Shown here piece after piece: positions 1 through 53,848 of a stretch of DNA of 53,848 nt (positions are counted from its first letter, which is position 1; each line of letters begins with the position of its first letter). Source of the stretch: a virus; the IMG/VR virus record IMGVR_UViG_3300046454_000816, positions 1 through 53,848 of that record; one strand, given 5' to 3'. The translations under genes were made by a program, and so were the position numbers. The notes under the pieces are model-generated. The model was given only the letters and a program-made list of their open reading frames with translations, had not been told where the DNA came from and made no database searches.

Positions 1-1484
1 CTGGGCGTGGTCGCTCCGACCGCCGTGTTGTCAATATGACCTAGCGTCGCCGGATTGATGGTGACGGTGCCGGTTCCAGTTGGCGACAGAGTGACGTTGG
101 CGCTGGCTGGCGAGGCCGTCAGCGAGGATGTGAAGGTCGCCGCGCCGTTGGCCGCCAGCGTAGTGAAAGCGCCGCTACTGCGCGTCGTCGCGCCAATCGC
201 CGTGTTGTTGATGGCGCCGCCCGTGATCGCGACCGCGTTGGCGTTCTGCGCCGCCATCGTGCCGAGGCCCAACACCGTGATCGCGCCATCGACATAAGCC
301 GTGGTGGCGAGTTTGGTCGAATTATTGAGCGCCGCCTGCGTCACGCCAATCGTGCCGGTCGGCAGCGACGGCGTTCCAGTAAACACCTGTGAATTGACCA
401 AAGCATAGGGGTTCAGCAGCGTGGTGAATCCAGCGCCCGACACCACGCCAGACGCCGACAGCGTGGTAAATGCGCCCGTGCTGGGCGTAGTCGCGCCGAC
501 CGTCGTGCCATTGATGGCGCCGCCGGTAATTGCGACGCTGTTGGCGTTCTGGACCGCCATCGTGCCGAGCGCCGAGGCCACCTGATAGCCCTGCGCCTTG
601 ACGAAGGCCGTCGTCGCCAATTTGGTCGAGTTGTCGGCAGTCGCAGCCGTGGGGGCGACCGGGATCGTTGAGAATGTCGCCTGCCCGTCGCTGCGCCTGA
701 TGCGCAACACCTCACTCGTGGCGCCAGTGTCGCTGCCCTTTTGCAGCACAAAATCAGAGCCGACGTTGCCGCCCGGCTCCGCGCTGTTTTCCCCCAGCAG
801 CATGAACCAGCGAAGGGAGCCATTGAGCGACGCCAGAATGCCTGCCGCGCCTCCTACGCCGGTGCGGTTAAGCCCAAGAGTAGGCCAAGAGCTTTTTATG
901 TCCAATTCGCCATAGTCATAAATCAGTGTGCTGGCGTCTGCGCTGGTTACCGTGAGCGAGCCATTAATTGAAGTTGCGCCGTTCAGCAGCGTTGTGCCGT
1001 TGACGTTCGCTCCATCTGCAATATAGACCCTGCCGGTCGTCTGGCTGATCTGGAATGGAGCGTCTATATAGGCTCCAGTCGTGTAATCATAACGATCTAT
1101 AGCAATATTACCGCCGGGACCATTTTGGGCTACATCCCACTGAACTACTCCATTTGCAATAATGGTATAAGATGCACCACTAGCGCCACCGTCTAGGTCA
1201 ATCTCTGCCCAGCCGGGAGAATTTACGAGTATGTTGCTGTAGCCTACATTAAAAGGCGCATTTATCGTTAACCCAACAGCCCTGCCGCCATTAATCACCA
1301 GCGGGCCAGTCATGGTGTCCCCGGCCTTCAGGACAAAAAAGCCGGTATCGTCTTGCGTGCTTAGGTCGATCACCTGCTGCAGCGTGGCGCGCATCGAGAC
1401 ACCAGCCTGCACAATCTCGAGCTGCTCTGTTCCAGAAAGAGCAATCGCCGCCGGTAGGTTGGGGATCTGTTGAACAAAACTCAT
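1..1484 (-). CDS. tail fibre-like protein, 3' end cut by window
   Basis: This reading frame is open from the ATG at 1484 to the left edge, so the C-terminus is missing. Two copies of a phage fibre motif are visible: a segment like MAVQNANSVAITGGAI followed by a GA-T-S-GAFTTLSA stretch (about 540-400 and 245-120). Such repeats are typical of side fibres and receptor-binding proteins. The N-terminus has a short 'PAAIALSGTEQLEIVQAGVS' stretch, then a domain with the phrase KAGDTMTGPLVI that is common in phage fibres. The start overlaps the stop of the next gene upstream (ATGA), so the two are probably translationally coupled. Host range is the likely role; the receptor cannot be inferred. Confidence 0.75.
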   Translation of the reverse strand, partial: MSFVQQIPNLPAAIALSGTEQLEIVQAGVSMRATLQQVIDLSTQDDTGFFVLKAGDTMTGPLVINGGRAVGLTINAPFNVGYSNILVNSPGWAEIDLDGGASGASYTIIANGVVQWDVAQNGPGGNIAIDRYDYTTGAYIDAPFQISQTTGRVYIADGANVNGTTLLNGATSINGSLTVTSADASTLIYDYGELDIKSSWPTLGLNRTGVGGAAGILASLNGSLRWFMLLGENSAEPGGNVGSDFVLQKGSDTGATSEVLRIRRSDGQATFSTIPVAPTAATADNSTKLATTAFVKAQGYQVASALGTMAVQNANSVAITGGAINGTTVGATTPSTGAFTTLSASGVVSGAGFTTLLNPYALVNSQVFTGTPSLPTGTIGVTQAALNNSTKLATTAYVDGAITVLGLGTMAAQNANAVAITGGAINNTAIGATTRSSGAFTTLAANGAATFTSSLTASPASANVTLSPTGTGTVTINPATLGHIDNTAVGATTP

Positions 1485-1978
1485 TTCAAATTCCCCGTCC
1501 GAGGAACAGTGTCGTTGTCATATGGCAGGCCGGGCGTCTCATTGAGGCCGCTCGGCGGCTCACCGGTCTGCTGGACGACACGCCTGCGAGACACAACAGG
1601 TTGACCGCTGACCGGATCGACCATACTGGTCCCCATGGGATCGCCGCCGGGGACCGGGATGCCAGTCTTGGCGTCCATCGTCGGCGGCGCGGCAGTGAAG
1701 CGCACGTTCGATTCCGCCAATGCGAAATCCGGAAGGCGCGGGTTCATGATCGGCACAGGATCCGCGGGCAGAATAATGGCGCGCAGCTGCTCATTCGGTG
1801 TGTCGTAGCAGCTGTTGCAGACCAAAATTCGCTTGTTGATTATGGCCGCGCCCGCGTAATCAAATTGCCAGCGCAGATCGACGTGATTGTAGCCAAATCC
1901 GCAGCGATCGCAGATCGCAAAAGCTTGCGGATTTTTGGCGCTGACCCTCGCGCGGCCGAATTTGGAGGCATAGCCCAC
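1481..1978 (-). CDS. small zinc-finger-like phage structural-region protein
   Basis: A 165-aa protein with a GTG start at 1978, preceded by GAGGAG five bases upstream. Two CxxC knuckles (CDRCGF at 23-28 and CNSCYD at 54-59) suggest a zinc-binding fold in the first 65 residues. The second half is Pro-rich and low in complexity, with motifs such as GIPVPGGDP. From memory, proteins starting GYAS-FGRA-V and carrying these two CxxC pairs sit beside head-tail genes in many alphaproteobacterial phages and have no assigned function. It lies between the fibre gene (4-base overlap) and a connector-like gene. A virion or assembly role is inferred from position only. Confidence 0.6.
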   Translation of the reverse strand: MGYASKFGRARVSAKNPQAFAICDRCGFGYNHVDLRWQFDYAGAAIINKRILVCNSCYDTPNEQLRAIILPADPVPIMNPRLPDFALAESNVRFTAAPPTMDAKTGIPVPGGDPMGTSMVDPVSGQPVVSRRRVVQQTGEPPSGLNETPGLPYDNDTVPRTGNLK

Positions 1979-1987
1979 GGCGTCTCC

Positions 1988-2677
1988 TCACGTCCGATAA
2001 TAGCCCTGCAGCTGGGGCGCAATGTACTGCTGCGCTTGTTCCACGTTGTTTTGCGACGCCGCGGCATAGGCGGCGTCAGCGGCAGGCCCGAGCATGGCCA
2101 CGCGATCCGGCGCCCAGCTCATCGCCAGTTTCGCCGCCAAACCGAGGCCGAAGGCGTTGAGCCACACGGTTGGGATGGCTGGAATCTGCCCGCCTTCAAA
2201 ATTGGCGTCTTGGTTCTGGCGCAACACAAAAGCGCAGAGATTCATATCCTCATATGGCACGGGCCAAAGCGTCACATAGGGCTCAAGCTGGCGATCCATC
2301 CAGAACACGGTCGGAAAGCCTCGCTGCATTTTGTTGGGATAGCTGGCGTATTCAGTGCGACTGACCGGCAGAATGATGCGGTCTGGAGTGTTGGCTCCCA
2401 TGTTCACATAGGCGTCGAGGATGACGACAATGTCGGGATCGAGAACGCTTTTCCACTCGCCTTGCAGGAACGGCAGCACGATGAAATCGGTCTGCCATAG
2501 GTTGACACCCTTCAGCGACCAGTCGCCCAGCAACAGGTTGGCGGCAATATTCGCATCCGCCATGTGCTCTTGCAGGATGGCGTTGCGCCGGATGCCGCAC
2601 AGGCCATAAGCGTAGAGGACAATTTCACCAATGCTTGGAGCAAAAGCTGTGGTGTTGCTGGTTCCGCCGAGTGGCAT
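1988..2677 (-). CDS. putative head-tail connector / tail accessory protein
   Basis: A 229-aa protein with ATG at 2677 and a strong AGGAGG upstream. It has a helical N-terminus (IGEIVLYAYGLCGI), then a Trp-rich segment with the phrase WPVP (residues about 130-145), and an Ala-rich helical C-terminus. It resembles phage proteins of the P22 gp4-like or head-tail adaptor group that often contain a 'RTEYASYPNK...GFPT' stretch before a 'VTLWPVP' strand. That assignment is from memory of the family and was not tested. Its place between capsid and fibre genes supports a neck or tail function. An alternative is a tail tubular protein. Confidence 0.5.
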   Translation of the reverse strand: MPLGGTSNTTAFAPSIGEIVLYAYGLCGIRRNAILQEHMADANIAANLLLGDWSLKGVNLWQTDFIVLPFLQGEWKSVLDPDIVVILDAYVNMGANTPDRIILPVSRTEYASYPNKMQRGFPTVFWMDRQLEPYVTLWPVPYEDMNLCAFVLRQNQDANFEGGQIPAIPTVWLNAFGLGLAAKLAMSWAPDRVAMLGPAADAAYAAASQNNVEQAQQYIAPQLQGYYRT

Positions 2678-2704
2678 GCGGGCCTCCTATTTGGCCGCAG
2701 CATA

Positions 2705-2881
2705 TCAGACGCGGCGCGTCAACGCATCTTGCGGCTGCTTTGGTAAAGTTTTCTTCGCCGCGGGCGGCGGCGGCAGATCGAGCGGCCCCAAGCCAACGGT
2801 GCCGCCAAGGCCGCCGGGACCGCCGAGGCCGGTGGTCGAGGCAAGCTTATGGTGACCATTGGACAGGCCGCTGTTCGCCAT
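2705..2881 (-). CDS. small Gly/Pro-rich protein
   Basis: A 58-aa protein that starts at the ATG sharing one base with the stop codon of the next gene (TGATG). It is made of GGPGGLGG and PLDLPPPP low-complexity stretches with a basic tail (KKTLPKQPQ). No fold or family is recognised. The exact start-stop coupling and the lack of in-frame stops support that it is translated. It may be a linker-like virion protein. Confidence 0.5.
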   Translation of the reverse strand: MANSGLSNGHHKLASTTGLGGPGGLGGTVGLGPLDLPPPPAAKKTLPKQPQDALTRRV

Positions 2882-3555
2882 CAGTAGTCTCCGCCGCCAG
2901 CCTGCATGAAGGTCGCAGTCGCGGTCCCCGTGCCGCTGTTGAGCAGAAGGCGCGCGAAGGTCGGCTTGTAGGCATAGTTGCCTTGCAGGCCCGCCGGTCC
3001 GACAAGAGCGGCGGCAACCAGAGTAGCGTCGGGATGAGGCATCCACGTCACATTGGCGGGCGCCACCGGATTGGTCGGGCTGTTGGGATCGTCGAGGGTC
3101 TGCTGGATCGTGATGTTGGTGGTGCCGACCGCATTGACCTGAATCGCCACGCCAGCGTCGCCATAGTCATCGAAGCGCACCCATTGCGATGAGGTGATCG
3201 CCGGGCTGGTATTGGTGCCGACCGTCAGACTTCCCGCGCTCGGCGCTGAGCTGGTGATCGAGGTGACCGTCTTGTAGTTTTTCGTGCTGACGACCGTGCT
3301 GTTATTGCCGCCGACGAGAGCCTCGCTCTGAACCGCGCCAAAGGCGTCGGTGCCGGTAATCGTGAAAGTGCTGGCGACGTTGCTGCCGGTCGAGACAAAA
3401 GACAGCTGACGCGCCTGATCGAACACGGCGACGCCATTGACGACCAGTGCGCCGTTCATGTTCAAAGCGCCCGTTCCCGGCACCTGAGACTGGCAGACGC
3501 CAGTCGCGACGGCGGCGGCGAGGGGCGCGGCGGTGACAGTGATCGGTCGAGCCAT
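2881..3555 (-). CDS. hypothetical beta-rich structural protein
   Basis: A 224-aa protein, ATG at 3555 with GGAAGG seven bases upstream. It is rich in Thr, Val, Ser, Gly and Ala with alternating beta-strand pattern (for example VAVFDQARQLSFVSTGSN and GTTNITIQQTL), as in head decoration or fibre proteins. There are no charged clusters and no membrane segment. It follows a forward-facing hairpin in the spacer at 3582-3603. Function is inferred only from composition and from lying inside the head-tail module. Confidence 0.5.
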   Translation of the reverse strand: MARPITVTAAPLAAAVATGVCQSQVPGTGALNMNGALVVNGVAVFDQARQLSFVSTGSNVASTFTITGTDAFGAVQSEALVGGNNSTVVSTKNYKTVTSITSSAPSAGSLTVGTNTSPAITSSQWVRFDDYGDAGVAIQVNAVGTTNITIQQTLDDPNSPTNPVAPANVTWMPHPDATLVAAALVGPAGLQGNYAYKPTFARLLLNSGTGTATATFMQAGGGDY

Positions 3556-3581
3556 GATTGCGCCTTCCCTAAATAGACAGC

Positions 3582-3603
3582 AGGGGGCCAGCGGCCCCCT
3601 TTT
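3582..3603 (+). terminator. hairpin with T-run facing plus strand
   Basis: Arms AGGGGGCC (3582-3589) and GGCCCCCT (3593-3600) pair perfectly with a 3-base loop, followed by TTTT. The T-run is on the plus strand, while both flanking genes are on the minus strand. It could stop antisense transcription or act as an RNA stabiliser in the minus transcript. Confidence 0.5.
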
Positions 3604-3624
3604 GTTTGTGCTCAGCAGGCCAGA

Positions 3625-3975
3625 TCAGTCTGATTCCTTGCCGAGTTTGCGGCCGGAGGCGGCAGTCTTGCTGTGCGCTGAAGTGAAGGGATCGCGCTCG
3701 CAGGCCGAGCCGCCCTCCGCAAACGCCGCACGCCCGCCGCTTTTGCGAGCCGCACGGCCGCCATGAGCGCGCGCCGAAGCGCCGGTGGGCCCGCCGACAT
3801 TCTTGCCAGCTCGCCCTCCTGCGTTCTTCTCCTTGGCGTCGGCTTCAAGCTTGTGGGCATGCTCTTCGGCGCTCTCCGGCTCACCGCCCGCGGCTTTGCC
3901 GCCGCGCTTGCGCCCCTTGAACAGCATGGCAGTTTTTTCAGGATTTTGCCTCGGGCTGATTTTATGACCCTTCAT
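3625..3975 (-). CDS. basic GGR-motif protein
   Basis: A 116-aa protein; the ATG at 3975 is chosen because GGAGG lies upstream and the start falls just after the previous stop. It is highly basic and Gly/Ala-rich, with repeated short motifs (KRGGKAAGG, KNVGGPTGA, AHGGRAARKSGGRAA). The phrase HGGRAARK also occurs in the protein at 8609-9799, so the two share a linear motif. It is probably disordered and may bind DNA or another virion part. It has no recognised family. Confidence 0.5.
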   Translation of the reverse strand: MKGHKISPRQNPEKTAMLFKGRKRGGKAAGGEPESAEEHAHKLEADAKEKNAGGRAGKNVGGPTGASARAHGGRAARKSGGRAAFAEGGSACERDPFTSAHSKTAASGRKLGKESD

Positions 3976-3985
3976 CAGAGCCTCC

Positions 3986-4441
3986 TCAAGTCGGATTCTG
4001 GATGTAGTGGACGGAGACCAGCACGACGCCTTGCGTCGCTGCGCCCGCACCCGTGACAATCTGGATGTTGAGCGCCGATGGATTCGGAGCGGGAACGCCC
4101 GCCACCGTATAACCGCGCTGGGCGGCGATGTTGGCCGCCGACTGCGTCATGGCCGGGAACGGCGCCGCCGCCTTCAGATCGGTCGCGCCGACAAGCGATG
4201 CCTTGTTTGCGCCCGTGTCGGTGCCGATCGTGAGCACCGCCGTGGCGGGACCAACCCACGCTGCGAACGTGGCGACTTCAAACCCCATGATGGTGGAGCC
4301 AGCCGGAATGATGAGCGGGAAGTTGAGCGTCGAAGACGCGGGCGTCTGCGCGAAAGTAATCAGGACATCCTGATATAGTTCAAGCTCTCCCACAGGCGGG
4401 TCGCCAACAAGTACCGGCCCCGTGAAGTGTGTCGCACCCAT
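3986..4441 (-). CDS. hypothetical capsid-associated protein
   Basis: A 151-aa protein, ATG at 4441 with AAGGAA upstream. It shows predicted beta-strands separated by Gly/Pro turns (PLIIPAGSTIMGFEV, TAVLTIGTDTGANK, GVVLVSVHYIQNPT). It lies directly downstream of the major capsid gene in the transcript, the usual place for a decoration or head-completion protein. No specific family is recognised. Confidence 0.45.
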   Translation of the reverse strand: MGATHFTGPVLVGDPPVGELELYQDVLITFAQTPASSTLNFPLIIPAGSTIMGFEVATFAAWVGPATAVLTIGTDTGANKASLVGATDLKAAAPFPAMTQSAANIAAQRGYTVAGVPAPNPSALNIQIVTGAGAATQGVVLVSVHYIQNPT

Positions 4442-4465
4442 GTGCTTTTTCCTTCTGTGCCAGTA

Positions 4466-5380
4466 TTACGAGGTCGGGAAGTTGCCGTAAAGCGACCGCC
4501 AGTTGTAGTAACCGAACGAATAACGCTCGTATCCTTTGACAAGCAAGTTGTCCGTTACGAAGTCCACCTGCATATCCGTTTCAAACTTAATTCTCTCCAT
4601 GAAGGCGAGGCCATCAATATTGGTGAGAAGGAACCAAGCGAAAGCAGAAGTCAAGAAGTCATTGACCATATAGCCTTCCGGCAGGCCGCCGGACGCGGTC
4701 AATATTGCGTTGACGTCGTTGTCTGCTGTGCCGGGCCGCAGTTCCGTCTTGGTAAGACGAATGGCGACCGGCTCGAGCTGGGGCGGCACGATCAGTTTCC
4801 GCGCACGCGCAAAAACCTTCAGGCCCGCTTGATCGCGGAAATTGGTGCGGACGGCGATCATGCTGTTGAGCAATGTCGCTTCGCCGATGTCCACCTGCAC
4901 CGCCGGAGTGTTGGAGACCGTGGTGCCATCGATCGGGTGCGCGTTGGAGCACAGCGGCTGACCGTCGCCGCCAATATTGGCGTTGTAGGTCGTCGCGGTG
5001 TTCAGCACGTTTGCGCCGTAGATTTCCTTGGTCTGCTGAAATGACTCGATCAGGCCGAGGTTTGATGGATGGAATTGGGTCTTGTAGAGGTTGTCGTCGA
5101 TGGCCTTGCGGGTCATCGCGTAGCCGAGACCGATTTCGGCGTGCTCCTGATTGTAGACGTAACGCTCACCGGCGCCATTGTCGAATGAAGTCTGGCCGCC
5201 TTCAGTTTTCAGCTGAGCGAGGCCGAGATACCGCATTTCAGCGGTGCGCTCGAGCGCCAGCTTGGAATTGTGCTTCGTGAAGATCTTGTCGTATTGCGAC
5301 GGGATCATCTCGTATTTGCCCTCAATCCCGCGCAGGCCCGGGAGCAGAAGGTCTTTGATGGCGGACAGATTGACGGCCAT
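4466..5380 (-). CDS. major capsid protein (HK97-type, gpT-like)
   Basis: A 304-aa protein of the size of a processed HK97-fold capsid subunit. Features include an N-terminal helix (AIKDLLLPGLRGIEGKYEM), the ALERTAEMRYLGLAQ segment, a 'YAMTRKAIDDNLY' spine-helix-like region (about 105-120), a loop with DGQPLCSNAHPIDG (about 155-170) and a C-terminal part with ARKLIVPPQLEPVA and DFVTDNLLVKGYERYSFGYYNWRSLYG. This layout matches the Mu gpT-like capsid group. The scaffold-like gene lies four genes upstream. The ATG at 5380 has CGGAG upstream. No protease gene is recognised next to it. Confidence 0.8.
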   Translation of the reverse strand: MAVNLSAIKDLLLPGLRGIEGKYEMIPSQYDKIFTKHNSKLALERTAEMRYLGLAQLKTEGGQTSFDNGAGERYVYNQEHAEIGLGYAMTRKAIDDNLYKTQFHPSNLGLIESFQQTKEIYGANVLNTATTYNANIGGDGQPLCSNAHPIDGTTVSNTPAVQVDIGEATLLNSMIAVRTNFRDQAGLKVFARARKLIVPPQLEPVAIRLTKTELRPGTADNDVNAILTASGGLPEGYMVNDFLTSAFAWFLLTNIDGLAFMERIKFETDMQVDFVTDNLLVKGYERYSFGYYNWRSLYGNFPTS

Positions 5381-5441
5381 TGGGGTTCACTCCGTTTGGA
5401 AAGTGCCAATGGGCGCCCTTTCGAGCGCCCAAGGCCGTTGA

Positions 5442-6041
5442 TCAGATACCAGTGAAGTTCTTGGTGTTGACGTTGCTGAATGCAACCACAGCCCAGTCAT
5501 AGGGCTGGCCACTGGACAACGTCCCCTGCACGCCGGGCGGGAAGTTGATGATGCTGACGACGCGGAACGGATTGTTGGCGACGTTGCCGTTTGCCGCGCT
5601 CAGATAGGCGCCGGAGATGCCGTTGGCGGTATTGCCGACGCCAATGACAAAGCCAAGTGTGGAATTGACGTCGGCCAGCGCGAGACCAGTAGCGTCGGTC
5701 TGGACGACAAACAGCGAGTTGGGGTCATTGACGATGTACCCCTCGACGACATTGCCGGACGCGACATCGCTGCCCGGCCAGTAGTTTGACCAGACGGTGC
5801 GCTTTTGCGAGACGGAGAGATATTTGCAGCCCTGAAAGATGCCAGCGATACCAGTCGCGGCGGGCGTGGCGCCAGAAGTGACAGACTGGGCGACCGAGCC
5901 ATCGGCCTGTGGCGTCACAGGATCGCCATAGAAAATGGCGGGCGCGTTGTAATTGATCGCGACAGCCACTTGCTCATAGGTCGGGGCCGAGCCCAGACCC
6001 GAAAACTGACGGAAGCCGAAGGGAGCATTGATGTTCGCCAT
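5442..6041 (-). CDS. conserved capsid-adjacent protein
   Basis: A 199-aa protein beginning MANINAPFGFRQFSGLGSA, a start seen (from memory) in many phage proteins encoded just upstream of capsid genes. An ATG 13 codons into the open frame fits this family start. The body is beta-rich with few charges (GNVVEGYIVNDPNSLFVVQ). A decoration or head-fibre role is likely but unproven. A hairpin (GGGCGC with GCGCCC, about 5415-5430) lies in the spacer before the capsid gene. Confidence 0.5.
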   Translation of the reverse strand: MANINAPFGFRQFSGLGSAPTYEQVAVAINYNAPAIFYGDPVTPQADGSVAQSVTSGATPAATGIAGIFQGCKYLSVSQKRTVWSNYWPGSDVASGNVVEGYIVNDPNSLFVVQTDATGLALADVNSTLGFVIGVGNTANGISGAYLSAANGNVANNPFRVVSIINFPPGVQGTLSSGQPYDWAVVAFSNVNTKNFTGI

Positions 6042-6184
6042 AGCGCGCAAACCTCTGCTAGGAGGCTCGTCATCGCACACCGGGGCGAATATGAGACCGG
6101 GAAAAGTTCAGCCACCCCCGAGGGCGGCGTATTCGCGTATTTACTGCTTAATGAGGCGCCACGTCAAGCAGCGCCCCAAAAACA

Positions 6185-6748
6185 TTATTCAGGCACAGGC
6201 ATCGGCACATAGTTCTTTTTGACGCTGGCCAGTGGCGTGCCTTCATTGTCGCGCTGAAACTGGCCCTGCGGAGCGGCAGAAAGCTGCGCTTCCTTGACGC
6301 GAACCTGATCACGAGCCTTTTTGTGCTCGTTACGGCGCGCATCGCGCGTAATTTCCATCGGCCGCTCCATCAGGAGCATGCCGCGGCGCATGATGGTGAC
6401 GCCATCATATCCTTCCGGCATGTAATTAGGGTGTCGACTGACCGGCACCGGCTCCCAGCCCGTGCGCGCAAGCGCCACTTCGTAGGCCGGATCTTCCTTT
6501 CCTAACAGCGTATGACGTTTCCACTGATAGTCCCAGCCCTCGGGAATGTCTTCCTTGGGGATGTAAAAGTCATCCGTGCTCTCGTCGATCACGCCATCGG
6601 GGAAGTGACCACGTAATACGGCGGTGCGCTCGTCGGCGCGCCTGCGGGCCTCTTCCGGACTCTCACGCATTGGCGACCGAGTGATGCCGGGCGGCTCGAA
6701 AGCGGGCGCAAGGCCCGCATCTTTTGTCGGCTTGAAAGACGCAACCAT
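6185..6748 (-). CDS. conserved phage head-region protein
   Basis: A 187-aa protein. The ATG at 6748 is preferred over an upstream TTG because AAGG lies about ten bases before it and it follows the previous stop by one base. The centre carries IPEGWDYQWKRHTLLGKEDP and LARTGWEPVPVSRHPNYMP, phrases that recur in unannotated phage proteins beside scaffold and capsid genes. The C-terminal third is a charged helix (EITRDARRNEHKKARDQVRV). Function unknown; position suggests head assembly. Confidence 0.55.
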   Translation of the reverse strand: MVASFKPTKDAGLAPAFEPPGITRSPMRESPEEARRRADERTAVLRGHFPDGVIDESTDDFYIPKEDIPEGWDYQWKRHTLLGKEDPAYEVALARTGWEPVPVSRHPNYMPEGYDGVTIMRRGMLLMERPMEITRDARRNEHKKARDQVRVKEAQLSAAPQGQFQRDNEGTPLASVKKNYVPMPVPE

Positions 6749-6749
6749 C

Positions 6750-7622
6750 TCAGTGAATCCTTCCAGTGCCAATACGACCGTTTTTGATCATTTCATCCCT
6801 GAATTTGGCGTATTCCTGCTCGGTCTGATTGTTTGACGCCGCAATTTCCTTCTCGGCTTCCGTCAAATGCGCAGTGCGGCTGCTCGAGCCACGGCTGACC
6901 GGCGCGGCCGGAGGCGCGGCCTGACGCGACGGAACCGCCTTGGCGGCTTCGGCCATCGGATCATCGGCGCCGGTGTCGGCGTCTTGCGCCTTGCGGCGAC
7001 TGTCGCCGAAGATCCTTTCTTCGACTTCTTCGAAATATTCGTCGGTGTCTGGCGCAATGCCGGATTCAACCGTCCGATTGTGGGCGTCGATCATGCGGTG
7101 ATACAGCTTGGCGTCGCGGGCGCACTCCGGATGCGCGCGCACCCATGCGGCCGATCGGGGCGTAAGCTGGCTGGCGATCGCCTCGACCGGATCCTGCTGC
7201 ATGGTCCTGATCGGCTGGGGCGCTTCCGGCTTCGGCTGCGATTCCATGGCCGATTTGCCATTCTCGAGCTGGAGCAGGCGAGCGGCGTTGTCCGCCATCT
7301 GCGACTGAATCTCGGCCGCATTTTCGAAATCGCTGGCGCGCATCGCTTCGGCATAGGCCGACTTCAATATCGCGTTGCTCTCCCTGACGCGATCAATCGC
7401 CGAATTTACCAGCTGCAGCTGGCTGTCGGCCACCTCGTTCTGCGACTTGTGAGCGTTCTGCGCATATTCGTTGGCCTTGTTCTCGGCCTCGATGCGCGCG
7501 ACCCGTTCGCGCTCGAGCTGCGCTTTCAGCTCGAGGATCGGATCGGGCGCGTCCTGTTTGGGCGCATCCTTGACGGGTGGCGTCCAGTCCGGGTCGATGT
7601 TTGCGTTAGGTTCTTTTGCCAT
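6750..7622 (-). CDS. putative scaffolding protein
   Basis: A 290-aa acidic protein dominated by helix and coiled coil (about residues 28-125, rich in Glu, Ala, Lys and Gln). A Pro/Ala linker follows, then a C-terminal helical tail. This architecture, plus position two genes before the capsid genes in the transcript, is typical of phage scaffolds. The segment ASQLTPRSAAWVRAHPECA is a recognisable phrase in related phage proteins. The gene follows the GroES-like gene by three bases. No protease motif is visible. Confidence 0.6.
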   Translation of the reverse strand: MAKEPNANIDPDWTPPVKDAPKQDAPDPILELKAQLERERVARIEAENKANEYAQNAHKSQNEVADSQLQLVNSAIDRVRESNAILKSAYAEAMRASDFENAAEIQSQMADNAARLLQLENGKSAMESQPKPEAPQPIRTMQQDPVEAIASQLTPRSAAWVRAHPECARDAKLYHRMIDAHNRTVESGIAPDTDEYFEEVEERIFGDSRRKAQDADTGADDPMAEAAKAVPSRQAAPPAAPVSRGSSSRTAHLTEAEKEIAASNNQTEQEYAKFRDEMIKNGRIGTGRIH

Positions 7623-7625
7623 GGG

Positions 7626-8015
7626 TCACCAGATCATATCGGGATGTTTCACCCGCCCCTTGATGGAAGTGTCGACCACAATGCGGCAGAGCACGCCATT
7701 GATGGCGGTCGCCCAGCCGTCAGCTGGTCGAAAAATGGCCCAGTCGTGCAAATCAACAGTCCAGTCGAAAGTCCACTCGCCGCTGTTGACGAAAGCGTTG
7801 GAGCCCTTCATGACCACAAGGCCGATCTTGCTCTGGTAGCGGTCCTCGTCGCGGGTCTGGGCGGCGAGATAAAGACCAGACTTAGTCTTCTCAGGGCGCT
7901 GATAAATGGCCAAAAGCACTTGATTGTGAAAGATTTCGATGCCGGAAAGGTCACCCAGAGCATCCAGAATTTTCTTGGCCGGATCTTCCTCGTGCGCCAT
8001 CATTGCGTGAGCCAT
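7626..8015 (-). CDS. GroES (cpn10)-like protein
   Basis: A 129-aa protein; the ATG at 8015 shares one base with the previous stop (TGATG). Residues about 30-125 follow the cpn10 pattern: a strand with IEIFHNQVLLAIYQRP, the E-KT-SGL turn equivalent to the GroES beta-hairpin, then SKIGLVVMKG, DWAIFRPADG and NGVLCRIV strands. GroES-fold proteins cap GroEL, and T4 gp31 and RB49 CocO are known phage versions needed for capsid folding. Location beside scaffold and capsid fits that role. The mobile loop is not clearly conserved, so a co-chaperonin function is inferred. Confidence 0.6.
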   Translation of the reverse strand: MAHAMMAHEEDPAKKILDALGDLSGIEIFHNQVLLAIYQRPEKTKSGLYLAAQTRDEDRYQSKIGLVVMKGSNAFVNSGEWTFDWTVDLHDWAIFRPADGWATAINGVLCRIVVDTSIKGRVKHPDMIW

Positions 8016-8230
8016 CAAACACCTCTTTCGCGTTCTTCGGTCAGGCGCTCGGCTTCGTCCACGAGGTCAAGCGCGTCATTCAATCCGCGTAATTCGCCGA
8101 CTACTTCGCGGTAAGCTTCAAGGGTGAGGATGCCGCCGCCATAGGCCAGATCATCTTTTCGGCTGGCAATTCGCTGCTTGATCAGCTCGCGCAAGCATTG
8201 TGCTAGAACATTGCGCGTTGTCAACGCCAT
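8015..8230 (-). CDS. small helical protein
   Basis: A 71-aa protein with ATG at 8230 and AGGA seven bases upstream. It is almost entirely charged helix (LAQCLRELIKQRIASRK, ELRGLNDALDLVDEAERL). Its stop overlaps the GroES-like start. No known family. Confidence 0.5.
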   Translation of the reverse strand: MALTTRNVLAQCLRELIKQRIASRKDDLAYGGGILTLEAYREVVGELRGLNDALDLVDEAERLTEERERGV

Positions 8231-8294
8231 GACTTGATCCTGCTACGTTCTTGCTATATGACACGGGTTCAGCCCCAAGGGACCGTGACGATCG

Positions 8295-8340
8295 AGGGCC
8301 GCCTACGCCGGATGTACGCGAGGCGGCCCTTTTTTGTTTT
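8295..8340 (+). terminator. forward-facing intrinsic terminator in late operon
   Basis: Ten-base arms AGGGCCGCCT (8295-8304) and AGGCGGCCCT (8321-8330) pair perfectly and are followed by TTTTTTGTTTT on the plus strand. Flanking genes are on the minus strand. A weak plus-strand promoter-like pair (TTGATC 8234, TATATG 8255) lies upstream, so a short plus transcript ending here is possible. The spacer 8231-8339 holds no open frame of note. Confidence 0.55.
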
Positions 8341-8612
8341 CACTCTTGGCATGTTTCGCGGTAGCGACGGCAGTTTCCCATGCCTTCTTCACCGCGCTCC
8401 ATCTTGTATTGGCACGCGAGGCGAAGCTCCTCACATGTGCGGCCCCAGTTGCGATGATGGCCGGGCAGCGGGTTCACTTGGACGCCACCCGGCCCAATCT
8501 CGATAGACTGAGACCGGGCAGAGATGATGAAGCCTGCAAAAGCGAACAGCAGGATCAAAAGCCCCAAGGCAATGGCAAGTGCGTGATCGGTCACGCTCTT
8601 CTCGAAACTCAT
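8340..8612 (-). CDS. single-span membrane protein with Cys-rich tail
   Basis: A 90-aa protein; the ATG at 8612 overlaps the previous stop (ATGA). One transmembrane helix (about 11-32, IALGLLILLFAFAGFII) is followed by a soluble tail with four cysteines spaced within 30 residues (CEELRLACQ, NCRRY, TC). This could be a spanin- or holin-related protein, but neither signature is clear. It is encoded among structural genes, not next to the exported hydrolase at 47888. Confidence 0.5.
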   Translation of the reverse strand: MSFEKSVTDHALAIALGLLILLFAFAGFIISARSQSIEIGPGGVQVNPLPGHHRNWGRTCEELRLACQYKMERGEEGMGNCRRYRETCQE

Positions 8613-9799
8613 CCCCAATCACCCTTCGGTTTGATGCCATAAGACTTGAGTTTGGCGAGGCGCGCCTTGCCGCCGCCAGATCCAGTGTCGATCGGATAGG
8701 CCCGGCCGCCGGTGGCGCGCCCCGGGGGCGGCATCGGCATTGGGGGCGGGCCACCCGGCCCGGCGCCCGGAGGCATGCCCGGAGGACCACCCATCGGCAT
8801 GCCCGGAGGCATCCCGGGAGGCATGCCCGGAGGCGGAGGCGGCGGCACCGGCACCGGCCGGGCAGGCGGAGCCCCCGGAGGCGGACCGCCTTGCGGCTCT
8901 TCATGATGCGGCTGGCCGATGATGATGTTGATATTGGTCTTGCCTTTGGTGGTGCGGCCGCCGCGGGCGAGCGCCTGATCGCGCGGCCCAGCCTTCACAT
9001 TCGGCGCATAGACGCCGCCGCCTTCAGCGCGCTTGGCCATGCCGCCTTCGCATTTGGCCTTGCCGCCGCGGTTCTTTTCATTCTGCTCATCCTGATCGGC
9101 CTTGTCCTCCGCCTCGTCGGGGTCTTCTCTCCCGCCTGCGGCGTGGTGGTGGCGCGCCAGTTTCTTGGCGCAAGCCTCATCTTCCGCTTTGTGCGGGTGC
9201 TCGACTTTGCCGCCTTTCTTGTGGTGCCAATCACCACTTTCTTTCTGGCCGCTGTTGTCGCCGGTGTCTTTGGTTGTGCCGCCATCAGCGCGCAGCGCGC
9301 TATTGGGGCCAGCGCCAAAGTTGAAACGCTCCGGCGAGACGCCCGCCACATTGTTCGATGCGCTGGCGACGCCCGCGGCCTGCTGCGGACTGGTGACGGC
9401 GTTGAAGCCGCCCAGAGGCCCGCCGCCGACCTTCTTGGTCCGGCCGCCTTTCTTCATGCCGCCCTCGCGCTCGACATAGCCGTCGCGCGACTTGTTGGCC
9501 TCCTTGACGTCGGAATTATACATCGCCTTGCCAAACATGCCCGACATGCCCGCGGCGCCGCCGCCCTTGCGCGCCGCTCGGCCGCCATGCTTGAGGCCAG
9601 CCGCGCCACTGACTGCGCCGCCTTGCTTGAAAGCGCGCTTGCTGATCGGCCGCTCTCCTTGCTTGATCGGCGCATTGATCGAGTCCTGCTCGACTGGACC
9701 GAAATCGCTGGCGTCCACCTTTCCGGCCGACATATTGCCGCCCAGCCGCAGAGCCTTGGCGCGCATTGCCGCGCGGAATTTTTTGGAGTCTTCAGACAT
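8609..9799 (-). CDS. Gly/Lys motif protein with Pro-Gly-Met repeat
   Basis: A 396-aa low-complexity protein. It carries about ten short motifs of the form xxGG(K/R) such as LKHGGRAARKGG, MKKGGRTKK, HKKGGKVEH, NRGGKAK, LARGGRTTK and ATGGRAY. Residues about 310-370 are a Pro-rich region with repeated PPGM units. An acidic patch (EDPDEAEDKADQDEQNE) lies in the middle. It is predicted to be disordered. Its GG(K/R) motifs recur in proteins at 3625, 10105 and 50941. Function unknown; probably virion-associated by context. Confidence 0.5.
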   Translation of the reverse strand: MSEDSKKFRAAMRAKALRLGGNMSAGKVDASDFGPVEQDSINAPIKQGERPISKRAFKQGGAVSGAAGLKHGGRAARKGGGAAGMSGMFGKAMYNSDVKEANKSRDGYVEREGGMKKGGRTKKVGGGPLGGFNAVTSPQQAAGVASASNNVAGVSPERFNFGAGPNSALRADGGTTKDTGDNSGQKESGDWHHKKGGKVEHPHKAEDEACAKKLARHHHAAGGREDPDEAEDKADQDEQNEKNRGGKAKCEGGMAKRAEGGGVYAPNVKAGPRDQALARGGRTTKGKTNINIIIGQPHHEEPQGGPPPGAPPARPVPVPPPPPPGMPPGMPPGMPMGGPPGMPPGAGPGGPPPMPMPPPGRATGGRAYPIDTGSGGGKARLAKLKSYGIKPKGDWG

Positions 9800-9844
9800 C
9801 AGGGTAGTCCCTTCTCGTGATTGGATGCGCTCACGGTGCGCGTG

Positions 9845-10108
9845 TTACGACTTCGGCAGCCGCAGAGAACCTGACGACGTCAGGCAACTGATCAGATCGA
9901 ATACGACGTAAATCACGAAAATCACGATCACCGCCCAGATGATGATCTTGATGACTTGCAGGATGACGCCGACCGCGCCGCCCAGATCGCCGACCTGTGA
10001 CAGCACCCAAGGCACAAAAAGCTGCAGGATGGCGATGATCGCGCCGACGATAACGACCCAAATCAGCATCTGCTGAAGCCACGCCATTGAAAAGCACATC
10101 GACGTCAT
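9845..10108 (-). CDS. two-span membrane protein, holin-like
   Basis: An 87-aa hydrophobic protein with two predicted membrane helices (about 14-34 and 45-72) and a short basic C-terminus. Size and topology fit a class II holin, but there is no family match. The ATG at 10108 overlaps the previous stop (ATGA); a second ATG at 10099 is better spaced from the GGGGGAG sequence, so the shorter 84-aa form is equally likely. Alternatively it is a virion membrane protein used in DNA entry. Confidence 0.45.
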   Translation of the reverse strand: MTSMCFSMAWLQQMLIWVVIVGAIIAILQLFVPWVLSQVGDLGGAVGVILQVIKIIIWAVIVIFVIYVVFDLISCLTSSGSLRLPKS

Positions 10109-13100
10109 CTCCCCCTTTGGGCCGTCAGGCGCAGCGCCTTGGCGACAGTATCATCTTGCTGCGGCGGCTGCACAAGCGTTTTGCCGCCCTTCTTGTAGCC
10201 TGACAGGCCGAGGGCCTTCAGATGCTTCTGCACGTTGAGCCCATGCGCGACACCAGCCATCATTTCTTCATTGATCGGCTGGATCACTTTTTGTTCCGTT
10301 GTCATTTTGTTCCAGCCGCTGCGCGCCTTGTCGTCAGCAGACATCGGGTGCATGACCCGGCCCTTGCGCGGGTTGCGGACGAAGTCGCGCACCACGTCCG
10401 GCAGGGCGTAATGGCGCAATACGGGCGGCAGATCGCCTTCATACTGGCCGCCGGTGGTCTCTTTGTAGGTGTTGTGCTCGAAATGCGAGGGCGTGGGGCT
10501 TCCGCCGGTCAATTTGACGATACGGGGACCAAGCATATTGCCCGGAAGGTGCAAAAGGTCGGGATGGGTGATCGCAACGCGGGTTTTTCCGATGTGCGGC
10601 ACGCCTTTTTGATGCCAACCAGCCTTGTCGAGGTATTTCATGATCAAACTGCGGTCAGCGCCGCTCAATTTGTCGCGCATAAAGTCGCGCGCCTCGACCG
10701 CATTGTGGATTCCGGGGAAGTGTTGCATCGATTCAGCGGCTTTGGCGCGGTTTTCGACGTCTTCGGCCTTGTTTCCAGTCACAAAGGCGCCGGATTTGAG
10801 CAAATCGCTCAGTTGATCCGCCACTTTCCTGTCCAACGGGTTCGCATGGAGCTGAGACATCACCGCATCGGTCATCTGCACCGATGAATCGACGCTTTTC
10901 GGTCCCATTGGGCTGAAATAGCCGTAAACATCGCCCTTTTCGCCCAGCTCCTTGACCAGATTGTCGATGCGCGTGGACGCGCCGGGCGCATTTGCCCACA
11001 CCGCGCCCTTGTTTGGCTCGCGCATGTAGTCGTGACCGGCGTGCAGATCGACATCCCAGCCCAATTTCTTGCCGCCGATATGCGTCAAGCGACCAAGACG
11101 CGAGCGATCGCCGCCCAGATTGATCAAATGCGCGCCCTGATTGCGCTTCAGGAAGTCTTCCCACTCCAAATTCTTGACTGGCTTGGTGGTCACGCCCGGG
11201 ATTGGGGCGACTGTGGACTGCATCTGGCCGATCGGCTGCTTGTCGCCTTTGAAATTCAAGTAGGACTGGCCCATGTCGCTGTCAAAATTGGGATGCACGG
11301 CGTGGGTTTTCTGCGCAATGTCGAGCGCCTGCCTGACCATGTCGGGGTTGGCGCTGGTCATCGACGGCGTATTTTTCAAATACTGCTGAACATCAGTGTC
11401 GCCTTTGCCGCCCCACAATTCGCTCGGCTGGAATATGCCGGACGACATCATGGCGTGCGTCATCTCGTGGCCAGCGAGCGGCGACTTTGGCGTCCATAGA
11501 CCACCACTAGCGCCGCCGGTGGGCGCGGCAGGGGGAGGAGCGCCGGGAGCGCCTCCGCCGAGGTCGCGACCGATCCGCCCGCCATCCTTGGCGTGGCGCA
11601 TGGCGTGCATCAGGTCTTGATGCGTGGTCTGCTCACCCGCCGCCTTATCCCAGATCGCATGATGGGCGAGGTGCTGGTAATAGGGCTCCAGCTCCTCGGG
11701 GATGCCCAGCTTCAGCGCGCGCTGCCGGGCGGCCAGTCGATCGACCGCCTGCTCTGCGCCGCCGACGCGCGACATCGGCTTGGTCGCCTCGCTGGTCGGC
11801 TTGCCGGTATTGAGGATGATCTGGCGCGCATCGAGCGTCGGCTGGTTGCCCATGCCCATCATCGAGCCGAGGAAGCCCGCCTTGGCGATGTTGACGCCCG
11901 GCACGCCCTTGATGAATTGCCGCCACATGGCCGGATTGGCGTCCTTGTGACGCGACGCCTGCACCATTTTGGAGACGTGGCCTTCCATGCCGGGCAGGTT
12001 TTCGGCCGCCCATTGCAGCCCCTTGCCTTCGGTGTCGTTCTGCTTGCCGAAGGGCCTGAACTTTTGCACGGCGTCGGCGATCGCGCCCGCATGCACCTTG
12101 CCGCGCTCGGCATGGTGCAAGTATTCCTGCCCCATCGGCGTGTGCAGCCACTCGCCCATCGCGCCTTCCGGCCGCAACGAGTCCACGCCTTCGGGCATCT
12201 GCCAGCCATTGGCCTCGAGCGTCCTGCGCGGCAGCGCGCCACGGCCCATCGAGGAGCGGGTGATCGCATATGCCTTGATCAGGTCGCGCGGCGTCAAGCC
12301 CTTGCTGGCGGCCTTGTCCGCCGTCTCGTTCATGAAATGACCGAAGTGCTGCACATGCGATGGAATCTCGCTCATATGGCCCAGATCGGCGTGGACGTCG
12401 GCCAGCGGACGCCATGGCATGTCGTGCAGCTTTTGCGCTGGTGCGTCCTGATAGCCGGACAGGTCGACCGGCGGCTTGATAACCTGCGGCGCCGGAGGCG
12501 TGATCAGCTGGCCGCCAGCATCGCGCGCGGCGCGCGGCGCGCGCGGCGGACTTGCGCCCTGCAAAGCCGCTGTCTGGTGCAGGCTCGGGTGCAGCTGGCT
12601 GGGATCCATCTCATGCAGGCGCGGCAAATCAGGCTGTGCGCCCTGCTGCATATTGAGCGCCTTGACTTCGTCGTCACCCAGCACCCGGTTGACCTTCATG
12701 CCGCCGGAAATCATCCAGCTGTCCGGATTATTGGGGTTGGTGGTGTAATTGTAAGTTCCGCCGTGCGGCACCCGATCGGTAATGTGTGCAGTGGACGGAT
12801 CGGGCTGGCCGTTGGCCATGGTCCGGGCATTGGCGTTGGCCTCAGACTGGACGTCCACGTCTGCCGGGTGTTCGACTTCGGCCCAGACATGCTCATAGGG
12901 CCGGTAGTTGACCGCGTGGCTCTTGTTCTTGGTCGATATGCCGCCGATGTGACTGGCGCGCGGCGCGGTGCCTGAGTGCCAGCCGGGCCGGAACGCCAGC
13001 TCGCCGAGACTGGACTGCACGCCGCCCTTCTCGCCCGGCTTGCCCTCTTCAGCCGCCAGCCATTTGCCGATCGGCACCTCGCGCGTGCGATGAACAAACA

Positions 13101-13317
13101 GGGGGTAAAGCTTGCCGTTCTTCAGGCGGCGAAACAATTTGTAGGACTTGATCGTTTTTTGCGGCGTCGGAGCCTCTTCCCACTCGCCCGCCTTGTTGAT
13201 CTTGCCGCCGTCCTTGTAGCCGGTGCGGTCATCGCCCTCGACTTCATCGTTCTGGTTGTGAACGGCGTGCGCCGTCATCAGCGCCGAGCGGATGGCCTTG
13301 CCGGAATCATTTGCCAT
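10105..13317 (-). CDS. 1070-aa multidomain (polyvalent-type) protein with HExxH motif
   Basis: The largest gene in the window. Residues about 57-222 form a domain with phrases LYPLFV, LAFRPGWH, VWAEVE, ITDRVPHGGTY and MKVNRVL that I recall from large polyvalent proteins of phages and conjugative elements. Residues 617-621 are HEMTH, a match to the HExxH zinc-peptidase motif, in an alpha-helical context. Residues about 725-960 hold a second polyvalent-type domain (GGDRSRLGR, GHDYMREP, GDVYGYFSPMG, HIGKTRVAITHPDLL). GG(K/R) motifs occur at about 36, 585 and 1043. It overlaps the portal gene by 11 bases. Such proteins can be packaged and injected; here that is inferred from position and size. 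Confidence 0.55.
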   Translation of the reverse strand: MANDSGKAIRSALMTAHAVHNQNDEVEGDDRTGYKDGGKINKAGEWEEAPTPQKTIKSYKLFRRLKNGKLYPLFVHRTREVPIGKWLAAEEGKPGEKGGVQSSLGELAFRPGWHSGTAPRASHIGGISTKNKSHAVNYRPYEHVWAEVEHPADVDVQSEANANARTMANGQPDPSTAHITDRVPHGGTYNYTTNPNNPDSWMISGGMKVNRVLGDDEVKALNMQQGAQPDLPRLHEMDPSQLHPSLHQTAALQGASPPRAPRAARDAGGQLITPPAPQVIKPPVDLSGYQDAPAQKLHDMPWRPLADVHADLGHMSEIPSHVQHFGHFMNETADKAASKGLTPRDLIKAYAITRSSMGRGALPRRTLEANGWQMPEGVDSLRPEGAMGEWLHTPMGQEYLHHAERGKVHAGAIADAVQKFRPFGKQNDTEGKGLQWAAENLPGMEGHVSKMVQASRHKDANPAMWRQFIKGVPGVNIAKAGFLGSMMGMGNQPTLDARQIILNTGKPTSEATKPMSRVGGAEQAVDRLAARQRALKLGIPEELEPYYQHLAHHAIWDKAAGEQTTHQDLMHAMRHAKDGGRIGRDLGGGAPGAPPPAAPTGGASGGLWTPKSPLAGHEMTHAMMSSGIFQPSELWGGKGDTDVQQYLKNTPSMTSANPDMVRQALDIAQKTHAVHPNFDSDMGQSYLNFKGDKQPIGQMQSTVAPIPGVTTKPVKNLEWEDFLKRNQGAHLINLGGDRSRLGRLTHIGGKKLGWDVDLHAGHDYMREPNKGAVWANAPGASTRIDNLVKELGEKGDVYGYFSPMGPKSVDSSVQMTDAVMSQLHANPLDRKVADQLSDLLKSGAFVTGNKAEDVENRAKAAESMQHFPGIHNAVEARDFMRDKLSGADRSLIMKYLDKAGWHQKGVPHIGKTRVAITHPDLLHLPGNMLGPRIVKLTGGSPTPSHFEHNTYKETTGGQYEGDLPPVLRHYALPDVVRDFVRNPRKGRVMHPMSADDKARSGWNKMTTEQKVIQPINEEMMAGVAHGLNVQKHLKALGLSGYKKGGKTLVQPPQQDDTVAKALRLTAQRGR

Positions 13318-15820
13318 CGCTCTTGCCTTTCGAGCTGGCGGCGGATTTCGGCCGCGCCTTGGCGACTTTGACCGCGGTGTCTCGCCTCACCGTCTCGAGC
13401 CTGTGTTCGTGCGCGTGGTCCTGCTGCTGCATGTTGCGCTCGTGTTGATGGGCCACGCCTTCCATCGCCATGGTGCGGTGGTCCTCGGCCTTTTTCATCA
13501 TCACTTCCTTGGCCAGACTGATCGCGCTCTCCTTGGCCTTGGCGTGCTGCTCCTCCTGCGCTCGAGCATCGTCGAGCGCAGTGTCGGCCGTTTTCAAATG
13601 CAGCTCCTTGGCGCGGGTGTCGGCGTTCTGCAATTCGGCCTGCGCCTTGGCCTGCGCGATCGTCATCTGGTGCTGCGCCGTCGCCTGCCCAGTCTCGGCC
13701 TTCATGCGCTCGGTGTCGGCCAGATGCTTGTCCACTTCGGTGTCGACCTGCCCGCCACCGGCGAGACCCTGCCCCTGCGCCTCTGCAATCAGACTCTGGC
13801 TCTTGGCGTCGGCCACTTTGGCGTCGGCCTGCGCCTTGATCATGCTGGCCTGCGCCTGCGTCGATTTGGCCTGCGTCTCGGCCTGCTGCTTGAGCAGCTC
13901 GGGCGGCGGCTTGGCCTGCGCCTCCGGCGGCGCCATGAATTGCTGCGGGTTGGAGAAGCCGAGCGCCTGAATCGCCGCGGTGTCGATCGCGATTGGATCA
14001 TACAGGCTGGGGTTTTGCTGCTGGAGCTGCTTGAGCGCCATCAGCTTCATGATGCGCTGGGCGTAGCTCGATGTGTTGGGGTCGGCCTGCGGCGTCAGCT
14101 CGTGATTGTCGAGCGCGGCGCGGAAAGTCTGCTCATCCCACTTGGCCGCAGGGCTCTTGTTCGACCGCCAGAATGCTTCCGGATTCTCCTTGAAGCAGCG
14201 CACCAGCAGGCGAAATTCCTGCGCTTGGGCTGAGTGCATGCGCTTGTGGACCGCGTTCAGCACCTTGGTCGCCTGCTCGATCAGCGCCAAAATGGTGCCG
14301 ACCGGAATGTCGGCCCGGCCCTCGCCGACTGGCAGCTCAGCGGTGCCGCCGACGCGCTGGCCGGTCTGCACCATGTTGTCGATCAGCTGCATCAAGGCTT
14401 GGCTGGGCGGCTGGTACGGCAGCGCCATGATGGCCTGATTGATCGGCAGGCCGCCGGTTTTGACCAGCGCGCCGCCGCCGGGCGGCACGCGAAATATGTT
14501 GGTGTTCTGGCGCGCACCGGTGTCGGCCATCAGAAAGCCGGGGAAGCTGGCGAACATGCCCGCGTCTAGCATTTCGCGCCAGCCTGCCGTGCTCGCGTTG
14601 GTGGTGTTGCCGAGGATGTGCAGCAGGCCGATGTCATAGAAGCCGAAGCCCGGCACGTAGACGTATTTGACGAAATTCTCGCGCGCCACCGGCAATTTCT
14701 TGGTGTTTTCGTCATAATTGCGGGTGATCGACAGGATCTTCTTGCTCGATAGGTCGATCGTGACGCGGTATGGAATTTCGAGGCCGCTTTCCTTGCCCTT
14801 GTGCTTGTGCTCGTAGCCTTTGAGGTCCAGCTCGCAATAGATTTCATAGATTTCGCGGTCGCGATCGTCCGGCCGCATGCTGCTCGGCTGCACGCCTTGC
14901 TGCTTGTTGGCCTCTTCCTTGGCGGCGTCGAGCTGGGGCTGCAGCGGCGTCATCAGGTCGACGTCGGCGTAGGCGCCGATGATCTGCATGCGCTTGACCG
15001 TCGACGGCTTCATCATCGACCGGTGTGTGATGCGCTTGGCGTTGGCCAGATCGGTGCAGCTGTCGTTGACGATCAGGTCATTGGCGTCGACCGACTCGCT
15101 GACCGGCCGGTTGCGCAATGGGCAGTTGTAGACTTTCTTGAAGGCGGTGCCGCCGAAGCCCAGCAGCAGGAACATCTTGTCGGTGTCAGGGTAATACTCT
15201 GTCGCCGTGATGGTCAGGTAGTGGTTGAGGTCTTTTTCGAGAGCTGTCGCTTGCGCATCCGCCTGCAACTCGGTGCCGCTCGAGCTGTCGTCTCGGATCT
15301 TGACGGGACCATCGGTCGGCAGCATTTCCGATCGGGCGTTGGCTTGGAATCGTAGGACTGCTTCCTGCAAGAGTGGATGTCTAACCTTGGACATGCCTTC
15401 GACCGGAGCGCCATCGGTCGAGCCGGAAACATTGGGCAGCTCGATCTTGAGCCCAAGCAGCCGGATGCCTTGAGCCCGCTCTTCAATCCAGTCGTTTCGG
15501 CTTTGCAGGTCATCGTCGACGCCTCGCAGCAGCTCATCCGATATGCGCGCCAGCTCCTCGTCGTCGATCTTATCGACCAGATTGTCGAACCAGCCCTCCG
15601 GACCGTTGTCTGGGCTCGGCAGGAGCGATTTGCCGTCGAGGCTGATAGTGACCGAGCCGTCGCTGTGCTCGATGCGGATGACGGCCTTGGGGTCGTCGCG
15701 ATCGGAGGTGTTGTCCGCGCCGCTGTCGTCGTGTTTAATTGATACGCCGGGCGAAATAGCCCCAGCCACGCCGCCATTGGTCACGCGGAGATTGGGGCTC
15801 AGCCCGGGCACGAGTGGCAT
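13307..15820 (-). CDS. portal protein
   Basis: An 837-aa protein starting at the ATG at 15820 with AGGA upstream. It has the layout of large P22-type portals: an acidic N-terminal domain, the segment YYPDTDKMFLLLGFGGTAFK (about 210-230), a stem and crown region with FVKYVYVPGFGFYDIGLLHILGNT (about 385-410), and ALPYQPPSQALMQLIDNM before the wing. The last ~230 residues are a long Ala/Gln/Lys coiled coil resembling a portal barrel. TerL lies upstream and capsid genes downstream. It forms the DNA-entry ring at one capsid vertex. Confidence 0.85.
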   Translation of the reverse strand: MPLVPGLSPNLRVTNGGVAGAISPGVSIKHDDSGADNTSDRDDPKAVIRIEHSDGSVTISLDGKSLLPSPDNGPEGWFDNLVDKIDDEELARISDELLRGVDDDLQSRNDWIEERAQGIRLLGLKIELPNVSGSTDGAPVEGMSKVRHPLLQEAVLRFQANARSEMLPTDGPVKIRDDSSSGTELQADAQATALEKDLNHYLTITATEYYPDTDKMFLLLGFGGTAFKKVYNCPLRNRPVSESVDANDLIVNDSCTDLANAKRITHRSMMKPSTVKRMQIIGAYADVDLMTPLQPQLDAAKEEANKQQGVQPSSMRPDDRDREIYEIYCELDLKGYEHKHKGKESGLEIPYRVTIDLSSKKILSITRNYDENTKKLPVARENFVKYVYVPGFGFYDIGLLHILGNTTNASTAGWREMLDAGMFASFPGFLMADTGARQNTNIFRVPPGGGALVKTGGLPINQAIMALPYQPPSQALMQLIDNMVQTGQRVGGTAELPVGEGRADIPVGTILALIEQATKVLNAVHKRMHSAQAQEFRLLVRCFKENPEAFWRSNKSPAAKWDEQTFRAALDNHELTPQADPNTSSYAQRIMKLMALKQLQQQNPSLYDPIAIDTAAIQALGFSNPQQFMAPPEAQAKPPPELLKQQAETQAKSTQAQASMIKAQADAKVADAKSQSLIAEAQGQGLAGGGQVDTEVDKHLADTERMKAETGQATAQHQMTIAQAKAQAELQNADTRAKELHLKTADTALDDARAQEEQHAKAKESAISLAKEVMMKKAEDHRTMAMEGVAHQHERNMQQQDHAHEHRLETVRRDTAVKVAKARPKSAASSKGKSDGK

Positions 15821-15852
15821 GGCGCATCCTCAATCGAAGGAATAGGCCGCGA

Positions 15853-16053
15853 CTATACGCTCAGATCGGGCCCCGGATCAAATTCAGCCTCAAATTTGCG
15901 CAATCCCTCGCGAGCGGCCTCGTCGTCGGTCTCGGCGACGACGGTGTATTCGCCCCTAAGATCATGAGATGGGTCTGAAACGTGAACGCGCCACAAATGC
16001 GACGGCTTGCCGCCGAGCGCGACGTTGTCGACCGTAGCTTGAGCCCTGATCAT
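15853..16053 (-). CDS. small beta protein after Acb2-like gene
   Basis: A 66-aa protein; the ATG at 16053 overlaps the stop of the Acb2-like gene (ATGA). A run of alternating strands (LWRVHVSDP, GEYTVVAET) is followed by an acidic helix (DEAAREGLRKFEAEF), a small alpha/beta layout. No family is recognised. Tight coupling to the anti-defence genes makes an accessory role plausible. Confidence 0.5.
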   Translation of the reverse strand: MIRAQATVDNVALGGKPSHLWRVHVSDPSHDLRGEYTVVAETDDEAAREGLRKFEAEFDPGPDLSV

Positions 16054-16613
16054 TTGAACAGGCCCTTGCACGCCCAGAAAACGGTCAGCTCGAGGCTGGT
16101 CATGGCGAGCGACGCTTCGCGGCTTTGTGGCGCGCGGTTCATCAGCTCCTCCAGCTCGGCCGCCTTGTCCTTGATGGCGTCGGTCAGCTCGATAACTTCG
16201 TCCGATTGCGCCTTGTAACGCTTGGCGAAGCGGCCCGGTTTGGTGTGGGCGCCGCCTTGACGCGCGTCTGCTGGACCGTCGAACAGATCCTTGGTCTGCT
16301 TTTCGTTCTCGTCGTGCCATTGCCAGCCGTACAAGTCGCCGTAAACGTATTCGCCCTGCAATCCGTCGTTATTTGACGCCAGCAGAAACTTTCTCGGCTT
16401 GTCGTGGGTCAGGCCCTTGCCGTCGAGCGGTCCGCCGGTGCAGACGCCATTGTAGATTTCAGTCATCTCGCAGCCATCCCAGATCCATTCGTCCTTGTTG
16501 TGCCGGTAGAAGCCCATTGACTTGGCTGGCGCCAGCAATTCATGCGTCGGCAAGTGGTTGGCGTACCGCAGGCCGTGCCACGGTCCGCCAACGCACCTGC
16601 CGACATAAGTCAT
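16050..16613 (-). CDS. Acb2/Tad1-hairpin domain protein with duplicated GGP domain
   Basis: A 187-aa protein. Residues about 128-187 match the Acb2/Tad1 helical hairpin: RFAKRY, an acidic helix ending in ELMNRAPQ, then SREASLAMTSLE and a final FWA. The characteristic R-SLA-T-LE and W pattern is present. Acb2 proteins form oligomers that sequester CBASS cyclic nucleotides, and Tad1 binds Thoeris gcADPR. Residues 1-100 are two copies of a small beta module (CVGGPWHG at 7-14 and CTGGPLDG at 58-65). A 50-aa single copy is encoded just upstream. Activity is inferred; the fusion is unusual because known Acb2 proteins are short and stand alone. Confidence 0.7.
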   Translation of the reverse strand: MTYVGRCVGGPWHGLRYANHLPTHELLAPAKSMGFYRHNKDEWIWDGCEMTEIYNGVCTGGPLDGKGLTHDKPRKFLLASNNDGLQGEYVYGDLYGWQWHDENEKQTKDLFDGPADARQGGAHTKPGRFAKRYKAQSDEVIELTDAIKDKAAELEELMNRAPQSREASLAMTSLELTVFWACKGLFK

Positions 16614-16762
16614 GTTGCGTGAATCTCCACGAAGTGCCAGAAGCCGACCCCATCATTGCAATATTCGCCGCCGGGGCATGGCGTAAAGCGAGTTGGAAAG
16701 GCCAAAAACTGGCCTTTCCATGGCCCGTCGTAGCAAATGCCGACGAAGGCCGTTGTGGTCAT
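16610..16762 (-). CDS. 50-aa stand-alone GGP-type module
   Basis: A short gene with ATG at 16762 overlapping the upstream Tad2-like stop (ATGA) and stop overlapping the next start (ATGA). Its sequence (FVGICYDGPWKGQFLAF, GVGFWHFVE) aligns with the first module of the neighbouring Acb2-like protein (YVGRCVGGPWHG, MGFYRHN, WIWD). It is therefore a paralogue of that module. Function unknown; the double overlap strongly supports translation. Confidence 0.65.
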   Translation of the reverse strand: MTTTAFVGICYDGPWKGQFLAFPTRFTPCPGGEYCNDGVGFWHFVEIHAT

Positions 16763-17445
16763 CCGATAATCCGCCAATCATGGGCGCTGACGTCATCGGG
16801 CGAGGCTTGCCAGCCGAGCTGCAAGTCGCCGCCGGAATTTTTCAGCACATAGAACGGCAGGATGGTGCCCGTATGCGCAGGCAACGTCTGGATGTAATCG
16901 CGCACAGGGACCGGCAGCAGATCACCGGGCTTGGTGGTCGGCGGCGGGGTCACGGGCAGGGGATCCGGCTCGACCACCAACTTGCGCTTGCCATCGGCAA
17001 GGGCCAGCCACTGGTTGCGGCCGGTCCAACCGGCGCGCGACACCTTCTGGCCGCGCTCCATCACCTTCTGGGCCTGCTCGAAAGTCATCGGGCCAGCGTA
17101 GTCGCTGGGCAGATCGTGATCGGGATGAGCGCCGCCGCTGGGCAGATCATGGCCGGGGCGAGCGCCGCCTGACGGCAGGCCCTGATCGGGACGCGCGGGC
17201 CTGCCGGGCAATCCCTGATCGGGACGCGCGGGCCTGCCCGGCAGATCCTGATCGGGATGACCGGATACAGGCGGCGGAACCGGCTGGCCGGAGGCGTGCC
17301 CCGGAGGCGTCGGCGTCGGCTGGTGCGACGGATGGGCCGGGTGATCCGGGGGCACCGGCTTGCCGGTGGCGGGATCGATCGGCACGGGCTTGCCAGTGGC
17401 CGGGTCGGTCGGCGGCGCCGTGGGATGCGTGGGCTGATTTGCCAT
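16759..17445 (-). CDS. Tad2-like (DUF2829) protein with Pro-rich N-terminus
   Basis: A 228-aa protein. The ATG at 17445 is preferred because AAGGAGAGG lies eight bases upstream; an in-frame ATG at 17490 lacks a ribosome site. Residues 1-118 are Pro-rich with tandem repeats (DPATGKPVP twice, RPARPDQGLPG twice, LPSGGA twice). Residues about 120-228 are a Tad2 domain: MTFEQAQKVMERGQKV, AGWTGRNQW, PFYVLKNSGGDLQLGW, then SAHDWRIIG. Tad2 proteins bind and hide the Thoeris signal gcADPR. Residues 153-193 hold an insert compared with short Tad2. Binding activity is inferred from family only. Confidence 0.75.
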   Translation of the reverse strand: MANQPTHPTAPPTDPATGKPVPIDPATGKPVPPDHPAHPSHQPTPTPPGHASGQPVPPPVSGHPDQDLPGRPARPDQGLPGRPARPDQGLPSGGARPGHDLPSGGAHPDHDLPSDYAGPMTFEQAQKVMERGQKVSRAGWTGRNQWLALADGKRKLVVEPDPLPVTPPPTTKPGDLLPVPVRDYIQTLPAHTGTILPFYVLKNSGGDLQLGWQASPDDVSAHDWRIIG

Positions 17446-17493
17446 TGTGGTTTCCTCTCCTTGAGACCATGCGGGCCTCGTCGCCATCATATG

Positions 17494-17814
17494 CTACGCC
17501 TTCACTCCCGCGCCAGTGATCAGTCGACAGGTGCCATGAGTGGTCGGCGCGCTGGCGTCAGCGATCCATGACATGCAGCGGGTGGTGATGCAGTTGAACG
17601 CCTGCTGGATCTGCGCGTCGGTGGCGCCATGAACCATGCGCAAACCGCGCGTGGTCGCCACCTGATTCACGCCGCTGACCGGCGGCAGCGTGGCCATGCC
17701 GACGAAGGGACACCAGCACGTCTCGGCCAGCGTGATCGGCATGCCGCTGATCGGCGCGACTTGCGGAGTCGGCGGATCGGCTATCGGGTGGGCAATATGC
17801 GGGTCATCGGTCAC
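17494..17814 (-). CDS. unknown protein between Tad2-like genes
   Basis: A 106-aa protein with a GTG start overlapping the previous stop (GTGA). The N-terminus is Pro/Ile-rich; the rest has five cysteines (ETCWCPF, NCITTRC, GTC) that could form disulphides or a metal site, and a helix DAQIQQAFNCI. No family match. It sits between two Tad2-like genes, so a shared role is possible. Confidence 0.5.
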   Translation of the reverse strand: MTDDPHIAHPIADPPTPQVAPISGMPITLAETCWCPFVGMATLPPVSGVNQVATTRGLRMVHGATDAQIQQAFNCITTRCMSWIADASAPTTHGTCRLITGAGVKA

Positions 17815-17987
17815 GAGAACGCCCTTTCGGGTTTCTCTATCGGGCTGACGGCAGGCTTCTCGCCCGCCATGAAGGCGAAATATTTTTCCGCCGCCTCGAT
17901 AACCTGCTGCGGCGGCAGCGTGCTGGCAAGATTATTGGCGAAGGCGAGCGCCTGCACCCGCAGCTGAATCTTCTGATCTTCGGTCAA
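17811..17987 (-). CDS. small helical protein, TTG start
   Basis: A 58-aa protein. The TTG at 17987 is chosen because GGAGG lies eight bases upstream and it overlaps the previous stop as TTGA. The protein is helical (TEDQKIQLRVQALAFANNLAS, QQVIEAAEKYFAFMAG) with a Pro-rich tail. It has no recognised domain. Coupled to both Tad2-like genes. Confidence 0.55.
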   Translation of the reverse strand: MTEDQKIQLRVQALAFANNLASTLPPQQVIEAAEKYFAFMAGEKPAVSPIEKPERAFS

Positions 17988-18748
17988 TCGACTATCCTCC
18001 AGTCTTTCGCGAGCATATCGCTCTGAGATGCGAGCCAGCCCATCAAAATCTCGCCGGTCGCGGTTTTCATGATGATGCACGGCAGCACAAGCGCGGCGCC
18101 GCCGTTGTCGAGCGCGTAATTCTTGGCGTTGCGCGACCACAGATCGGCCGCCTGCACCTCGCGCGGGCCCTCCATGCCCGACAGGGCGATCCACATGTCC
18201 CTGCCGTTCCAGCCGCGACGCTGGACGCGCAGGCCGCATTCCATCGAGCGGATGGCGCAGCCGAAGTCGAAAAATTCAGTGTCAAAAGGGGCGGGCGACG
18301 GCGGCGGCGTCACCAGTCTGGGATCGATGCGCGAGGCGCCCAGCGGCATGTCGGGCGTTTCGCGGATGTCAGCGGCCATGCCGCCGGGCATGCGGTCCTC
18401 GCCCTGCATCTGCAGAACTTCAGCGACCCGGTCGTCGACCGTGACGCTCAAATGGACCAGATCTTCCATGTTCTGGCGCTGCATGGGCGTCTGGAGCGGG
18501 TGGCTCTCATACACATCCAGCGTCGGCGGCCGCACGAACCCCTCGTGCGTTTGCGGCGCAGCGCCGCCGAAGCCGCCCTGTCCATAGGGGATGTCGCCGA
18601 GGCGCGGGCCGGTCGGATGGGCCTCGTCGCTCGGATTGGCGCGACTAAAACCGGCGACAGGCACTGGCCCGCCATCCTTCAAGGCTGCGGCGATCGACGG
18701 CTTGATGTTTCCAGCTTTGTGCGGGTCATAGGGCATGGTGTTCTCCAT
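17984..18748 (-). CDS. second Tad2-like (DUF2829) protein, long N-terminal extension
   Basis: A 254-aa protein. Residues about 159-254 are a clear Tad2 domain: FDFGCAIRSMECGLRVQRRG, WNGRDMWIALSG, LPCIIMKTATGEILMGWLAS, then QSDMLAKDWRIVD. The QSD-LA-DW ending is the family hallmark. Residues 1-155 are a Gly/Pro-rich extension with a KDGGPV motif, a helix LVHLSVTVDDRVAEVLQMQ and a Pro stretch. The ATG at 18748 shares one base with the TerL stop; a second ATG at 18736 has GGAG better placed. Family role is Thoeris signal sequestration. Confidence 0.8.
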   Translation of the reverse strand: MENTMPYDPHKAGNIKPSIAAALKDGGPVPVAGFSRANPSDEAHPTGPRLGDIPYGQGGFGGAAPQTHEGFVRPPTLDVYESHPLQTPMQRQNMEDLVHLSVTVDDRVAEVLQMQGEDRMPGGMAADIRETPDMPLGASRIDPRLVTPPPSPAPFDTEFFDFGCAIRSMECGLRVQRRGWNGRDMWIALSGMEGPREVQAADLWSRNAKNYALDNGGAALVLPCIIMKTATGEILMGWLASQSDMLAKDWRIVD

Positions 18749-20376
18749 CAGACGCTGTAAAGAGGCGGGGGCTGCCTCACGTTAGCAAAATCCATCTCGT
18801 TAGCAAGATCGGCGAGGCGCTCTTCGGAGCGGATCAGCAGGCCGCTCTCGCGCAAATGGCGCATCGCCATCGATACGCTGTCGACCAGATCGTCATGTTT
18901 GCCCTTGGGAAAGCTGGCCACCTGCCGAATCACCATCTCAGCCCACGACTTGTCTGGCGCATAGACCATACCTTCGGAGAATAGGTGCTGCACCGAGTGC
19001 AGCCGGGCCAGCTTGTCCTGATTGCCGGGGTTGATCAGGTGGACGGCCCAGTCCTCATTGGCGTAGAGGCGGCGCAACTCTTGGGCGACCGATATGCCGC
19101 TGGCCTTGGCCTCGATCAGCAGCCTGTCAACCTTCATCGTCTTGCAGGTCTCGGCCGCTTTCTTGACCAGAGCGTTCATCTCGAGCCGGTCCTGAAAGGC
19201 GAACATCAGCACGACCTTGCTCATGCCCTCGATGCCGCCGCCCTTGGGCATGGGGAACGGCTTGCCGTAACGATCGGCGCCGCGGGTCGCCATTGTGTCG
19301 TGCTGGCCGGAAAATATGCCCCAGATGGTGAGCGCGCTGTAATCGTTCTGGGTTTTTTCAGTGTAGGCGGTGTCGAGGCTGGCGAGGATGAAATCGAGCG
19401 GCGGGTATTCCGGCTGCACCCACAGCATCCAGTCGGCGTCCTTGATCACGCCGCCGCCGCGGGGCGTCGGGCTCTGCTGCATCTGCCCGGCGGTGGCGTA
19501 GGGCCCGAGGATGCGCTCGTCGCGCTCGACCACCCACAGAGGGAAACGGACCGGGAACAGCAGCTCGCCTTCGGTCTGGCGCGGATCCTCGAACCCCAGC
19601 TTGGTCATGCAGGTGCGATCGGGGTCGAAGCGCATCGGCAGCATGATGTGGTCGTAGCCCATATTGCCGTCGAGAATCACGCCGGAGACGTCGCGCTCAT
19701 GCACGCGCTGCATCACCACGATGATCGCCGAGGCGTCGGGCCGGTTGAGCCGGGTCGGCACGGTCTCCTGAAACCACGTGATCACGGTTTCGCGCTCGGC
19801 TTCGGAATCGCCGCCCTTGACGCTGTGCGGGTCGTCGATGATGACGATGTCGGCGCGCCAGCCGGTCATGCCGCCTGCGGCCACCGCGGCGCGCCAGCCG
19901 GTCGCCGTGTTTTCGAACCGCCGCTTGGCGTTCTGGTCGCCGGTGAGCTGGACGCGGTCGCCCCACAGATCCTTGTACCAGTCGCTCTCGATCAGGCGGC
20001 GCATGCGGGTGTTGTCGCGCTCGGCCAGCTCGATGTTGTGGCTGGCGCAGAGGAAGCGGATGTGCGGCTTGTTGCGCGGGCCCCAGATCCACGCCGGGAA
20101 AAACACCGAGACCAGCATCGACTTCATCATGCCCGGCGGGACGTTAACCAGTAGTCGGTTGTAAACCTCGTCGTCGACGCGCTCCTCGCGCTCGATCGCC
20201 TCGAGGTGCCCGGCGATGAAATCGATGTGCCAGTTGTGGTAATAGATCTGGCCGGGCTCGATGAATTTCCACGCGCGCTTGACAAACTCGACCAGACTGC
20301 GCTCACAAGCCTCCTTCTCTATCGCCTTTTTCAAGGCGTTTGGGTCAAGCTCCCGGGGCAGCGTCAGCGTGGTCAT
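18748..20376 (-). CDS. terL: terminase large subunit
   Basis: A 542-aa packaging motor. A Walker A-like VPPGMMKS lies at 79-86, Walker B IVIIDDP at 177-183 and the coupling region VVMQRVHERD at about 220-229. The C-terminal nuclease has SLDTAYTEK (D335), IEAKASG (E422) and HDDLVDS (D495, D496, D499), which are RNase H-like acid residues. It cuts concatemers and drives DNA into the head through the portal. The start overlaps the stop of a 35-aa membrane protein (ATGA). Confidence 0.92.
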   Translation of the reverse strand: MTTLTLPRELDPNALKKAIEKEACERSLVEFVKRAWKFIEPGQIYYHNWHIDFIAGHLEAIEREERVDDEVYNRLLVNVPPGMMKSMLVSVFFPAWIWGPRNKPHIRFLCASHNIELAERDNTRMRRLIESDWYKDLWGDRVQLTGDQNAKRRFENTATGWRAAVAAGGMTGWRADIVIIDDPHSVKGGDSEAERETVITWFQETVPTRLNRPDASAIIVVMQRVHERDVSGVILDGNMGYDHIMLPMRFDPDRTCMTKLGFEDPRQTEGELLFPVRFPLWVVERDERILGPYATAGQMQQSPTPRGGGVIKDADWMLWVQPEYPPLDFILASLDTAYTEKTQNDYSALTIWGIFSGQHDTMATRGADRYGKPFPMPKGGGIEGMSKVVLMFAFQDRLEMNALVKKAAETCKTMKVDRLLIEAKASGISVAQELRRLYANEDWAVHLINPGNQDKLARLHSVQHLFSEGMVYAPDKSWAEMVIRQVASFPKGKHDDLVDSVSMAMRHLRESGLLIRSEERLADLANEMDFANVRQPPPLYSV

Positions 20377-20480
20377 TTCATGGCCTTCTTAATGGCGTGG
20401 TATGCCGCCTCGAGCCCAACGCCGATACTGAACAGCACGATAATGGCCAGCACCGGCCACAAGGCGTCAGTCGTGGTCAC
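20373..20480 (-). CDS. 35-aa single-span membrane protein
   Basis: A short GTG-started gene; its start overlaps the previous stop (GTGA) and its stop overlaps the TerL start (ATGA). Nearly all of it is one membrane helix (LWPVLAIIVLFSIGVGL) followed by a basic end (HAIKKAMK). GAGGA lies just upstream. No homologue is recognised. The two exact overlaps argue for translation. Confidence 0.6.
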   Translation of the reverse strand: MTTTDALWPVLAIIVLFSIGVGLEAAYHAIKKAMK

Positions 20481-20698
20481 AGCTTCCTCACACACTGGAA
20501 AGTCATAGTGTCCTTGTGGGCGTCAATGCTCATCTCGACACTGTATTCAGGCCCAAGGGCGTCCAGCTTGTGGCGCATGACCGGCCGCATCTCTTCGGCG
20601 AGCTGCAGCGCGGTGCGCCCGGCCAGCACGATCGTGAGCGGCTCGAGCAGCGTCAGCTCCCTGACGCGCTGTTTGATGGTTTCCTCATGCCCCGGCAT
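20477..20698 (-). CDS. small alpha/beta protein
   Basis: A 73-aa protein; the ATG at 20698 shares a base with the previous stop, and a GTG one codon earlier is also possible. Helices (ETIKQRVRELTLLEPLTIVL) precede strands at the C-terminus (YSVEMSIDAHKDTMTFQCVRK). No known family. Located between a WYL-like protein and TerL. Confidence 0.5.
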   Translation of the reverse strand: MPGHEETIKQRVRELTLLEPLTIVLAGRTALQLAEEMRPVMRHKLDALGPEYSVEMSIDAHKDTMTFQCVRKL

Positions 20699-20907
20699 CA
20701 CTCGACCGCCTTCCAGCTGTGAATGCCCGCCATGGCGAAGCCGCGCGCGGGCTCATCGCGATCGGCGTCAAAAGCGTGCAATAGCCACTGATCCTCCGGG
20801 TGCCACTGGTTGGAGCCCCACTCGATCGTCAGCGGAAAAATGTGGCGTATCCGCCGCTCGCCGCGGTGGTTGGTGTAATCAATTTCAACCGTTGTCCGCC
20901 TCTTCAT
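20698..20907 (-). CDS. WYL-like small protein
   Basis: A 69-aa protein. The ATG at 20907 has GAGG nine bases upstream; another ATG at 20916 is possible. The pattern YTNHRGERRIRHIFPLTIEW, then WHPEDQWLLHAFD and a final FAMAGIHSWK, resembles the small phage proteins related to WYL domains (ligand- or nucleic-acid-binding modules). It overlaps the end of the small terminase gene by 23 bases. Role unknown. Confidence 0.5.
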   Translation of the reverse strand: MKRRTTVEIDYTNHRGERRIRHIFPLTIEWGSNQWHPEDQWLLHAFDADRDEPARGFAMAGIHSWKAVE

Positions 20908-21469
20908 CGCCTTCATCCTCGCTGTAGCTCACGCCTTCGATTACCTTGTCGAGCGCGCGCTCGGCCGCATGCAGCTCGTCCATGGTCAGGTGGCTGACGT
21001 CGAGCACGCTGGTGGTCTTGAGGATGGCGCTGATATTGTTGTCGACGATCTTGCGGTCGCCCCAGTCCTTGGGGCACATCTTGCTGGCCAGCCACTGGTG
21101 GGCGGCGATGATGATGCGCTTGTCCTCGGGATCGAGCATCGGGCTGTAGGCGACGTCGATGATGTCCTCGGCGAATTTCTCGGCGCGGAGCGCGCGCGCC
21201 ACCTGATAGGCTTCCTTAAACTCCGGATGGTCCCTCATCCATTGGCTGGCCTTGCTGGCGCTGGGCGCCCATGGCTCCTCGAGACCGATGCGCTCGAGCG
21301 AGCGGCCGCTGGCCACTTCCTCGCATATGCGCTCGGCCACGCGCGGCGTATAGGTAGCCCGCCACGGCACCTTGCGCCATGGCGGGCAGGGATCTTTGCG
21401 GGGACTGGCGAGGACGACGGGCGGCGCTGGCATGGCGCACAGAATACGACCAGCGCCGCCGCCCTGCAA
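20885..21469 (-). CDS. terminase small subunit-like protein
   Basis: A 194-aa protein encoded upstream of terL. An N-terminal HTH-like region follows (TPRVAERICEEVASGRSLERIGLEE, then PSASKASQWMRDHPEFKEAY), the pattern of small terminases that bind the pac site. The middle has EDIIDVAYSPMLDPEDKRI and HQWLASKMCPKDWGDRKI, also typical. The acidic tail (YSEDEGDEEADNG) ends the protein. The TTG at 21469 has GAGGA seven bases upstream; an ATG at 21433 is the alternative. Confidence 0.75.
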   Translation of the reverse strand: MQGGGAGRILCAMPAPPVVLASPRKDPCPPWRKVPWRATYTPRVAERICEEVASGRSLERIGLEEPWAPSASKASQWMRDHPEFKEAYQVARALRAEKFAEDIIDVAYSPMLDPEDKRIIIAAHQWLASKMCPKDWGDRKIVDNNISAILKTTSVLDVSHLTMDELHAAERALDKVIEGVSYSEDEGDEEADNG

Positions 21470-21472
21470 GCA

Positions 21473-21757
21473 TCAGTCCTCGAGGCGGCGCTCCCACGTA
21501 TTGTGCAGGTCATCGAGCTGGCGCAGCATCGGCGTGCAGTTGAACTTGTGGCGGCACTGATCGTTGGCGCACAAGATATTGGTGCTCATGCCGCCGCTCG
21601 GGCCCTTGTAGAAATCCACGCCGCCGCAATAGGTGCAGCGGGGCCACGGCTCCAACTCAGGCTTCGGCTCGGGCGGGAGCTGGGGCTCGCGCTTAGTGGC
21701 GTCGATCATCTTATCCAGCTCGCTGGGGCCGAACATCCTGCGAAACCAATCAAACAT
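21473..21757 (-). CDS. zinc-ribbon-like small protein
   Basis: A 94-aa protein, ATG at 21757 with AAGGAG upstream. CTYCGG (about 41-46) and CANDQC (about 63-68) form a four-Cys zinc ribbon. The N-terminus is amphipathic (MFDWFRRMFG) with a Pro/Glu linker. No specific family. Confidence 0.55.
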   Translation of the reverse strand: MFDWFRRMFGPSELDKMIDATKREPQLPPEPKPELEPWPRCTYCGGVDFYKGPSGGMSTNILCANDQCRHKFNCTPMLRQLDDLHNTWERRLED

Positions 21758-21769
21758 GCGTGTTCTCCT

Positions 21770-22039
21770 TCAGTTGTCCCAATCGTCGTCCGGCCAGCAC
21801 GTACTGCTGGCGCCAACGCGCTTGAGTCGCTTCAAAACGGTGCGGTGGATGTCGCTGGCCAGACAGCCGCACGACCGCGTCTTGCCAGCGCGCAGGCTGT
21901 ATGCCCGCACCAGCGTCTCGGCGCCGCAGTCGCAGCGGCACTGATATTGCGCCGAGCCCTGCCCATTGTTGTCGGCCCGGCAGATGACCACCAGCCGGGC
22001 GAACCGCATCCCGGCGGCGATCGGCTTGCGCTCGCTCAT
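21770..22039 (-). CDS. CDCG/SCGC zinc-binding protein (HNH/AP2-associated type)
   Basis: An 89-aa protein with the pair CRCDCG (about 34-39) and RSCGCL (about 55-60), separated by VRAYSLRAGK. This module is common next to HNH or AP2 domains in phage homing endonucleases, but no HNH residues follow here. It may be a remnant or a stand-alone DNA-binding module. It shares a base with the upstream stop (TGATG). Confidence 0.55.
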   Translation of the reverse strand: MSERKPIAAGMRFARLVVICRADNNGQGSAQYQCRCDCGAETLVRAYSLRAGKTRSCGCLASDIHRTVLKRLKRVGASSTCWPDDDWDN

Positions 22040-22173
22040 CAGAACAGCTCCCCCTGTCCGGCGCAGGCGACCGCGGCCTCACGCTTGGCGAACCAGCCGA
22101 CCTCGGCCTTCAGCTGGTGGTCCCACACGAACCAGTGCTGGCGCAAGTAGCACCAGAGCACGACCTTCCTCAT
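22039..22173 (-). CDS. 44-aa Trp-rich small protein
   Basis: A short gene with ATG at 22173, AAGGAG six bases upstream and ATGA overlap with the previous stop. It has several aromatic residues (WCYLRQHWFVWDHQ) and a helix FAKREAAVACAG. No family match. Confidence 0.5.
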   Translation of the reverse strand: MRKVVLWCYLRQHWFVWDHQLKAEVGWFAKREAAVACAGQGELF

Positions 22174-22355
22174 TTGCGTCTCCTTCCGGCGCGCAGCGCG
22201 CCCGCTTTGGTGGCGTAGGCGCGAATTTCGCGGCAGCGGCTCGAGTGGCCTGACGGCAGCTCGGTGGCCACCACCCAGCGCCAGAAAGTCTGCTCCGGCC
22301 ACTCCTCGACCGTGATGCGGTCGCTGATCTGGGCGAGGATGATGTGCTCGACCAT
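22170..22355 (-). CDS. 61-aa small protein
   Basis: An ATG at 22355 shares a base with the previous stop (TGATG), and the stop overlaps the next start. The protein has VEHIILAQISDRITV and FWRWVVATELPSG and a basic tail. No recognised domain. Confidence 0.5.
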   Translation of the reverse strand: MVEHIILAQISDRITVEEWPEQTFWRWVVATELPSGHSSRCREIRAYATKAGALRAGRRRK

Positions 22356-22612
22356 CACTTCCCCCAAACGATGCGGTTGACGCAGAAGCCCGGCGACGCG
22401 GCGCGCGCGTCGAGCCGATCGGCCGCGGCCTGCAGGGCCCGCTCGACCTTGCGGTCGGTGTAGCCCGCCTGAAACTCGGCCATGGCCAGCGCCCGGCTCG
22501 AGCGCATGCCGTAGTGGCAGCCATAGTAGCAGGGCGAGCCCTGCTCGGCGGCCAAGGCGCCCGCCTCGCGGTAGGCGCCTTCGGCCTTCAGGTTTTCGAC
22601 GGTCTTGCTCAT
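22355..22612 (-). CDS. 85-aa protein, RMF/CrpP-like pattern
   Basis: The ATG at 22612 has GGAGGA six bases upstream. The stretch EGAYREAGALAAEQGSPCYY and the later MAEFQAGYTDRKVE follow the G-A-G...C-Y...W/F-GY spacing seen in ribosome-modulation-factor and CrpP-type small proteins. The match is by pattern only and is weak. Two nearby cysteines (CYYGC) may be functional. Confidence 0.4.
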   Translation of the reverse strand: MSKTVENLKAEGAYREAGALAAEQGSPCYYGCHYGMRSSRALAMAEFQAGYTDRKVERALQAAADRLDARAASPGFCVNRIVWGK

Positions 22613-22614
22613 GA

Positions 22615-22776
22615 TCACTCCTCCTCCACTTTCTTGATGGCGCCGAAGGCCCAGACGTTGGCCGGAAACTTGCGGCGCATGATGACGACCGCATTGGCCC
22701 AGCTCGTGGCCTCGACCTCGTAGGTGTGGCGGCTCTTGGTCGGCTTGCAGATCATGGTGACGTTGTAGAAGTTCAT
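22615..22776 (-). CDS. 53-aa first gene of the late operon
   Basis: ATG at 22776 with GAGGAG eight bases upstream. The sequence MNFYNVTMICKPTKSRHTYE, then ATSWANAVVIMRR and a final acidic VEEE, suggests a small beta-alpha protein. It is the first gene after the leftward promoter at 22807-22835. Confidence 0.55.
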   Translation of the reverse strand: MNFYNVTMICKPTKSRHTYEVEATSWANAVVIMRRKFPANVWAFGAIKKVEEE

Positions 22777-22806
22777 CGCGGCGGCTCCTCTGTCTCAACT
22801 GTCCCC

Positions 22807-22835
22807 AACCTACGACATGCGTGTGCGCAGGTCAA
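22807..22835 (-). promoter_or_regulatory. leftward promoter P1 with ATGTCGTA core
   Basis: Minus-strand TTGACC and TAGGTT are separated by 17 bases, and the spacer ends in CGCATGTCG running into the -10. Downstream GGGGACAGTTGA also occurs after the rightward promoter at 22880. It is placed to start the whole 22776-1 block. Confidence 0.6.
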
Positions 22836-22879
22836 CAGCAAAAAAGTTATCCACAGGGCTAATTTTTCACAAAGTTAGA

Positions 22880-22908
22880 TTGACAGCGTATTCGCCTGTC
22901 GATAAGTT
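22880..22908 (+). promoter_or_regulatory. rightward promoter P2
   Basis: TTGACA (22880-22885), 17 bases, TAAGTT (22903-22908), then AGGGACAGTTGA. It faces away from P1 and precedes the gene at 22939. Confidence 0.65.
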
Positions 22909-22938
22909 AGGGACAGTTGATTTGAACGGAGCAAGCAA

Positions 22939-23181
22939 ATGACCATCACCACCGAATCCCTTCGCGTCTTCCTCGCCTACGCCAATGACGCCGACAACTG
23001 GAGCGGCACGCCGCTGGTCGGCGGCAACGTCGGCGGCTCTAAGGAAGAGCGCGGCAACCTCACCCAGCTCAAGCAGGCTGGCTTGATCAAGACCTTCAAC
23101 GATGATGGCGTCTGGATCCAATTCACCACGGAAGGCAAGGCGCTCGCCGCCGAGCACGGCATCGACAGCAGCCGGTTCTGA
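22939..23181 (+). CDS. small winged-helix-like protein
   Basis: An 80-aa protein, ATG at 22939 with GGAG upstream. The stretch GNLTQLKQAGLIKTF followed by GVWIQFTTEGKALAAEHG resembles a winged helix (recognition helix then beta wing). It could regulate the divergent promoters directly upstream. No family name can be given. Confidence 0.45.
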   Translation: MTITTESLRVFLAYANDADNWSGTPLVGGNVGGSKEERGNLTQLKQAGLIKTFNDDGVWIQFTTEGKALAAEHGIDSSRF

Positions 23182-23207
23182 ACCACACTCGACAGGAGCA
23201 TACGAAC

Positions 23208-23492
23208 ATGAACCAGACCCAACACAATCGCATCGCCACCGCCCTGATCTACGGGGCCAAGGGCGACCTTGCCTTCGACGACCACGGCAATGTCCGTTAT
23301 GGCTGGGACAGCAGCATCGACCAGCGCGTCGTCTTCGGCGTCGGCCCGATCCTGCTCAAGAACACCCGTGAGGGCTTTCAGGTCACCGGCGAGGGCGCAA
23401 ACTGGATCCTCGAGAACCTGCAGGGCTGCGTCTCCAAGCATGACGAACGCGCCCTTGATGCAATGAATCCCTACGGTTTGCACCGCCGCTGA
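23208..23492 (+). CDS. unknown early protein
   Basis: A 94-aa protein, ATG at 23208 with AGGAG upstream. It has an alpha/beta pattern (HNRIATALIYGAKGDLAFDD, RVVFGVGPILLKNT, EGFQVTGEGANWILENLQ). It follows the winged-helix-like gene by 26 bases. Function unknown. Confidence 0.5.
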   Translation: MNQTQHNRIATALIYGAKGDLAFDDHGNVRYGWDSSIDQRVVFGVGPILLKNTREGFQVTGEGANWILENLQGCVSKHDERALDAMNPYGLHRR

Positions 23493-23497
23493 AATTA

Positions 23498-23527
23498 TTT
23501 TGCAGGAATTTCTAATTTCCTGCAAAA
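23498..23527. promoter_or_regulatory. 11-bp inverted repeat before P3
   Basis: TTTTGCAGGAA (23498-23508) and TTCCTGCAAAA (23517-23527) pair perfectly around 8 bases. It ends seven bases before the next -35, so it may be an operator. It could also end the upstream transcript, though it lacks a long T-run and is AT-flanked. Confidence 0.5.
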
Positions 23528-23533
23528 TTAGAG

Positions 23534-23562
23534 TTGACACCCGAATACGCTGTAGATAAGTT
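23534..23562 (+). promoter_or_regulatory. rightward promoter P3
   Basis: TTGACA (23534-23539), 17 bases, TAAGTT (23557-23562), same hexamers as P2, followed by a related ATGACAGTT. It precedes the DUF932-like gene. Confidence 0.65.
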
Positions 23563-23610
23563 AATGACAGTTCAACGCGGCAAGACGCCGCAAACACCAC
23601 GGAGCACACC

Positions 23611-24732
23611 ATGTCCCTCGCCAACACCTCCACCCTGACCGCCGCTTCCGCCCAGTGGGCCTCGCGCCCCAACGACGAACGCTTCGTCAACCTCAACGAT
23701 CTGGCTGAGCATTGCTACAACCAGCGCGTCCGCTCAGCGGGCAAGGTCGTCTCGAGCCGCTCGATCACCTGCGAGCCGGTCGCCAACGCTGATGGCCGCA
23801 ACGTCGGCCTCACCATCGTCGGCAAGGCGGGCAACGCCGCGGCGCCGACCCACTTCGCCTTCGGCCAGCTCGCCAACCTTGCTGGCGCGCCCGCTGGCTA
23901 CCTTCGCACCCTCGACCCGGCGCTGGCCGCCGACTGCGTCAACTTCGGCCTCAAGGTCACCCGCGACGTCGCCGACGTCGGCCTGCTCCTTCGCCGCGGC
24001 GACGAGGGCTTCTCGCTCGACGCGGCGACCGGACCCAACTATGGCCGGGTCTGGAACACGGACATCGCCGACGCGCTCGTCGCCAACTTCGGCGACGGCA
24101 TCGAGGGCGACTGGCGCGTGCCGGGCGAATTTGGCAAGCGCGTTGACGTGACCAAGGCCAACACCACGCTTTATGCGGGCGATCGCGACATGTTCGTGTT
24201 CCTCGCCGACGAAGAGAACCGCATCACCCTGCCGAATCGTCGCGGCGGCATGATGGGCTCGCTGGCTCGCGGGTTTTTCGTGCGCAATTCCGAAGTCGGC
24301 GCGGGCATCCTCGAAATCACCGCCTTCCTGTTCGACTATGCCTGCTGCAACCGCATCGTCTGGGGCGCGCAGGACGTGAGCCGCATCGCCATCCGCCACA
24401 CCTCGGGCGCTCCCGATCGTTGGCTCGAGCAGGCGCTGCCGGTCCTCGAGACCTATCGGCACTCTGCCGCTTCGCCGGTCGAAGCCAAGCTGATCGCCGC
24501 GCAGGCCAAGAAGGTCGACAACGTCGAGGAATTTCTGAAGTCGCGCAAGTTCACCTCGAGCCTGATCGCCCGCGCGCAGGCTTCCCACGAGGCCGAGGAA
24601 GGCCGCCCGATGGAATCGGTGTGGGATGTGGTGACCGGCCTGACCGCCGCCGCCAAGGGCGTCCAGTGGCAGGACGATCGCGTCGCGATCGAGCGCGCCG
24701 CGGGCAAGCTGCTCGATCTGGTCGCCGCGTAA
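23611..24732 (+). CDS. DUF932-like phage/plasmid protein
   Basis: A 373-aa protein. Segments YLRTLDPALAADCVNFGL, MFVFLADEENRI, GFFVRNSEVGAGILEITAFLFDYACCNRIVWGA and AIRHTS resemble DUF932 (phage/plasmid-like) proteins, which are made early and have no settled function. It is the largest early rightward gene and ends at a strong terminator. The naming rests on recall of the family. Confidence 0.55.
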   Translation: MSLANTSTLTAASAQWASRPNDERFVNLNDLAEHCYNQRVRSAGKVVSSRSITCEPVANADGRNVGLTIVGKAGNAAAPTHFAFGQLANLAGAPAGYLRTLDPALAADCVNFGLKVTRDVADVGLLLRRGDEGFSLDAATGPNYGRVWNTDIADALVANFGDGIEGDWRVPGEFGKRVDVTKANTTLYAGDRDMFVFLADEENRITLPNRRGGMMGSLARGFFVRNSEVGAGILEITAFLFDYACCNRIVWGAQDVSRIAIRHTSGAPDRWLEQALPVLETYRHSAASPVEAKLIAAQAKKVDNVEEFLKSRKFTSSLIARAQASHEAEEGRPMESVWDVVTGLTAAAKGVQWQDDRVAIERAAGKLLDLVAA

Positions 24733-24753
24733 TAGCGACAAGCGAATAAAAAA

Positions 24754-24783
24754 CCCCCGGGCCGAAAGGTCCGGGGGTTTTTT
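24754..24783. terminator. bidirectional intrinsic terminator
   Basis: CCCCCGGGCC pairs with GGTCCGGGGG around GAAA, with six A before and six T after. It separates the convergent genes ending at 24732 and 24805. Confidence 0.85.
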
Positions 24784-24804
24784 GTTGTGTTACTCGACTG
24801 GCAA

Positions 24805-25014
24805 CTAATCCCTGCCGTGTCGCCACATCGTATCAAAATCAGCTGACGCAGCTGCGATCATCGCCGCCAGCACCGGCGCAAACGGGGCCAGCTGCTCCAC
24901 CCAGTTGGGATTGGCGCGATCGATGCCCAACTCTTCACACAAATCACGTATCGCTGCAGCTGCATATGTTCCGGCAGTCATGTGAGCCTGCCTCATGTAA
25001 TCGCCCGCATCCAT
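24805..25014 (-). CDS. 69-aa helical protein
   Basis: ATG at 25014 with AGGAG eight bases upstream. Mostly helical (AGTYAAAAIRDLCEELGI, FAPVLAAMIAAASADFDTM). No known family. It is a single leftward gene beside the iteron region, with a TATAAT-type promoter just upstream. Confidence 0.55.
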   Translation of the reverse strand: MDAGDYMRQAHMTAGTYAAAAIRDLCEELGIDRANPNWVEQLAPFAPVLAAMIAAASADFDTMWRHGRD

Positions 25015-25074
25015 CTCTAGTTCTCCTGTTTAGGCCACGAAACATATGCGTCACAGCTCACGCGCGCAATAGCG

Positions 25075-25116
25075 TAATACGACGTATTATAAGCTAAACC
25101 TTGAGCATATTAACAA
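25075..25116 (-). promoter_or_regulatory. leftward TATAAT promoter with palindrome
   Basis: On the minus strand TATAAT (25086-25091) has a poor -35 candidate (GTTAAT at 25109-25114, 17 bases). A palindrome TAATACG-A-CGTATTA (25075-25089) overlaps it and may be an operator. The plus-strand resemblance to the T7 promoter is only partial. Confidence 0.45.
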
Positions 25117-25195
25117 TCCGATTGACGCCAGATCCGATTTATGCCAGCATCCTTGGACTGCTTGAGAACCGGCTCGACCCGACTTGACCAGTACG

Positions 25196-25229
25196 AAAGC
25201 CGCCCCGCAAGGGCGGCTTTCAGCATTTT
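25196..25229 (+). terminator. hairpin with T-rich end
   Basis: AAAGCCGCCC and GGGCGGCTTT pair around CGCAA, followed by CAGCATTTT. It stands between the 69-aa gene and the iterons. It may end a short plus transcript or insulate the origin. Confidence 0.4.
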
Positions 25230-25235
25230 AGGGCC

Positions 25236-25608
25236 TGATCCACGTTGCAAAAATACCACACGGAACGTGGTTCAGAACGTGGTTCAGCTAAGTCATTGAA
25301 AACAAATAAGATACTGGCCTTGATCCACGTGAACCACGTGAGCCACGTCTTTTTCTCACTCGCACCCGCGTATGCATGCGCGCGCCCCCATCACATGACA
25401 TCACACACGTATGCGCATGTCACGTCGCATATCGTATGCGCTTGTCACATCGCACCCATACCAGACCAAAAAGACCCAGAGGTGTTTTACGTGTGTATGA
25501 ATCTATTTTATACGTGGTTCACGTGGTTCAGGTGGTTCAATGTATATAAGTAACTGATAAATAAGGGATTATTCTGATCCACGTTCTGATCCACGTTCTG
25601 ATCCACGT
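25236..25608. other. iteron cluster, candidate replication origin
   Basis: Twelve copies of a 10-base element TGAWCCACGT (one is TGAGCCACGT and one AGGTGGTTCA) lie in both directions: 25236; 25265 and 25277 (12-base spacing); 25321, 25330, 25339 (9-base spacing); 25512, 25521, 25530 (9-base spacing, opposite sense); 25575, 25587, 25599 (12-base spacing). An AT-rich stretch (about 25540-25575) separates the last two groups. Clustered iterons plus an AT-rich element beside replication genes are the usual signs of an origin. Confidence 0.65.
25408..25454 (+). repeat. 22-bp direct repeat pair inside iteron region
   Basis: Two 22-base copies (25408-25429 and 25433-25454) begin CGTATGCGC and differ at two positions. 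They sit in a CA/TG alternating tract between iteron groups and may be a second protein-binding site. Confidence 0.75.
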
Positions 25609-25656
25609 CCAACTTGGTTGCATGCTTTTATTTTGCAACCATAGATTGAACAGCCA

Positions 25657-25685
25657 TTGACGTTTTGTTTTCTCGGTATTACGTT
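25657..25685 (+). promoter_or_regulatory. rightward promoter after iterons
   Basis: TTGACG (25657-25662), 17 bases, TACGTT (25680-25685). It precedes the gene at 25712, whose ribosome site is GAAGGAG. Confidence 0.55.
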
Positions 25686-25711
25686 ATCCAGACCGCAGAA
25701 GGAGAACAAAC

Positions 25712-26083
25712 ATGCCTAACGATGATCTTAATACCCAGCAGCGCCTGCTCAGGATGCATGCGTTGGTGACCGAAGACCTGAAGCGCGCCGATGCGCTCGC
25801 GCAAAAGCTGGGCTTCGAAAATATTGCCGCCCTTGTGATGGACATGAAGGCGTGCGGGAAAGACCTCGGCTTCAAAACCATCAGGTCTTTCGCCAAAGCT
25901 CTGTGCGAGGAAAAGCACGTAAAAATCGTGGCCCTTGCAACCGTTGGAAAAACCATAGGCCAGAAAAACCCGCTCGCCAGAGTGCGCGCGCTGGCGCATC
26001 TGGCGCTGTACTGGGATGGCATGTTGGAAATTCAGAAAATAGCTGAGCCGCATGCGCTCAAGGTGATCGGCGGCAAAAAATAA
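25712..26083 (+). CDS. unknown helical protein beside origin
   Basis: A 123-aa, all-helical, basic protein (LLRMHALVTEDLKRADALAQ, FKTIRSFAKALCEEKHVKI, VRALAHLALYWDGMLEIQK). It has its own promoter and a strong terminator. Iteron binding is an attractive idea because it adjoins the repeats, but no DNA-binding motif is evident. Confidence 0.5.
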   Translation: MPNDDLNTQQRLLRMHALVTEDLKRADALAQKLGFENIAALVMDMKACGKDLGFKTIRSFAKALCEEKHVKIVALATVGKTIGQKNPLARVRALAHLALYWDGMLEIQKIAEPHALKVIGGKK

Positions 26084-26087
26084 AATT

Positions 26088-26117
26088 AGGGCCCAGCAAA
26101 TCTGCTGGGCCCTTTTT
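26088..26117. terminator. bidirectional terminator
   Basis: AGGGCCCAGCA and TGCTGGGCCCT pair perfectly around AATC, followed by TTTTT on the plus strand. On the minus strand it is followed by AATTTTATTTTTT. It lies between convergent genes. Confidence 0.85.
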
Positions 26118-29003
26118 CTACATGCTGTACGGCTTGCCGCCAAAAGCATTGCTGAACCCGCTGGATTTTTTCTTCTCTTCCTCAACGCCCTCGGCAATTT
26201 CCTCTATCTCGACCTTCAATAATTCCGCCAGCTCCTGCCGACTGGGAATAATCCATGGCGGCCGGAACTGTTTTCCATCCGGGCCGCGCTTGCCGCGGCC
26301 GGGCGCGCGGATGAAGCCATACTTGCCCAGCTTGAAGCCATCGGGCGGCAAGTGGGGCTCGACATAGCGCCCGCGCTGTCCCTTGTGCCACGTGGTGTAG
26401 GCGGTGTGCAGCTGCATAGTGTTAGCCTCTTTGCCGAATTGCAGGCCGTTAATCACGCCAAAGGAGCCCGACAGGACGGATTCGATCAGCCACGTCTTGA
26501 TATGGCCGGGGCGGCGCGACAACGCCTCCATATCGCGCCGGGCCTCATTATTCATCGGGCAATCGCGTTGCGGCACGAATTGCGACACGTCGCGCTTGAG
26601 CAACAGATCGAGAAAAGCCGCCGGGCCGCCGTTTTCAACTTGAGCGCCCAAGGCGGTAAAATATTCATTATCGCCTGCGCGAATTTCGTTCGGCTTGATC
26701 ACCCAGTGCCGGGCGTCGCCCTCCTCGATATGCGCCGCATGCTCCATATTCGACAGGATCACCAAATTGACCCCCATCGGGGATTCAAACTTTGAGCCAA
26801 ACTTGGGCTCGAGGTTCATGCGCTTGGCTGTCGATGCGCGCTTGATGGCATCGGCCATTTTCTGATTGCCCGCAAAAGCCGCCTCGTCGAGCAGGATGAA
26901 GCCCTTGCCGCGCAAAGTATCGTTGAAGCGACCGGCGAACGCCTCATCATTGGCCTCGTTTGCGCCAGCCTGCCCCCAGATCTTGAGCACCACCTGTTCG
27001 AAATAGATGCCCTTGCCGGTCTGGTGCTTCCCGGTGAAGACCACCCGGATCACCCGCGACGCCTCGCCGACATGCTGCACCTGCCACGCCTCAAGATCGA
27101 GCATGCGCTCAAATGCCGTCTCGTCGCCATTGCACAGCACTTCCTTGATGTGCTGCAGGATCAAGCTGCAATCGCCCGCCTTGGGATCGATGCCGAAGCC
27201 ATGAAACAGGTTCAGGACATCGTCTTCGACCGGCTTATTGGTGAACACGATGTCGCGGTAGGTGTGGATGCCGCGCCAGTCGCGCCACGCCTCATGCGCG
27301 CGCCGGAACGTCTCATCGCCGGTGACCGGATCGACATAGGCAATAAATTCGCCCGCGGTCGCCACCGCCAGCGCCTTGATGTCGAGCAGCTTGCCGCCAT
27401 TGCGATCGACCCACGCGGGCGGCAGGCCCGGCGCGCAAAAACGCGCATAGCGATCGTTCAGCTCTTCCACATTGATCAGATCGACCTCGACGCCCTCGAC
27501 AAACGCGGTCTGGGCCGCAGCCGCGCCCTTGAACTTAAAAAGCGCCAAGCGGACCGCCTGCCCGCCGCTCTCGCCGCGCATGACCAGATCGGCGGCGTAA
27601 TTGGCCATATCGACTCCGGCCATGCTGGGCAGCATCGCCAAGATCTGGCCGACCTGCAGTCCCTTGGGCTGAAGTCTGGCCGTCAGGGTCGCCGCCATCG
27701 CATCCCACATCGCCGCCAGCGTCTTGACGTCGATCGCGCCGACGCAGATCAGTGAATCGGCGAAAGACGCCGCGTCGAACACCATCTGCCGCTTGACCAT
27801 CTCCGTTTTCTTGCTGTTGACCACAGTGAGGATATAGTCGAGCACGCCATTGACCAGCTCCATCCAGATGATGGCGCTGTAGGACGGCCCGCCAGCGCCC
27901 GCGCCCGGTCCGCCGGTATTACCCCCACCCCCGGAGCCGCCAGCGCCGCCAGCGCCTGCCGCTGTCGGCCCAGTCCCCAATTTCACGCCCTGCTTTTCCG
28001 CCTCGGCCTGCCAGTTGGGGTTCTGCTTCTCGTGGATGTTCCGTTGGCGATCGCCGCGTGATTTGTTTACCCCATTCGGAAACTCATGCTCGGAAGCATG
28101 GGTCGCGTCATCGGGCATTGCAGCCGCGATCGACCGCTTGCACTGGTCAAGATCCAGAATGCCGCGCTTGATCAGCATGCCGATCTGCAGGCCCAGATTA
28201 TGGACTTCCGAGCCGCGGCCGGTGCCGGGCGGCTGGCTCGCCACCTGCGCAAGGCGACGCTCGAATAATCCGCGCGCATCCTCGATCATGTCTTCGGTGA
28301 TGTCGCCGGTGAAATCTTCGCCTTCGATGTGGTTGGCCTGCCGGACGCGGTGGGTCCAGCCCAGTCCGGCCAAAGTCGCCGACACGTCGAGCATCAGCTC
28401 CTCGAGGCTCGGCACCAGCTTCCAGCCCTGCGGCGGCGTGCTAAAAATATCGTTGCCCTTGCTGTCCGGCTCCCACGTGTAAAGCTGGCCGGTGTCCGGA
28501 TGAATGCCCGCCACCACCGCCTGCGACGAATTATGCGGCGCGCGGGCGGCGCGGCCGAGGATCTGCACGCCAATGCGCCGGGCGCCCAAATCGGGCCCGC
28601 TGTAGAAATTGAAATTGCGGTTGAACGCCTCGGCGATCGGCACGCGGATCGGGATGGCGAATTTCGGCCAGCGGCCTGTCCTCGAGGCGGCGTCGCCCAG
28701 CTTGGGCCGGACGGCGAAGGATGCGGCCGGAACGTCCAGATCGGCGTCGAACATCACCATGGCGGTGCCGTCGCCCAGATCCTGACCAAATAAAACGCCG
28801 AGATTGTTCCCGGCGCGGATCCTTTGCTCAAGAATTTCGAGCGTGTAGTTGTTGGTCTGCCAGCCCATTTCATAAGGGTCTTTGCCCGCGGTCGGCACCA
28901 GCTTGTAGCCCAGCCCCAGCAGGATTCTCGCTGCGGCGATCATGCGGGCGTGGTGGGCGCTCGGGCTGCTTCCACTGCTTCCTTGACCGTGCATGTTGTT
29001 CAT
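26118..29003 (-). CDS. primase-polymerase / SF3-type helicase fusion (NrS-1-like)
   Basis: A 961-aa protein. Residues about 25-200 are an archaeo-eukaryotic-type primase-polymerase domain: FDADLD holds the DxD pair (D86, D88) and VVAGIH has the partner His (H168). A Gly-rich linker (about 345-375) follows. The C-terminal half is a DUF5906/D5-like helicase with Walker A GKHQTGKG (658-665) and Walker B ILLDEA (D706, E707), then NLVILSNMEHAA. It would prime and unwind DNA at the origin next door. ATG at 29003 has AGGAGG upstream. Confidence 0.8.
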   Translation of the reverse strand: MNNMHGQGSSGSSPSAHHARMIAAARILLGLGYKLVPTAGKDPYEMGWQTNNYTLEILEQRIRAGNNLGVLFGQDLGDGTAMVMFDADLDVPAASFAVRPKLGDAASRTGRWPKFAIPIRVPIAEAFNRNFNFYSGPDLGARRIGVQILGRAARAPHNSSQAVVAGIHPDTGQLYTWEPDSKGNDIFSTPPQGWKLVPSLEELMLDVSATLAGLGWTHRVRQANHIEGEDFTGDITEDMIEDARGLFERRLAQVASQPPGTGRGSEVHNLGLQIGMLIKRGILDLDQCKRSIAAAMPDDATHASEHEFPNGVNKSRGDRQRNIHEKQNPNWQAEAEKQGVKLGTGPTAAGAGGAGGSGGGGNTGGPGAGAGGPSYSAIIWMELVNGVLDYILTVVNSKKTEMVKRQMVFDAASFADSLICVGAIDVKTLAAMWDAMAATLTARLQPKGLQVGQILAMLPSMAGVDMANYAADLVMRGESGGQAVRLALFKFKGAAAAQTAFVEGVEVDLINVEELNDRYARFCAPGLPPAWVDRNGGKLLDIKALAVATAGEFIAYVDPVTGDETFRRAHEAWRDWRGIHTYRDIVFTNKPVEDDVLNLFHGFGIDPKAGDCSLILQHIKEVLCNGDETAFERMLDLEAWQVQHVGEASRVIRVVFTGKHQTGKGIYFEQVVLKIWGQAGANEANDEAFAGRFNDTLRGKGFILLDEAAFAGNQKMADAIKRASTAKRMNLEPKFGSKFESPMGVNLVILSNMEHAAHIEEGDARHWVIKPNEIRAGDNEYFTALGAQVENGGPAAFLDLLLKRDVSQFVPQRDCPMNNEARRDMEALSRRPGHIKTWLIESVLSGSFGVINGLQFGKEANTMQLHTAYTTWHKGQRGRYVEPHLPPDGFKLGKYGFIRAPGRGKRGPDGKQFRPPWIIPSRQELAELLKVEIEEIAEGVEEEKKKSSGFSNAFGGKPYSM

Positions 29004-29061
29004 GAGATGATCCTCCTTGCCTTCCTTGGTGGGTTGGTCGTTTCGTCGTTTGAGAAAACTT

Positions 29062-29094
29062 AGCCCGGCGCACTCCCGATGCGCCGGGCTTTTT
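29062..29094 (+). terminator. hairpin at end of 252-aa gene
   Basis: AGCCCGGCGC and GCGCCGGGCT pair around nine bases, followed by TTTTT on the plus strand. On the minus strand it is followed by AAGTTTTC, so weak leftward termination before the primase gene is also possible. Confidence 0.5.
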
Positions 29095-29852
29095 CATGCT
29101 CGCCAGAAGCTTTCCTCGTCGCCATTGCGATTCGGCCACCGGACAAATTTTTCGATGATTTTCTTGATCACATCGTCTTGCGCCGGGCTGGTCCGGTAGT
29201 CCTTGCCGCGATTAGTGATGTCGCTGACAAAATTAATCTCCCATTGGGTCAGCGGCGCCGCGCCATAGAGGGCGAACAGCTCCGACAGGCGTTGCAACAG
29301 CGGCTCAGAAAATCCGCCCGCGCTCGAGGTGCGCCACGTGAATGTTTCATCCTTGCGGCCCGGGTAGAAACCGCTGGCGTGATAGTCGCCCCGGTGCGCC
29401 TTCGCCCATGGCGGATCCTCATCCCACGGCGCCTGATATTGTCTGGGCTTTTCTTCAGCCCGGCGACGCCGCTCTTCCGCCTCGTCATGCTGGCGCTGCC
29501 GATCGGCGCTGGCGCGGTCGCGCGCCGCCTGCGCCTCGCGCTGAGCCTGTGCCGCGCGCTCACGATCGGCCCGGGCGGCTTGGTCGCGCGCCGCCTTCAT
29601 CAGGTCGTCCCACATGTTGGCGTAAGGATCGCGCGCCCGGCGCCCCTGATAGGTCTCGCGCGTGAACGGGCGAGCGTCGCCATTGCCCGGGCGTGCGCCG
29701 CCATAGACCGCGACCAGCATCTCGTCGAGGTTGTGGCCTTGCTCTTTAGCCATGCCGACCAGCTTGCGCATGGCCGATGCAATTTCTCCGTCGTGATCTG
29801 ATTCGGCCATCCGCACGATTTTTCTGACCAGCTCGACCTTGTATTCGGCCAT
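29094..29852 (-). CDS. charged coiled-coil protein
   Basis: A 252-aa protein. The ATG at 29852 has CGGAG upstream; the open frame extends further but lacks a good start. The N-terminus (about 1-50, VRKIVRMAESDHDGEIASA then AMRKLVGMAKEQGHNLDEM) resembles the short DUF2786-like helical domain. The centre is a long Arg/Ala/Glu coiled coil (about 90-150), and the C-terminus has LSELFALYGAAPLTQWEINFV and KIIEKFVRWPN. It sits directly upstream of the primase gene and may assist replication. Function unknown. Confidence 0.5.
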   Translation of the reverse strand: MAEYKVELVRKIVRMAESDHDGEIASAMRKLVGMAKEQGHNLDEMLVAVYGGARPGNGDARPFTRETYQGRRARDPYANMWDDLMKAARDQAARADRERAAQAQREAQAARDRASADRQRQHDEAEERRRRAEEKPRQYQAPWDEDPPWAKAHRGDYHASGFYPGRKDETFTWRTSSAGGFSEPLLQRLSELFALYGAAPLTQWEINFVSDITNRGKDYRTSPAQDDVIKKIIEKFVRWPNRNGDEESFWRA

Positions 29853-29911
29853 AATCTCCGTTCCCACAGGCAAAAAGCTACCGTTCAGCCCTTTCGGGCT
29901 GTTGTAGTCTG

Positions 29912-30069
29912 TTGACAAGTTTAAGGGAGCTAATTAGATTCGGGCCAGTGCTGCTGAATTTGCCCGTTCCCCTAGCTTTCCTTAGTTCTCCTTCGGCGCG
30001 CTCAGAATGGTGGTTCGGTTGCGCAATGGGGGCTCCCAGCCTTAACAGGCTCGGGGCCCCTTATTTTTG
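29912..30069 (+). ncRNA. candidate small RNA unit (promoter to terminator)
   Basis: A plus-strand TTGACA (29912-29917), 17 bases, TAGATT (29935-29940) predicts a start near 29947. A long hairpin (about 30030-30060, arms GGGGCTCCC.AGCCT and AGGCT.GGGGCCCC with one mismatch and a wobble pair) followed by TTATTTTT ends near 30069. No meaningful open frame lies between. Flanking genes are on the minus strand. It may be a free RNA of about 120 bases or an antisense control element. Confidence 0.4.
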
Positions 30070-30083
30070 AGCGGACGGGTAGC

Positions 30084-30368
30084 CTAGTCCTCACTCTGAT
30101 CGAAGTCCAGCCGCTGCTGCTTGTACTTGTGCAGGGTCAGGATCACCACATTTAGCGCCTGCCGCCGCTTCTCGCACAGCTTCAGCAATTCATCGGCCAG
30201 ATTGCGCGGCGGGGGCATTTTTCCGGCCACCCAGCGCAACAGCGTGCGCCGGGTGACCTTGAGATGGCGCGACATCGGCGACTGCCACCACGCGCCATGA
30301 AGCAGGGATCCGACCACCTGCACCAGCTCGGGCGGCATGCCCGGCGGCGCCTTTTTCTCCTCATCCAT
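30084..30368 (-). CDS. HTH DNA-binding protein
   Basis: A 94-aa protein with a Cro/XRE-like helix-turn-helix: LVQVVGSLLHGAWWQSPMSR, LKVTRRTLLRWVAGKMPPP (about 15-55), then a helix ELLKLCEKRRQALNVVILTL. Such proteins occur as small phage regulators. It is last in a leftward operon of small genes. It is a candidate for a regulator of the shared promoter sites. Confidence 0.65.
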   Translation of the reverse strand: MDEEKKAPPGMPPELVQVVGSLLHGAWWQSPMSRHLKVTRRTLLRWVAGKMPPPRNLADELLKLCEKRRQALNVVILTLHKYKQQRLDFDQSED

Positions 30369-30369
30369 C

Positions 30370-30657
30370 TCACTTGCCCTTTGCGTTAAAAAGAGCGTCG
30401 AGGGTGTCGCAATAAACCTTCAGGTTCGAATACGAATGCACGATGCAGTCGCCGACATCCGCCACCAATTCGTCAGGCTTGGGCGGCTGGATCCGCTGCA
30501 TGGCCGACACGATCAGCATGACGCCGATATTGATGGCGACTTCCGGCTTGAAGTCGAACAGGTCACTGGCGATTCCTGCGGTGATGAACGTGGCGCGAGC
30601 CTTGTCGAGGTCGTCCAAGTTGCCATAATACTTCGGGGGCACGTCGTTTGCGTTCAT
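30370..30657 (-). CDS. 95-aa unknown protein
   Basis: ATG at 30657. Mostly helical with hydrophobic stretches (PEVAINIGVMLIVSAMQRI) and the acidic segment PDELVADVGDCIVHSYSNL. One base separates its stop from the HTH gene. No family is recognised. Confidence 0.5.
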   Translation of the reverse strand: MNANDVPPKYYGNLDDLDKARATFITAGIASDLFDFKPEVAINIGVMLIVSAMQRIQPPKPDELVADVGDCIVHSYSNLKVYCDTLDALFNAKGK

Positions 30658-30660
30658 GAT

Positions 30661-30759
30661 CTAAACTCCCGCTTCGGGTCCAACCCAGTTGATGTAGAGA
30701 AGAATGATGACCACTGCGCCAAAGAAATACAGCGCATCGATCAAGAAAGACCGACCCAT
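30661..30759 (-). CDS. 32-aa membrane microprotein
   Basis: ATG at 30759 with GAAGGAG nearby. One membrane helix (DALYFFGAVVIILLYINWV) makes up most of the protein. Its strong ribosome site supports expression. Function unknown. Confidence 0.55.
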   Translation of the reverse strand: MGRSFLIDALYFFGAVVIILLYINWVGPEAGV

Positions 30760-30770
30760 GTTGTTCTCCT

Positions 30771-30842
30771 TCAAAAGCGGTCGATAGCGACCGCGACCAG
30801 AGTTACGAAGCCAACGGCCATGATGATGCAGAGAATGACCAA
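30771..30842 (-). CDS. possible 23-aa membrane microprotein
   Basis: A TTG start directly after the stop of the next gene, with GGAGG five bases before it. The product (VILCIIMAVGFVTLVAVAI core) is one hydrophobic helix. The short length makes this uncertain, but the sequence between neighbours is otherwise unexplained. Confidence 0.35.
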   Translation of the reverse strand: MVILCIIMAVGFVTLVAVAIDRF

Positions 30843-31064
30843 CTACACCTCCTGCTTCTTGACAGCTTTCAGAATGCCGTCTTCGTCATACTTGTAGTTG
30901 ACCGGGTTCTCGTCGGCGTCGACTTCGACGGCGCGGTGGTTCTCGCACAGGCCCCAGTTGAAAAAGAGCGTGCGCGCGCTGAGTGCGGCTTCCTCTTTGG
31001 TGGCGAACACGAGGCCATTGCGCTCCCACTGGCCTTGCACCTTCACTTCCGGCTTCCAATTCAT
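30843..31064 (-). CDS. 73-aa small protein
   Basis: ATG at 31064 with AAGGAG seven bases upstream. The order of strands and helix (EVKVQGQWERNGLVFATKEEA, then ALSARTLFFNWG) resembles small phage proteins of the 'query-type' beta-alpha fold with a central TKEEA-A motif. A second half VEVDADENPVNYKYDEDG follows. No assigned function. Confidence 0.5.
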   Translation of the reverse strand: MNWKPEVKVQGQWERNGLVFATKEEAALSARTLFFNWGLCENHRAVEVDADENPVNYKYDEDGILKAVKKQEV

Positions 31065-31083
31065 CACAGTTCTCCTTCAGGTT

Positions 31084-31215
31084 TTAATGGTGAGGCACGC
31101 TGCCGCCGATCGTTATAGCGATCGCCGCGGCGGCGAGGAGCATCAGCGTCCACATGATGCGCGGAAACAAGCCCATCAAAACGACGAAAATGGCCAGTCC
31201 AATCATGAAGTGCAT
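31084..31215 (-). CDS. 43-aa two-helix membrane microprotein
   Basis: ATG at 31215 with AAGGAGG five bases upstream. Two hydrophobic segments (FMIGLAIFVVLMGLF and WTLMLLAAAAIAITIG) with a short basic turn suggest a membrane hairpin. Function unknown. Confidence 0.55.
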   Translation of the reverse strand: MHFMIGLAIFVVLMGLFPRIMWTLMLLAAAAIAITIGGSVPHH

Positions 31216-31226
31216 CAGATCCTCCT

Positions 31227-31475
31227 TCAGGCGGTTTTAGTCAGCGCCTCGGCGATCAAGGCGTCAATGTCGGCGGCCACGCGGGCCCAGTGGCTGGCGC
31301 TTTCATGCGTGCGCTCCGTCTGCAGCGCCAGATAATTGACGGCGTCACGCGACTTGCGCAGGGCGTCGATCATGCGGCTGCCGAGCACGCGCAGCTCGTC
31401 GACGCGAGCCTGCCGGTCATCAGCCAGATCGGCCAGCCGATCAGTGCGGTCTTTTTTCTTGTGCGGGGTAGCCAT
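31227..31475 (-). CDS. 82-aa helical protein
   Basis: The ATG at 31475 shares a base with the previous stop (TGATG). The N-terminus is basic (PHKKKDRTDR), followed by long helices (ADLADDRQARVDELRVLGSR, VAADIDALIAEAL). It may be a small coiled-coil protein. No family is recognised. Confidence 0.5.
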   Translation of the reverse strand: MATPHKKKDRTDRLADLADDRQARVDELRVLGSRMIDALRKSRDAVNYLALQTERTHESASHWARVAADIDALIAEALTKTA

Positions 31476-31789
31476 CAAACGACTCCTTCGTCGGGCAGGG
31501 GTTGTTCATCAGCCCAGTGGGGCGAGGAATAGAGTTGCGGGATAAACCAGCCGCGCTCATACGTCAGCCGACCTTCAGTCGTCCAAGCATAGCTTAGGGG
31601 CTTGTTAGCGCCCCGGCTGGTGATCCAGCGATTGTGAAGCAGGGTGTGAAGTCCTTGCCCGAAGATGTCACACCTGCCGGGGCTGAAGTGGCTCCACCGG
31701 GTGCCAGTGGTGATGACCGCCCGGCCGCCATTGTCGGCCATGCTCTTGAGCACGGCCTTCTGGGTCTTCGTCAGATAACGGCGCTTCAT
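31475..31789 (-). CDS. winged-helix-like small protein
   Basis: A 104-aa protein: an N-terminal helix LTKTQKAVLKSMADNGG, then HTLLHNRWITSR and LSYAWTTEGRLTYER, a helix-helix-wing order like MarR-type or phage winged-helix proteins. It could be a small regulator in the tiny-gene operon. No name can be given. Confidence 0.5.
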   Translation of the reverse strand: MKRRYLTKTQKAVLKSMADNGGRAVITTGTRWSHFSPGRCDIFGQGLHTLLHNRWITSRGANKPLSYAWTTEGRLTYERGWFIPQLYSSPHWADEQPLPDEGVV

Positions 31790-31968
31790 GCGTCTCTCTT
31801 CCAGTTGATGTGGCGGATGAACTTGTAGGTGGCGTGCTTGTGGACCTTGGCGGCCACCTTCTGGCGCGCCTGCTCAAAAGTCTCGGCCATGGTGAGATAG
31901 TGGACGCGGAAAGGGCGCAGGGCCCCCTCGCGCGTGACTTCGACGGTGACTTCAAACTTGCGCATCAT
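31786..31968 (-). CDS. 60-aa small alpha/beta protein
   Basis: ATG at 31968 has GGAG nine bases upstream; a second ATG at 31965 shares a base with the upstream stop. Strands FEVTVEV and PFRVHYLTMA are followed by helix AETFEQARQKVAAKVHK. This beta-beta-alpha layout recurs in neighbours at 30843 and 32425. Function unknown. Confidence 0.5.
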   Translation of the reverse strand: MMRKFEVTVEVTREGALRPFRVHYLTMAETFEQARQKVAAKVHKHATYKFIRHINWKRDA

Positions 31969-32150
31969 GACCGGGGTCTCCCGCGGATAATGAAAGCCTC
32001 GGCGTCTTCGAAGGCGTAGAACCGGCGCATGTCGCCGTCCGCGGTCAGCGCCACCCAAGGCGGCAGATCGGCGGCCAGCAGGATCTGGATGTAGCCCAGA
32101 TCCTCGCCGTCGAGGGTGACCGTGTAGATGCTGGTGAGAGCGAAGCCCAT
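31965..32150 (-). CDS. 61-aa small protein
   Basis: ATG at 32150. Beta-rich with an acidic turn (SIYTVTLDGEDLGYIQILLA, RRFYAFEDAEAFIIRG). The last segment again shows the YAFEDAEAF helix type common in these small phage proteins. No known family. Confidence 0.5.
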   Translation of the reverse strand: MGFALTSIYTVTLDGEDLGYIQILLAADLPPWVALTADGDMRRFYAFEDAEAFIIRGRPRS

Positions 32151-32161
32151 GTTGCCCTCCT

Positions 32162-32428
32162 TCAGCAGTAAGCGTTGGGCCCGAAGGCCGCGCGCATGAG
32201 TTGGCCAAGGCAGTGATAGCCTTCCGAATCGGCGGCGCCGAAAGCAGATTTCGCGCGCATGGCCTTGACCATATTGGCGTAGACGTCGCGCTCGCTCTTG
32301 CCGCTGTTGACAGCAATGCGGAAAGTCCGGTTGAGCGATTTGGCGGCCGCTTCGCGCCCGGCGGTGGTGTAGAGCCCCCAGCCATCGGCGGTCGGCTCTT
32401 TGATTTCCTTGAGGATCCGGATTTTCAT
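32162..32428 (-). CDS. 88-aa unknown protein
   Basis: ATG at 32428 overlapping the upstream stop. An N-terminal strand (KIRILKEIKEP) precedes helices (GREAAAKSLNRTFRIAVN, ERDVYANMVKAMRAK). Cys residues near the end (YHCLG, NAYC). Function unknown. Confidence 0.5.
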   Translation of the reverse strand: MKIRILKEIKEPTADGWGLYTTAGREAAAKSLNRTFRIAVNSGKSERDVYANMVKAMRAKSAFGAADSEGYHCLGQLMRAAFGPNAYC

Positions 32429-32652
32429 ACCTTCACCTCGACAAAGATGCCGTCCAGCTCGTCGAAGACGCGCGTCAGGTAATCGGCCTTCAGCTCCATC
32501 TGCAGGCGGCTGTCACTGGTGCCGGACGCCTCGACGATGTTGATCAGGCGTTCGCCGCCCTTGACTTCGAAGCTGATGAACAGGCGCCAGCGTTTCTCGC
32601 CTTTGCTCGGGTAGCGCGGGTTCAGGTCCGCGTAAAATTTGGCCTTGGTCAT
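32425..32652 (-). CDS. 75-aa small beta protein
   Basis: ATG at 32652 with AAGGAG upstream. Strands RWRLFISFEVKGGERLINIV and ELDGIFVEVKV flank a helix SRLQMELKADYLTRVFD. Its stop overlaps the next start. No family match. Confidence 0.5.
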   Translation of the reverse strand: MTKAKFYADLNPRYPSKGEKRWRLFISFEVKGGERLINIVEASGTSDSRLQMELKADYLTRVFDELDGIFVEVKV

Positions 32653-32722
32653 TGATTTTCTCCTTCGGATCTTCCGGTGGGGCCGCCTTTCTCAAGGGCG
32701 ACCCGGCCAGAGGGACAGAAAG

Positions 32723-32965
32723 TTAGGCGCGGAGCGTGCGGCCCTCCGCAATTTCATTGCAGCGGATCACTTCGTTCTCCAGCTCGGTGAAAGCCTCGCG
32801 GGCCGACAGCGTGTGCTCGATATTGCTGGCGACGCGAACGACGCCGAGCCCGGCGGCCATGATTTCAAATTCGATGCGAGCCTCGAGGCTCTTGAACTGG
32901 AAGCTGCGCTGCGTGCGAAACAGCTTGGTCTGGATTTCATAAGTTCCGGTGTAAACGACTTTCAT
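32723..32965 (-). CDS. 80-aa small alpha/beta protein
   Basis: The ATG at 32965 is used because AAGGAA lies nearby. Pattern KVVYTGTYEIQTKLFRT, SFQFKSLEARIEFEIMA, then a long helix EAFTELENEVIRCNEIA. It resembles its neighbours in size and layout. Function unknown. Confidence 0.5.
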   Translation of the reverse strand: MKVVYTGTYEIQTKLFRTQRSFQFKSLEARIEFEIMAAGLGVVRVASNIEHTLSAREAFTELENEVIRCNEIAEGRTLRA

Positions 32966-32975
32966 GATGGTTCCT

Positions 32976-33128
32976 TCAGCTGAAAATGACGCCATGACGG
33001 ACGGCGTATGAGTAGCAATCGACCAAATCGACGCCGAGGTAAATTTCAGCTAGGCCGCAGGCCAGCTGGGCGGATTCCCATGCGACGTAATTGTCGATGG
33101 AGATATTGAGTTTGATCGAAGTGAACAT
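32976..33128 (-). CDS. 50-aa small protein
   Basis: ATG at 33128, 51 codons without a stop, ending 10 bases before the next start. Sequence has alternating polar and hydrophobic residues (FTSIKLNISIDNYVAW, LAEIYLGVDLVDCYSY). The ribosome site is weak (GGGATTC), so confidence is modest. Confidence 0.45.
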   Translation of the reverse strand: MFTSIKLNISIDNYVAWESAQLACGLAEIYLGVDLVDCYSYAVRHGVIFS

Positions 33129-33185
33129 GGCGGCGAATCCCGTCTGGGCTGGAATGGAGCGGGGACCGAAGCCCCCGCGTATTTA

Positions 33186-33494
33186 TCAGGCGTCGAGAGC
33201 CTCGAGAGCCTCGCCGACCAGCTTCTTGACCGGCTTGGCGACGATGCGGAGGATTTCGTAGACGCTGGACTTGCTGTGGGCCTTGACCCATGCGGCGCCC
33301 AGCTCAGCGGCGACCGCCTTGCCGTCGAGCGTGTTGCGCTCGCCGAGGCCGATCTTGACGTAGTTGCGGGCGCCTTCGACTTCGTCGACGCCGAGGGCGA
33401 CGATTTCGGCCTTGAGAGCTTTGACTTCAGCTTCGGCGGCGTCGAGAACGGCCTTGGCGGCGGCGTAGCGGTCGGCGAGGGTGTTGATCGTCAT
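33186..33494 (-). CDS. coiled-coil protein, first in small-gene operon
   Basis: A 102-aa protein, ATG at 33494 with AAGGAG upstream. The first 40 residues form a coiled coil (LADRYAAAKAVLDAAEAEV, KALKAEIVALG), followed by a strand-rich part (GARNYVKIGLGERNTLDG). It is the first gene after the leftward promoter at 33546. Confidence 0.5.
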   Translation of the reverse strand: MTINTLADRYAAAKAVLDAAEAEVKALKAEIVALGVDEVEGARNYVKIGLGERNTLDGKAVAAELGAAWVKAHSKSSVYEILRIVAKPVKKLVGEALEALDA

Positions 33495-33545
33495 GGTAGG
33501 CTCTCCTTCGGTGCGTTGGGCGCCAGTGCCGTCCGCGTTGAAACA

Positions 33546-33574
33546 AACCTACGACATCCGTAGTCGCCTGTAAA
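33546..33574 (-). promoter_or_regulatory. leftward promoter P4 with ATGTCGTA core
   Basis: On the minus strand TTTACA, 17 bases ending CTACGGATGTCG, then TAGGTT. It matches P1 in spacer end and -10 and precedes the operon 33494-30084. Confidence 0.6.
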
Positions 33575-33599
33575 CAGCTAATTTCAGAAAAAATGAAAA

Positions 33600-33797
33600 T
33601 TATTTCTGCCGAGCCCACGGCGGGATTTTTTCGCAATCAGAACAATAGTATCCCCAGCGGCGTTCATCTTGTGTTCCGCCCGGGCCTTCGACGAAAGTGA
33701 AGTTGCTGCCGCCGTGATTGACCCGACAATCGGGACAAACGCCCGCATATGGCATCGGCGGGATATAGCCGGGCGGCGGCATCCAGATCGGTTTCAC
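33600..33797 (-). CDS. zinc-ribbon-like small protein
   Basis: A 65-aa protein with a GTG start overlapping the previous stop (GTGA). CPDC (21-24) and CSDC (52-55) form a four-Cys zinc knuckle around a Gly-rich loop. The N-terminus is Pro-rich (MPPPGYIPPMPYAG). It is last in the DNA polymerase transcript. Confidence 0.55.
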   Translation of the reverse strand: MKPIWMPPPGYIPPMPYAGVCPDCRVNHGGSNFTFVEGPGGTQDERRWGYYCSDCEKIPPWARQK

Positions 33798-34039
33798 TCG
33801 CCTTGCCACTTCGCCGCCTCCCGGGCCCACCAGCTCTTGCGATTTAACTCCACCAGATCACGCAGCTCTTTGATGGTGACATGCACCACACGACCGCTTG
33901 GAGTCGTCCAGATGCTGCGGCTATCCGAAGAAGCGCCAAAGTAGCGGAACCCCATTATGTGGGCATCCTGCTCAAGCTGCAGCATGTCGAACAGCTGGTT
34001 GTTAAAAGGTCCGGAGAGTGAGTCGGAGCCAGCAGCCAT
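33794..34039 (-). CDS. 81-aa unknown protein
   Basis: An ATG at 34039 shares a base with the polymerase stop. Helical N-terminus (NNQLFDMLQLEQDAHIMGF) then strands (RYFGAS, RVVHVTIKELRDLVEL). No family is recognised; coupled to the polymerase gene. Confidence 0.5.
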   Translation of the reverse strand: MAAGSDSLSGPFNNQLFDMLQLEQDAHIMGFRYFGASSDSRSIWTTPSGRVVHVTIKELRDLVELNRKSWWAREAAKWQGE

Positions 34040-35994
34040 CATTTCTCCATCCGCTTGCCGATCGTGCCCTCGCCGTTGAGCGGCAGGCCGTTGGCCCAGC
34101 CCGGCACCCGGCGCATGATGTTGAGGATGTGCTCGAGCCGGGCCTCGGCCACCCGCTCCGGCGCCAGCGCCACCACCGAATCATAGATGTCGAGGATCAG
34201 CCGGACGTCGGGCAATTCGCGCTCGATCGCCGATTCAACGCCGGTCAGGATGTCGCGCGCGGCCGACTGGCAGGCAATCTCGAGCAGCGAGCCGCCATAC
34301 ATCTTGCCCTGCATCATGCGGCCGTAGCGGGCGCGCCAGAAGGTCATCTCGCCGCTTTCCTGATCGATCGCCGGGCGATAGTGCGGAATGATCCGGCCGG
34401 ACGGCAGGTGCAGCTCGAGCAGGTCGACGTCCTTGCGCCAGAAAAATACCAGCTTGCCATCACAGGCCGGAATTTTGACGCCCCGATACTGAATTGCGCT
34501 GCGGGCCGCATTGTCGAGCCCCCGCCACGTCATCTGCAGCGGGACATTGTCGTCGCGATAGCCGGAATGAATCGCCGCCACTTGCGCATAAGTGATGTCG
34601 CGCCGGTATTCGTAGGACAAATCCTTGTCGACCTTGAAGGCGTTGAACAGGCGCTCGACGCCGATCTGATAACCACCCGACAAAACGACCTTCTTGTAGG
34701 CTTGACGCTCTTTGGGATGGCTCGTCTTGGTCAGGTTTGGGATGCCCATCGCATTGCCAGCGGTGGCCGCATACAGGTCTTTGTTCTGCCGAAGCAGCTC
34801 CAGCTTCTGGTGATCGTTGGCGTACCACAGCGATAGGCGCAGCTCGATATTGGACAGGTCGGCGTCAATGACCACTTCGCCGCTCGGCGCCACGATCGCG
34901 CCGCGTAAGACGTCTGACAGCTCCGTGTTATTGAAGATCCGGCCGGTTGGGGTCCGGCCCTCCAGTTTCAGCTGCTCGATCACGTGATTCGGCTCGTATT
35001 TTCCGGACGGCCGCGCAATGTTGAACATGTTCACGCCTTCCGACGTGCCGCGGCCGGAGCGCGCGCCGAAATATCGCGTTGCGTCCTGAAAAAATCCGGC
35101 GACGTGTCGATCGAGCAGCGTCTGGGCCTTGGTCGGCGCGGATCCGCCGCTCTCATACATGATTGACAGCACGCGCCACGGCTCAAATGGCAGCCGCTCC
35201 ATGTCGAGCCATGTCTCGATTGTCGCGCGCTGGGTGTTGGGGATATTGACGCCGCGGCTCTGCAGCCACTCCAAGATCCGCTGGCGCTGGGTGATCGCAG
35301 TCACGGCGCCGCCGGTGAGCTGGAATAATTCCGCGCCGATTTCCTGCTCGATCTGCTCGCGCTTGGCGGCGATGCGATAACACAGCTCGAGGTCGAGCGG
35401 CAGGCCATAGGCGTTCTTGCGCCACGTCCGGCGCCAGATTTCCAGTTCGTCCGGCGGCAGCGGCGGCAGCATGCGGTCGACTGATTCGAGGCAGCGAATG
35501 TCCTGATCGTTATAGGCCAGCAGCTGGCGAAATATGGCCGGATCCTCGTTGAAGGTTCCATCCTTCTTGGGCTTGCAGGTGGCCATGACGAGGCGGTGGC
35601 CGTCTGCGCTCTTGCCGGGCACGCCAAGGGCCATGCACAGCTCGTCTAGGCCGCCCGGCAGGCTCATGCGCTGGGCCCGGGCCATGGTGCAATCCAGTTT
35701 GCCCAAATGCAGCCCACAGGGCCCCATCGTCGACATGACGATATTGGCGTCAAAATTGATGTGGTGGGCGACAATGTGGTCGGCCCAATTTAGCGCCCGC
35801 ACAAAATCGGCCATGGTGTTGTGGCCGATTTGCTCGAGGCCGCGAATGTTGCAGGCGTTGAACAGTTGGCCGCCTTGAGGCTTCCACGCTGCGGTGGTGA
35901 TCTGGGTTGACGGGTCGGCGGCATACCGGCGGGCGCCTGCAGCTTTCAGATCGCACCGGGACCGTGTTTCGACGTCGATAAACAATTTATTCAA
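34039..35994 (-). CDS. family A DNA polymerase with 3'-5' exonuclease
   Basis: About 651 aa. The TTG at 35994 is preferred: GGAG lies seven bases upstream, it overlaps the previous stop and it starts right at the exonuclease strand LFIDVETRS (D7, E9). An ATG at 36039 would add 15 residues. Exonuclease motif II-like HHINFDANIVM follows. Polymerase motif A is DADLSNIELRL (D377), motif B is RQAYKKVVLSGGYQIG and motif C is DIYDSVV with D605. Most family A enzymes have HDE in motif C; here it is YDS. It replicates the genome with the primase-helicase. Confidence 0.88.
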   Translation of the reverse strand: MNKLFIDVETRSRCDLKAAGARRYAADPSTQITTAAWKPQGGQLFNACNIRGLEQIGHNTMADFVRALNWADHIVAHHINFDANIVMSTMGPCGLHLGKLDCTMARAQRMSLPGGLDELCMALGVPGKSADGHRLVMATCKPKKDGTFNEDPAIFRQLLAYNDQDIRCLESVDRMLPPLPPDELEIWRRTWRKNAYGLPLDLELCYRIAAKREQIEQEIGAELFQLTGGAVTAITQRQRILEWLQSRGVNIPNTQRATIETWLDMERLPFEPWRVLSIMYESGGSAPTKAQTLLDRHVAGFFQDATRYFGARSGRGTSEGVNMFNIARPSGKYEPNHVIEQLKLEGRTPTGRIFNNTELSDVLRGAIVAPSGEVVIDADLSNIELRLSLWYANDHQKLELLRQNKDLYAATAGNAMGIPNLTKTSHPKERQAYKKVVLSGGYQIGVERLFNAFKVDKDLSYEYRRDITYAQVAAIHSGYRDDNVPLQMTWRGLDNAARSAIQYRGVKIPACDGKLVFFWRKDVDLLELHLPSGRIIPHYRPAIDQESGEMTFWRARYGRMMQGKMYGGSLLEIACQSAARDILTGVESAIERELPDVRLILDIYDSVVALAPERVAEARLEHILNIMRRVPGWANGLPLNGEGTIGKRMEK

Positions 35995-36184
35995 CGGGAA
36001 TCTCCGGCTTTGGCGGTTCTGGCGGCTTGACTGGGCCATACCACTCCATCAGGCAGTTGTAGGCGTGGTGGTGGTTTTGCTGGGTCTCGATGATCAGCGT
36101 CCAGCCGAGGTTCAAATATTCATTGACGCGGCTGCGCGGCACGATCCGGACCCATGTGTGGCTGTTGATGTCCGGCACTTTCAT
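35987..36184 (-). CDS. 65-aa small protein
   Basis: ATG at 36184 overlapping the upstream stop (ATGA). Strands TWVRIVPRSRVNEYLNLGW and TLIIETQ then a Pro-rich tail (VKPPEPPKPEIPVE). No known family; its end overlaps the polymerase start. Confidence 0.5.
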   Translation of the reverse strand: MKVPDINSHTWVRIVPRSRVNEYLNLGWTLIIETQQNHHHAYNCLMEWYGPVKPPEPPKPEIPVE

Positions 36185-36597
36185 TTTTTCGACTTTCTGT
36201 GCTCTGGCTTTGGTTTGCGTTTAGTGCGAGACACGTAATTCGTACATGGATCACCCCTAAAACAAAGTTGAGCATATACAGCAGGTGACACGCAAACTTG
36301 TGCATTCCTGTTCCGCTGTGTTTTTCTTTTAACTCCTATTTCAAAAGTTTCGCCCCACTGCACCATTTCAGTCACGCGCGGTGAGGTGCTGCAGGATTCT
36401 ACTTTTGGATTGACATATTTTTTAATATTTTGCAGAAACTCATCTCGCGTAACTCCGAGAAAACCAGCAGTGACCAGCATGTCAGCAAACCAGTCACGCA
36501 AAGCTTGGTGGTAGCCTTCGCCCGTGTCGCGAATAGCTGCAATGCTGTTCTCATTGCCGCCGTGCTTGAACCGGCAAGGATCATCTTGCTCATCCAT
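36181..36597 (-). CDS. 138-aa unknown protein
   Basis: ATG at 36597. The N-terminus has helices (GGNENSIAAIRDTGEGYHQA, WFADMLVTAGFLGVT) and the C-terminus is basic (SRTKRKPKPEHRKSKK), as in nucleic acid binding tails. Local GC is lower than in neighbours, so it may be a recent insertion. It overlaps the methyltransferase by 8 bases. Confidence 0.5.
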   Translation of the reverse strand: MDEQDDPCRFKHGGNENSIAAIRDTGEGYHQALRDWFADMLVTAGFLGVTRDEFLQNIKKYVNPKVESCSTSPRVTEMVQWGETFEIGVKRKTQRNRNAQVCVSPAVYAQLCFRGDPCTNYVSRTKRKPKPEHRKSKK

Positions 36598-37195
36598 GTC
36601 CTGCCCCCCATGTCGTCCAGCCCGGCCTCCAGACGTTGGCGAACAGCTCGATCTTGGGCAGGTTAGGAAAATATTCTTCGATTATCAGGTGAAAATATTC
36701 CGGCTTCTCGCTATGCGCGCCGCGAAGCACGTCGATCACTGATGGGGCCTGCGTGCCCATGGCGGGCGCCGGGATGTCGCCGCGCACGCCGACCAGCAGC
36801 AGCTCGTGCACGTTGCGGAACCAGTAGCCGGTGCCGATACGATCCTTGAGCCAAATCATGTGCGATTTGTAGGTGAAGCGCCAGTAGTCCATCACTGCAA
36901 GCGCCTCGCAAAGCATGGGCGCGGTCGCCCACATAAACAGCACACAGTCTTTGGCTGCGATGCTTTGAACATCCAGCTTCATAATCGCCGTCAGCGGGCT
37001 GCAGGCGTAATGGTTTTCAGCTGAACGATCTTTGCCGTTCTCCGACCATGTTTCGAAAGACCATGGCGGGTCGGCATAAATCACGCCGAAGCGGCGATCG
37101 GGCAGCGCGCGGATGCGCCCGGCCAGCGCGCGCTCGCGCTCTGCCCGGCGCTGTTTCTTGACTTCCGTTTTGATGAATTTGGCGAAGGGGATCAT
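36590..37195 (-). CDS. MT-A70-family adenine methyltransferase
   Basis: A 201-aa protein with the catalytic DPPW (42-45, in IYADPPW) and the family segments KDCVLFMWATAPMLCEAL, FTYKSHMIWLKDRIGTGYWF and NVHELLLVGVRG. These place it in the MT-A70 group of N6-adenine methyltransferases. A ParB-like gene lies further upstream, a common phage pairing. It may protect phage DNA from restriction or change host methylation. The N-terminal 30 residues are a basic helix. Confidence 0.8.
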   Translation of the reverse strand: MIPFAKFIKTEVKKQRRAERERALAGRIRALPDRRFGVIYADPPWSFETWSENGKDRSAENHYACSPLTAIMKLDVQSIAAKDCVLFMWATAPMLCEALAVMDYWRFTYKSHMIWLKDRIGTGYWFRNVHELLLVGVRGDIPAPAMGTQAPSVIDVLRGAHSEKPEYFHLIIEEYFPNLPKIELFANVWRPGWTTWGAGHG

Positions 37196-37422
37196 TTTGC
37201 CAGACGCTTCCCGATATTGGGAGCTGCAGCGAGCACCGTGCTCTTAAATTCGCGCATCTTGCTGCTCCAAGACTTTTTCGGCTGTTGGGACAGCAGCATG
37301 GCGAGATATGCTCCGAGCACATCTACAACAAGGTTGGTGTCATCTTCCTCGTCGAATAAGCTTACAACGGACAGAAGCAAATTATGCTTTCTGAGTATTC
37401 TTTCTTTGCTCTCTTTAACCAT
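37192..37422 (-). CDS. 76-aa unknown helical protein
   Basis: ATG at 37422 with AAGGAG upstream; its stop overlaps the methyltransferase start (ATGA). Helical pattern (KHNLLLSVVSLFDEEDDTNL, VVDVLGAYLAMLLSQ). No family is recognised. Confidence 0.5.
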   Translation of the reverse strand: MVKESKERILRKHNLLLSVVSLFDEEDDTNLVVDVLGAYLAMLLSQQPKKSWSSKMREFKSTVLAAAPNIGKRLAK

Positions 37423-37453
37423 AGTGTTGTTCTCCTTCTGACGTGTTTAGAGA

Positions 37454-37480
37454 CCCCGGCGCGAACGCCGGGGCAATTTT
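37454..37480 (+). terminator. hairpin between SSB and 76-aa genes
   Basis: CCCCGGCG and CGCCGGGG pair perfectly around CGAA, followed by CAATTTT on the plus strand. On the minus strand only TCTCTAAA follows. It may be a weak forward terminator or a processed RNA end of the SSB message. Confidence 0.4.
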
Positions 37481-37496
37481 CTTGATCAGGTTTTGA

Positions 37497-38321
37497 TTAG
37501 AACGGGGGCTTGGATCCGCCCGGGTTGAAGCCGCCGCCCGGATTGAAGCTGCCGCCGCCGCCGCCGCCCGGATTGAAGCCGCCATTGCCGCCGCCGCCCG
37601 GATTAAAGCCCGAGGGGCCGCCGCCAGCGCCCGGATTGAAGCCGCCGGGCCCATTGCCAGCGCCGGGGTTGAAACCGCCACCGGCGCCCGTATTAAAGGG
37701 CCCGCTGCCAGTCTTGATCGTGATGCCCTCGGCCGCGGCCTGCGTGAAAGCCTCGCCCCAGTCGGTGTCCCCGCCGCTGGTCTTCAGCTCGGGACCGTGG
37801 TCGGTGAACATGACGCTGTTGAGATAGCAGCGGATGCCCACAGCGTCGGTCAGGCGCTTGCCGATCGACAGTGCGACCGACACGGTGTCGCCGTCGCCCC
37901 AGAGCCTCTGGCTGCCCAGCATCAACGCGGGCAGCTCCGACTGCACGCCGTCGACAGTCTGGTAGACCTTCGGCACGTAAGTCGTGGAGGCGCGGACGTA
38001 CCAATGCCCGCGGGCCCAATCAGGAATCTTGTTTTTCTGGTTGGGCAAGTCGCCGTCACGGATCGGAAATTCGATGCGCTGAAACGGCACGTCGGCCATG
38101 TCGCGCATCTTGACCGTCTGACAGGCGTTGGTGAACGACTTCAGCGCGGGTTCCTCATACCAATTCGGGCGAGTTTTGGGGTAGCGGATGTTGAGGGAAT
38201 ATGACGGCTTGTCGAGCGGCTTTCCGGCAAAATCCTTGGTTTCGGGTTCGAACAGGCGGCGCGAATAAACGGCCTGTCCGTTAAAGAGAAAAATGTTCAC
38301 AAGTTCACGACCTGTCGCCAT
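37497..38321 (-). CDS. single-stranded DNA-binding protein (Enc34/DUF2815-type) with GFNPG repeats
   Basis: A 274-aa protein; ATG at 38321 has GGAG eight bases upstream. The first ~200 residues carry phrases of the phage SSB family: FLFNGQAVYSRRLFEP, PKTRPNWYEEP, IRDGDLPNQK, WARGHWYVRAST and DTVSVALSIGK. The tail (about 215-274) is about nine GFNPG/GSFNPG units ending KPPF, an unusually patterned disordered tail. Family members coat ssDNA during replication. The helicase and polymerase neighbours agree. Confidence 0.7.
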   Translation of the reverse strand: MATGRELVNIFLFNGQAVYSRRLFEPETKDFAGKPLDKPSYSLNIRYPKTRPNWYEEPALKSFTNACQTVKMRDMADVPFQRIEFPIRDGDLPNQKNKIPDWARGHWYVRASTTYVPKVYQTVDGVQSELPALMLGSQRLWGDGDTVSVALSIGKRLTDAVGIRCYLNSVMFTDHGPELKTSGGDTDWGEAFTQAAAEGITIKTGSGPFNTGAGGGFNPGAGNGPGGFNPGAGGGPSGFNPGGGGNGGFNPGGGGGGSFNPGGGFNPGGSKPPF

Positions 38322-38345
38322 ATCACAGTCTCCAATCACAGTTGC

Positions 38346-38374
38346 AAGTTACGACATTTGTAGTTTACACGGCC
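38346..38374 (-). promoter_or_regulatory. leftward promoter-like site P5 with ATGTCGTA core
   Basis: The minus strand has CTACAAATGTCG joined to TAACTT, the same spacer end and -10 as P4, but the -35 position is poor (GGCCGT). It precedes the SSB gene. It may need an activator. Confidence 0.45.
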
Positions 38375-38411
38375 GCTCAAAGCCGTCAATTCCTTTTCGG
38401 GTGCTTTCGCG

Positions 38412-38588
38412 TCACGCCTCCTTCTTGAAACGAATTGGCGACAGGTAAGCCTCGATGGCCTTCGCAACAACGAAGGCCACAGAACGCTCGTCTTTCTCGG
38501 CGATGCGCCGAAGCTTGGTATAAGTCGGCGTGTCGATCCTCATGGAAAACGGGGTCGTTTCCGCCTTAGATTTCCGGGTGCGGTTCAT
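38412..38588 (-). CDS. ribbon-helix-helix protein (Arc/CopG-like)
   Basis: A 58-aa protein; ATG at 38588 with GAGAG upstream. The pattern FSMRIDTPTYTKLRRIAEKD followed by RSVAFVVAKAIEAYL matches the beta-strand and two helices of RHH DNA-binding dimers. It follows the ParB-like gene and could regulate this operon. Confidence 0.7.
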   Translation of the reverse strand: MNRTRKSKAETTPFSMRIDTPTYTKLRRIAEKDERSVAFVVAKAIEAYLSPIRFKKEA

Positions 38589-38599
38589 AATGGGCTCTC

Positions 38600-39286
38600 T
38601 CAGGTGGCAGCGGTGGTGGTGATTTTGGGGAGGCTCATGAAACAAGAAAGAAGCGTATCAATCACCTCCTTTTCAGTGGCTGCGGCCGAGGCACTGCGCA
38701 AGAGTTTCTTTTTCCGCACCAGCTTGTGCCTGAGCACAAGCTGAGCCGCGGCGTCTGAGAAAGGCATCGACGCAAAAAATCTAGCGTCTTCTGTCCGGGC
38801 GCCCGCCCTGCGCGCCATTTCGAAGCGTTCCTTCTGCAACGGTGTTTCCGTCGAAGGAGGGAGCCCCTTGGACGCAGTGTGGTGGCGATAGTGGTGACCC
38901 TTGGCGGACGCAGCCTCATGGACCGCAACTTGACTGCCCATGAGATTTGAATAGGCGCCGGAAAGCGCCGCGCGACTCAAAGTGTCCATAGGCGCGCGGT
39001 GCAGATTTTCCGCGAGCGGGATCGCCTTCAGCACCTTTTCAGGCGTGTCAGTCTCCCAGACGATGGCCGAAATCCGGTGCCAGCCTAACGCTCTGGCCAC
39101 ATCGAGCCGCACATGGCCCGCCAGCAGGCGGAAACGCCCATCGGGCGCCTCCACCAGCGTGATGGGGTTGATGAGCCCGACGTCTTTCATCGAAGTGAAC
39201 AGCCCACCATAAGAAGCCCGGCAAACTGTTGAGGCGGTTTCGTAGCAGTCAATCTTTTTGAGACTGACTTCCTTGTGCATGGGCAT
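38600..39286 (-). CDS. ParB N-terminal-domain protein
   Basis: A 228-aa protein, ATG at 39286 with AAGGAG upstream. Residues about 10-130 hold ParB/sulfiredoxin motifs: MKDVGLINPITLVEAPDG, LLAGHVRLDVARALGW (54-69) and IPLAENLHRAPM (89-100). No ParA gene is seen, so classical partition is unlikely. Phage ParB-like proteins often accompany methyltransferases. Confidence 0.65.
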   Translation of the reverse strand: MPMHKEVSLKKIDCYETASTVCRASYGGLFTSMKDVGLINPITLVEAPDGRFRLLAGHVRLDVARALGWHRISAIVWETDTPEKVLKAIPLAENLHRAPMDTLSRAALSGAYSNLMGSQVAVHEAASAKGHHYRHHTASKGLPPSTETPLQKERFEMARRAGARTEDARFFASMPFSDAAAQLVLRHKLVRKKKLLRSASAAATEKEVIDTLLSCFMSLPKITTTAAT

Positions 39287-39297
39287 GCTGTAGCTCC

Positions 39298-40233
39298 TTA
39301 GCGGTTAAACACCGTGGCGTCGAAAGTCAGAAAGTTGGTGCGGCGGCCGTGATTCAGCCGATCGCAAAGACCTTCGGCCAGATAACGGATGTTGCGCGAA
39401 CGCACGGACGCCGAGCGGCTCGCCGCCGCCATCATGGCCACGCGCTGCACCTCCTGCGCGCCGATCTGGAACATGACGTCAGTCCAGAAGTCAGTCAGGC
39501 TGTTGCCGTGAGTCGCGGCGGCAAGCCCGTAGATGGCCTCGAGAAGTTCGCGGATGATTTCCTTGCCGGGGCCTACGAGCTGCTGGCACTGGTGCAGCAC
39601 ACGCAAAAACTCATTGTCGTCGAGTTTCTTGTCGGCATAGAGGATCCGCACCTTTTCGATGCACTTGAGGATCGAGAAGCCATCCGGAACCGGCTCGCTG
39701 GCGTCAACACGACCGGGCTGCAGAGAGATGCAAGTCGCCTGCAGCAAAGTCAGCAGGGCGAGAGCCTGCGGATTGCCGCGGACGCACTCCATCTTGAACC
39801 GCGCGAAAGGCTTGAGCGCCGTGCGCGTCTGGTTCAGCTCCTTATACAGCTCCGCCTCTTCTTCGTGGGTCAGCCCCACGTAAAGCTTCACTTCGATGCG
39901 CTTGATCGGATCCTCATCCGGCACTTCGAACGAATTGCGCAGGCGAATAGCGAGCAGGCGGTGCTGGCCGTCGATCACATAGAAGCGACCATCGGCGCGC
40001 TTGGACACGTGCAATTCGACCAGACTCAGGTTGAGATTGCAGGCGATGTCGTTCACGGCGGTGGTGTTGATTTCAGTGCGCTGGTAGAGGTGCTCGATGT
40101 GCAGATCGGCGATGTCCACCTCAACAGTCGGGGCGGAAGCACGAAGCGCGCGGATGTTGCGCTTGGTCTTTTTTATCCTGACGATTTTCTGGCGAACGGT
40201 CTCTTTTCCGGAAGATTTCGTGTCCAAGTTCAT
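39298..40233 (-). CDS. DGQHR-domain ParB-like protein
   Basis: A 311-aa protein with FYVIDGQHRLLA (DGQHR at 88-92) and LYVGLTHEEEAELYKELNQTR, the hallmarks of DGQHR proteins (ParB-like, related to DndB). The C-terminal half is helical. DndB represses DNA phosphorothioation genes, and other members lack known roles. It is the first leftward gene after the operator-bearing spacer. Confidence 0.7.
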   Translation of the reverse strand: MNLDTKSSGKETVRQKIVRIKKTKRNIRALRASAPTVEVDIADLHIEHLYQRTEINTTAVNDIACNLNLSLVELHVSKRADGRFYVIDGQHRLLAIRLRNSFEVPDEDPIKRIEVKLYVGLTHEEEAELYKELNQTRTALKPFARFKMECVRGNPQALALLTLLQATCISLQPGRVDASEPVPDGFSILKCIEKVRILYADKKLDDNEFLRVLHQCQQLVGPGKEIIRELLEAIYGLAAATHGNSLTDFWTDVMFQIGAQEVQRVAMMAAASRSASVRSRNIRYLAEGLCDRLNHGRRTNFLTFDATVFNR

Positions 40234-40367
40234 ATGCGTGCTCTCCTTCGAAGCAGGCTCAATCGGCCTCTCGATTTGGTGAGCAAACCATAAATTTTTT
40301 TCATAGTCAAACTAAAAAATACAGGTGCATAAAAAAATTTCTGTGCTAGTATTAAGTGTGATTTTAA

Positions 40368-40408
40368 CTTGAGCTTAGCCGCAGTCAAGAGTTGACATCA
40401 ACTCTTGG
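40368..40408. repeat. 40-bp repeat copy A with 10-bp palindrome operator
   Basis: CTTGAGCTT starts the repeat; a perfect palindrome CAAGAGTTGA-CA-TCAACTCTTG fills 40386-40407. The palindrome covers the -35 of the rightward promoter, so a bound protein would block it. Copy B lies at 41321-41360. Confidence 0.75.
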
Positions 40409-40420
40409 ACGCACTAAATA
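40392..40420 (+). promoter_or_regulatory. rightward promoter P8 within palindrome
   Basis: TTGACA (40392-40397), 17 bases, TAAATA (40415-40420). The -35 sits inside the palindrome, consistent with repression. Confidence 0.65.
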
Positions 40421-40489
40421 AAAAGGGCCGGAAGCGGTGAGACGCTTCCAGCCCGGGGTTGCCCGATTTGCCAACAGGAGTGAGAACAA

Positions 40490-41263
40490 ATGGACGAAAT
40501 CGATTTTAACACATTCATGACCAAAGAACAGGTCGAACTGTGTGAGGAGGCCAGCGGCCTGATGAGAATCCACATGTCAAAGCAGCGTCTTGAGGAGGGG
40601 CTCAAGATCGGCGTGGCGCTTCTGCATGGCCGCCGGGCTTGCATGGAGGCCACCGGCGTCAAGAAGCCCAACGGCGCGGTTTACAATCGCGCTTTCGCCG
40701 AGTGGAAGCACAAGTTTGGCTTCGATACGCTCGGCACCAATGAAGCCGTCCCGCCGACCTATCTCAAGGATTGTCTGGTCTGCGCGGCCGAGCGCGACAT
40801 CGCCGAAAATATCATCAACTCGCTGGATCCGAAGCAGCGCGCCAATATGGGCCCGTCCGGCCTCGCCGCCCGGATCCGGAAGGAGCTGAAGGTCGACAAG
40901 GAAGTCGATCCTGATGCGCCGCCGAAAAAGACCATGGCGGAGCAGGTGAAAGAGCTGGAGTCCGAAAATGCGGAGCTGCTGAGCGAGAACCATCGCTTGT
41001 CGACCGGCCAGCCGATCGACTGGCGCGCATCTGCAAAGGTGATCGCCGACCAGCTCATTGTGGACGACGAGCCGAAGGCGAAGAGCCTCTACAAGGCGCT
41101 GAAAACCTATTTCGAGCTGCCGCCGAAGGCCAAGACCAACAAGCGCAATGCAGCGGTTGTCGGAGTGCTTGATCCCGAAAAGACCAAGCGGTCGCCCTTC
41201 CGGCCGAAAAAGGCGGCGCCGCCGCTGATTGCCGAGAACGATAATCCGGCCGCCGACGAATAA
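40490..41263 (+). CDS. possible DNA-binding or regulatory protein in repeat-bounded cassette
   Basis: A 257-aa protein, ATG at 40490 with AGGAG upstream. The N-terminus is helical (EQVELCEEASGLMRIHMSKQ, ALLHGRRACMEATGV), followed by a globular middle (PPTYLKDCLVCAAERDIAEN) and a coiled coil (about 150-180, AEQVKELESENAELLSENH). The basic C-terminus (KTNKRNAAV, KRSPFRPKKA) suits nucleic acid binding. It resembles phage DUF3102-like regulators only loosely. Autoregulation through the palindromes is plausible. Confidence 0.45.
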   Translation: MDEIDFNTFMTKEQVELCEEASGLMRIHMSKQRLEEGLKIGVALLHGRRACMEATGVKKPNGAVYNRAFAEWKHKFGFDTLGTNEAVPPTYLKDCLVCAAERDIAENIINSLDPKQRANMGPSGLAARIRKELKVDKEVDPDAPPKKTMAEQVKELESENAELLSENHRLSTGQPIDWRASAKVIADQLIVDDEPKAKSLYKALKTYFELPPKAKTNKRNAAVVGVLDPEKTKRSPFRPKKAAPPLIAENDNPAADE

Positions 41264-41268
41264 AAGAA

Positions 41269-41292
41269 AGGGCCCCTCGCGGGGCCCTTTTT
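41269..41292. terminator. bidirectional terminator
   Basis: AGGGCCCC and GGGGCCCT pair around TCGC, followed by TTTTT on the plus strand, with AAAGAAAG before it. It ends the cassette gene. Confidence 0.8.
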
Positions 41293-41320
41293 ATGAACTT
41301 AATCGTTAAGTTTATAATTG

Positions 41321-41360
41321 CTTGAGCTTGGCCGTAGTCCAAGAGTTGATGTCAACTCTT
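41321..41360. repeat. 40-bp repeat copy B with 9-bp palindrome
   Basis: CTTGAGCTTGGCCG followed by palindrome AAGAGTTGA-TG-TCAACTCTT (41341-41360). About 36 of 40 positions match copy A. It overlaps the stop codon of the nuclease gene at 41359. Confidence 0.75.
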
Positions 41361-42360
41361 AGTAAACCAATTTCGCGTTGCCCGGCGGCTTGAAGGCCAG
41401 CTGGCCGACGATTTCCTTGCCCTGCACGCCCATCTTCTCTGCCGTGGCTGGAGAGACCGGGTCGACGCCCGCCTGCCCATATGCCGCCACCAGCCGCTCT
41501 GCCGCCAGCCGATCGTCCTGCCACTTGCGATGCGTGGCCGTGAGACCGACGCTTGCGTCATGCACCTGCTGGCCGGACGCAAAACGCTTCATGATGTCCT
41601 TCTCTAAATTTTTCCTGAAATCCTCGAGCCCGCGCAATATGCGCAGCATGCGAACGGCCGAATCATTCGGCACTTCGCTCGGCATGAACTTAACCGACGT
41701 CATGAGGAAAGGCAGCATTTCTTGAGTCGACGGGCAGTTGCCAAAAGCTGAGCAGTAGCGGCAATGGCGGCCGGGTATTGGTCCCTCGCCGGTGAGGCCG
41801 CGCTTGACCGCATCGAGCACCAGCTCGCGGTGCTGCTCAACTTCCGCCAGCGTGACGATCGTCTGCTTGACGTCGGGCATGTCGCCGGACGTCCGGCTAT
41901 TCGGCTGAACAATGACGAGTCGATAATATTTCGACGGACCATATTGCTCGAGCGAACCAGTCGCATAAGTCAGCAGCTGTTTATTGCGATCGGCCGGAAC
42001 GTCCATTGCGCCGTTTTTATAGTCGAGCACGGTCGTGGTGTCCGGCTTGGGCTGCAACACGTCGCAGGTGCCCCAGACATAGTCGTTGAGGCGCACCTGA
42101 TGCTCGATCAGCACCGCGTTATGGCCACCCAGCTGGCGGACGAAATCAAGCACCAGCTCGACGCCGAAGGCCACTTCTTCGGGCTCGTCTTCGGGAATCG
42201 GCGCGCCAAAAATCGCCGTCTCGATCAGAGCGTGGACCCTCGTGCCTTCGCGTGAGGCTTCGCTTTCCGGATTGGGCAGGGTGGCGCCAATAATTGCGCT
42301 ATAAGGGCACTCCAGCCAGCGCGCGGCGCTGCTGGGGGCAAATCTTGCATGCTGGGCCAT
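41359..42360 (-). CDS. Cas4/RecB-like nuclease (DUF2800)
   Basis: A 333-aa protein; ATG at 42360 with AAGGAG upstream. SSAARWLECPYSAI opens the family, then TRVHALIE, VWGTCDVLQPKP (D of motif II), TVLDYKNGAMDV (DxK-type motif III) and a Cys-rich end (RHCRYCSAFGNCP) that with the earlier Cys resembles the iron-sulphur cluster of Cas4/AddB. DUF2800 proteins are phage nucleases thought to work in recombination. A terminator at 42379 separates it from the next gene upstream. Confidence 0.75.
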   Translation of the reverse strand: MAQHARFAPSSAARWLECPYSAIIGATLPNPESEASREGTRVHALIETAIFGAPIPEDEPEEVAFGVELVLDFVRQLGGHNAVLIEHQVRLNDYVWGTCDVLQPKPDTTTVLDYKNGAMDVPADRNKQLLTYATGSLEQYGPSKYYRLVIVQPNSRTSGDMPDVKQTIVTLAEVEQHRELVLDAVKRGLTGEGPIPGRHCRYCSAFGNCPSTQEMLPFLMTSVKFMPSEVPNDSAVRMLRILRGLEDFRKNLEKDIMKRFASGQQVHDASVGLTATHRKWQDDRLAAERLVAAYGQAGVDPVSPATAEKMGVQGKEIVGQLAFKPPGNAKLVY

Positions 42361-42376
42361 ATCATCTCCTTCGACG

Positions 42377-42403
42377 AAAAAACCCGGGCGGTGAGGCCCG
42401 GGT
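42377..42403 (-). terminator. leftward intrinsic terminator
   Basis: ACCCGGGC and GCCCGGGT pair around six bases; the preceding AAAAAA on the plus strand is the U-run for leftward transcription. It ends the 42422-42946 gene. Confidence 0.8.
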
Positions 42404-42421
42404 CGCTGCATTTAAGCCGGA

Positions 42422-42946
42422 TCAGGCGCCGCCGCCCTGCCGGTAGACTTCCTCGAGGTCGGCATCCGACTGCGCATGGATGACGGTATTGAGAAAATCA
42501 TCCTTGCTGATCGCGGCCGACAGGTTGAGCCCCTTCTGCATCGCCCACGCATAGACCTGCGGCTCGCCGTGCTCAGCGGCCAGCTGCGCCAGCAGCGACT
42601 TCACTTTCGTGACGATCGGCCGCTCGGCATGCGAATTGGCGTGCGGATCCGCCGCGCCATTGCCAAACGGCGGCGTGAACGGATTACCGGCCGGAGGCGC
42701 CTGCGTGAAGGGATTGGACGCCTGCGGCTGGGCCGGGGGCGCCTGCGTGAAGGGCGTGGAGGGCTGCTGCTGGGCAGTCTCGCCCGGCTGCATCGGAGGA
42801 GGCGCAGCGGCCTTCTTGCGCGTGCGCGTCGCCTTGGCCGCGGCTTCGCCGGTGGCCGCCGGATTTGCCGGAGCCGCGCCAAGCAATTCGTCCAGCGTGT
42901 CGGAAATTTCCTGAAGCGAGTCGCCAGAAATCGTAATCTTACCCAT
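42422..42946 (-). CDS. Pro/Gln-rich protein with folded C-terminus
   Basis: A 174-aa protein, ATG at 42946 with GGAGAAA upstream. The middle (about 50-100) is low complexity with repeats of PSTPFTQAPP, NPFTQAPP and NPFTPPFG. The last 65 residues look folded (IVTKVKSLLAQLAAEHGEP, WAMQKGLNLSAAISKDDFLN). It lies between a nuclease and a helicase, so a replication or recombination accessory role is possible. Confidence 0.5.
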   Translation of the reverse strand: MGKITISGDSLQEISDTLDELLGAAPANPAATGEAAAKATRTRKKAAAPPPMQPGETAQQQPSTPFTQAPPAQPQASNPFTQAPPAGNPFTPPFGNGAADPHANSHAERPIVTKVKSLLAQLAAEHGEPQVYAWAMQKGLNLSAAISKDDFLNTVIHAQSDADLEEVYRQGGGA

Positions 42947-42994
42947 TGTCTCATTTCTCCTGCTAGTTAATCATCATTACAGCGTGTTACGCTG

Positions 42995-44437
42995 TTACGC
43001 CTTGTGAAGGACGCCCACGCTATCAACTGCGCCGCGCGCTGTCCAGCCATACCGTGGGTCATATTCGCACCAGAGGTGCATTGCATCGAGCGGATAAGTC
43101 GGCGAAAACCACCTTACCGGTCCAAGCGCGGTTGGAATGATCCATAAAAAGCGGCCGACCAGAAAAGTCGGTTCGCCGACCGGCTGCACCCATTTGGGCT
43201 TGCCGTGCCGCGACAACAGCGATCCCGCGGCGGCGCCCTTGCGCAAATCGCCGCCGACGCTGCGCTCGATCGATTCGAGCTTCGGCCCGGTATCCTCGGG
43301 CTCATCGCCGACTTTGCTGCCTGTCGGCCGACGCTTAGGCGGCTTAATCATGTCGAGCGCACCGTGACGCAGGATATTGCCGCCAAAATCGGCGACGGCG
43401 CAATCATTGGCAAATTCAGACAGGCGCGCGCCGCGGCCGAGCGATTGTGCGTAGAGCAGCGCAGACTTCATGGGCCGACAAAACGCCATAAAATCAATGT
43501 CGGGCACATCGAACCCCGTATTAAACATGGCGACCGAAATCATGATCGGAAATTCGCCCTTGCGGAACGCATCGACATTCGTCTTACGACCACCGTTGCC
43601 GGTGTGGACGGCGCGGGCGTCGATGCCCAGCTTGCGCAATTCAGCCTCGAGCGCATTGGCGTGCTCGATGTCACAAGCGAAAACCAGCGCCCGGCTCCGC
43701 TCTTCCTCTTTCATGGCCGCTAAAAGTGCGGCGGCATGTTGCGGGGCGAGCGCCACGCCGCGATTCGTCAGCTCGGTGCCAGACCATTCGCCCTGCGAAT
43801 TGGTCTTCAAGCCCTTGGTGTCGATTTCCGGCGCTTCGGCCGCCACGCCGCGCAACGGCTTGACATAGCCGTCTTCCAGCGCCTCGAGAAAGCCGTATGT
43901 GTAGACTTTCCGGCCAAATGTATTCTCGAGCGATCCAGTGCCATCCTCGCGCCAGCCGGTGGCTGTTACGCCGCGAAACCAGCTATTGCGCAGGGTGTCT
44001 CTGATTTTCAGGTATTGTGACGCCGATCCATCCTTGTTGGCCTCCATGCGGGCGCGATGGATTTCATCGATAATCACGACACCGGCATTCATAAAATAGT
44101 CGAGTCGATGAGCGACCGTGCCAACGGTCCCGACCGTCAATGGACCGAAAACCGCCTTCTCGCCCAGCGCGGCGCTGCAAATATGCGGCGTCAGGCCGAG
44201 CCATTTGCACGCTGCCGCGTCCTGCTTGACCAATTCTTCAGTATGGGCAAGGATCAGGACGCGGGTTTGAGAGAGCGCCCGCTTGGCCAGCGAGGCCATC
44301 ACGAGCGATTTACCGGAGGCGACTGACATTTCAGCGAAAGCAAATCGGTCTGTTGAGCTGGCGAGGGCATCGACCGCCTCGTTCTGGTGCTTGCGCAAGG
44401 TGGCAGTCAAAACCTGTTCATCAAAGTGCAAATTCAC
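42995..44437 (-). CDS. SF2 DEAH-type helicase
   Basis: A 480-aa protein with a GTG start. Motif I is SVASGKS (38-44), motif II is DEIH (124-127) and motif VI is QSLGRGARLS. Other segments (LILAHTEELV, SVAMFNTGFDVPDIDF) match phage helicases related to the DEAD/DEAH group. The C-terminal tail is basic and Trp-rich. Probably works in recombination or replication restart. Confidence 0.85.
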   Translation of the reverse strand: MNLHFDEQVLTATLRKHQNEAVDALASSTDRFAFAEMSVASGKSLVMASLAKRALSQTRVLILAHTEELVKQDAAACKWLGLTPHICSAALGEKAVFGPLTVGTVGTVAHRLDYFMNAGVVIIDEIHRARMEANKDGSASQYLKIRDTLRNSWFRGVTATGWREDGTGSLENTFGRKVYTYGFLEALEDGYVKPLRGVAAEAPEIDTKGLKTNSQGEWSGTELTNRGVALAPQHAAALLAAMKEEERSRALVFACDIEHANALEAELRKLGIDARAVHTGNGGRKTNVDAFRKGEFPIMISVAMFNTGFDVPDIDFMAFCRPMKSALLYAQSLGRGARLSEFANDCAVADFGGNILRHGALDMIKPPKRRPTGSKVGDEPEDTGPKLESIERSVGGDLRKGAAAGSLLSRHGKPKWVQPVGEPTFLVGRFLWIIPTALGPVRWFSPTYPLDAMHLWCEYDPRYGWTARGAVDSVGVLHKA

Positions 44438-44455
44438 AAGGCTGCTCCAATCTCA

Positions 44456-44484
44456 TTGACAAGAGACTACGTTGCACATAAAGT
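44456..44484 (+). promoter_or_regulatory. rightward promoter of nuclease operon
   Basis: TTGACA (44456-44461), 17 bases, TAAAGT (44479-44484). The predicted start near 44491 rules out the in-frame TTG at 44472 as a start codon. Confidence 0.6.
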
Positions 44485-44516
44485 CCTCAAAACGCAATAG
44501 AGGATTGGAAAAAATT

Positions 44517-44744
44517 GTGAGCAAGCCCAAGAAAGTGCCTCCCTTCGTTCCGGCGAAGCCCGCAAAGACCAGAGCGCCTAGATTTTCCTCGGAAGAGGAG
44601 GGCCCCATGGTCGTGTTGACCGTGCGCATCACGCCGAAGGCGCGCGATAAGATGCAGAGTATGTACCGCAGCAATCTGGGCTTCAAGAGCGTGTCGCATA
44701 TCATCCAGATGGCTGTGGACAAGTTCAGTGCCGAATATCCCTGA
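44517..44744 (+). CDS. ribbon-helix-helix-like protein
   Basis: A 75-aa protein; the GTG at 44517 is chosen because the promoter starts transcription downstream of the TTG at 44472. MVVLTVRITPKARDKMQSMY then FKSVSHIIQMAVDKFSAEY matches the RHH pattern. The N-terminus is basic and Pro-rich. It overlaps the next gene by 17 bases. Confidence 0.55.
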   Translation: MSKPKKVPPFVPAKPAKTRAPRFSSEEEGPMVVLTVRITPKARDKMQSMYRSNLGFKSVSHIIQMAVDKFSAEYP

Positions 44745-45084
44745 TTCGCCAGACTATGAAGAGCGCGAGCTGACCAAATATACGGCCTTCGTCCTGAAGA
44801 CGGCGTGCCGCAAGACGGTTTGGTTTCACGTTCCAAATGGCGAAAAGCGTGACAAGGTGACAGCCGCGCTGTTGCGCCAGATGGGCGTGCGGCCCGGCGT
44901 CGCCGATTTTATCCTGCTCTGCCACGGGCAGGCCATTGCGGTCGAAGTGAAAACATTGGATGGTCGCCAGTCCAAAGACCAGAAAGATTTTGCGGCCGTA
45001 TGGCAGATGGCGGGCGGAATTTATGCCATCGTCCGGACCCCGCGCGAAATTGATGGTCTGAGATTTCAATTTATGCTCGATTAA
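44728..45084 (+). CDS. VRR-NUC domain nuclease
   Basis: A 118-aa protein with a GTG start. HVPNGEKRDKVTAALLRQMG, PGVADF (D60), AVEVKTLDGRQSKDQ (E73, K75, Q85) and the final YAIVRTPREID match VRR-NUC enzymes, a stand-alone phage form of the PD-(D/E)xK nuclease. Likely acts on branched DNA or in recombination. Confidence 0.8.
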   Translation: MPNIPDSPDYEERELTKYTAFVLKTACRKTVWFHVPNGEKRDKVTAALLRQMGVRPGVADFILLCHGQAIAVEVKTLDGRQSKDQKDFAAVWQMAGGIYAIVRTPREIDGLRFQFMLD

Positions 45085-45087
45085 TGG

Positions 45088-45116
45088 TTGACAGCAAAAT
45101 ACGAATGTCATAGCCT
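45088..45116 (+). promoter_or_regulatory. rightward promoter P6 with TACGAATGTC core
   Basis: TTGACA (45088-45093), 17 bases ending ATACGAATGTCA, TAGCCT (45111-45116). It shares the spacer end with P7 and P4. Confidence 0.6.
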
Positions 45117-45149
45117 TTGATTGTCGAAAGATTGCTGAAGGAGAACCAA

Positions 45150-45368
45150 GTGCCAGTGATTCTTGAAACCGAAGCCAAACGGCTTTGGTGCCCCTACGTT
45201 CAAATTGTGCCCGAATCGGGCTCGCGGTGCGGCGTGACAAACCGCGGCGATCTTTTCACAGAATCAGATAACTCTGCACGTGTTGCGCTGATGACTTGCA
45301 TCGGCAAGGAGTGCATAGCGTGGATGCCCAGCTCAGAGCGCAGCGGCAGCTGTGGCATGTTGCGCTGA
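45150..45368 (+). CDS. Cys-rich small protein
   Basis: A 72-aa protein; GTG at 45150 with GAAGGAG upstream. Cysteines at CPYVQ, SRCG, MTCIGKEC and SGSC are spaced as in small phage proteins of the C-G-C-W type and may bind a metal. The start is placed after the promoter. Function unknown. Confidence 0.5.
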   Translation: MPVILETEAKRLWCPYVQIVPESGSRCGVTNRGDLFTESDNSARVALMTCIGKECIAWMPSSERSGSCGMLR

Positions 45369-45589
45369 TGCCACGCATGTCAGAGGAAATCCAAACCATC
45401 GTCGACCTATTGCGACAAGCCGGTCACGATCCAGAAGTCACAGTCGGGAGCCACATTAAAATCAAAGTCCCCGGCCTTCCCCAAATCATCTGCGCGAAAA
45501 CCCCATCCGATCGGCGCGGCGCCCTAAACGCCCTCGCCCGAACCAAACGAATCATCAAATCTGCATCCTGCGACGAGAGAATTTCATGA
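45368..45589 (+). CDS. HicA-like small protein
   Basis: A 73-aa protein whose ATG shares a base with the previous stop (TGATG). TIVDLLRQAGHDPEVTVGSH then IKIKVPGLPQIICAKTPSD and RRGALNALARTKR follow the HicA dsRBD-like fold (the H-K turn and the tpsD-R-lNa ending). The usual catalytic His lies in GSHIKI. No HicB antitoxin gene adjoins, so it may be a phage RNA-binding protein. Confidence 0.5.
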   Translation: MPRMSEEIQTIVDLLRQAGHDPEVTVGSHIKIKVPGLPQIICAKTPSDRRGALNALARTKRIIKSASCDERIS

Positions 45590-45819
45590 CCATGAGTCCG
45601 GCCAAAACTACGAAAGGCGCGCTTGACGACGAGATTCAAATTGTCGCCATGTGCCGCGCGCTCGACAACTGCAGGCAACTGGACATGCAAATATTCCGCG
45701 TGTCCTGCTACCTCGAGGCAAGCATTTTCATCGTCAACTGGAACATGGACGCCGAAGCCAAGCGTCGGCAGGAAATTCGCCGCAACCTGATTCTCGTCAA
45801 CAAGGAAAACGGCAAATGA
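45586..45819 (+). CDS. 77-aa unknown protein
   Basis: ATG at 45586 overlaps the previous stop (ATGA) and its stop overlaps the MazG-like start. Helical with a hydrophobic strand (YLEASIFIVNWNMDAE) and a basic tail. No family is recognised. Confidence 0.5.
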   Translation: MTMSPAKTTKGALDDEIQIVAMCRALDNCRQLDMQIFRVSCYLEASIFIVNWNMDAEAKRRQEIRRNLILVNKENGK

Positions 45820-46259
45820 CGCCTCAAGAAATCGAAGCTGTGGGCCAGCTGCTCGCAGATCAGGCTGGCTTGGATCTGGGTGTGGCCATATCGCAAGTCA
45901 GAAACGCAACCCTCGTTCCTGTGCCCGGCGCCACCGTTTCCTATTCGACCCTGCGCGAAGCAAATGCTGCTCGACAGGTTGAATATGATCCGCAGAAAAA
46001 ACTCGGCCTGCTCTATTGGAGCAATGCCTTGGCCGGTGAAGTCGGCGAGCTGTGCAATGTCGTCAAAAAGGCGGAGCGTGAAAAACTCGGCTTGCCGGGC
46101 TCACGCTCAACTCGAGCTGACATCGAAGAGGAAATTGCGGACGTCTACATCTACCTCGACTTAATGTGCTACCGGCTGAATTTTGACGCCGGGCCCGCAA
46201 TCAAGAAAAAATTCAACGCGACCAGTGAAAAGCTGGGCCACAAGACAAGGCTCGGCTGA
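45816..46259 (+). CDS. MazG-like nucleotide pyrophosphohydrolase
   Basis: A 147-aa protein. LYWSNALAGEVGELCNVVKK (E75, E78) and DIEEEIADVYIYLDLMCYRL (E104-E106, D109) form the four-helix metal site of MazG-type enzymes. These hydrolyse (d)NTPs or ppGpp-like alarmones and are common in phages. The ATG overlaps the previous stop. Substrate cannot be told from sequence. Confidence 0.75.
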   Translation: MTPQEIEAVGQLLADQAGLDLGVAISQVRNATLVPVPGATVSYSTLREANAARQVEYDPQKKLGLLYWSNALAGEVGELCNVVKKAEREKLGLPGSRSTRADIEEEIADVYIYLDLMCYRLNFDAGPAIKKKFNATSEKLGHKTRLG

Positions 46260-46447
46260 TGCGCAAAATTGCAGCTTGGGTCGGTCTCTTTCTGTCCATA
46301 ACCGCCGAAGTCATCGTCTTCGGCTCCCTTGGATGGGTGTTTGGCGGCTGGCTGCCTGCAGTGGCGCGAGCGACCAATAAATCAGTCCAGTCGCCAAAAG
46401 TGACTGGACTCGAGCAAAACCACGAAGAATTATGGCGTCTGCCATAA
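46259..46447 (+). CDS. 62-aa membrane protein
   Basis: ATG shares a base with the MazG stop (TGATG). One or two membrane segments (AAWVGLFLSITAEVIVFGSL, GWVFGGWL) and a polar tail. It could be a signal-anchored protein. Function unknown. Confidence 0.5.
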   Translation: MRKIAAWVGLFLSITAEVIVFGSLGWVFGGWLPAVARATNKSVQSPKVTGLEQNHEELWRLP

Positions 46448-46480
46448 ACTGGGCCGCGGGCCCAAACCGGAGGAAGAAGT

Positions 46481-47272
46481 ATGAATTTTAAGGTTGTCTC
46501 TCTGGCCGCGATGGCTCTGGCGCTTGCCGCTGGTCCTGTCATGGCGCAAAACGCGCTCGGCGTCGGCGTCGGCGTCTCCAATTCGCGCTCCAATTCCAAC
46601 GCTGTCGCGGATCCTGTCCAGAATAACCGCAACACCGCCCTGTCGGCCGCTCAGTCGCAGTCGCGCTCCAACTCCAACTCCAACGTCAACAGCCGCATCA
46701 ACAGCAGCCAGAACGTCGGCGTCCGCTCCGTCAACGCCAATCAGTCTGGCGCGGCCAACACCAACACCTTCAATTCGACCACGACCGGCCAGTCGCCCAG
46801 CGTTTTCGCGCCGGGCATGTCGGCCGCCGGTATCGAGAGCTGCAACGGCTCCGTCTCGCTGGGCGGCGCCGCTGTGGGAGGCGGCGGCGCGCTGGGTTTT
46901 CCTTGGCAGGACGGCCCCTGCAACAAAAGGCTGAATGCCCGTACCTTGTGGGCTTTTGGTCAGCACGAAGCCGCGTTGCAGACTTTGTGCTTGGACGATG
47001 AGCTGGCCCGCTCGATGGTCGCTGGCGGCATCCGCTGCCGCGTCGGCGCTTACGCCGAGGTGCGCGTCGCCTCGACCTACAGCTCCGGCCCGGTCTATAA
47101 GGGCGAATATCACGGCAAGGTTCCCGGCGAACATCCGCGCGAATTGAAGTCGCTCGCTGCTTCTGATTATTCCGACAGCAAGGGACGTCATTACGTGGTC
47201 GCCGCCTGCGGCGAAAAGGGCGCGCGCAAGTCCGCCGATGCGGGCGTCTGCGTCAAGTTCGCCTCCAACTGA
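46481..47272 (+). CDS. exported Asn/Ser-rich protein
   Basis: A 263-aa protein with a Sec signal (MNFKVVSLAAMALALAAGPVMA, cut after AQ-type). Residues 30-110 are Ser/Asn low complexity with repeated RSNSN units. The C-terminal half has paired cysteines (ESCNGS, GPCNKR, TLCLDD, IRCRVG, AACGE, GVCVKF), suggesting disulphides in a folded outer-membrane or periplasmic domain. Ribosome site GGAGGAAG. No family is recognised. Expression of exported proteins by a phage suggests envelope remodelling or superinfection control. Confidence 0.55.
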   Translation: MNFKVVSLAAMALALAAGPVMAQNALGVGVGVSNSRSNSNAVADPVQNNRNTALSAAQSQSRSNSNSNVNSRINSSQNVGVRSVNANQSGAANTNTFNSTTTGQSPSVFAPGMSAAGIESCNGSVSLGGAAVGGGGALGFPWQDGPCNKRLNARTLWAFGQHEAALQTLCLDDELARSMVAGGIRCRVGAYAEVRVASTYSSGPVYKGEYHGKVPGEHPRELKSLAASDYSDSKGRHYVVAACGEKGARKSADAGVCVKFASN

Positions 47273-47305
47273 TCTTGCGTCCCCTTGTCATGAGAGAGGC
47301 AAAGG

Positions 47306-47390
47306 CGTAGTCCCCGAACGGCTACGAAAGCAAGTGAGTCGCTGGTCTGGTTCTGTCACTTAGGCGGTTTCGTGGACTGGGCCAGCGACT
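47306..47390 (+). other. structured leader before 120-aa exported gene
   Basis: Two inverted repeats lie in the 173-base spacer: CGTAG/CTACG (47306-47326) and AGTCGCTGG/CCAGCGACT (47337-47390). No frame of use is present. It may be a structured 5' leader or a processing site. No known riboswitch class is matched. Confidence 0.35.
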
Positions 47391-47445
47391 TCAAGAATCC
47401 GCGCCGGGACGGATTTCCCGGCATCACATGTGAGGAAAAATACGC

Positions 47446-47808
47446 ATGAAGAAGATCTTTGTTCTCGCCGCTGGCCTGTCCATGCTTGCGGCCCCCGCTT
47501 TCGCCCTCGACTTCGGCGCCGGTGGCGGCACCGTCATCACCAACTCTCACTCCACGACCGTCGTCGGTTCGCTCGGCCATGCCGCTGCGATCGGCGGAAC
47601 GACCGCTGGCGCGACTGGCGTTGCGGGTGGTGGCGGCGCTGCCGCTGGCACCTTCTTCGGCCCGGTTGCGGCTGGCGGTGGCGGGGCCGGAACGGCGTCG
47701 ACCGTTTCGTCCACGGGCGCCGTGTCTTCGGGCAACGGCATCGCCGGTGCGACCTCCAGCGGCGGATCGAGCGTGATCGCGATTGGCGGCGGCGTCGCCG
47801 GTCACTGA
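47446..47808 (+). CDS. exported Gly-rich protein
   Basis: A 120-aa protein with a Sec signal (MKKIFVLAAGLSMLAAPAFA). The mature part is almost only Gly, Ala, Ser, Thr and Val (VAGGGGAAAGTFFGPVAAGG), as in small outer-surface or matrix proteins. No cysteine. It follows the structured leader and ends at a strong terminator. Function unknown. Confidence 0.55.
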   Translation: MKKIFVLAAGLSMLAAPAFALDFGAGGGTVITNSHSTTVVGSLGHAAAIGGTTAGATGVAGGGGAAAGTFFGPVAAGGGGAGTASTVSSTGAVSSGNGIAGATSSGGSSVIAIGGGVAGH

Positions 47809-47832
47809 GCAGCTCAAGCTAGTTGAGTAATC

Positions 47833-47867
47833 GAGCGCGCCTTGTTAGCGCAGGGCGCGCTCTTTTT
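47833..47867 (+). terminator. rightward intrinsic terminator
   Basis: GAGCGCGCC (47833-47841) and GGCGCGCTC (47854-47862) pair, followed by TTTTT. It ends the 120-aa gene. Confidence 0.8.
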
Positions 47868-47887
47868 GTGACCAGAAAGGACGCAGA

Positions 47888-48529
47888 ATGTTGAAGATCC
47901 TCACCATCACGGCCTTACTCGCGGCGTGTTCCTCACCGGCCTTTGCTAGGGTGAACCCGTCGTCGCAATCTTCCAATCAAAATATCAACGTCGCTCGCAT
48001 TTTTGGCATGGAAGTGCAGCAGCAATCTGCCGATCGCGCGCAAGCGCCAGCTCCTCGCCATCGTTGGCGTCATGTCGCGCACCGTCGTGTTCGCGCCCGC
48101 GTATATGTCAGAGCACAACCGCAGCCGCAGCCGCAGCCGCAGGAACAGGGCTGGAATCTTTTTGGTCTCAGCTTCTATTCTGCGACCGCGCCGGTGGGCG
48201 ACGAGCGGGTGCTGCGGGTGGCCGAGCGTTACGTGGGCAAGGGCAATTTCACCGGCTTCAGCGGCAAGTGGTGCGCGGCTGCGGCGGGCCTGTGGCTGCG
48301 CGAGGCCGGTTACTCACGGCTGGGATCACTTGCCGCCATCGACTATGCCCGCTATGGACGCCCCAGCACTCCAAAGCCCGGCGTGGTCGCTGTGCTGCCG
48401 CATCATATCGGCATCGTCGCCAAGGTTTATCCGACATCGATCTTGCTGCTGTCCGGCAATCACTTGCACAATGTCGGCTATGGCGTGGTGTCCAAGCGCA
48501 GCATCGTCGCTTTTCGGGCGCCAGTTTGA
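47888..48529 (+). CDS. exported NlpC/CHAP-type peptidoglycan hydrolase
   Basis: A 213-aa protein. The signal MLKILTITALLAACSSPAFA holds LAAC, so lipoprotein processing is possible as well as signal peptidase I cleavage. A basic, His/Arg-rich linker follows (about 55-90). Residues about 105-213 match the TIGR02594/CHAP-type fold: VAERYVGKGN, GKWCAAAAGLW (Cys129), KPGVVAVLPHHIGIV (His172/173) and LLLSGNHLHNVGYG. It would cleave peptidoglycan from outside the inner membrane, so it may be a signal-exported endolysin. Four neighbours are also exported. Confidence 0.7.
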   Translation: MLKILTITALLAACSSPAFARVNPSSQSSNQNINVARIFGMEVQQQSADRAQAPAPRHRWRHVAHRRVRARVYVRAQPQPQPQPQEQGWNLFGLSFYSATAPVGDERVLRVAERYVGKGNFTGFSGKWCAAAAGLWLREAGYSRLGSLAAIDYARYGRPSTPKPGVVAVLPHHIGIVAKVYPTSILLLSGNHLHNVGYGVVSKRSIVAFRAPV

Positions 48530-48543
48530 AAGGATGGCCGCAT

Positions 48544-48804
48544 ATGAAACAGGAGCCTGATTCTGTGGACTGGATCATTTGCGCCCTCGAGCGCCGCAAG
48601 GCTAATATCGAGCGGATCAGCCGCTGCTCGAGCCCGCATTGCATATGCTCCCCGGACTTCACCGGCGATCGGCAACCTGCCGATTGCCACTGCTACGACA
48701 AAAAACACGCGATGATCGAGCTGGCCAAGGCCAACGCTCAATTCGCTGAAGAAATAAAGGAGGTGTTGCGATGTTCTGGCTCGGATTCCTCTGTGGTTTT
48801 TTAG
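48544..48804 (+). CDS. Cys-rich small protein
   Basis: An 86-aa protein, ATG at 48544 with AAAGGA upstream. Cysteines cluster in RCSSPHCICSPDF and DCHCYDKK, a possible metal site. The C-terminus is a helix (IELAKANAQFAEEIKEVL). It overlaps the next microprotein by 34 bases. Confidence 0.5.
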   Translation: MKQEPDSVDWIICALERRKANIERISRCSSPHCICSPDFTGDRQPADCHCYDKKHAMIELAKANAQFAEEIKEVLRCSGSDSSVVF

Positions 48805-48887
48805 TCGCGCCAATTCTGGCCCTGATCGTTTTCATTGTCTGGTTGATCCGATCGATCAACAAAAAAGGCATCCCGTTCGCGCACTGA
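48771..48887 (+). CDS. 38-aa single-span membrane protein, holin-like
   Basis: ATG at 48771 with AAGGAGG upstream. One membrane helix (GFLCGFLVAPILALIVFIVWLI) and a basic tail (RSINKKGI). It lies just after the peptidoglycan hydrolase gene, so a pinholin or release role is possible but unproven. Confidence 0.5.
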   Translation: MFWLGFLCGFLVAPILALIVFIVWLIRSINKKGIPFAH

Positions 48888-48899
48888 AGGAGAACATAC

Positions 48900-49400
48900 A
48901 TGCGCAAGACTGCATTCCTTATTCTCGCTTTGTGTACGGCTTCGGTCGGCGCAGAAGCCCATCTGCACCGCCACCAGCCGCGCCAGTCACACGTCGCCGC
49001 CACTGCGCTGACGCCGCCGCCAGCCGCCCGGATCTTCGGCTATGACACCAGCGCCCGGCAGCCGGAGAAGGCCGTCCAGCCCCATCAGGTCGCGCCGAGG
49101 CCATATGCCCACTTCAGGCGCTTCCGGCCGGTCTACGCGGCTCCCTATCACGCGAGGATCCATTACGCCTTCCACCGGCCGCGCGTGGACGAGGATGAGG
49201 CTCCGGCGCCGCGCTCATTCCGCTACACCCGGCATGATGAGCCCACGGCCAAACCGGCGCTTTATGTCTTGACCAAGGTCACTGCGCATGCGCTCGGCGT
49301 GACCGATAATTCGCTGCTGTTCAGCCCGACCGCGGTCGCCAACATGCCGCAGGATCACTTCTCCAAGGCCGCGCCTTGGGCCGGGAGCCTGCGCTATTGA
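48900..49400 (+). CDS. exported His/Arg-rich protein
   Basis: A 166-aa protein with a Sec signal (MRKTAFLILALCTASVGAEA) and a His/Arg/Pro-rich mature part (FRRFRPVYAAPYHARIHYAF). ARIFGYDTSA after the signal matches ARIFGMEVQQ in the hydrolase at 47888, so the two share a short N-terminal motif. It may bind metal or envelope polymers. It overlaps the GcrA-like start. Confidence 0.5.
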   Translation: MRKTAFLILALCTASVGAEAHLHRHQPRQSHVAATALTPPPAARIFGYDTSARQPEKAVQPHQVAPRPYAHFRRFRPVYAAPYHARIHYAFHRPRVDEDEAPAPRSFRYTRHDEPTAKPALYVLTKVTAHALGVTDNSLLFSPTAVANMPQDHFSKAAPWAGSLRY

Positions 49401-49786
49401 TCGATCGTCCGCTTCGGGAGACCGAAAAGAAAATCATCGGCATGTGGTCTGATGGCCTTAGCGCCTCCCAGATCGGCGTCAACCTCAACGTGACCAAGAA
49501 CACGATCAGCGGCATTCTTGCCCGCCTGCGCGCCAAAGGCGTCGATCTGGGACGTCCTCCGGTCATGAAAAAGGTTGAAGTTCGTCCCCTGCCGCCGTCT
49601 CCACCGGCGACTTCAGAGCCGTCGCCAGCACAAGGCGAAATGACCCTCATGCAACTGACGGCGACGACATGCCGCTGGCCCTACGGCGACGCGCGCAAGG
49701 GCGGCGTGACTTATTGCGGCATGAAAACGAAGGGCGACGTCTATTGCACGGAGCACTGCCTCCGAGCTTATGCCCCTACACGCTAG
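49397..49786 (+). CDS. GcrA-like cell-cycle regulator
   Basis: A 129-aa protein; TTG at 49397 has GGGAG nine bases upstream and overlaps the previous stop (TTGA). The N-terminal HTH (ETEKKIIGMWSDGLSASQIG) is followed by NVTKNTISGILARL and a linker. The C-terminal Cys domain has TCRWPYGDAR, TYCGMK, YCTEHC and AYAP, the GcrA family pattern. In Caulobacter GcrA acts with CcrM adenine methylation and sigma70. A phage copy may redirect host transcription. Confidence 0.75.
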   Translation: MIDRPLRETEKKIIGMWSDGLSASQIGVNLNVTKNTISGILARLRAKGVDLGRPPVMKKVEVRPLPPSPPATSEPSPAQGEMTLMQLTATTCRWPYGDARKGGVTYCGMKTKGDVYCTEHCLRAYAPTR

Positions 49787-50793
49787 ATGCCAGCATAAAT
49801 GAACCAATGCACGGCGGTCGTGGGCTGGATATTGGCGACTGGATTGCTGCTGCCCGCCCCGCCTATGATGGCGCCGCTGTTGCCGATATGGACGGCAGGC
49901 TGCTGCCAGTCGGTGACGCTGCCTCCCTGCGGCCATCCATTTCCATATGCGACGGCAAAACTTGAAGTGCTGTTGTTGATCACGACGCCACCCATATTAT
50001 GCTGGTGGGCGTCTTGGTACACGCCATGAGCGTGATCGCCGCCGCCATGATTGTGGTACGGCATCTGGCCGGGATCAGTCAGTTGACATATCTGACTGCC
50101 ACTAGAAACCGCGAGAGAGAAACCATTGAGACGCCCCACGCCATCATCCGACCCGGCAAGAACGCGCCCGCGCAAATCAGGGATGTTGAAAGTGGTCGAG
50201 CCATCGCCAACGCCATAATAGCCGCCGATGGCGGCAAAAAGCGCCGAGTAAGTTGTGCGGCTGACCGCCCTGCCGTCGCAATAAATCCAGCCCTGCTGCA
50301 AGCCCGGACCAGCATTCGCTTTCAGATCGCCGGGCGCCGCAAGCTGGCCGACATTGGTGGCGCCGCCGACCGTGAAAGTGTTGACGCCATCGGAAAAGCA
50401 CAGAACCTCTGCATTGACGCCGAGGAGCACAGTGGCGGGCGTTCCGCCTGCAGCAGTGCCGAAATAGATGTTCTGACCGTCAGTGGTGGCGTTTATCACC
50501 ACCCACATGCCAGCAACGCCAGCAGGAGTGCGAACGATACTGGCCCGGCTTGGAGCGCCATAGATGACAAGCCGCATGCACAAATAGCTGGCCAGCGTTG
50601 GATCGCTGGTGTTGTAGGGCGGCACCGTTGGATTGAGCGTCACATCACTATGCGCAGGCGAGAGCGTGAGGTTTTGCGTCGAGCCGAGGCAGGCGTCGAT
50701 AATCGCAAAATTGGTGTTGAGCGGCGAATCCCAGCCCAGATCGCCATTGGCCGGTTGGCCGATATGCTTGTTTGGCAGGAATGTGGTCGCCAT
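49783..50793 (-). CDS. tail collar-domain fibre protein
   Basis: A 336-aa protein. GWIYCDGRAVSRTTYSALFA, then GVGDGSTTFNIPDLRGR (about 170-210) is the phage tail collar domain. A His-rich metal site follows (MPYHNHGGGDHAHGVY, DAHQHN), as in T4 long-fibre-type tips. The N-terminus (MATTFLPNKHIGQPANGD) is an attachment segment. It overlaps GcrA by four bases in opposite sense. Confidence 0.8.
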   Translation of the reverse strand: MATTFLPNKHIGQPANGDLGWDSPLNTNFAIIDACLGSTQNLTLSPAHSDVTLNPTVPPYNTSDPTLASYLCMRLVIYGAPSRASIVRTPAGVAGMWVVINATTDGQNIYFGTAAGGTPATVLLGVNAEVLCFSDGVNTFTVGGATNVGQLAAPGDLKANAGPGLQQGWIYCDGRAVSRTTYSALFAAIGGYYGVGDGSTTFNIPDLRGRVLAGSDDGVGRLNGFSLAVSSGSQICQLTDPGQMPYHNHGGGDHAHGVYQDAHQHNMGGVVINNSTSSFAVAYGNGWPQGGSVTDWQQPAVHIGNSGAIIGGAGSSNPVANIQPTTAVHWFIYAGI

Positions 50794-50816
50794 GGCGGAT
50801 CCTCAGATTGCGGTAC

Positions 50817-50845
50817 TTGACTAGCAAATACGAATGTCGTAACTT
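50817..50845 (+). promoter_or_regulatory. rightward promoter P7 with ATGTCGTA core
   Basis: TTGACT (50817-50822), 17 bases ending ATACGAATGTCG, TAACTT (50840-50845). It precedes a 24-aa gene and faces away from the fibre gene. Confidence 0.6.
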
Positions 50846-50869
50846 ACAGCTCCAAGAAGGAGAAAAATT

Positions 50870-50944
50870 ATGGCCTGCGTCATATTCGGCATACTCGGAT
50901 TCTGGATCGGCTCCATGCTGATGACCCTTTTTCTGAGGCGCTAA
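50870..50944 (+). CDS. 24-aa membrane microprotein with its own promoter
   Basis: ATG at 50870 with AAGGAG upstream and a promoter matching the other early sites. The product is one hydrophobic helix (VIFGILGFWIGSMLMTLFL) ending RR. It is convergent with the gene ending at 50941. A dedicated promoter and strong ribosome site make this likely to be real. Confidence 0.55.
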   Translation: MACVIFGILGFWIGSMLMTLFLRR

Positions 50945-53184
50945 ATAGCCGCCTGCGCGGCGTTCAACGCCTTAGCTATGTGTTCATCTGGCTGGTGGAG
51001 GAGGACCGAAGTGCGGCCCTTCTCCGCCTTTTTTGCTCTCTCAACATGAGTGAACAAGCGATCGACCAGATGCTGGTGGCCGCCCACTTTGCCGCCTCGA
51101 GCATGCGTCGGCCGGAAAGGCGGTCCGCGATGCTCCTCTTGGCTTCTGGCCAGATCCGCAGCTGTCCCAACATCAGCCCCAAACTGCGCAGCATTACCGG
51201 CGCCGTAACCAAAAGAGGCAGGCGCGCCGCGCAACTCCCTTCTCGCCGCGCTACCCATGCGGTTGTAGAGAATATCACCTCCGCCGGTGAGCAGACCGGC
51301 GCCTGCTGCCATAAGCGGATTGCCAGAAAAATAGTGAGTCGCCGCACCCGTAAGTCCACCAATAATGGCGGGCTTGGCTATGCTTCCAATTTTTTCTCCT
51401 ACTGTAGAGGGCGCAGGCTCTCCATGCTCCGCTTCAAATGCTTTGCGGCTGGCATTGGTCACGCGAATTTGTGATTGCTCCTCGGGGCTGAAAACGTGCT
51501 GACCCACCGGCGAAGCCAGCATGGCGTCAACTTTGGCTGAATTGCCGCGCAACAATGAATCACGCAAATATTGATCCACTGTGGGCGCCATGCCTGCAGA
51601 CGCCATGTGATTGTAGACCCCGGGGCCCGTGCGTGGATTGATAAGCGCGCTTTCTAGTGCTGTGCCAGCTCCATGCAAATCAGGTCCAGTGCTGGCGTCC
51701 AGAAACCCGTTTGCCCTTCCAACTGCTGGCGAAGCATCAGGACCATAATGTGTCTGGTAATGAGTGTGAGATGAGCGTGCGTCCAGCAGCTGCTGGTGAA
51801 TTGCAGGGCCGTTGGCGCTGTTATTGAACAGCGTGGGGTCGCTGACGACCTGCCCAAGTTTACTGTCCATGCCGGTGATGGCCGCCTCGACAACACGCCT
51901 GTCAGCAGGGCTCTCTCCCTTCGTCGATTTGCGAAGTTGTTGACGTGCATCATCGATATGCTGCAGATCGAAATGTCCGTTTAGCGGATTGGCCAGCTGG
52001 TTGTGGAAATCGTCGAGCGCCCTCTGTGTTGTGGCTGTCGCCGGATTATTGCGCGCATAATCCATGTCGCCGAAGTGCCGGTGCGCGCCTTCCGCGCCTT
52101 GCTGCGCCGCTTCGCTAAGTTCGTTGGCCGCGTCAGGATGAAATTCGCCCGGCTGATTTCTCCAAGCCTCATAATCCGTTCTGGTGTTTGTTTTGGCTGC
52201 AGTCCGGGCGTCATGCCATGCCTGTCCAAGATCGGTAGGCTGCCACGCCGGACCAGCCATGCCTTGCAGCCGGTTGCCTGCTGCAGCGGCCCCAGCGGAC
52301 GACCGGGTCTCCGCTGATTTTTCAGCGCCTTCAACAGGCGCATGACCAGTAGCCGCGCCTCGAGGCGGCGACACGCCGGTAGATTGCTGCATGACTGCCT
52401 CGCGCACGGCGGCAGGCGTGAAGCCTTTTACGTTGATATTTCTGGCAATCGCATCGAGATGCGCAGGAGTCAGATCGGCCGGAGAAATGCCGGGCAAGGC
52501 CGTGGAAAGCATCGGAGCAAATCGCGAGTCGTTGGCCAACTCAGCCCCGCGCATTGCCGCAGCTCCGCGCACGCCGCGCAAAGCCGCGCCGCCGAGCGGC
52601 GCAAGGTCGAGCCCTGTCTCCACCGGGTTCTCGCCGATGTTTTTCTTCCAGCCCTCGCTGGTGAACCATTTATGGCCAAAGTCAGTGGCCGCCTTTTTCG
52701 CGCCCTCGATGACGCTGCCGGGGTTTTGGTAAGCGGCGGCTATGGTGCCCGCGCCGCGCACGAGCGGATTATTGGCGAGCCGCGACGCTGATTCTTTGCT
52801 GCCGCTATAGGCGCCCACCATATCGCCGACCGGGTTCCCCGCGGCAAGAGTGTCGACCACGCCATTGCGAGTGCCCGCCACCACCCTTGCGGCGCTGCTG
52901 GGTATGTTGGCGGGTGCGCTGGCCAGCACCTCGTTCCACGGCTCATTGGGCTTCACCGGATAAATCGGCTTGTAGGCGTCGCTTGTGGTCGGTCGATCAT
53001 CGACCGGTTCACTCACTCCCGGCAACGCCAGAGTAGTTTTGGCTTTGGAAAAATCATAGACGGGCTCCGCCGCTGCCTCACCCGAGCCAGCTGCTGGAGC
53101 AGCCGTCGATGCGCCCGGCGCCGCCTTGCTGAAATCATATACGGGCTCTGGCCCATCTCCGTTATCAACAACAGTCGCAGCCAT
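50941..53184 (-). CDS. large virion/injection-type protein
   Basis: A 747-aa protein. The N-terminus repeats EPVYDFSKA twice (13-21 and 40-48), then a Pro-linked segment. The middle is helical with Ala-rich stretches, and residues about 600-680 contain hydrophobic Gly-rich segments (IGGLTGAATHYFSG, PLMAAGAGLLTGGGDIL) like those of ejection proteins that enter membranes. ARGGKVGGH near the end is another GG(K/R) motif. The last 45 residues are helical. Position next to a tail fibre supports a virion role. No enzyme motif was found. Confidence 0.5.
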   Translation of the reverse strand: MAATVVDNGDGPEPVYDFSKAAPGASTAAPAAGSGEAAAEPVYDFSKAKTTLALPGVSEPVDDRPTTSDAYKPIYPVKPNEPWNEVLASAPANIPSSAARVVAGTRNGVVDTLAAGNPVGDMVGAYSGSKESASRLANNPLVRGAGTIAAAYQNPGSVIEGAKKAATDFGHKWFTSEGWKKNIGENPVETGLDLAPLGGAALRGVRGAAAMRGAELANDSRFAPMLSTALPGISPADLTPAHLDAIARNINVKGFTPAAVREAVMQQSTGVSPPRGAATGHAPVEGAEKSAETRSSAGAAAAGNRLQGMAGPAWQPTDLGQAWHDARTAAKTNTRTDYEAWRNQPGEFHPDAANELSEAAQQGAEGAHRHFGDMDYARNNPATATTQRALDDFHNQLANPLNGHFDLQHIDDARQQLRKSTKGESPADRRVVEAAITGMDSKLGQVVSDPTLFNNSANGPAIHQQLLDARSSHTHYQTHYGPDASPAVGRANGFLDASTGPDLHGAGTALESALINPRTGPGVYNHMASAGMAPTVDQYLRDSLLRGNSAKVDAMLASPVGQHVFSPEEQSQIRVTNASRKAFEAEHGEPAPSTVGEKIGSIAKPAIIGGLTGAATHYFSGNPLMAAGAGLLTGGGDILYNRMGSAARRELRGAPASFGYGAGNAAQFGADVGTAADLARSQEEHRGPPFRPTHARGGKVGGHQHLVDRLFTHVERAKKAEKGRTSVLLHQPDEHIAKALNAAQAAI

Positions 53185-53199
53185 GGTTCACTCCGACTC

Positions 53200-53848
53200 T
53201 CAGGTTTTCGGCTTCGGGACTTTGTGCGGGAAGAAGCGCGAAATTTGCAAGCTGGGATCATAACCGGGAAAGGCTCTCCTCGGGTCACCGTTGCCCGATA
53301 GGTGACGCTCGATCTGATCCGCCGTAAATTCGCCCCTGAACGCTCGCGTGGCAAAATCGTTATCGGCCTGCAGCAAAGCAGATATTTGGTGCTTGGCCGC
53401 AATATTGCGGTCTCCATTGGCTTTGTCGTAATTGTCGACGACGTGCTGGTAGGTGCGGCTGTTGCTCGGCACCTTGGCGTCCGAATAATCATAAGCCGCA
53501 TGAATGTCTTTAACGCGCTGCTGGTCTGTTATCAGCCCCGCCATCATATCGGCCCGGACATCGGGCTGCATGTCGAGATTGGGCAGTGCAATAGCCAAAG
53601 CTTCACGCGCAGCATTTGACTTTTGCCCGACAGAATTTGCAGCTATGCCAGACAAGGTTGCTTGGTTTTTGGCCATAAATTCCCGCGCAGATTCAGCATC
53701 GGTGTATTTAATAACATCCCCCGTAAAACCAGCCGCCTTGAGCGCCGTCACATAGGCGCCCCACAACGGTTCGATGGTGCTCGCTCCAGTGCCGCCTTGT
53801 TTTTTGAAGATCGAGTCAGCAACCTTTGCAGCATACGATTTTAGGCGG
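53200..53848 (-). CDS. virion-type protein, 5' end cut by window
   Basis: The frame is open to the right edge, so the start is missing. About 215 residues are visible: LKSYAAKVADSIFKKQGGTG, then alternating charged helices (ESAREFMAKNQATLSG, NVNL-type DMQPDVRADMMAGL) ending SRFFPHKVPKPKT. It is upstream of the 747-aa gene in the same transcript. Large helical proteins at this place are often internal virion proteins. The full length is unknown. Confidence 0.5.
   Translation of the reverse strand, partial: RLKSYAAKVADSIFKKQGGTGASTIEPLWGAYVTALKAAGFTGDVIKYTDAESAREFMAKNQATLSGIAANSVGQKSNAAREALAIALPNLDMQPDVRADMMAGLITDQQRVKDIHAAYDYSDAKVPSNSRTYQHVVDNYDKANGDRNIAAKHQISALLQADNDFATRAFRGEFTADQIERHLSGNGDPRRAFPGYDPSLQISRFFPHKVPKPKT

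Follow-up and report, generated by a model that had tools for sequence, protein, structure and literature searches.

A predicted counter-defence island between the terminase and portal genes of an uncultured phage carries sponge domains exchanged on a common module

Acb4 (PF13876) is an experimentally established anti-CBASS sponge. Its SPO1 representative, gp1.3, sequesters 3'3'-cGAMP and rescues phage T4 from CBASS, and 8/8 Acb4 homologs tested bind 3'3'-cGAMP (PMC11722364). The known Acb2 proteins (T4 Vs.4, 7uq2; Acb2, 8h2x) are small and stand-alone, and Acb2 assembles into hexamers that bind cyclic di- and trinucleotides. Tad2 is a tetramer with gcADPR/His-ADPR or cyclic dinucleotides as ligands. 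The Tad2 family is represented by the solved structures of SptTad2, HgmTad2/AcrIIA7 and SPO1 Tad2, and its long insertion has been tied to cyclic dinucleotide binding in a review (PMC12043709). The window analysed here covers all 53,848 bases of an IMG/VR virus record, and in it two Tad2-like domains and one Acb2 hairpin lie between the genes for the terminase large subunit (TerL) and the portal. These parts belong to known families; what is new is a conserved mosaic island, in which sponge domains are exchanged on a common undescribed module.

The TerL–portal interval is filled by seven small genes, all located on the minus strand (Table 1). Most of them are coupled by overlapping stop and start codons, in line with the initial annotation, which had described a coupled operon at this position. 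From TerL onward, the junctions read from the sequence are TGATG, TTGA, GTGA, a 48-nt gap and then three times ATGA, and this single gap of the island harbors a strong ribosome site. No terminator-like site was found on the coding strand of the island, and promoter-like matches within it occur at chance level only. The small ORFs show dN/dS values of ~0.14-0.37 between the window and its relative L118, and their order is largely kept between relatives, so we regard them as real genes. Profile searches of the whole record detected no further copies of Tad2 or Acb2.

Table 1 Features of the island and its two flanking genes, listed from TerL to the portal
Feature	Coordinates	Strand	Length	Remarks
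TerL	18748..20376	-		Flank of the island; matches annotated terminase large subunits in tblastn (MW202675 at 60%)
Tad2A	17984..18748	-	254 aa	Tad2-like domain at 17990-18268 (residues 161-253); Pfam PF11195, E 2.4e-18, 66.9 bits
p58	17811..17987	-	58 aa	Coupled to Tad2A; homolog in L118
p106	17494..17814	-	106 aa	Cysteine-containing; confined to this island
Tad2B	16759..17445	-		Diverged Tad2-like domain at 16765-17088 (residues 120-227); Pfam PF11195, E 1.9e-14, 54.4 bits
p49	16610..16762	-	~50 codons	Lone free-standing GGPxxG-type module
GGPxxG-GGPxxG-Acb2 fusion	16050..16613	-	187 aa	Acb2_Tad1_hairpin at 16053-16217 (residues 133-187); Pfam PF24729, E 7.6e-14, 52.1 bits
p66	15853..16053	-	66 aa	Upstream of portal; clade-wide, also without sponges
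Portal / head-to-tail connector	13307..15820	-		Flank of the island; Pfam SU10_portal, E 1.3e-13

Tad2A is composed of an N-terminal motif (IKPSIxxAL), a variable, disordered-looking linker and a C-terminal Tad2-like domain, while the N-terminus of Tad2B is Pro/Gly-rich and repetitive. Both domains exceed the curated PF11195 cut-off of 25 bits. The Tad2A domain matches the solved structures of SptTad2 (8wjd, the best match at 3.7e-12), HgmTad2/AcrIIA7 (8kbi) and SPO1 Tad2, and is closer to SptTad2 and HgmTad2 than to SPO1 Tad2; the Tad2B domain matches solved SptTad2 at 2e-6. The spacing from GWxG to W is 59 in Tad2A and 73 in Tad2B, compared with 61 in SptTad2, 67 in HgmTad2 and 49 in SPO1 Tad2, and both window proteins possess the long insertion of the SptTad2/HgmTad2 type. 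The RxGWNG and GWLASQxDM...DW motifs are all retained in Tad2A. In Tad2B, GWNG is altered to GWTG and GWLASQ to GWQASP (GWQASPDDV), with W, A, S, D and DW retained, and these changes could reflect altered specificity or loss. The window proteins resemble the three solved Tad2 proteins in the domain and its core motifs, but differ from known Tad2 in their long N-terminal extensions (about 120-160 aa) and in the presence of two copies per operon. Outside the Tad2 genes of the window's clade, the IKPSIxxAL motif was not found, and the idea that it is a virion-targeting signal common to structural proteins was dropped on account of this confinement. Many Tad2 proteins of other phages are fused to a beta domain, which we took to be Tad1-N-terminal-like; its identification as the Tad1 N-terminal domain was unsupported by a profile search of solved structures.

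The third sponge domain forms the C-terminus of a two-module fusion protein, unlike the stand-alone Acb2 proteins, and belongs to the same family, with a score above the curated PF24729 cut-off of 27 bits. The initial annotation had placed two Tad2-like domains and one Acb2/Tad1 hairpin in these genes, and profile searches against Tad2 and Acb2/Tad1 models gave significant matches for all three at the places it had named. In the AlphaFold model of the fusion, a two-helix hairpin at residues 138-186 is confident (pLDDT about 90). T4 Vs.4 (Acb2) bound to cGAMP (7uq2) ranks top for this hairpin in Foldseek and VIA-align, with a Z of 6.2 and an rmsd of 1.9 A over 55 residues, a Z that helical pairs commonly reach. 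Since helical pairs are common, the fold match would not by itself prove Acb2 membership. With the whole fusion model, Foldseek returned no match at E <= 0.001, and only the hairpin part is informative. Similarly, structural matches to CbTad1 (Z about 4) span only hairpin residues 131-187. Y133 and K148 of the fusion are spaced as Y11 and K26, the cGAMP-contacting residues of Acb2.

A short module (motif G-x-C-x-GGP-x-x-G ... G-x-Y ... W-x-W) occurs twice in the first ~105 residues of the fusion, a part that AlphaFold models as low-confidence beta structure (pLDDT 50-60 or lower). The fused modules might prevent the hairpin from assembling into a hexamer, which would count against the sponge reading. 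p49 is a third, free-standing copy, which is homologous to both fusion modules and kept in relatives. This GGPxxG module was absent from the bacterial genomes searched and was seen solely in sponge-bearing members of the clade, where every GGPxxG fusion with a covered C-terminus ends in Acb2 or Acb4.

Relatives of the island were gathered by scans for TerL, Tad2, p106 and GGPxxG homologs. Besides the window, five or more uncultured phage lineages (L118, L203, L197, L173 and L202, plus contigs near them) have the layout of TerL, Tad2, small genes, GGPxxG-sponge, p66 and portal; the L202 fragment starts just upstream of Tad2, so that TerL is not in view there. In all five lineages, the C-terminal fused domain is Phage_gp49_66 (PF13876), that is, Acb4, and in none of them the Acb2 hairpin. 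The PF13876 matches have E-values of 3e-20 to 2e-25 and 73-89 bits, against a cut-off of 27 bits. Compared with the described Acb4 (SPO1 gp1.3, PDB 9e4w), the sister phages hold an Acb4 that is fused to GGPxxG modules in the same operon slot, whereas the window itself has no Acb4. The N-terminal module of the window fusion is ~50% identical to that of L118. Predicted anti-CBASS sponges that are not homologous to each other are therefore exchanged on a homologous N-terminal module. In the portal tree, the window and the Acb4-bearing L118 are paired with support of 100/99, and the remaining Acb-bearing members of the enclosing clade carry Acb4. By parsimony, this placement suggests that Acb2 took the place of Acb4 on the window branch. 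The window further differs from its sisters in the presence of Tad2B and in the order of p49 and p106.

Replacement of one sponge by a non-homologous one in a single slot is strong natural evidence of functional retention, and the exchange supports a sponge role of both the Acb2 and the Acb4 family in uncultured phages. The sponge domains behave like exchangeable parts attached to a conserved module. We consider it very probable that the TerL–portal stretch is a late-expressed counter-defence cargo island, whose products sequester nucleotide immune signals. The anti-defence island proposed in the initial annotation is well supported, because the domains are securely identified, several lineages share the layout and Acb2 and Acb4 are exchanged in the same slot; the swap marks this slot as a real counter-defence site.

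From these features, we infer ligand binding, late timing and a benefit against Thoeris and CBASS. The ADP-ribose-type signals of Thoeris would be the ligands of Tad2A and probably of Tad2B, and both proteins may also bind cyclic dinucleotides, since they share the long insertion of SptTad2 and HgmTad2. For the GGPxxG-Acb2 fusion, the expected ligands are the cyclic di- and trinucleotides of CBASS, and in the relatives Acb4 would handle the CBASS signals on the same module. The sponges are placed in the operon that makes capsid and terminase products, and this position suggests that the island is expressed together with the late head genes. Such expression would fit the reported triggers: a major head protein is reported to be sensed by Thoeris (PMC12043709), and RNA from terminase genes by a CBASS cyclase (PMC10686824). 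The long insertion of Tad2A and Tad2B also bears on a different target, as long-insertion Tad2 forms bind cGG strongly (PMC12043709). Accepting this, the sponges would mainly capture host housekeeping dinucleotides, for example c-di-GMP, and reprogram the cell instead of intercepting immune signals. The Acb2 or Acb4 paired with Tad2 indicates CBASS, however, and cGG is avoided by the tested Acb4 proteins (PMC11722364), which makes a housekeeping target very unlikely.

Among the small genes of the counter-defence island, p58 has no match in Pfam/NCBIfam; the first 45 aa are 93% identical in its L118 homolog, with a dN/dS of 0.25. For p106, 15 relatives were found in viral contigs, every one in this operon and confined to sponge-bearing members of the clade, and none among 50,697 phage records. 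Its AlphaFold model, computed from six sequences, has a pLDDT of 42, too low to interpret. Homologs of p66 are present in L008, L012, L021 and L024, of which L008 and L024 have no Acb domain and L021 has no sponge of any kind; p66 is therefore part of the phage backbone. The initial annotation suggested that unnamed members of the island may be new inhibitors; p106 and GGPxxG, which in this clade occur only with sponges, may be such inhibitors, but p66 is not specific to the island. p106 and GGPxxG represent two small candidate counter-defence families. Tentatively, GGPxxG might be a dedicated partner of viral signal sponges, on which evolution exchanges one sponge fold for another (Acb4 for Acb2), and the strictly co-inherited p106 a further undescribed anti-defence protein.

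The content of the slot varies among relatives. In one near-identical phage (L029), an extra TSCPD-like gene, which the window does not have, is located between the Acb2 and p66 genes, and in another (L007) the Tad2A linker is block-replaced. L173 and L202 carry tandem Tad2 genes, one copy being degenerate. Other cargo fills the interval in more distant relatives that retain TerL and portal. In L008, an outer-membrane beta-barrel (OMP) gene lies beside a lone Tad2 in the TerL–portal slot, L003 and L021 hold a dCTP deaminase as slot cargo, and the sponge-free L012 has a Lar-like restriction-alleviation (anti-restriction) gene in the slot downstream of TerL. The Lar-like gene speaks for a counter-defence slot. 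The OMP beta-barrel and the dCTP deaminase have no known anti-defence role and count against reading the stretch as an anti-defence island. Together with the Lar and TSCPD-like genes, they are what would be expected of a permissive cargo site, in which the sponges meet by chance and form no working set. We judge this explanation unlikely, as the order from Tad2 through GGPxxG-sponge to p66 is kept even in lineages whose portals are only about 70% identical, and the lost Acb4 was succeeded by another anti-CBASS domain rather than by random cargo. Moreover, Tad2-Acb4 pairs are repeated in unrelated phages.

This last point comes from 69 dereplicated Tad2 loci of other viral contigs outside the clade. 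Acb4 lies within 600 bp of Tad2 at 15 of the 69 loci, always on the same strand, and one further locus has Acb4 farther off. Accordingly, 15/16 Acb4 placements are <=600 bp from Tad2, versus 13.7% expected (binomial p 1.5e-12). In the reciprocal test, Tad2 was found within 600 bp in only 2/60 Acb4 loci; the pairing is therefore a habit of these Tad2 genes and not of Acb4. At another locus (L135), a PF13876 relative beside Tad2 matches 9e4w at 0.0017. Acb2 also adjoins Tad2 outside the clade (for example, L138 and L163), at a frequency not above chance in the unbiased 69-locus set. Adjacent Acb4 and Tad2 genes are likewise present in Klebsiella phage vB_KpnP_PW7 and isolate MW202545, but without the GGPxxG fusion and outside the TerL–portal interval.

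The initial annotation regarded the late packaging block as an unusual place for such genes. This view does not stand, as public phages also carry Tad2 or Acb2 in head and packaging blocks. In Pseudomonas phage phiAH14a, Tad2 lies between the genes for portal and capsid; in Ruegeria phage 45A6 it follows a terminase gene and a gene of portal size; and in a Vibrio phage it is near the capsid gene. An Acb2-like gene is found among head-tail genes of Sinorhizobium phage Aussie. phiAH14a and 45A6 thus share the terminase-portal-capsid location of the window Tad2 genes but have no Acb2 fusion there, and the 45A6 Tad2 bears another N-terminal domain. The recurrence of Tad2 among head genes, the late head-block position of the island and the conserved N-terminal motif of Tad2A would also suit a virion or packaging role, in which phages have co-opted Tad2 and Acb2 folds for ejected proteins or accessory proteins of the head. 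Such a role is highly improbable, given that the Tad2/Acb genes are missing from some relatives that have the same TerL and portal, and that other phages place Tad2 and Acb2 outside head blocks, in early or accessory regions. Relatives of the portal in genomes were found in two bins only, which are of different phyla and probably represent misbinned phage contigs.

The island of L029, a phage near-identical to the window, contains a TSCPD-like gene that is absent from the window itself. In L008, a related contig with a single Tad2, the gene of an outer-membrane beta-barrel protein is flanked by Tad2 and portal, and its product could change the host surface. L012, a relative without sponges, harbors a Lar-like gene located downstream of TerL.

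Many Tad2 proteins of other phages share a fused N-terminal domain (L129:4770-4991, in another viral contig, and about 22 more loci), which carries the motif GYLVEY...YVSWSP..F..AY. A search for solved relatives of this domain found none.

Between TerS and TerL, the window contains a WYL-domain-like gene, whose product also gives a weak WYL match in PADLOC. The same interval of the related contig L024 holds a Tad2 gene and an adjoining phosphatase-looking ORF. In addition, a pair of proteins whose N-termini resemble signal peptides is encoded close to the end of the window.

Further genes in the window and related phage contigs
Feature	Location	Strand	Evidence
TSCPD-like gene	L029:1957-2292		PF12637, 23.0 bits vs cut-off 22.8
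Outer-membrane beta-barrel protein	L008:9612-10232		PF13505, E 8e-15
Lar-like restriction-alleviation protein	L012:7995-8384		PF14354, E 7.8e-11
Calcineurin-like phosphatase-looking ORF	L024, about 7089-7760, upstream of TerL		By-eye call, motif DLHGR...GDYIDRG
WYL-domain-like protein, 69 aa	Window 20698-20907	-	Pfam match slightly below cut-off
Protein near the window end	Window 46481-47272	+	Signal-peptide-like N-terminus
Protein near the window end	Window 47446-47808	+	Signal-peptide-like N-terminus

Follow-up and report, generated by a model that had tools for sequence, protein, structure and literature searches.

A mirrored array of phased iterons near a phage primase-helicase gene as a probable replication origin or initiator-loading site

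The locus described here raises the question of whether a dense cluster of short repeats near a primase-helicase gene is the place at which a phage begins to replicate and, if so, which protein recognizes it. The window analysed is a complete IMG/VR virus record of 53,848 bases, which encodes a terminase, a portal protein and PolA and in which no tyrosine integrase was detected; its source is an autonomous tailed phage. As the preliminary description had counted, the repeat TGAWCCACGT is present in 12 copies in five groups, 10 of them exact and two with one mismatch (25339, TGAGCCACGT; 25530, TGAACCACCT), and all the copies so counted in the record lie inside 25236-25608. With up to one mismatch the 53,848-nt window holds 16 matches, against 4.2 expected and a maximum of 11 in 100 shuffles, and the four outside the cluster are scattered single matches; a pattern search and a k-mer scan found no second cluster in the window. 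A neutral k-mer scan likewise ranks 25236-25608 first in repeat density among the clusters of the 53.8-kb record. The cluster sits in a gap of ~700 bp, from 25014 to 25712, with a GC content of 0.50 as against ~0.61. GC skew has no clean switch at the array, and an Rfam scan returned nothing above the gathering threshold. Group by group, the iterons start at 25236 (+); 25265 and 25277 (-); 25321, 25330 and 25339 (+); 25512, 25521 and 25530 (-); and 25575, 25587 and 25599 (+), so that the exact spacing and the two orientations noted previously are borne out, with 12 bp in two groups and 9 bp in two. The features of the locus are as follows.

25195..25221, no strand: terminator-like inverted repeat with an 11-bp perfect stem, the left boundary
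25236..25245, plus strand: iteron copy A (TGATCCACGT), not part of the mirror symmetry
25265..25286, minus strand: array B, two iterons, 12-bp phased, an inverted match to array E (92%)
25288..25320, no strand: AT-rich spacer 1, its sequence read directly, a candidate unwinding element
25321..25348, plus strand: array C, three iterons, 9-bp phased, an inverted match to array D (90%)
25350..25465, no strand: central alternating purine-pyrimidine (CA/TG, GC) tract, the strongest of the record, with the mirror axis at ~25430
25512..25539, minus strand: array D, three iterons, 9-bp phased, an inverted match to array C
25540..25574, no strand: AT-rich spacer 2, with AATAAGGGATT, which is common to L016 (5508-5518)
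25575..25608, plus strand: array E, three iterons, 12-bp phased, the third without a mirror partner
25712..26083, plus strand: gene for a 123-aa protein without relatives, between the array and the primase; not considered the initiator
26088..26113, no strand: terminator-like hairpin, bidirectional, where the 123-aa and primase genes converge
26118..29003, minus strand: primase-helicase of 961 aa, with a PrimPol-like N-half, an SF3 DUF5906 helicase half and a C-terminal tail; proposed iteron-binding initiator

The array has a symmetry that the first reading of the sequence did not mention. Ten of the 12 iterons are mirror images about the axis at ~25430, each paired with a copy in the opposite orientation, and the same five groups placed at random gave as many mirrored copies in 5 of 1000 trials. 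From left to right the order is B (minus, 12-bp), an AT-rich spacer, C (plus, 9-bp), the alternating tract, D (minus, 9-bp), a second AT-rich spacer and E (plus, 12-bp), and the arms are complementary at 92% for B/E and 90% for C/D. Two mirrored half-arrays are present, with an alternating purine-pyrimidine tract at the centre and AT-rich pieces within each half. The CA/TG tract reported amid the copies is real: alternation over the 60 bp at 25395-25455 is 0.85, the highest in the record, where the mean is 0.52 (sd 0.067).

The earlier view that no initiator adjoins the array except the 123-aa protein is probably wrong, as the primase-helicase itself belongs to an initiator class that includes NrS-1, SaPI5 PriRep and P4 alpha. 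The array lies 510-880 bp past the primase stop, with the convergent 123-aa gene as the one gene between, and this separation counts against an origin served by the primase. Residues 1-507 of the primase-helicase are homologous to L016 and residues 498-846 to L051. PF19263 (DUF5906) is found in the protein with an E of 1e-12; the Pfam Prim-Pol family has no match in the window, and the PrimPol label derives from homology to L037-L043 and BPP-1, with PF09250 present in L037-L039 and BPP-1, those scanned among the PrimPol homologues. The modelled C-terminal half (pLDDT 80) aligns with the C-terminal region of the NrS-1 primase (Z 24.1, 336 aligned, rmsd 7.2) and with SaPI5 PriRep (Z 18.6, 250 aligned, rmsd 3.8), and the helicase half is accordingly modelled as an SF3 helicase fold like these two; the C-terminal tail of the model is of modest confidence. 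As to the 123-aa protein, a single-sequence query detected no relatives, and its single-sequence fold (pLDDT 65) is too poor for interpretation. In the same position BPP-1 has a convergent gene of unrelated sequence, a finding that favours reading the 123-aa gene as a passenger; several relatives lack a gene there.

Other features of the neighborhood merit description. A perfect DnaA box, TTATCCACA, and TTTTTCACA stand together at 22847-22871, upstream of the gene at 22939; TTWTNCACA has no other match in the record. The plus-strand genes at 22939 and 23611 are each preceded by a promoter-like block (TTGACA...GATAAGTTAnnGACAGTT), at 22877-22925 and 23533-23575 respectively, the two blocks being nearly identical, and a block resembling TTGACA...GATAAGTTAnnGACAGTT also occurs in L016 at ~5732-5771. 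The gene at 23611-24732, with the proposed origin region on one side and the late genes on the other, encodes a 373-aa protein of PHROG 1362 with weak similarity to DUF932.

What relatives retain of the array was followed through several searches. No close DNA relatives were present in the phage collection, and L015, the one near-identical contig, stops short of the array. Single queries of viral contigs with the 961-aa and 123-aa proteins gave no matches, the primase N-half found L016's contig only, and a helicase-alignment search yielded 80 loci. L016 (IMGVR_UViG_3300034199_000005) is the nearest relative (TerL 71%, portal 67%, primase N-half ~45%), and carries ATCGTCAGCC repeats, some in each orientation, immediately 3' of the stop of its primase gene, flanking 5388-5448, which is that record's top alternating tract (0.87); a 9-bp phase is absent from these iterons. 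L016 has a helicase half of the VapE type (PF05272) as against the DUF5906 (PF19263) of the window, the homology being confined to window residues 1-507, and the 11-mer AATAAGGGATT is common to the two records (chance ~0.06 in mono-shuffles). Between L016 and the window, the position and layout of the array are kept and the repeat letters are not. The closest helicase relative, L051, is 37% identical, with homology only to window residues 498-846 and none to the PrimPol half, and has 10 copies of TGCGCCACGT directly 3' of its helicase stop, one 9-bp triplet among them. L131, with a TOPRIM primase half and a helicase 40% identical to that of the window and 62% to that of L051, has ACTCAACGG repeats, 9-bp phased, 3' of its helicase gene. 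Despite the 62% identical helicases, the iterons of L131 and L051 match at only ~5/9 positions, and this divergence indicates that iteron identity is not simply tied to the helicase. The idea that the letters track the helicase half, in that TGAWCCACGT and TGCGCCACGT share 8/10 positions and L016 is unrelated, is weakened by L131, and such a link is only suggestive; iteron letters appear instead to change quickly among helicase relatives. Domains have also been swapped: one PrimPol half is fused to a DUF5906 helicase in the window and to a VapE helicase in L016, and one helicase is fused to a PrimPol half in the window, to TOPRIM in L131 and to a half without Pfam match in L051.

The same arrangement extends further. 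An array immediately 3' of the gene is found in L016, L051, S1, MJing1, L131 and others; arrays phased at 9 bp in this position occur in MJing1 (ACCCTGACC), S1 (CCGCACAC), L119 (AGATTGTTC), L057, L062 and others, several prophages have the same layout with other repeats, and L037-L039 have looser arrays. In an unbiased IMG/VR set, direct repeats at a lag of 9 lie within 350 bp past the helicase stop in 12 of 68 loci, compared with 48 of 1355 control windows (p=1.2e-5); at the same loci lags of 7, 8, 11 and 12 were not significantly enriched and a lag of 10 was weakly so. Among 94 downstream regions of helicase relatives, 20 had an array score above all 60 shuffles, and the other 74 had no such array by this measure. 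Pattern matches in L009-L011 were set aside, their frequency being that of the chance estimate and homologous genes being absent. An unrelated phage contig, L136, has TGAACCACG repeats at 11049-11182, 9-bp phased and with a mirrored copy around an AT-rich stretch; it has no gene homologous to the window, and the adjacent 239-aa protein has no Pfam match. The iteron origin proposed beside the primase-helicase gene has good comparative support, its position and arrangement being kept in L016, L051, L131, MJing1, S1, BPP-1, the prophages and P4, and the accompanying remark on the initiator is probably mistaken; conservation in relatives covers position and layout, with repeat letters that differ almost every time.

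Known systems offer both likenesses and differences. Iteron plasmid origins of the RK2/R6K/P1 RepA type share phased short direct repeats adjoining AT-rich DNA, and their iterons are longer, at 17-22 bp. Unlike Rep_3 plasmid origins, the window lacks a Rep_3-type initiator and the array lacks a DnaA box; a Rep_3 origin was rejected because a search of the record for PF01051 at E<=1 found nothing. P4, in which the iterons of both crr and ori are annotated, served as a control: its crr lies just 3' of alpha, where CTGTTCACA/CTGTTCACC stand 9 bp apart and are followed by inverted copies. P4 alpha contains PF19263, and the likeness comprises an SF3 helicase of this family and iterons just 3' of its gene that have a 9-bp phase and are inverted on either side of a spacer. 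P4 differs in being a satellite with another iteron sequence, in the TOPRIM/zinc-ribbon primase half of alpha, in a crr made of two 120-bp repeats, and in an origin annotated elsewhere, ~4.5 kb from crr and with the same type-1 iterons. The rep-ori systems of SaPIs and PICIs (SaPI5 PriRep, EcCICFT073 pri-rep-ori) have the same helicase fold (PMC6092414, PMC7581432). PICI origins consist of two iteron sets flanking an AT-rich region, and SaPI/PICI origins support replication at the same place as the window array (PMC6092414); recognition of iterons just downstream of the gene by the C-terminal domain of its own product was demonstrated for Cch2 and is reported for SaPI Rep (PMC7581432). The SaPI/PICI systems are satellites and not full phages, whereas the window has an alternating centre, AT-rich spacers inside the halves and a convergent gene between. 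The NrS-1 primase-polymerase (6k9c, 6lrb) has the closest solved helicase half (Z 24), although the papers that we found describe no origin for it. For the PrimPol-D5 replication protein of BPP-1/BIP-1 and for pRN1, an origin has been proposed 3' of the PrimPol-helicase gene, as here; in contrast to the window, the origin that the pRN1 paper puts forward for BIP-1 is a stem-loop lacking iterons (PMC4234260). In BPP-1, repeats of TTTGCCTCG (L133 2606-2712; NC_005357 about 26605-26711) are mirrored with a 9-bp phase and lie past a small convergent gene, the slot arrangement seen in the window; that small gene is unrelated to the one for the 123-aa protein. In this model phage for DGRs, the mirrored TTTGCCTCG repeats are an alternative origin candidate to that stem-loop.

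Because the array follows related helicase genes in the relatives and the modelled fold matches NrS-1 and SaPI5 PriRep, we consider it likely that the array is the replication origin of the phage, or a part required in cis for loading the initiator, of the P4 alpha/SaPI Rep type and bound by the phage's own primase-helicase. In the mechanism that we propose, the primase-helicase would bind the iterons of 9-10 bp, with its C-terminal region probably making the contact. The mirrored half-arrays could then nucleate a pair of helicase rings that face in opposite directions around the central alternating tract, the AT-rich spacer in each half would melt, the rings would unwind outwards, and the primase half would prime for the phage PolA.

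Our reading is least certain on the start of synthesis, which may be at the array, as in SaPIs, or elsewhere, as in P4. The annotated P4 origin is not at crr, despite the like layout and position of crr and the type-1 iterons that the two share, so that replication need not begin where such an array lies. The array could accordingly be a crr-like or incompatibility/copy-control element to which the primase-helicase binds, with replication beginning elsewhere in the genome; we regard this as rather unlikely, as the window has no second cluster of the repeat and replication-competent SaPI/PICI origins occupy the same place (PMC6092414). It is less probable still that an origin or cis element is bound here by another phage or host protein, whether the 123-aa protein, whose gene adjoins the array, the 80-aa protein at 22939 or host DnaA. 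TGATCCACG agrees with the DnaA box TTATCCACA at 7/9 positions, and a small protein with a DnaA domain is encoded by Pam3 and RHph_TM26, which are related primase phages; yet the record has no Bac_DnaA_C protein, its consensus boxes (TTWTNCACA) are only at 22847 and 22863, 2.4 kb from the array, and what the relatives' repeats have in common is the layout and not DnaA-box letters. The absence of such a protein and of consensus boxes inside the array led us to reject the DnaA-box reading, and the lack of relatives of the 123-aa protein, together with the unrelated gene in its BPP-1 slot, speaks against that candidate. A query of the six frames of the window with the Pam3 and TM26 DnaA-domain proteins gave no match. 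A stand-alone protein resembling DnaA domain IV lies beside PolA in the related primase phages L012 (4070-4363) and L013 (4208-4441) and is absent from the window.

Two further readings take the array out of replication. That it is an operator cluster for the 123-aa gene, upstream of which it lies, or for early genes is very improbable: promoter-like sites at the array do not exceed the shuffled expectation, twelve mirrored copies span 370 bp, and the layout is kept in relatives without the 123-aa gene (L016, L051). We give least credence to a parS-like partition site for phage ParB-like proteins. A ParB_N-domain protein (38600-39286) and a ParB-like protein by PHROG (39298-40233) are encoded, and the 9-bp phased copies form TGATCCACGTGAACCA, which matches at 13/16 positions what we take to be the parS consensus; but this 16-mer is confined to the 9-bp-phased groups and missing from those phased at 12 bp, the record has neither ParA (PF13614 absent) nor the tyrosine integrase sought above, and the relatives keep the layout with repeats unlike parS.

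If the layout marks origins, as our preferred reading of the array as a P4/SaPI-type origin or loading site holds, phage origins would be predictable from sequence beside a common gene, at a time when most tailed-phage origins are unmapped, and each pair of initiator and iterons would be a ready test of recognition. More tentatively, and as a possibility somewhat short of even, the DUF5906/D5-type helicases of phages and satellites may share one origin grammar, in which mirrored, 9-bp-phased iterons lie about a strand-opening tract just 3' of the gene, the 9-bp register is set by the helicase ring, and there is free exchange both of iteron letters and of the primase joined to the helicase, be it PrimPol, TOPRIM or another. 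Were this so, an origin type described as unique to PICIs would be widespread in autonomous tailed phages and readable from their genome sequences. The presence of the layout in full phages would tie these to satellites by way of one replicon, and, with a 9-bp register that stays constant while the iteron letters change fast, the evolution of initiator specificity could be tested directly.
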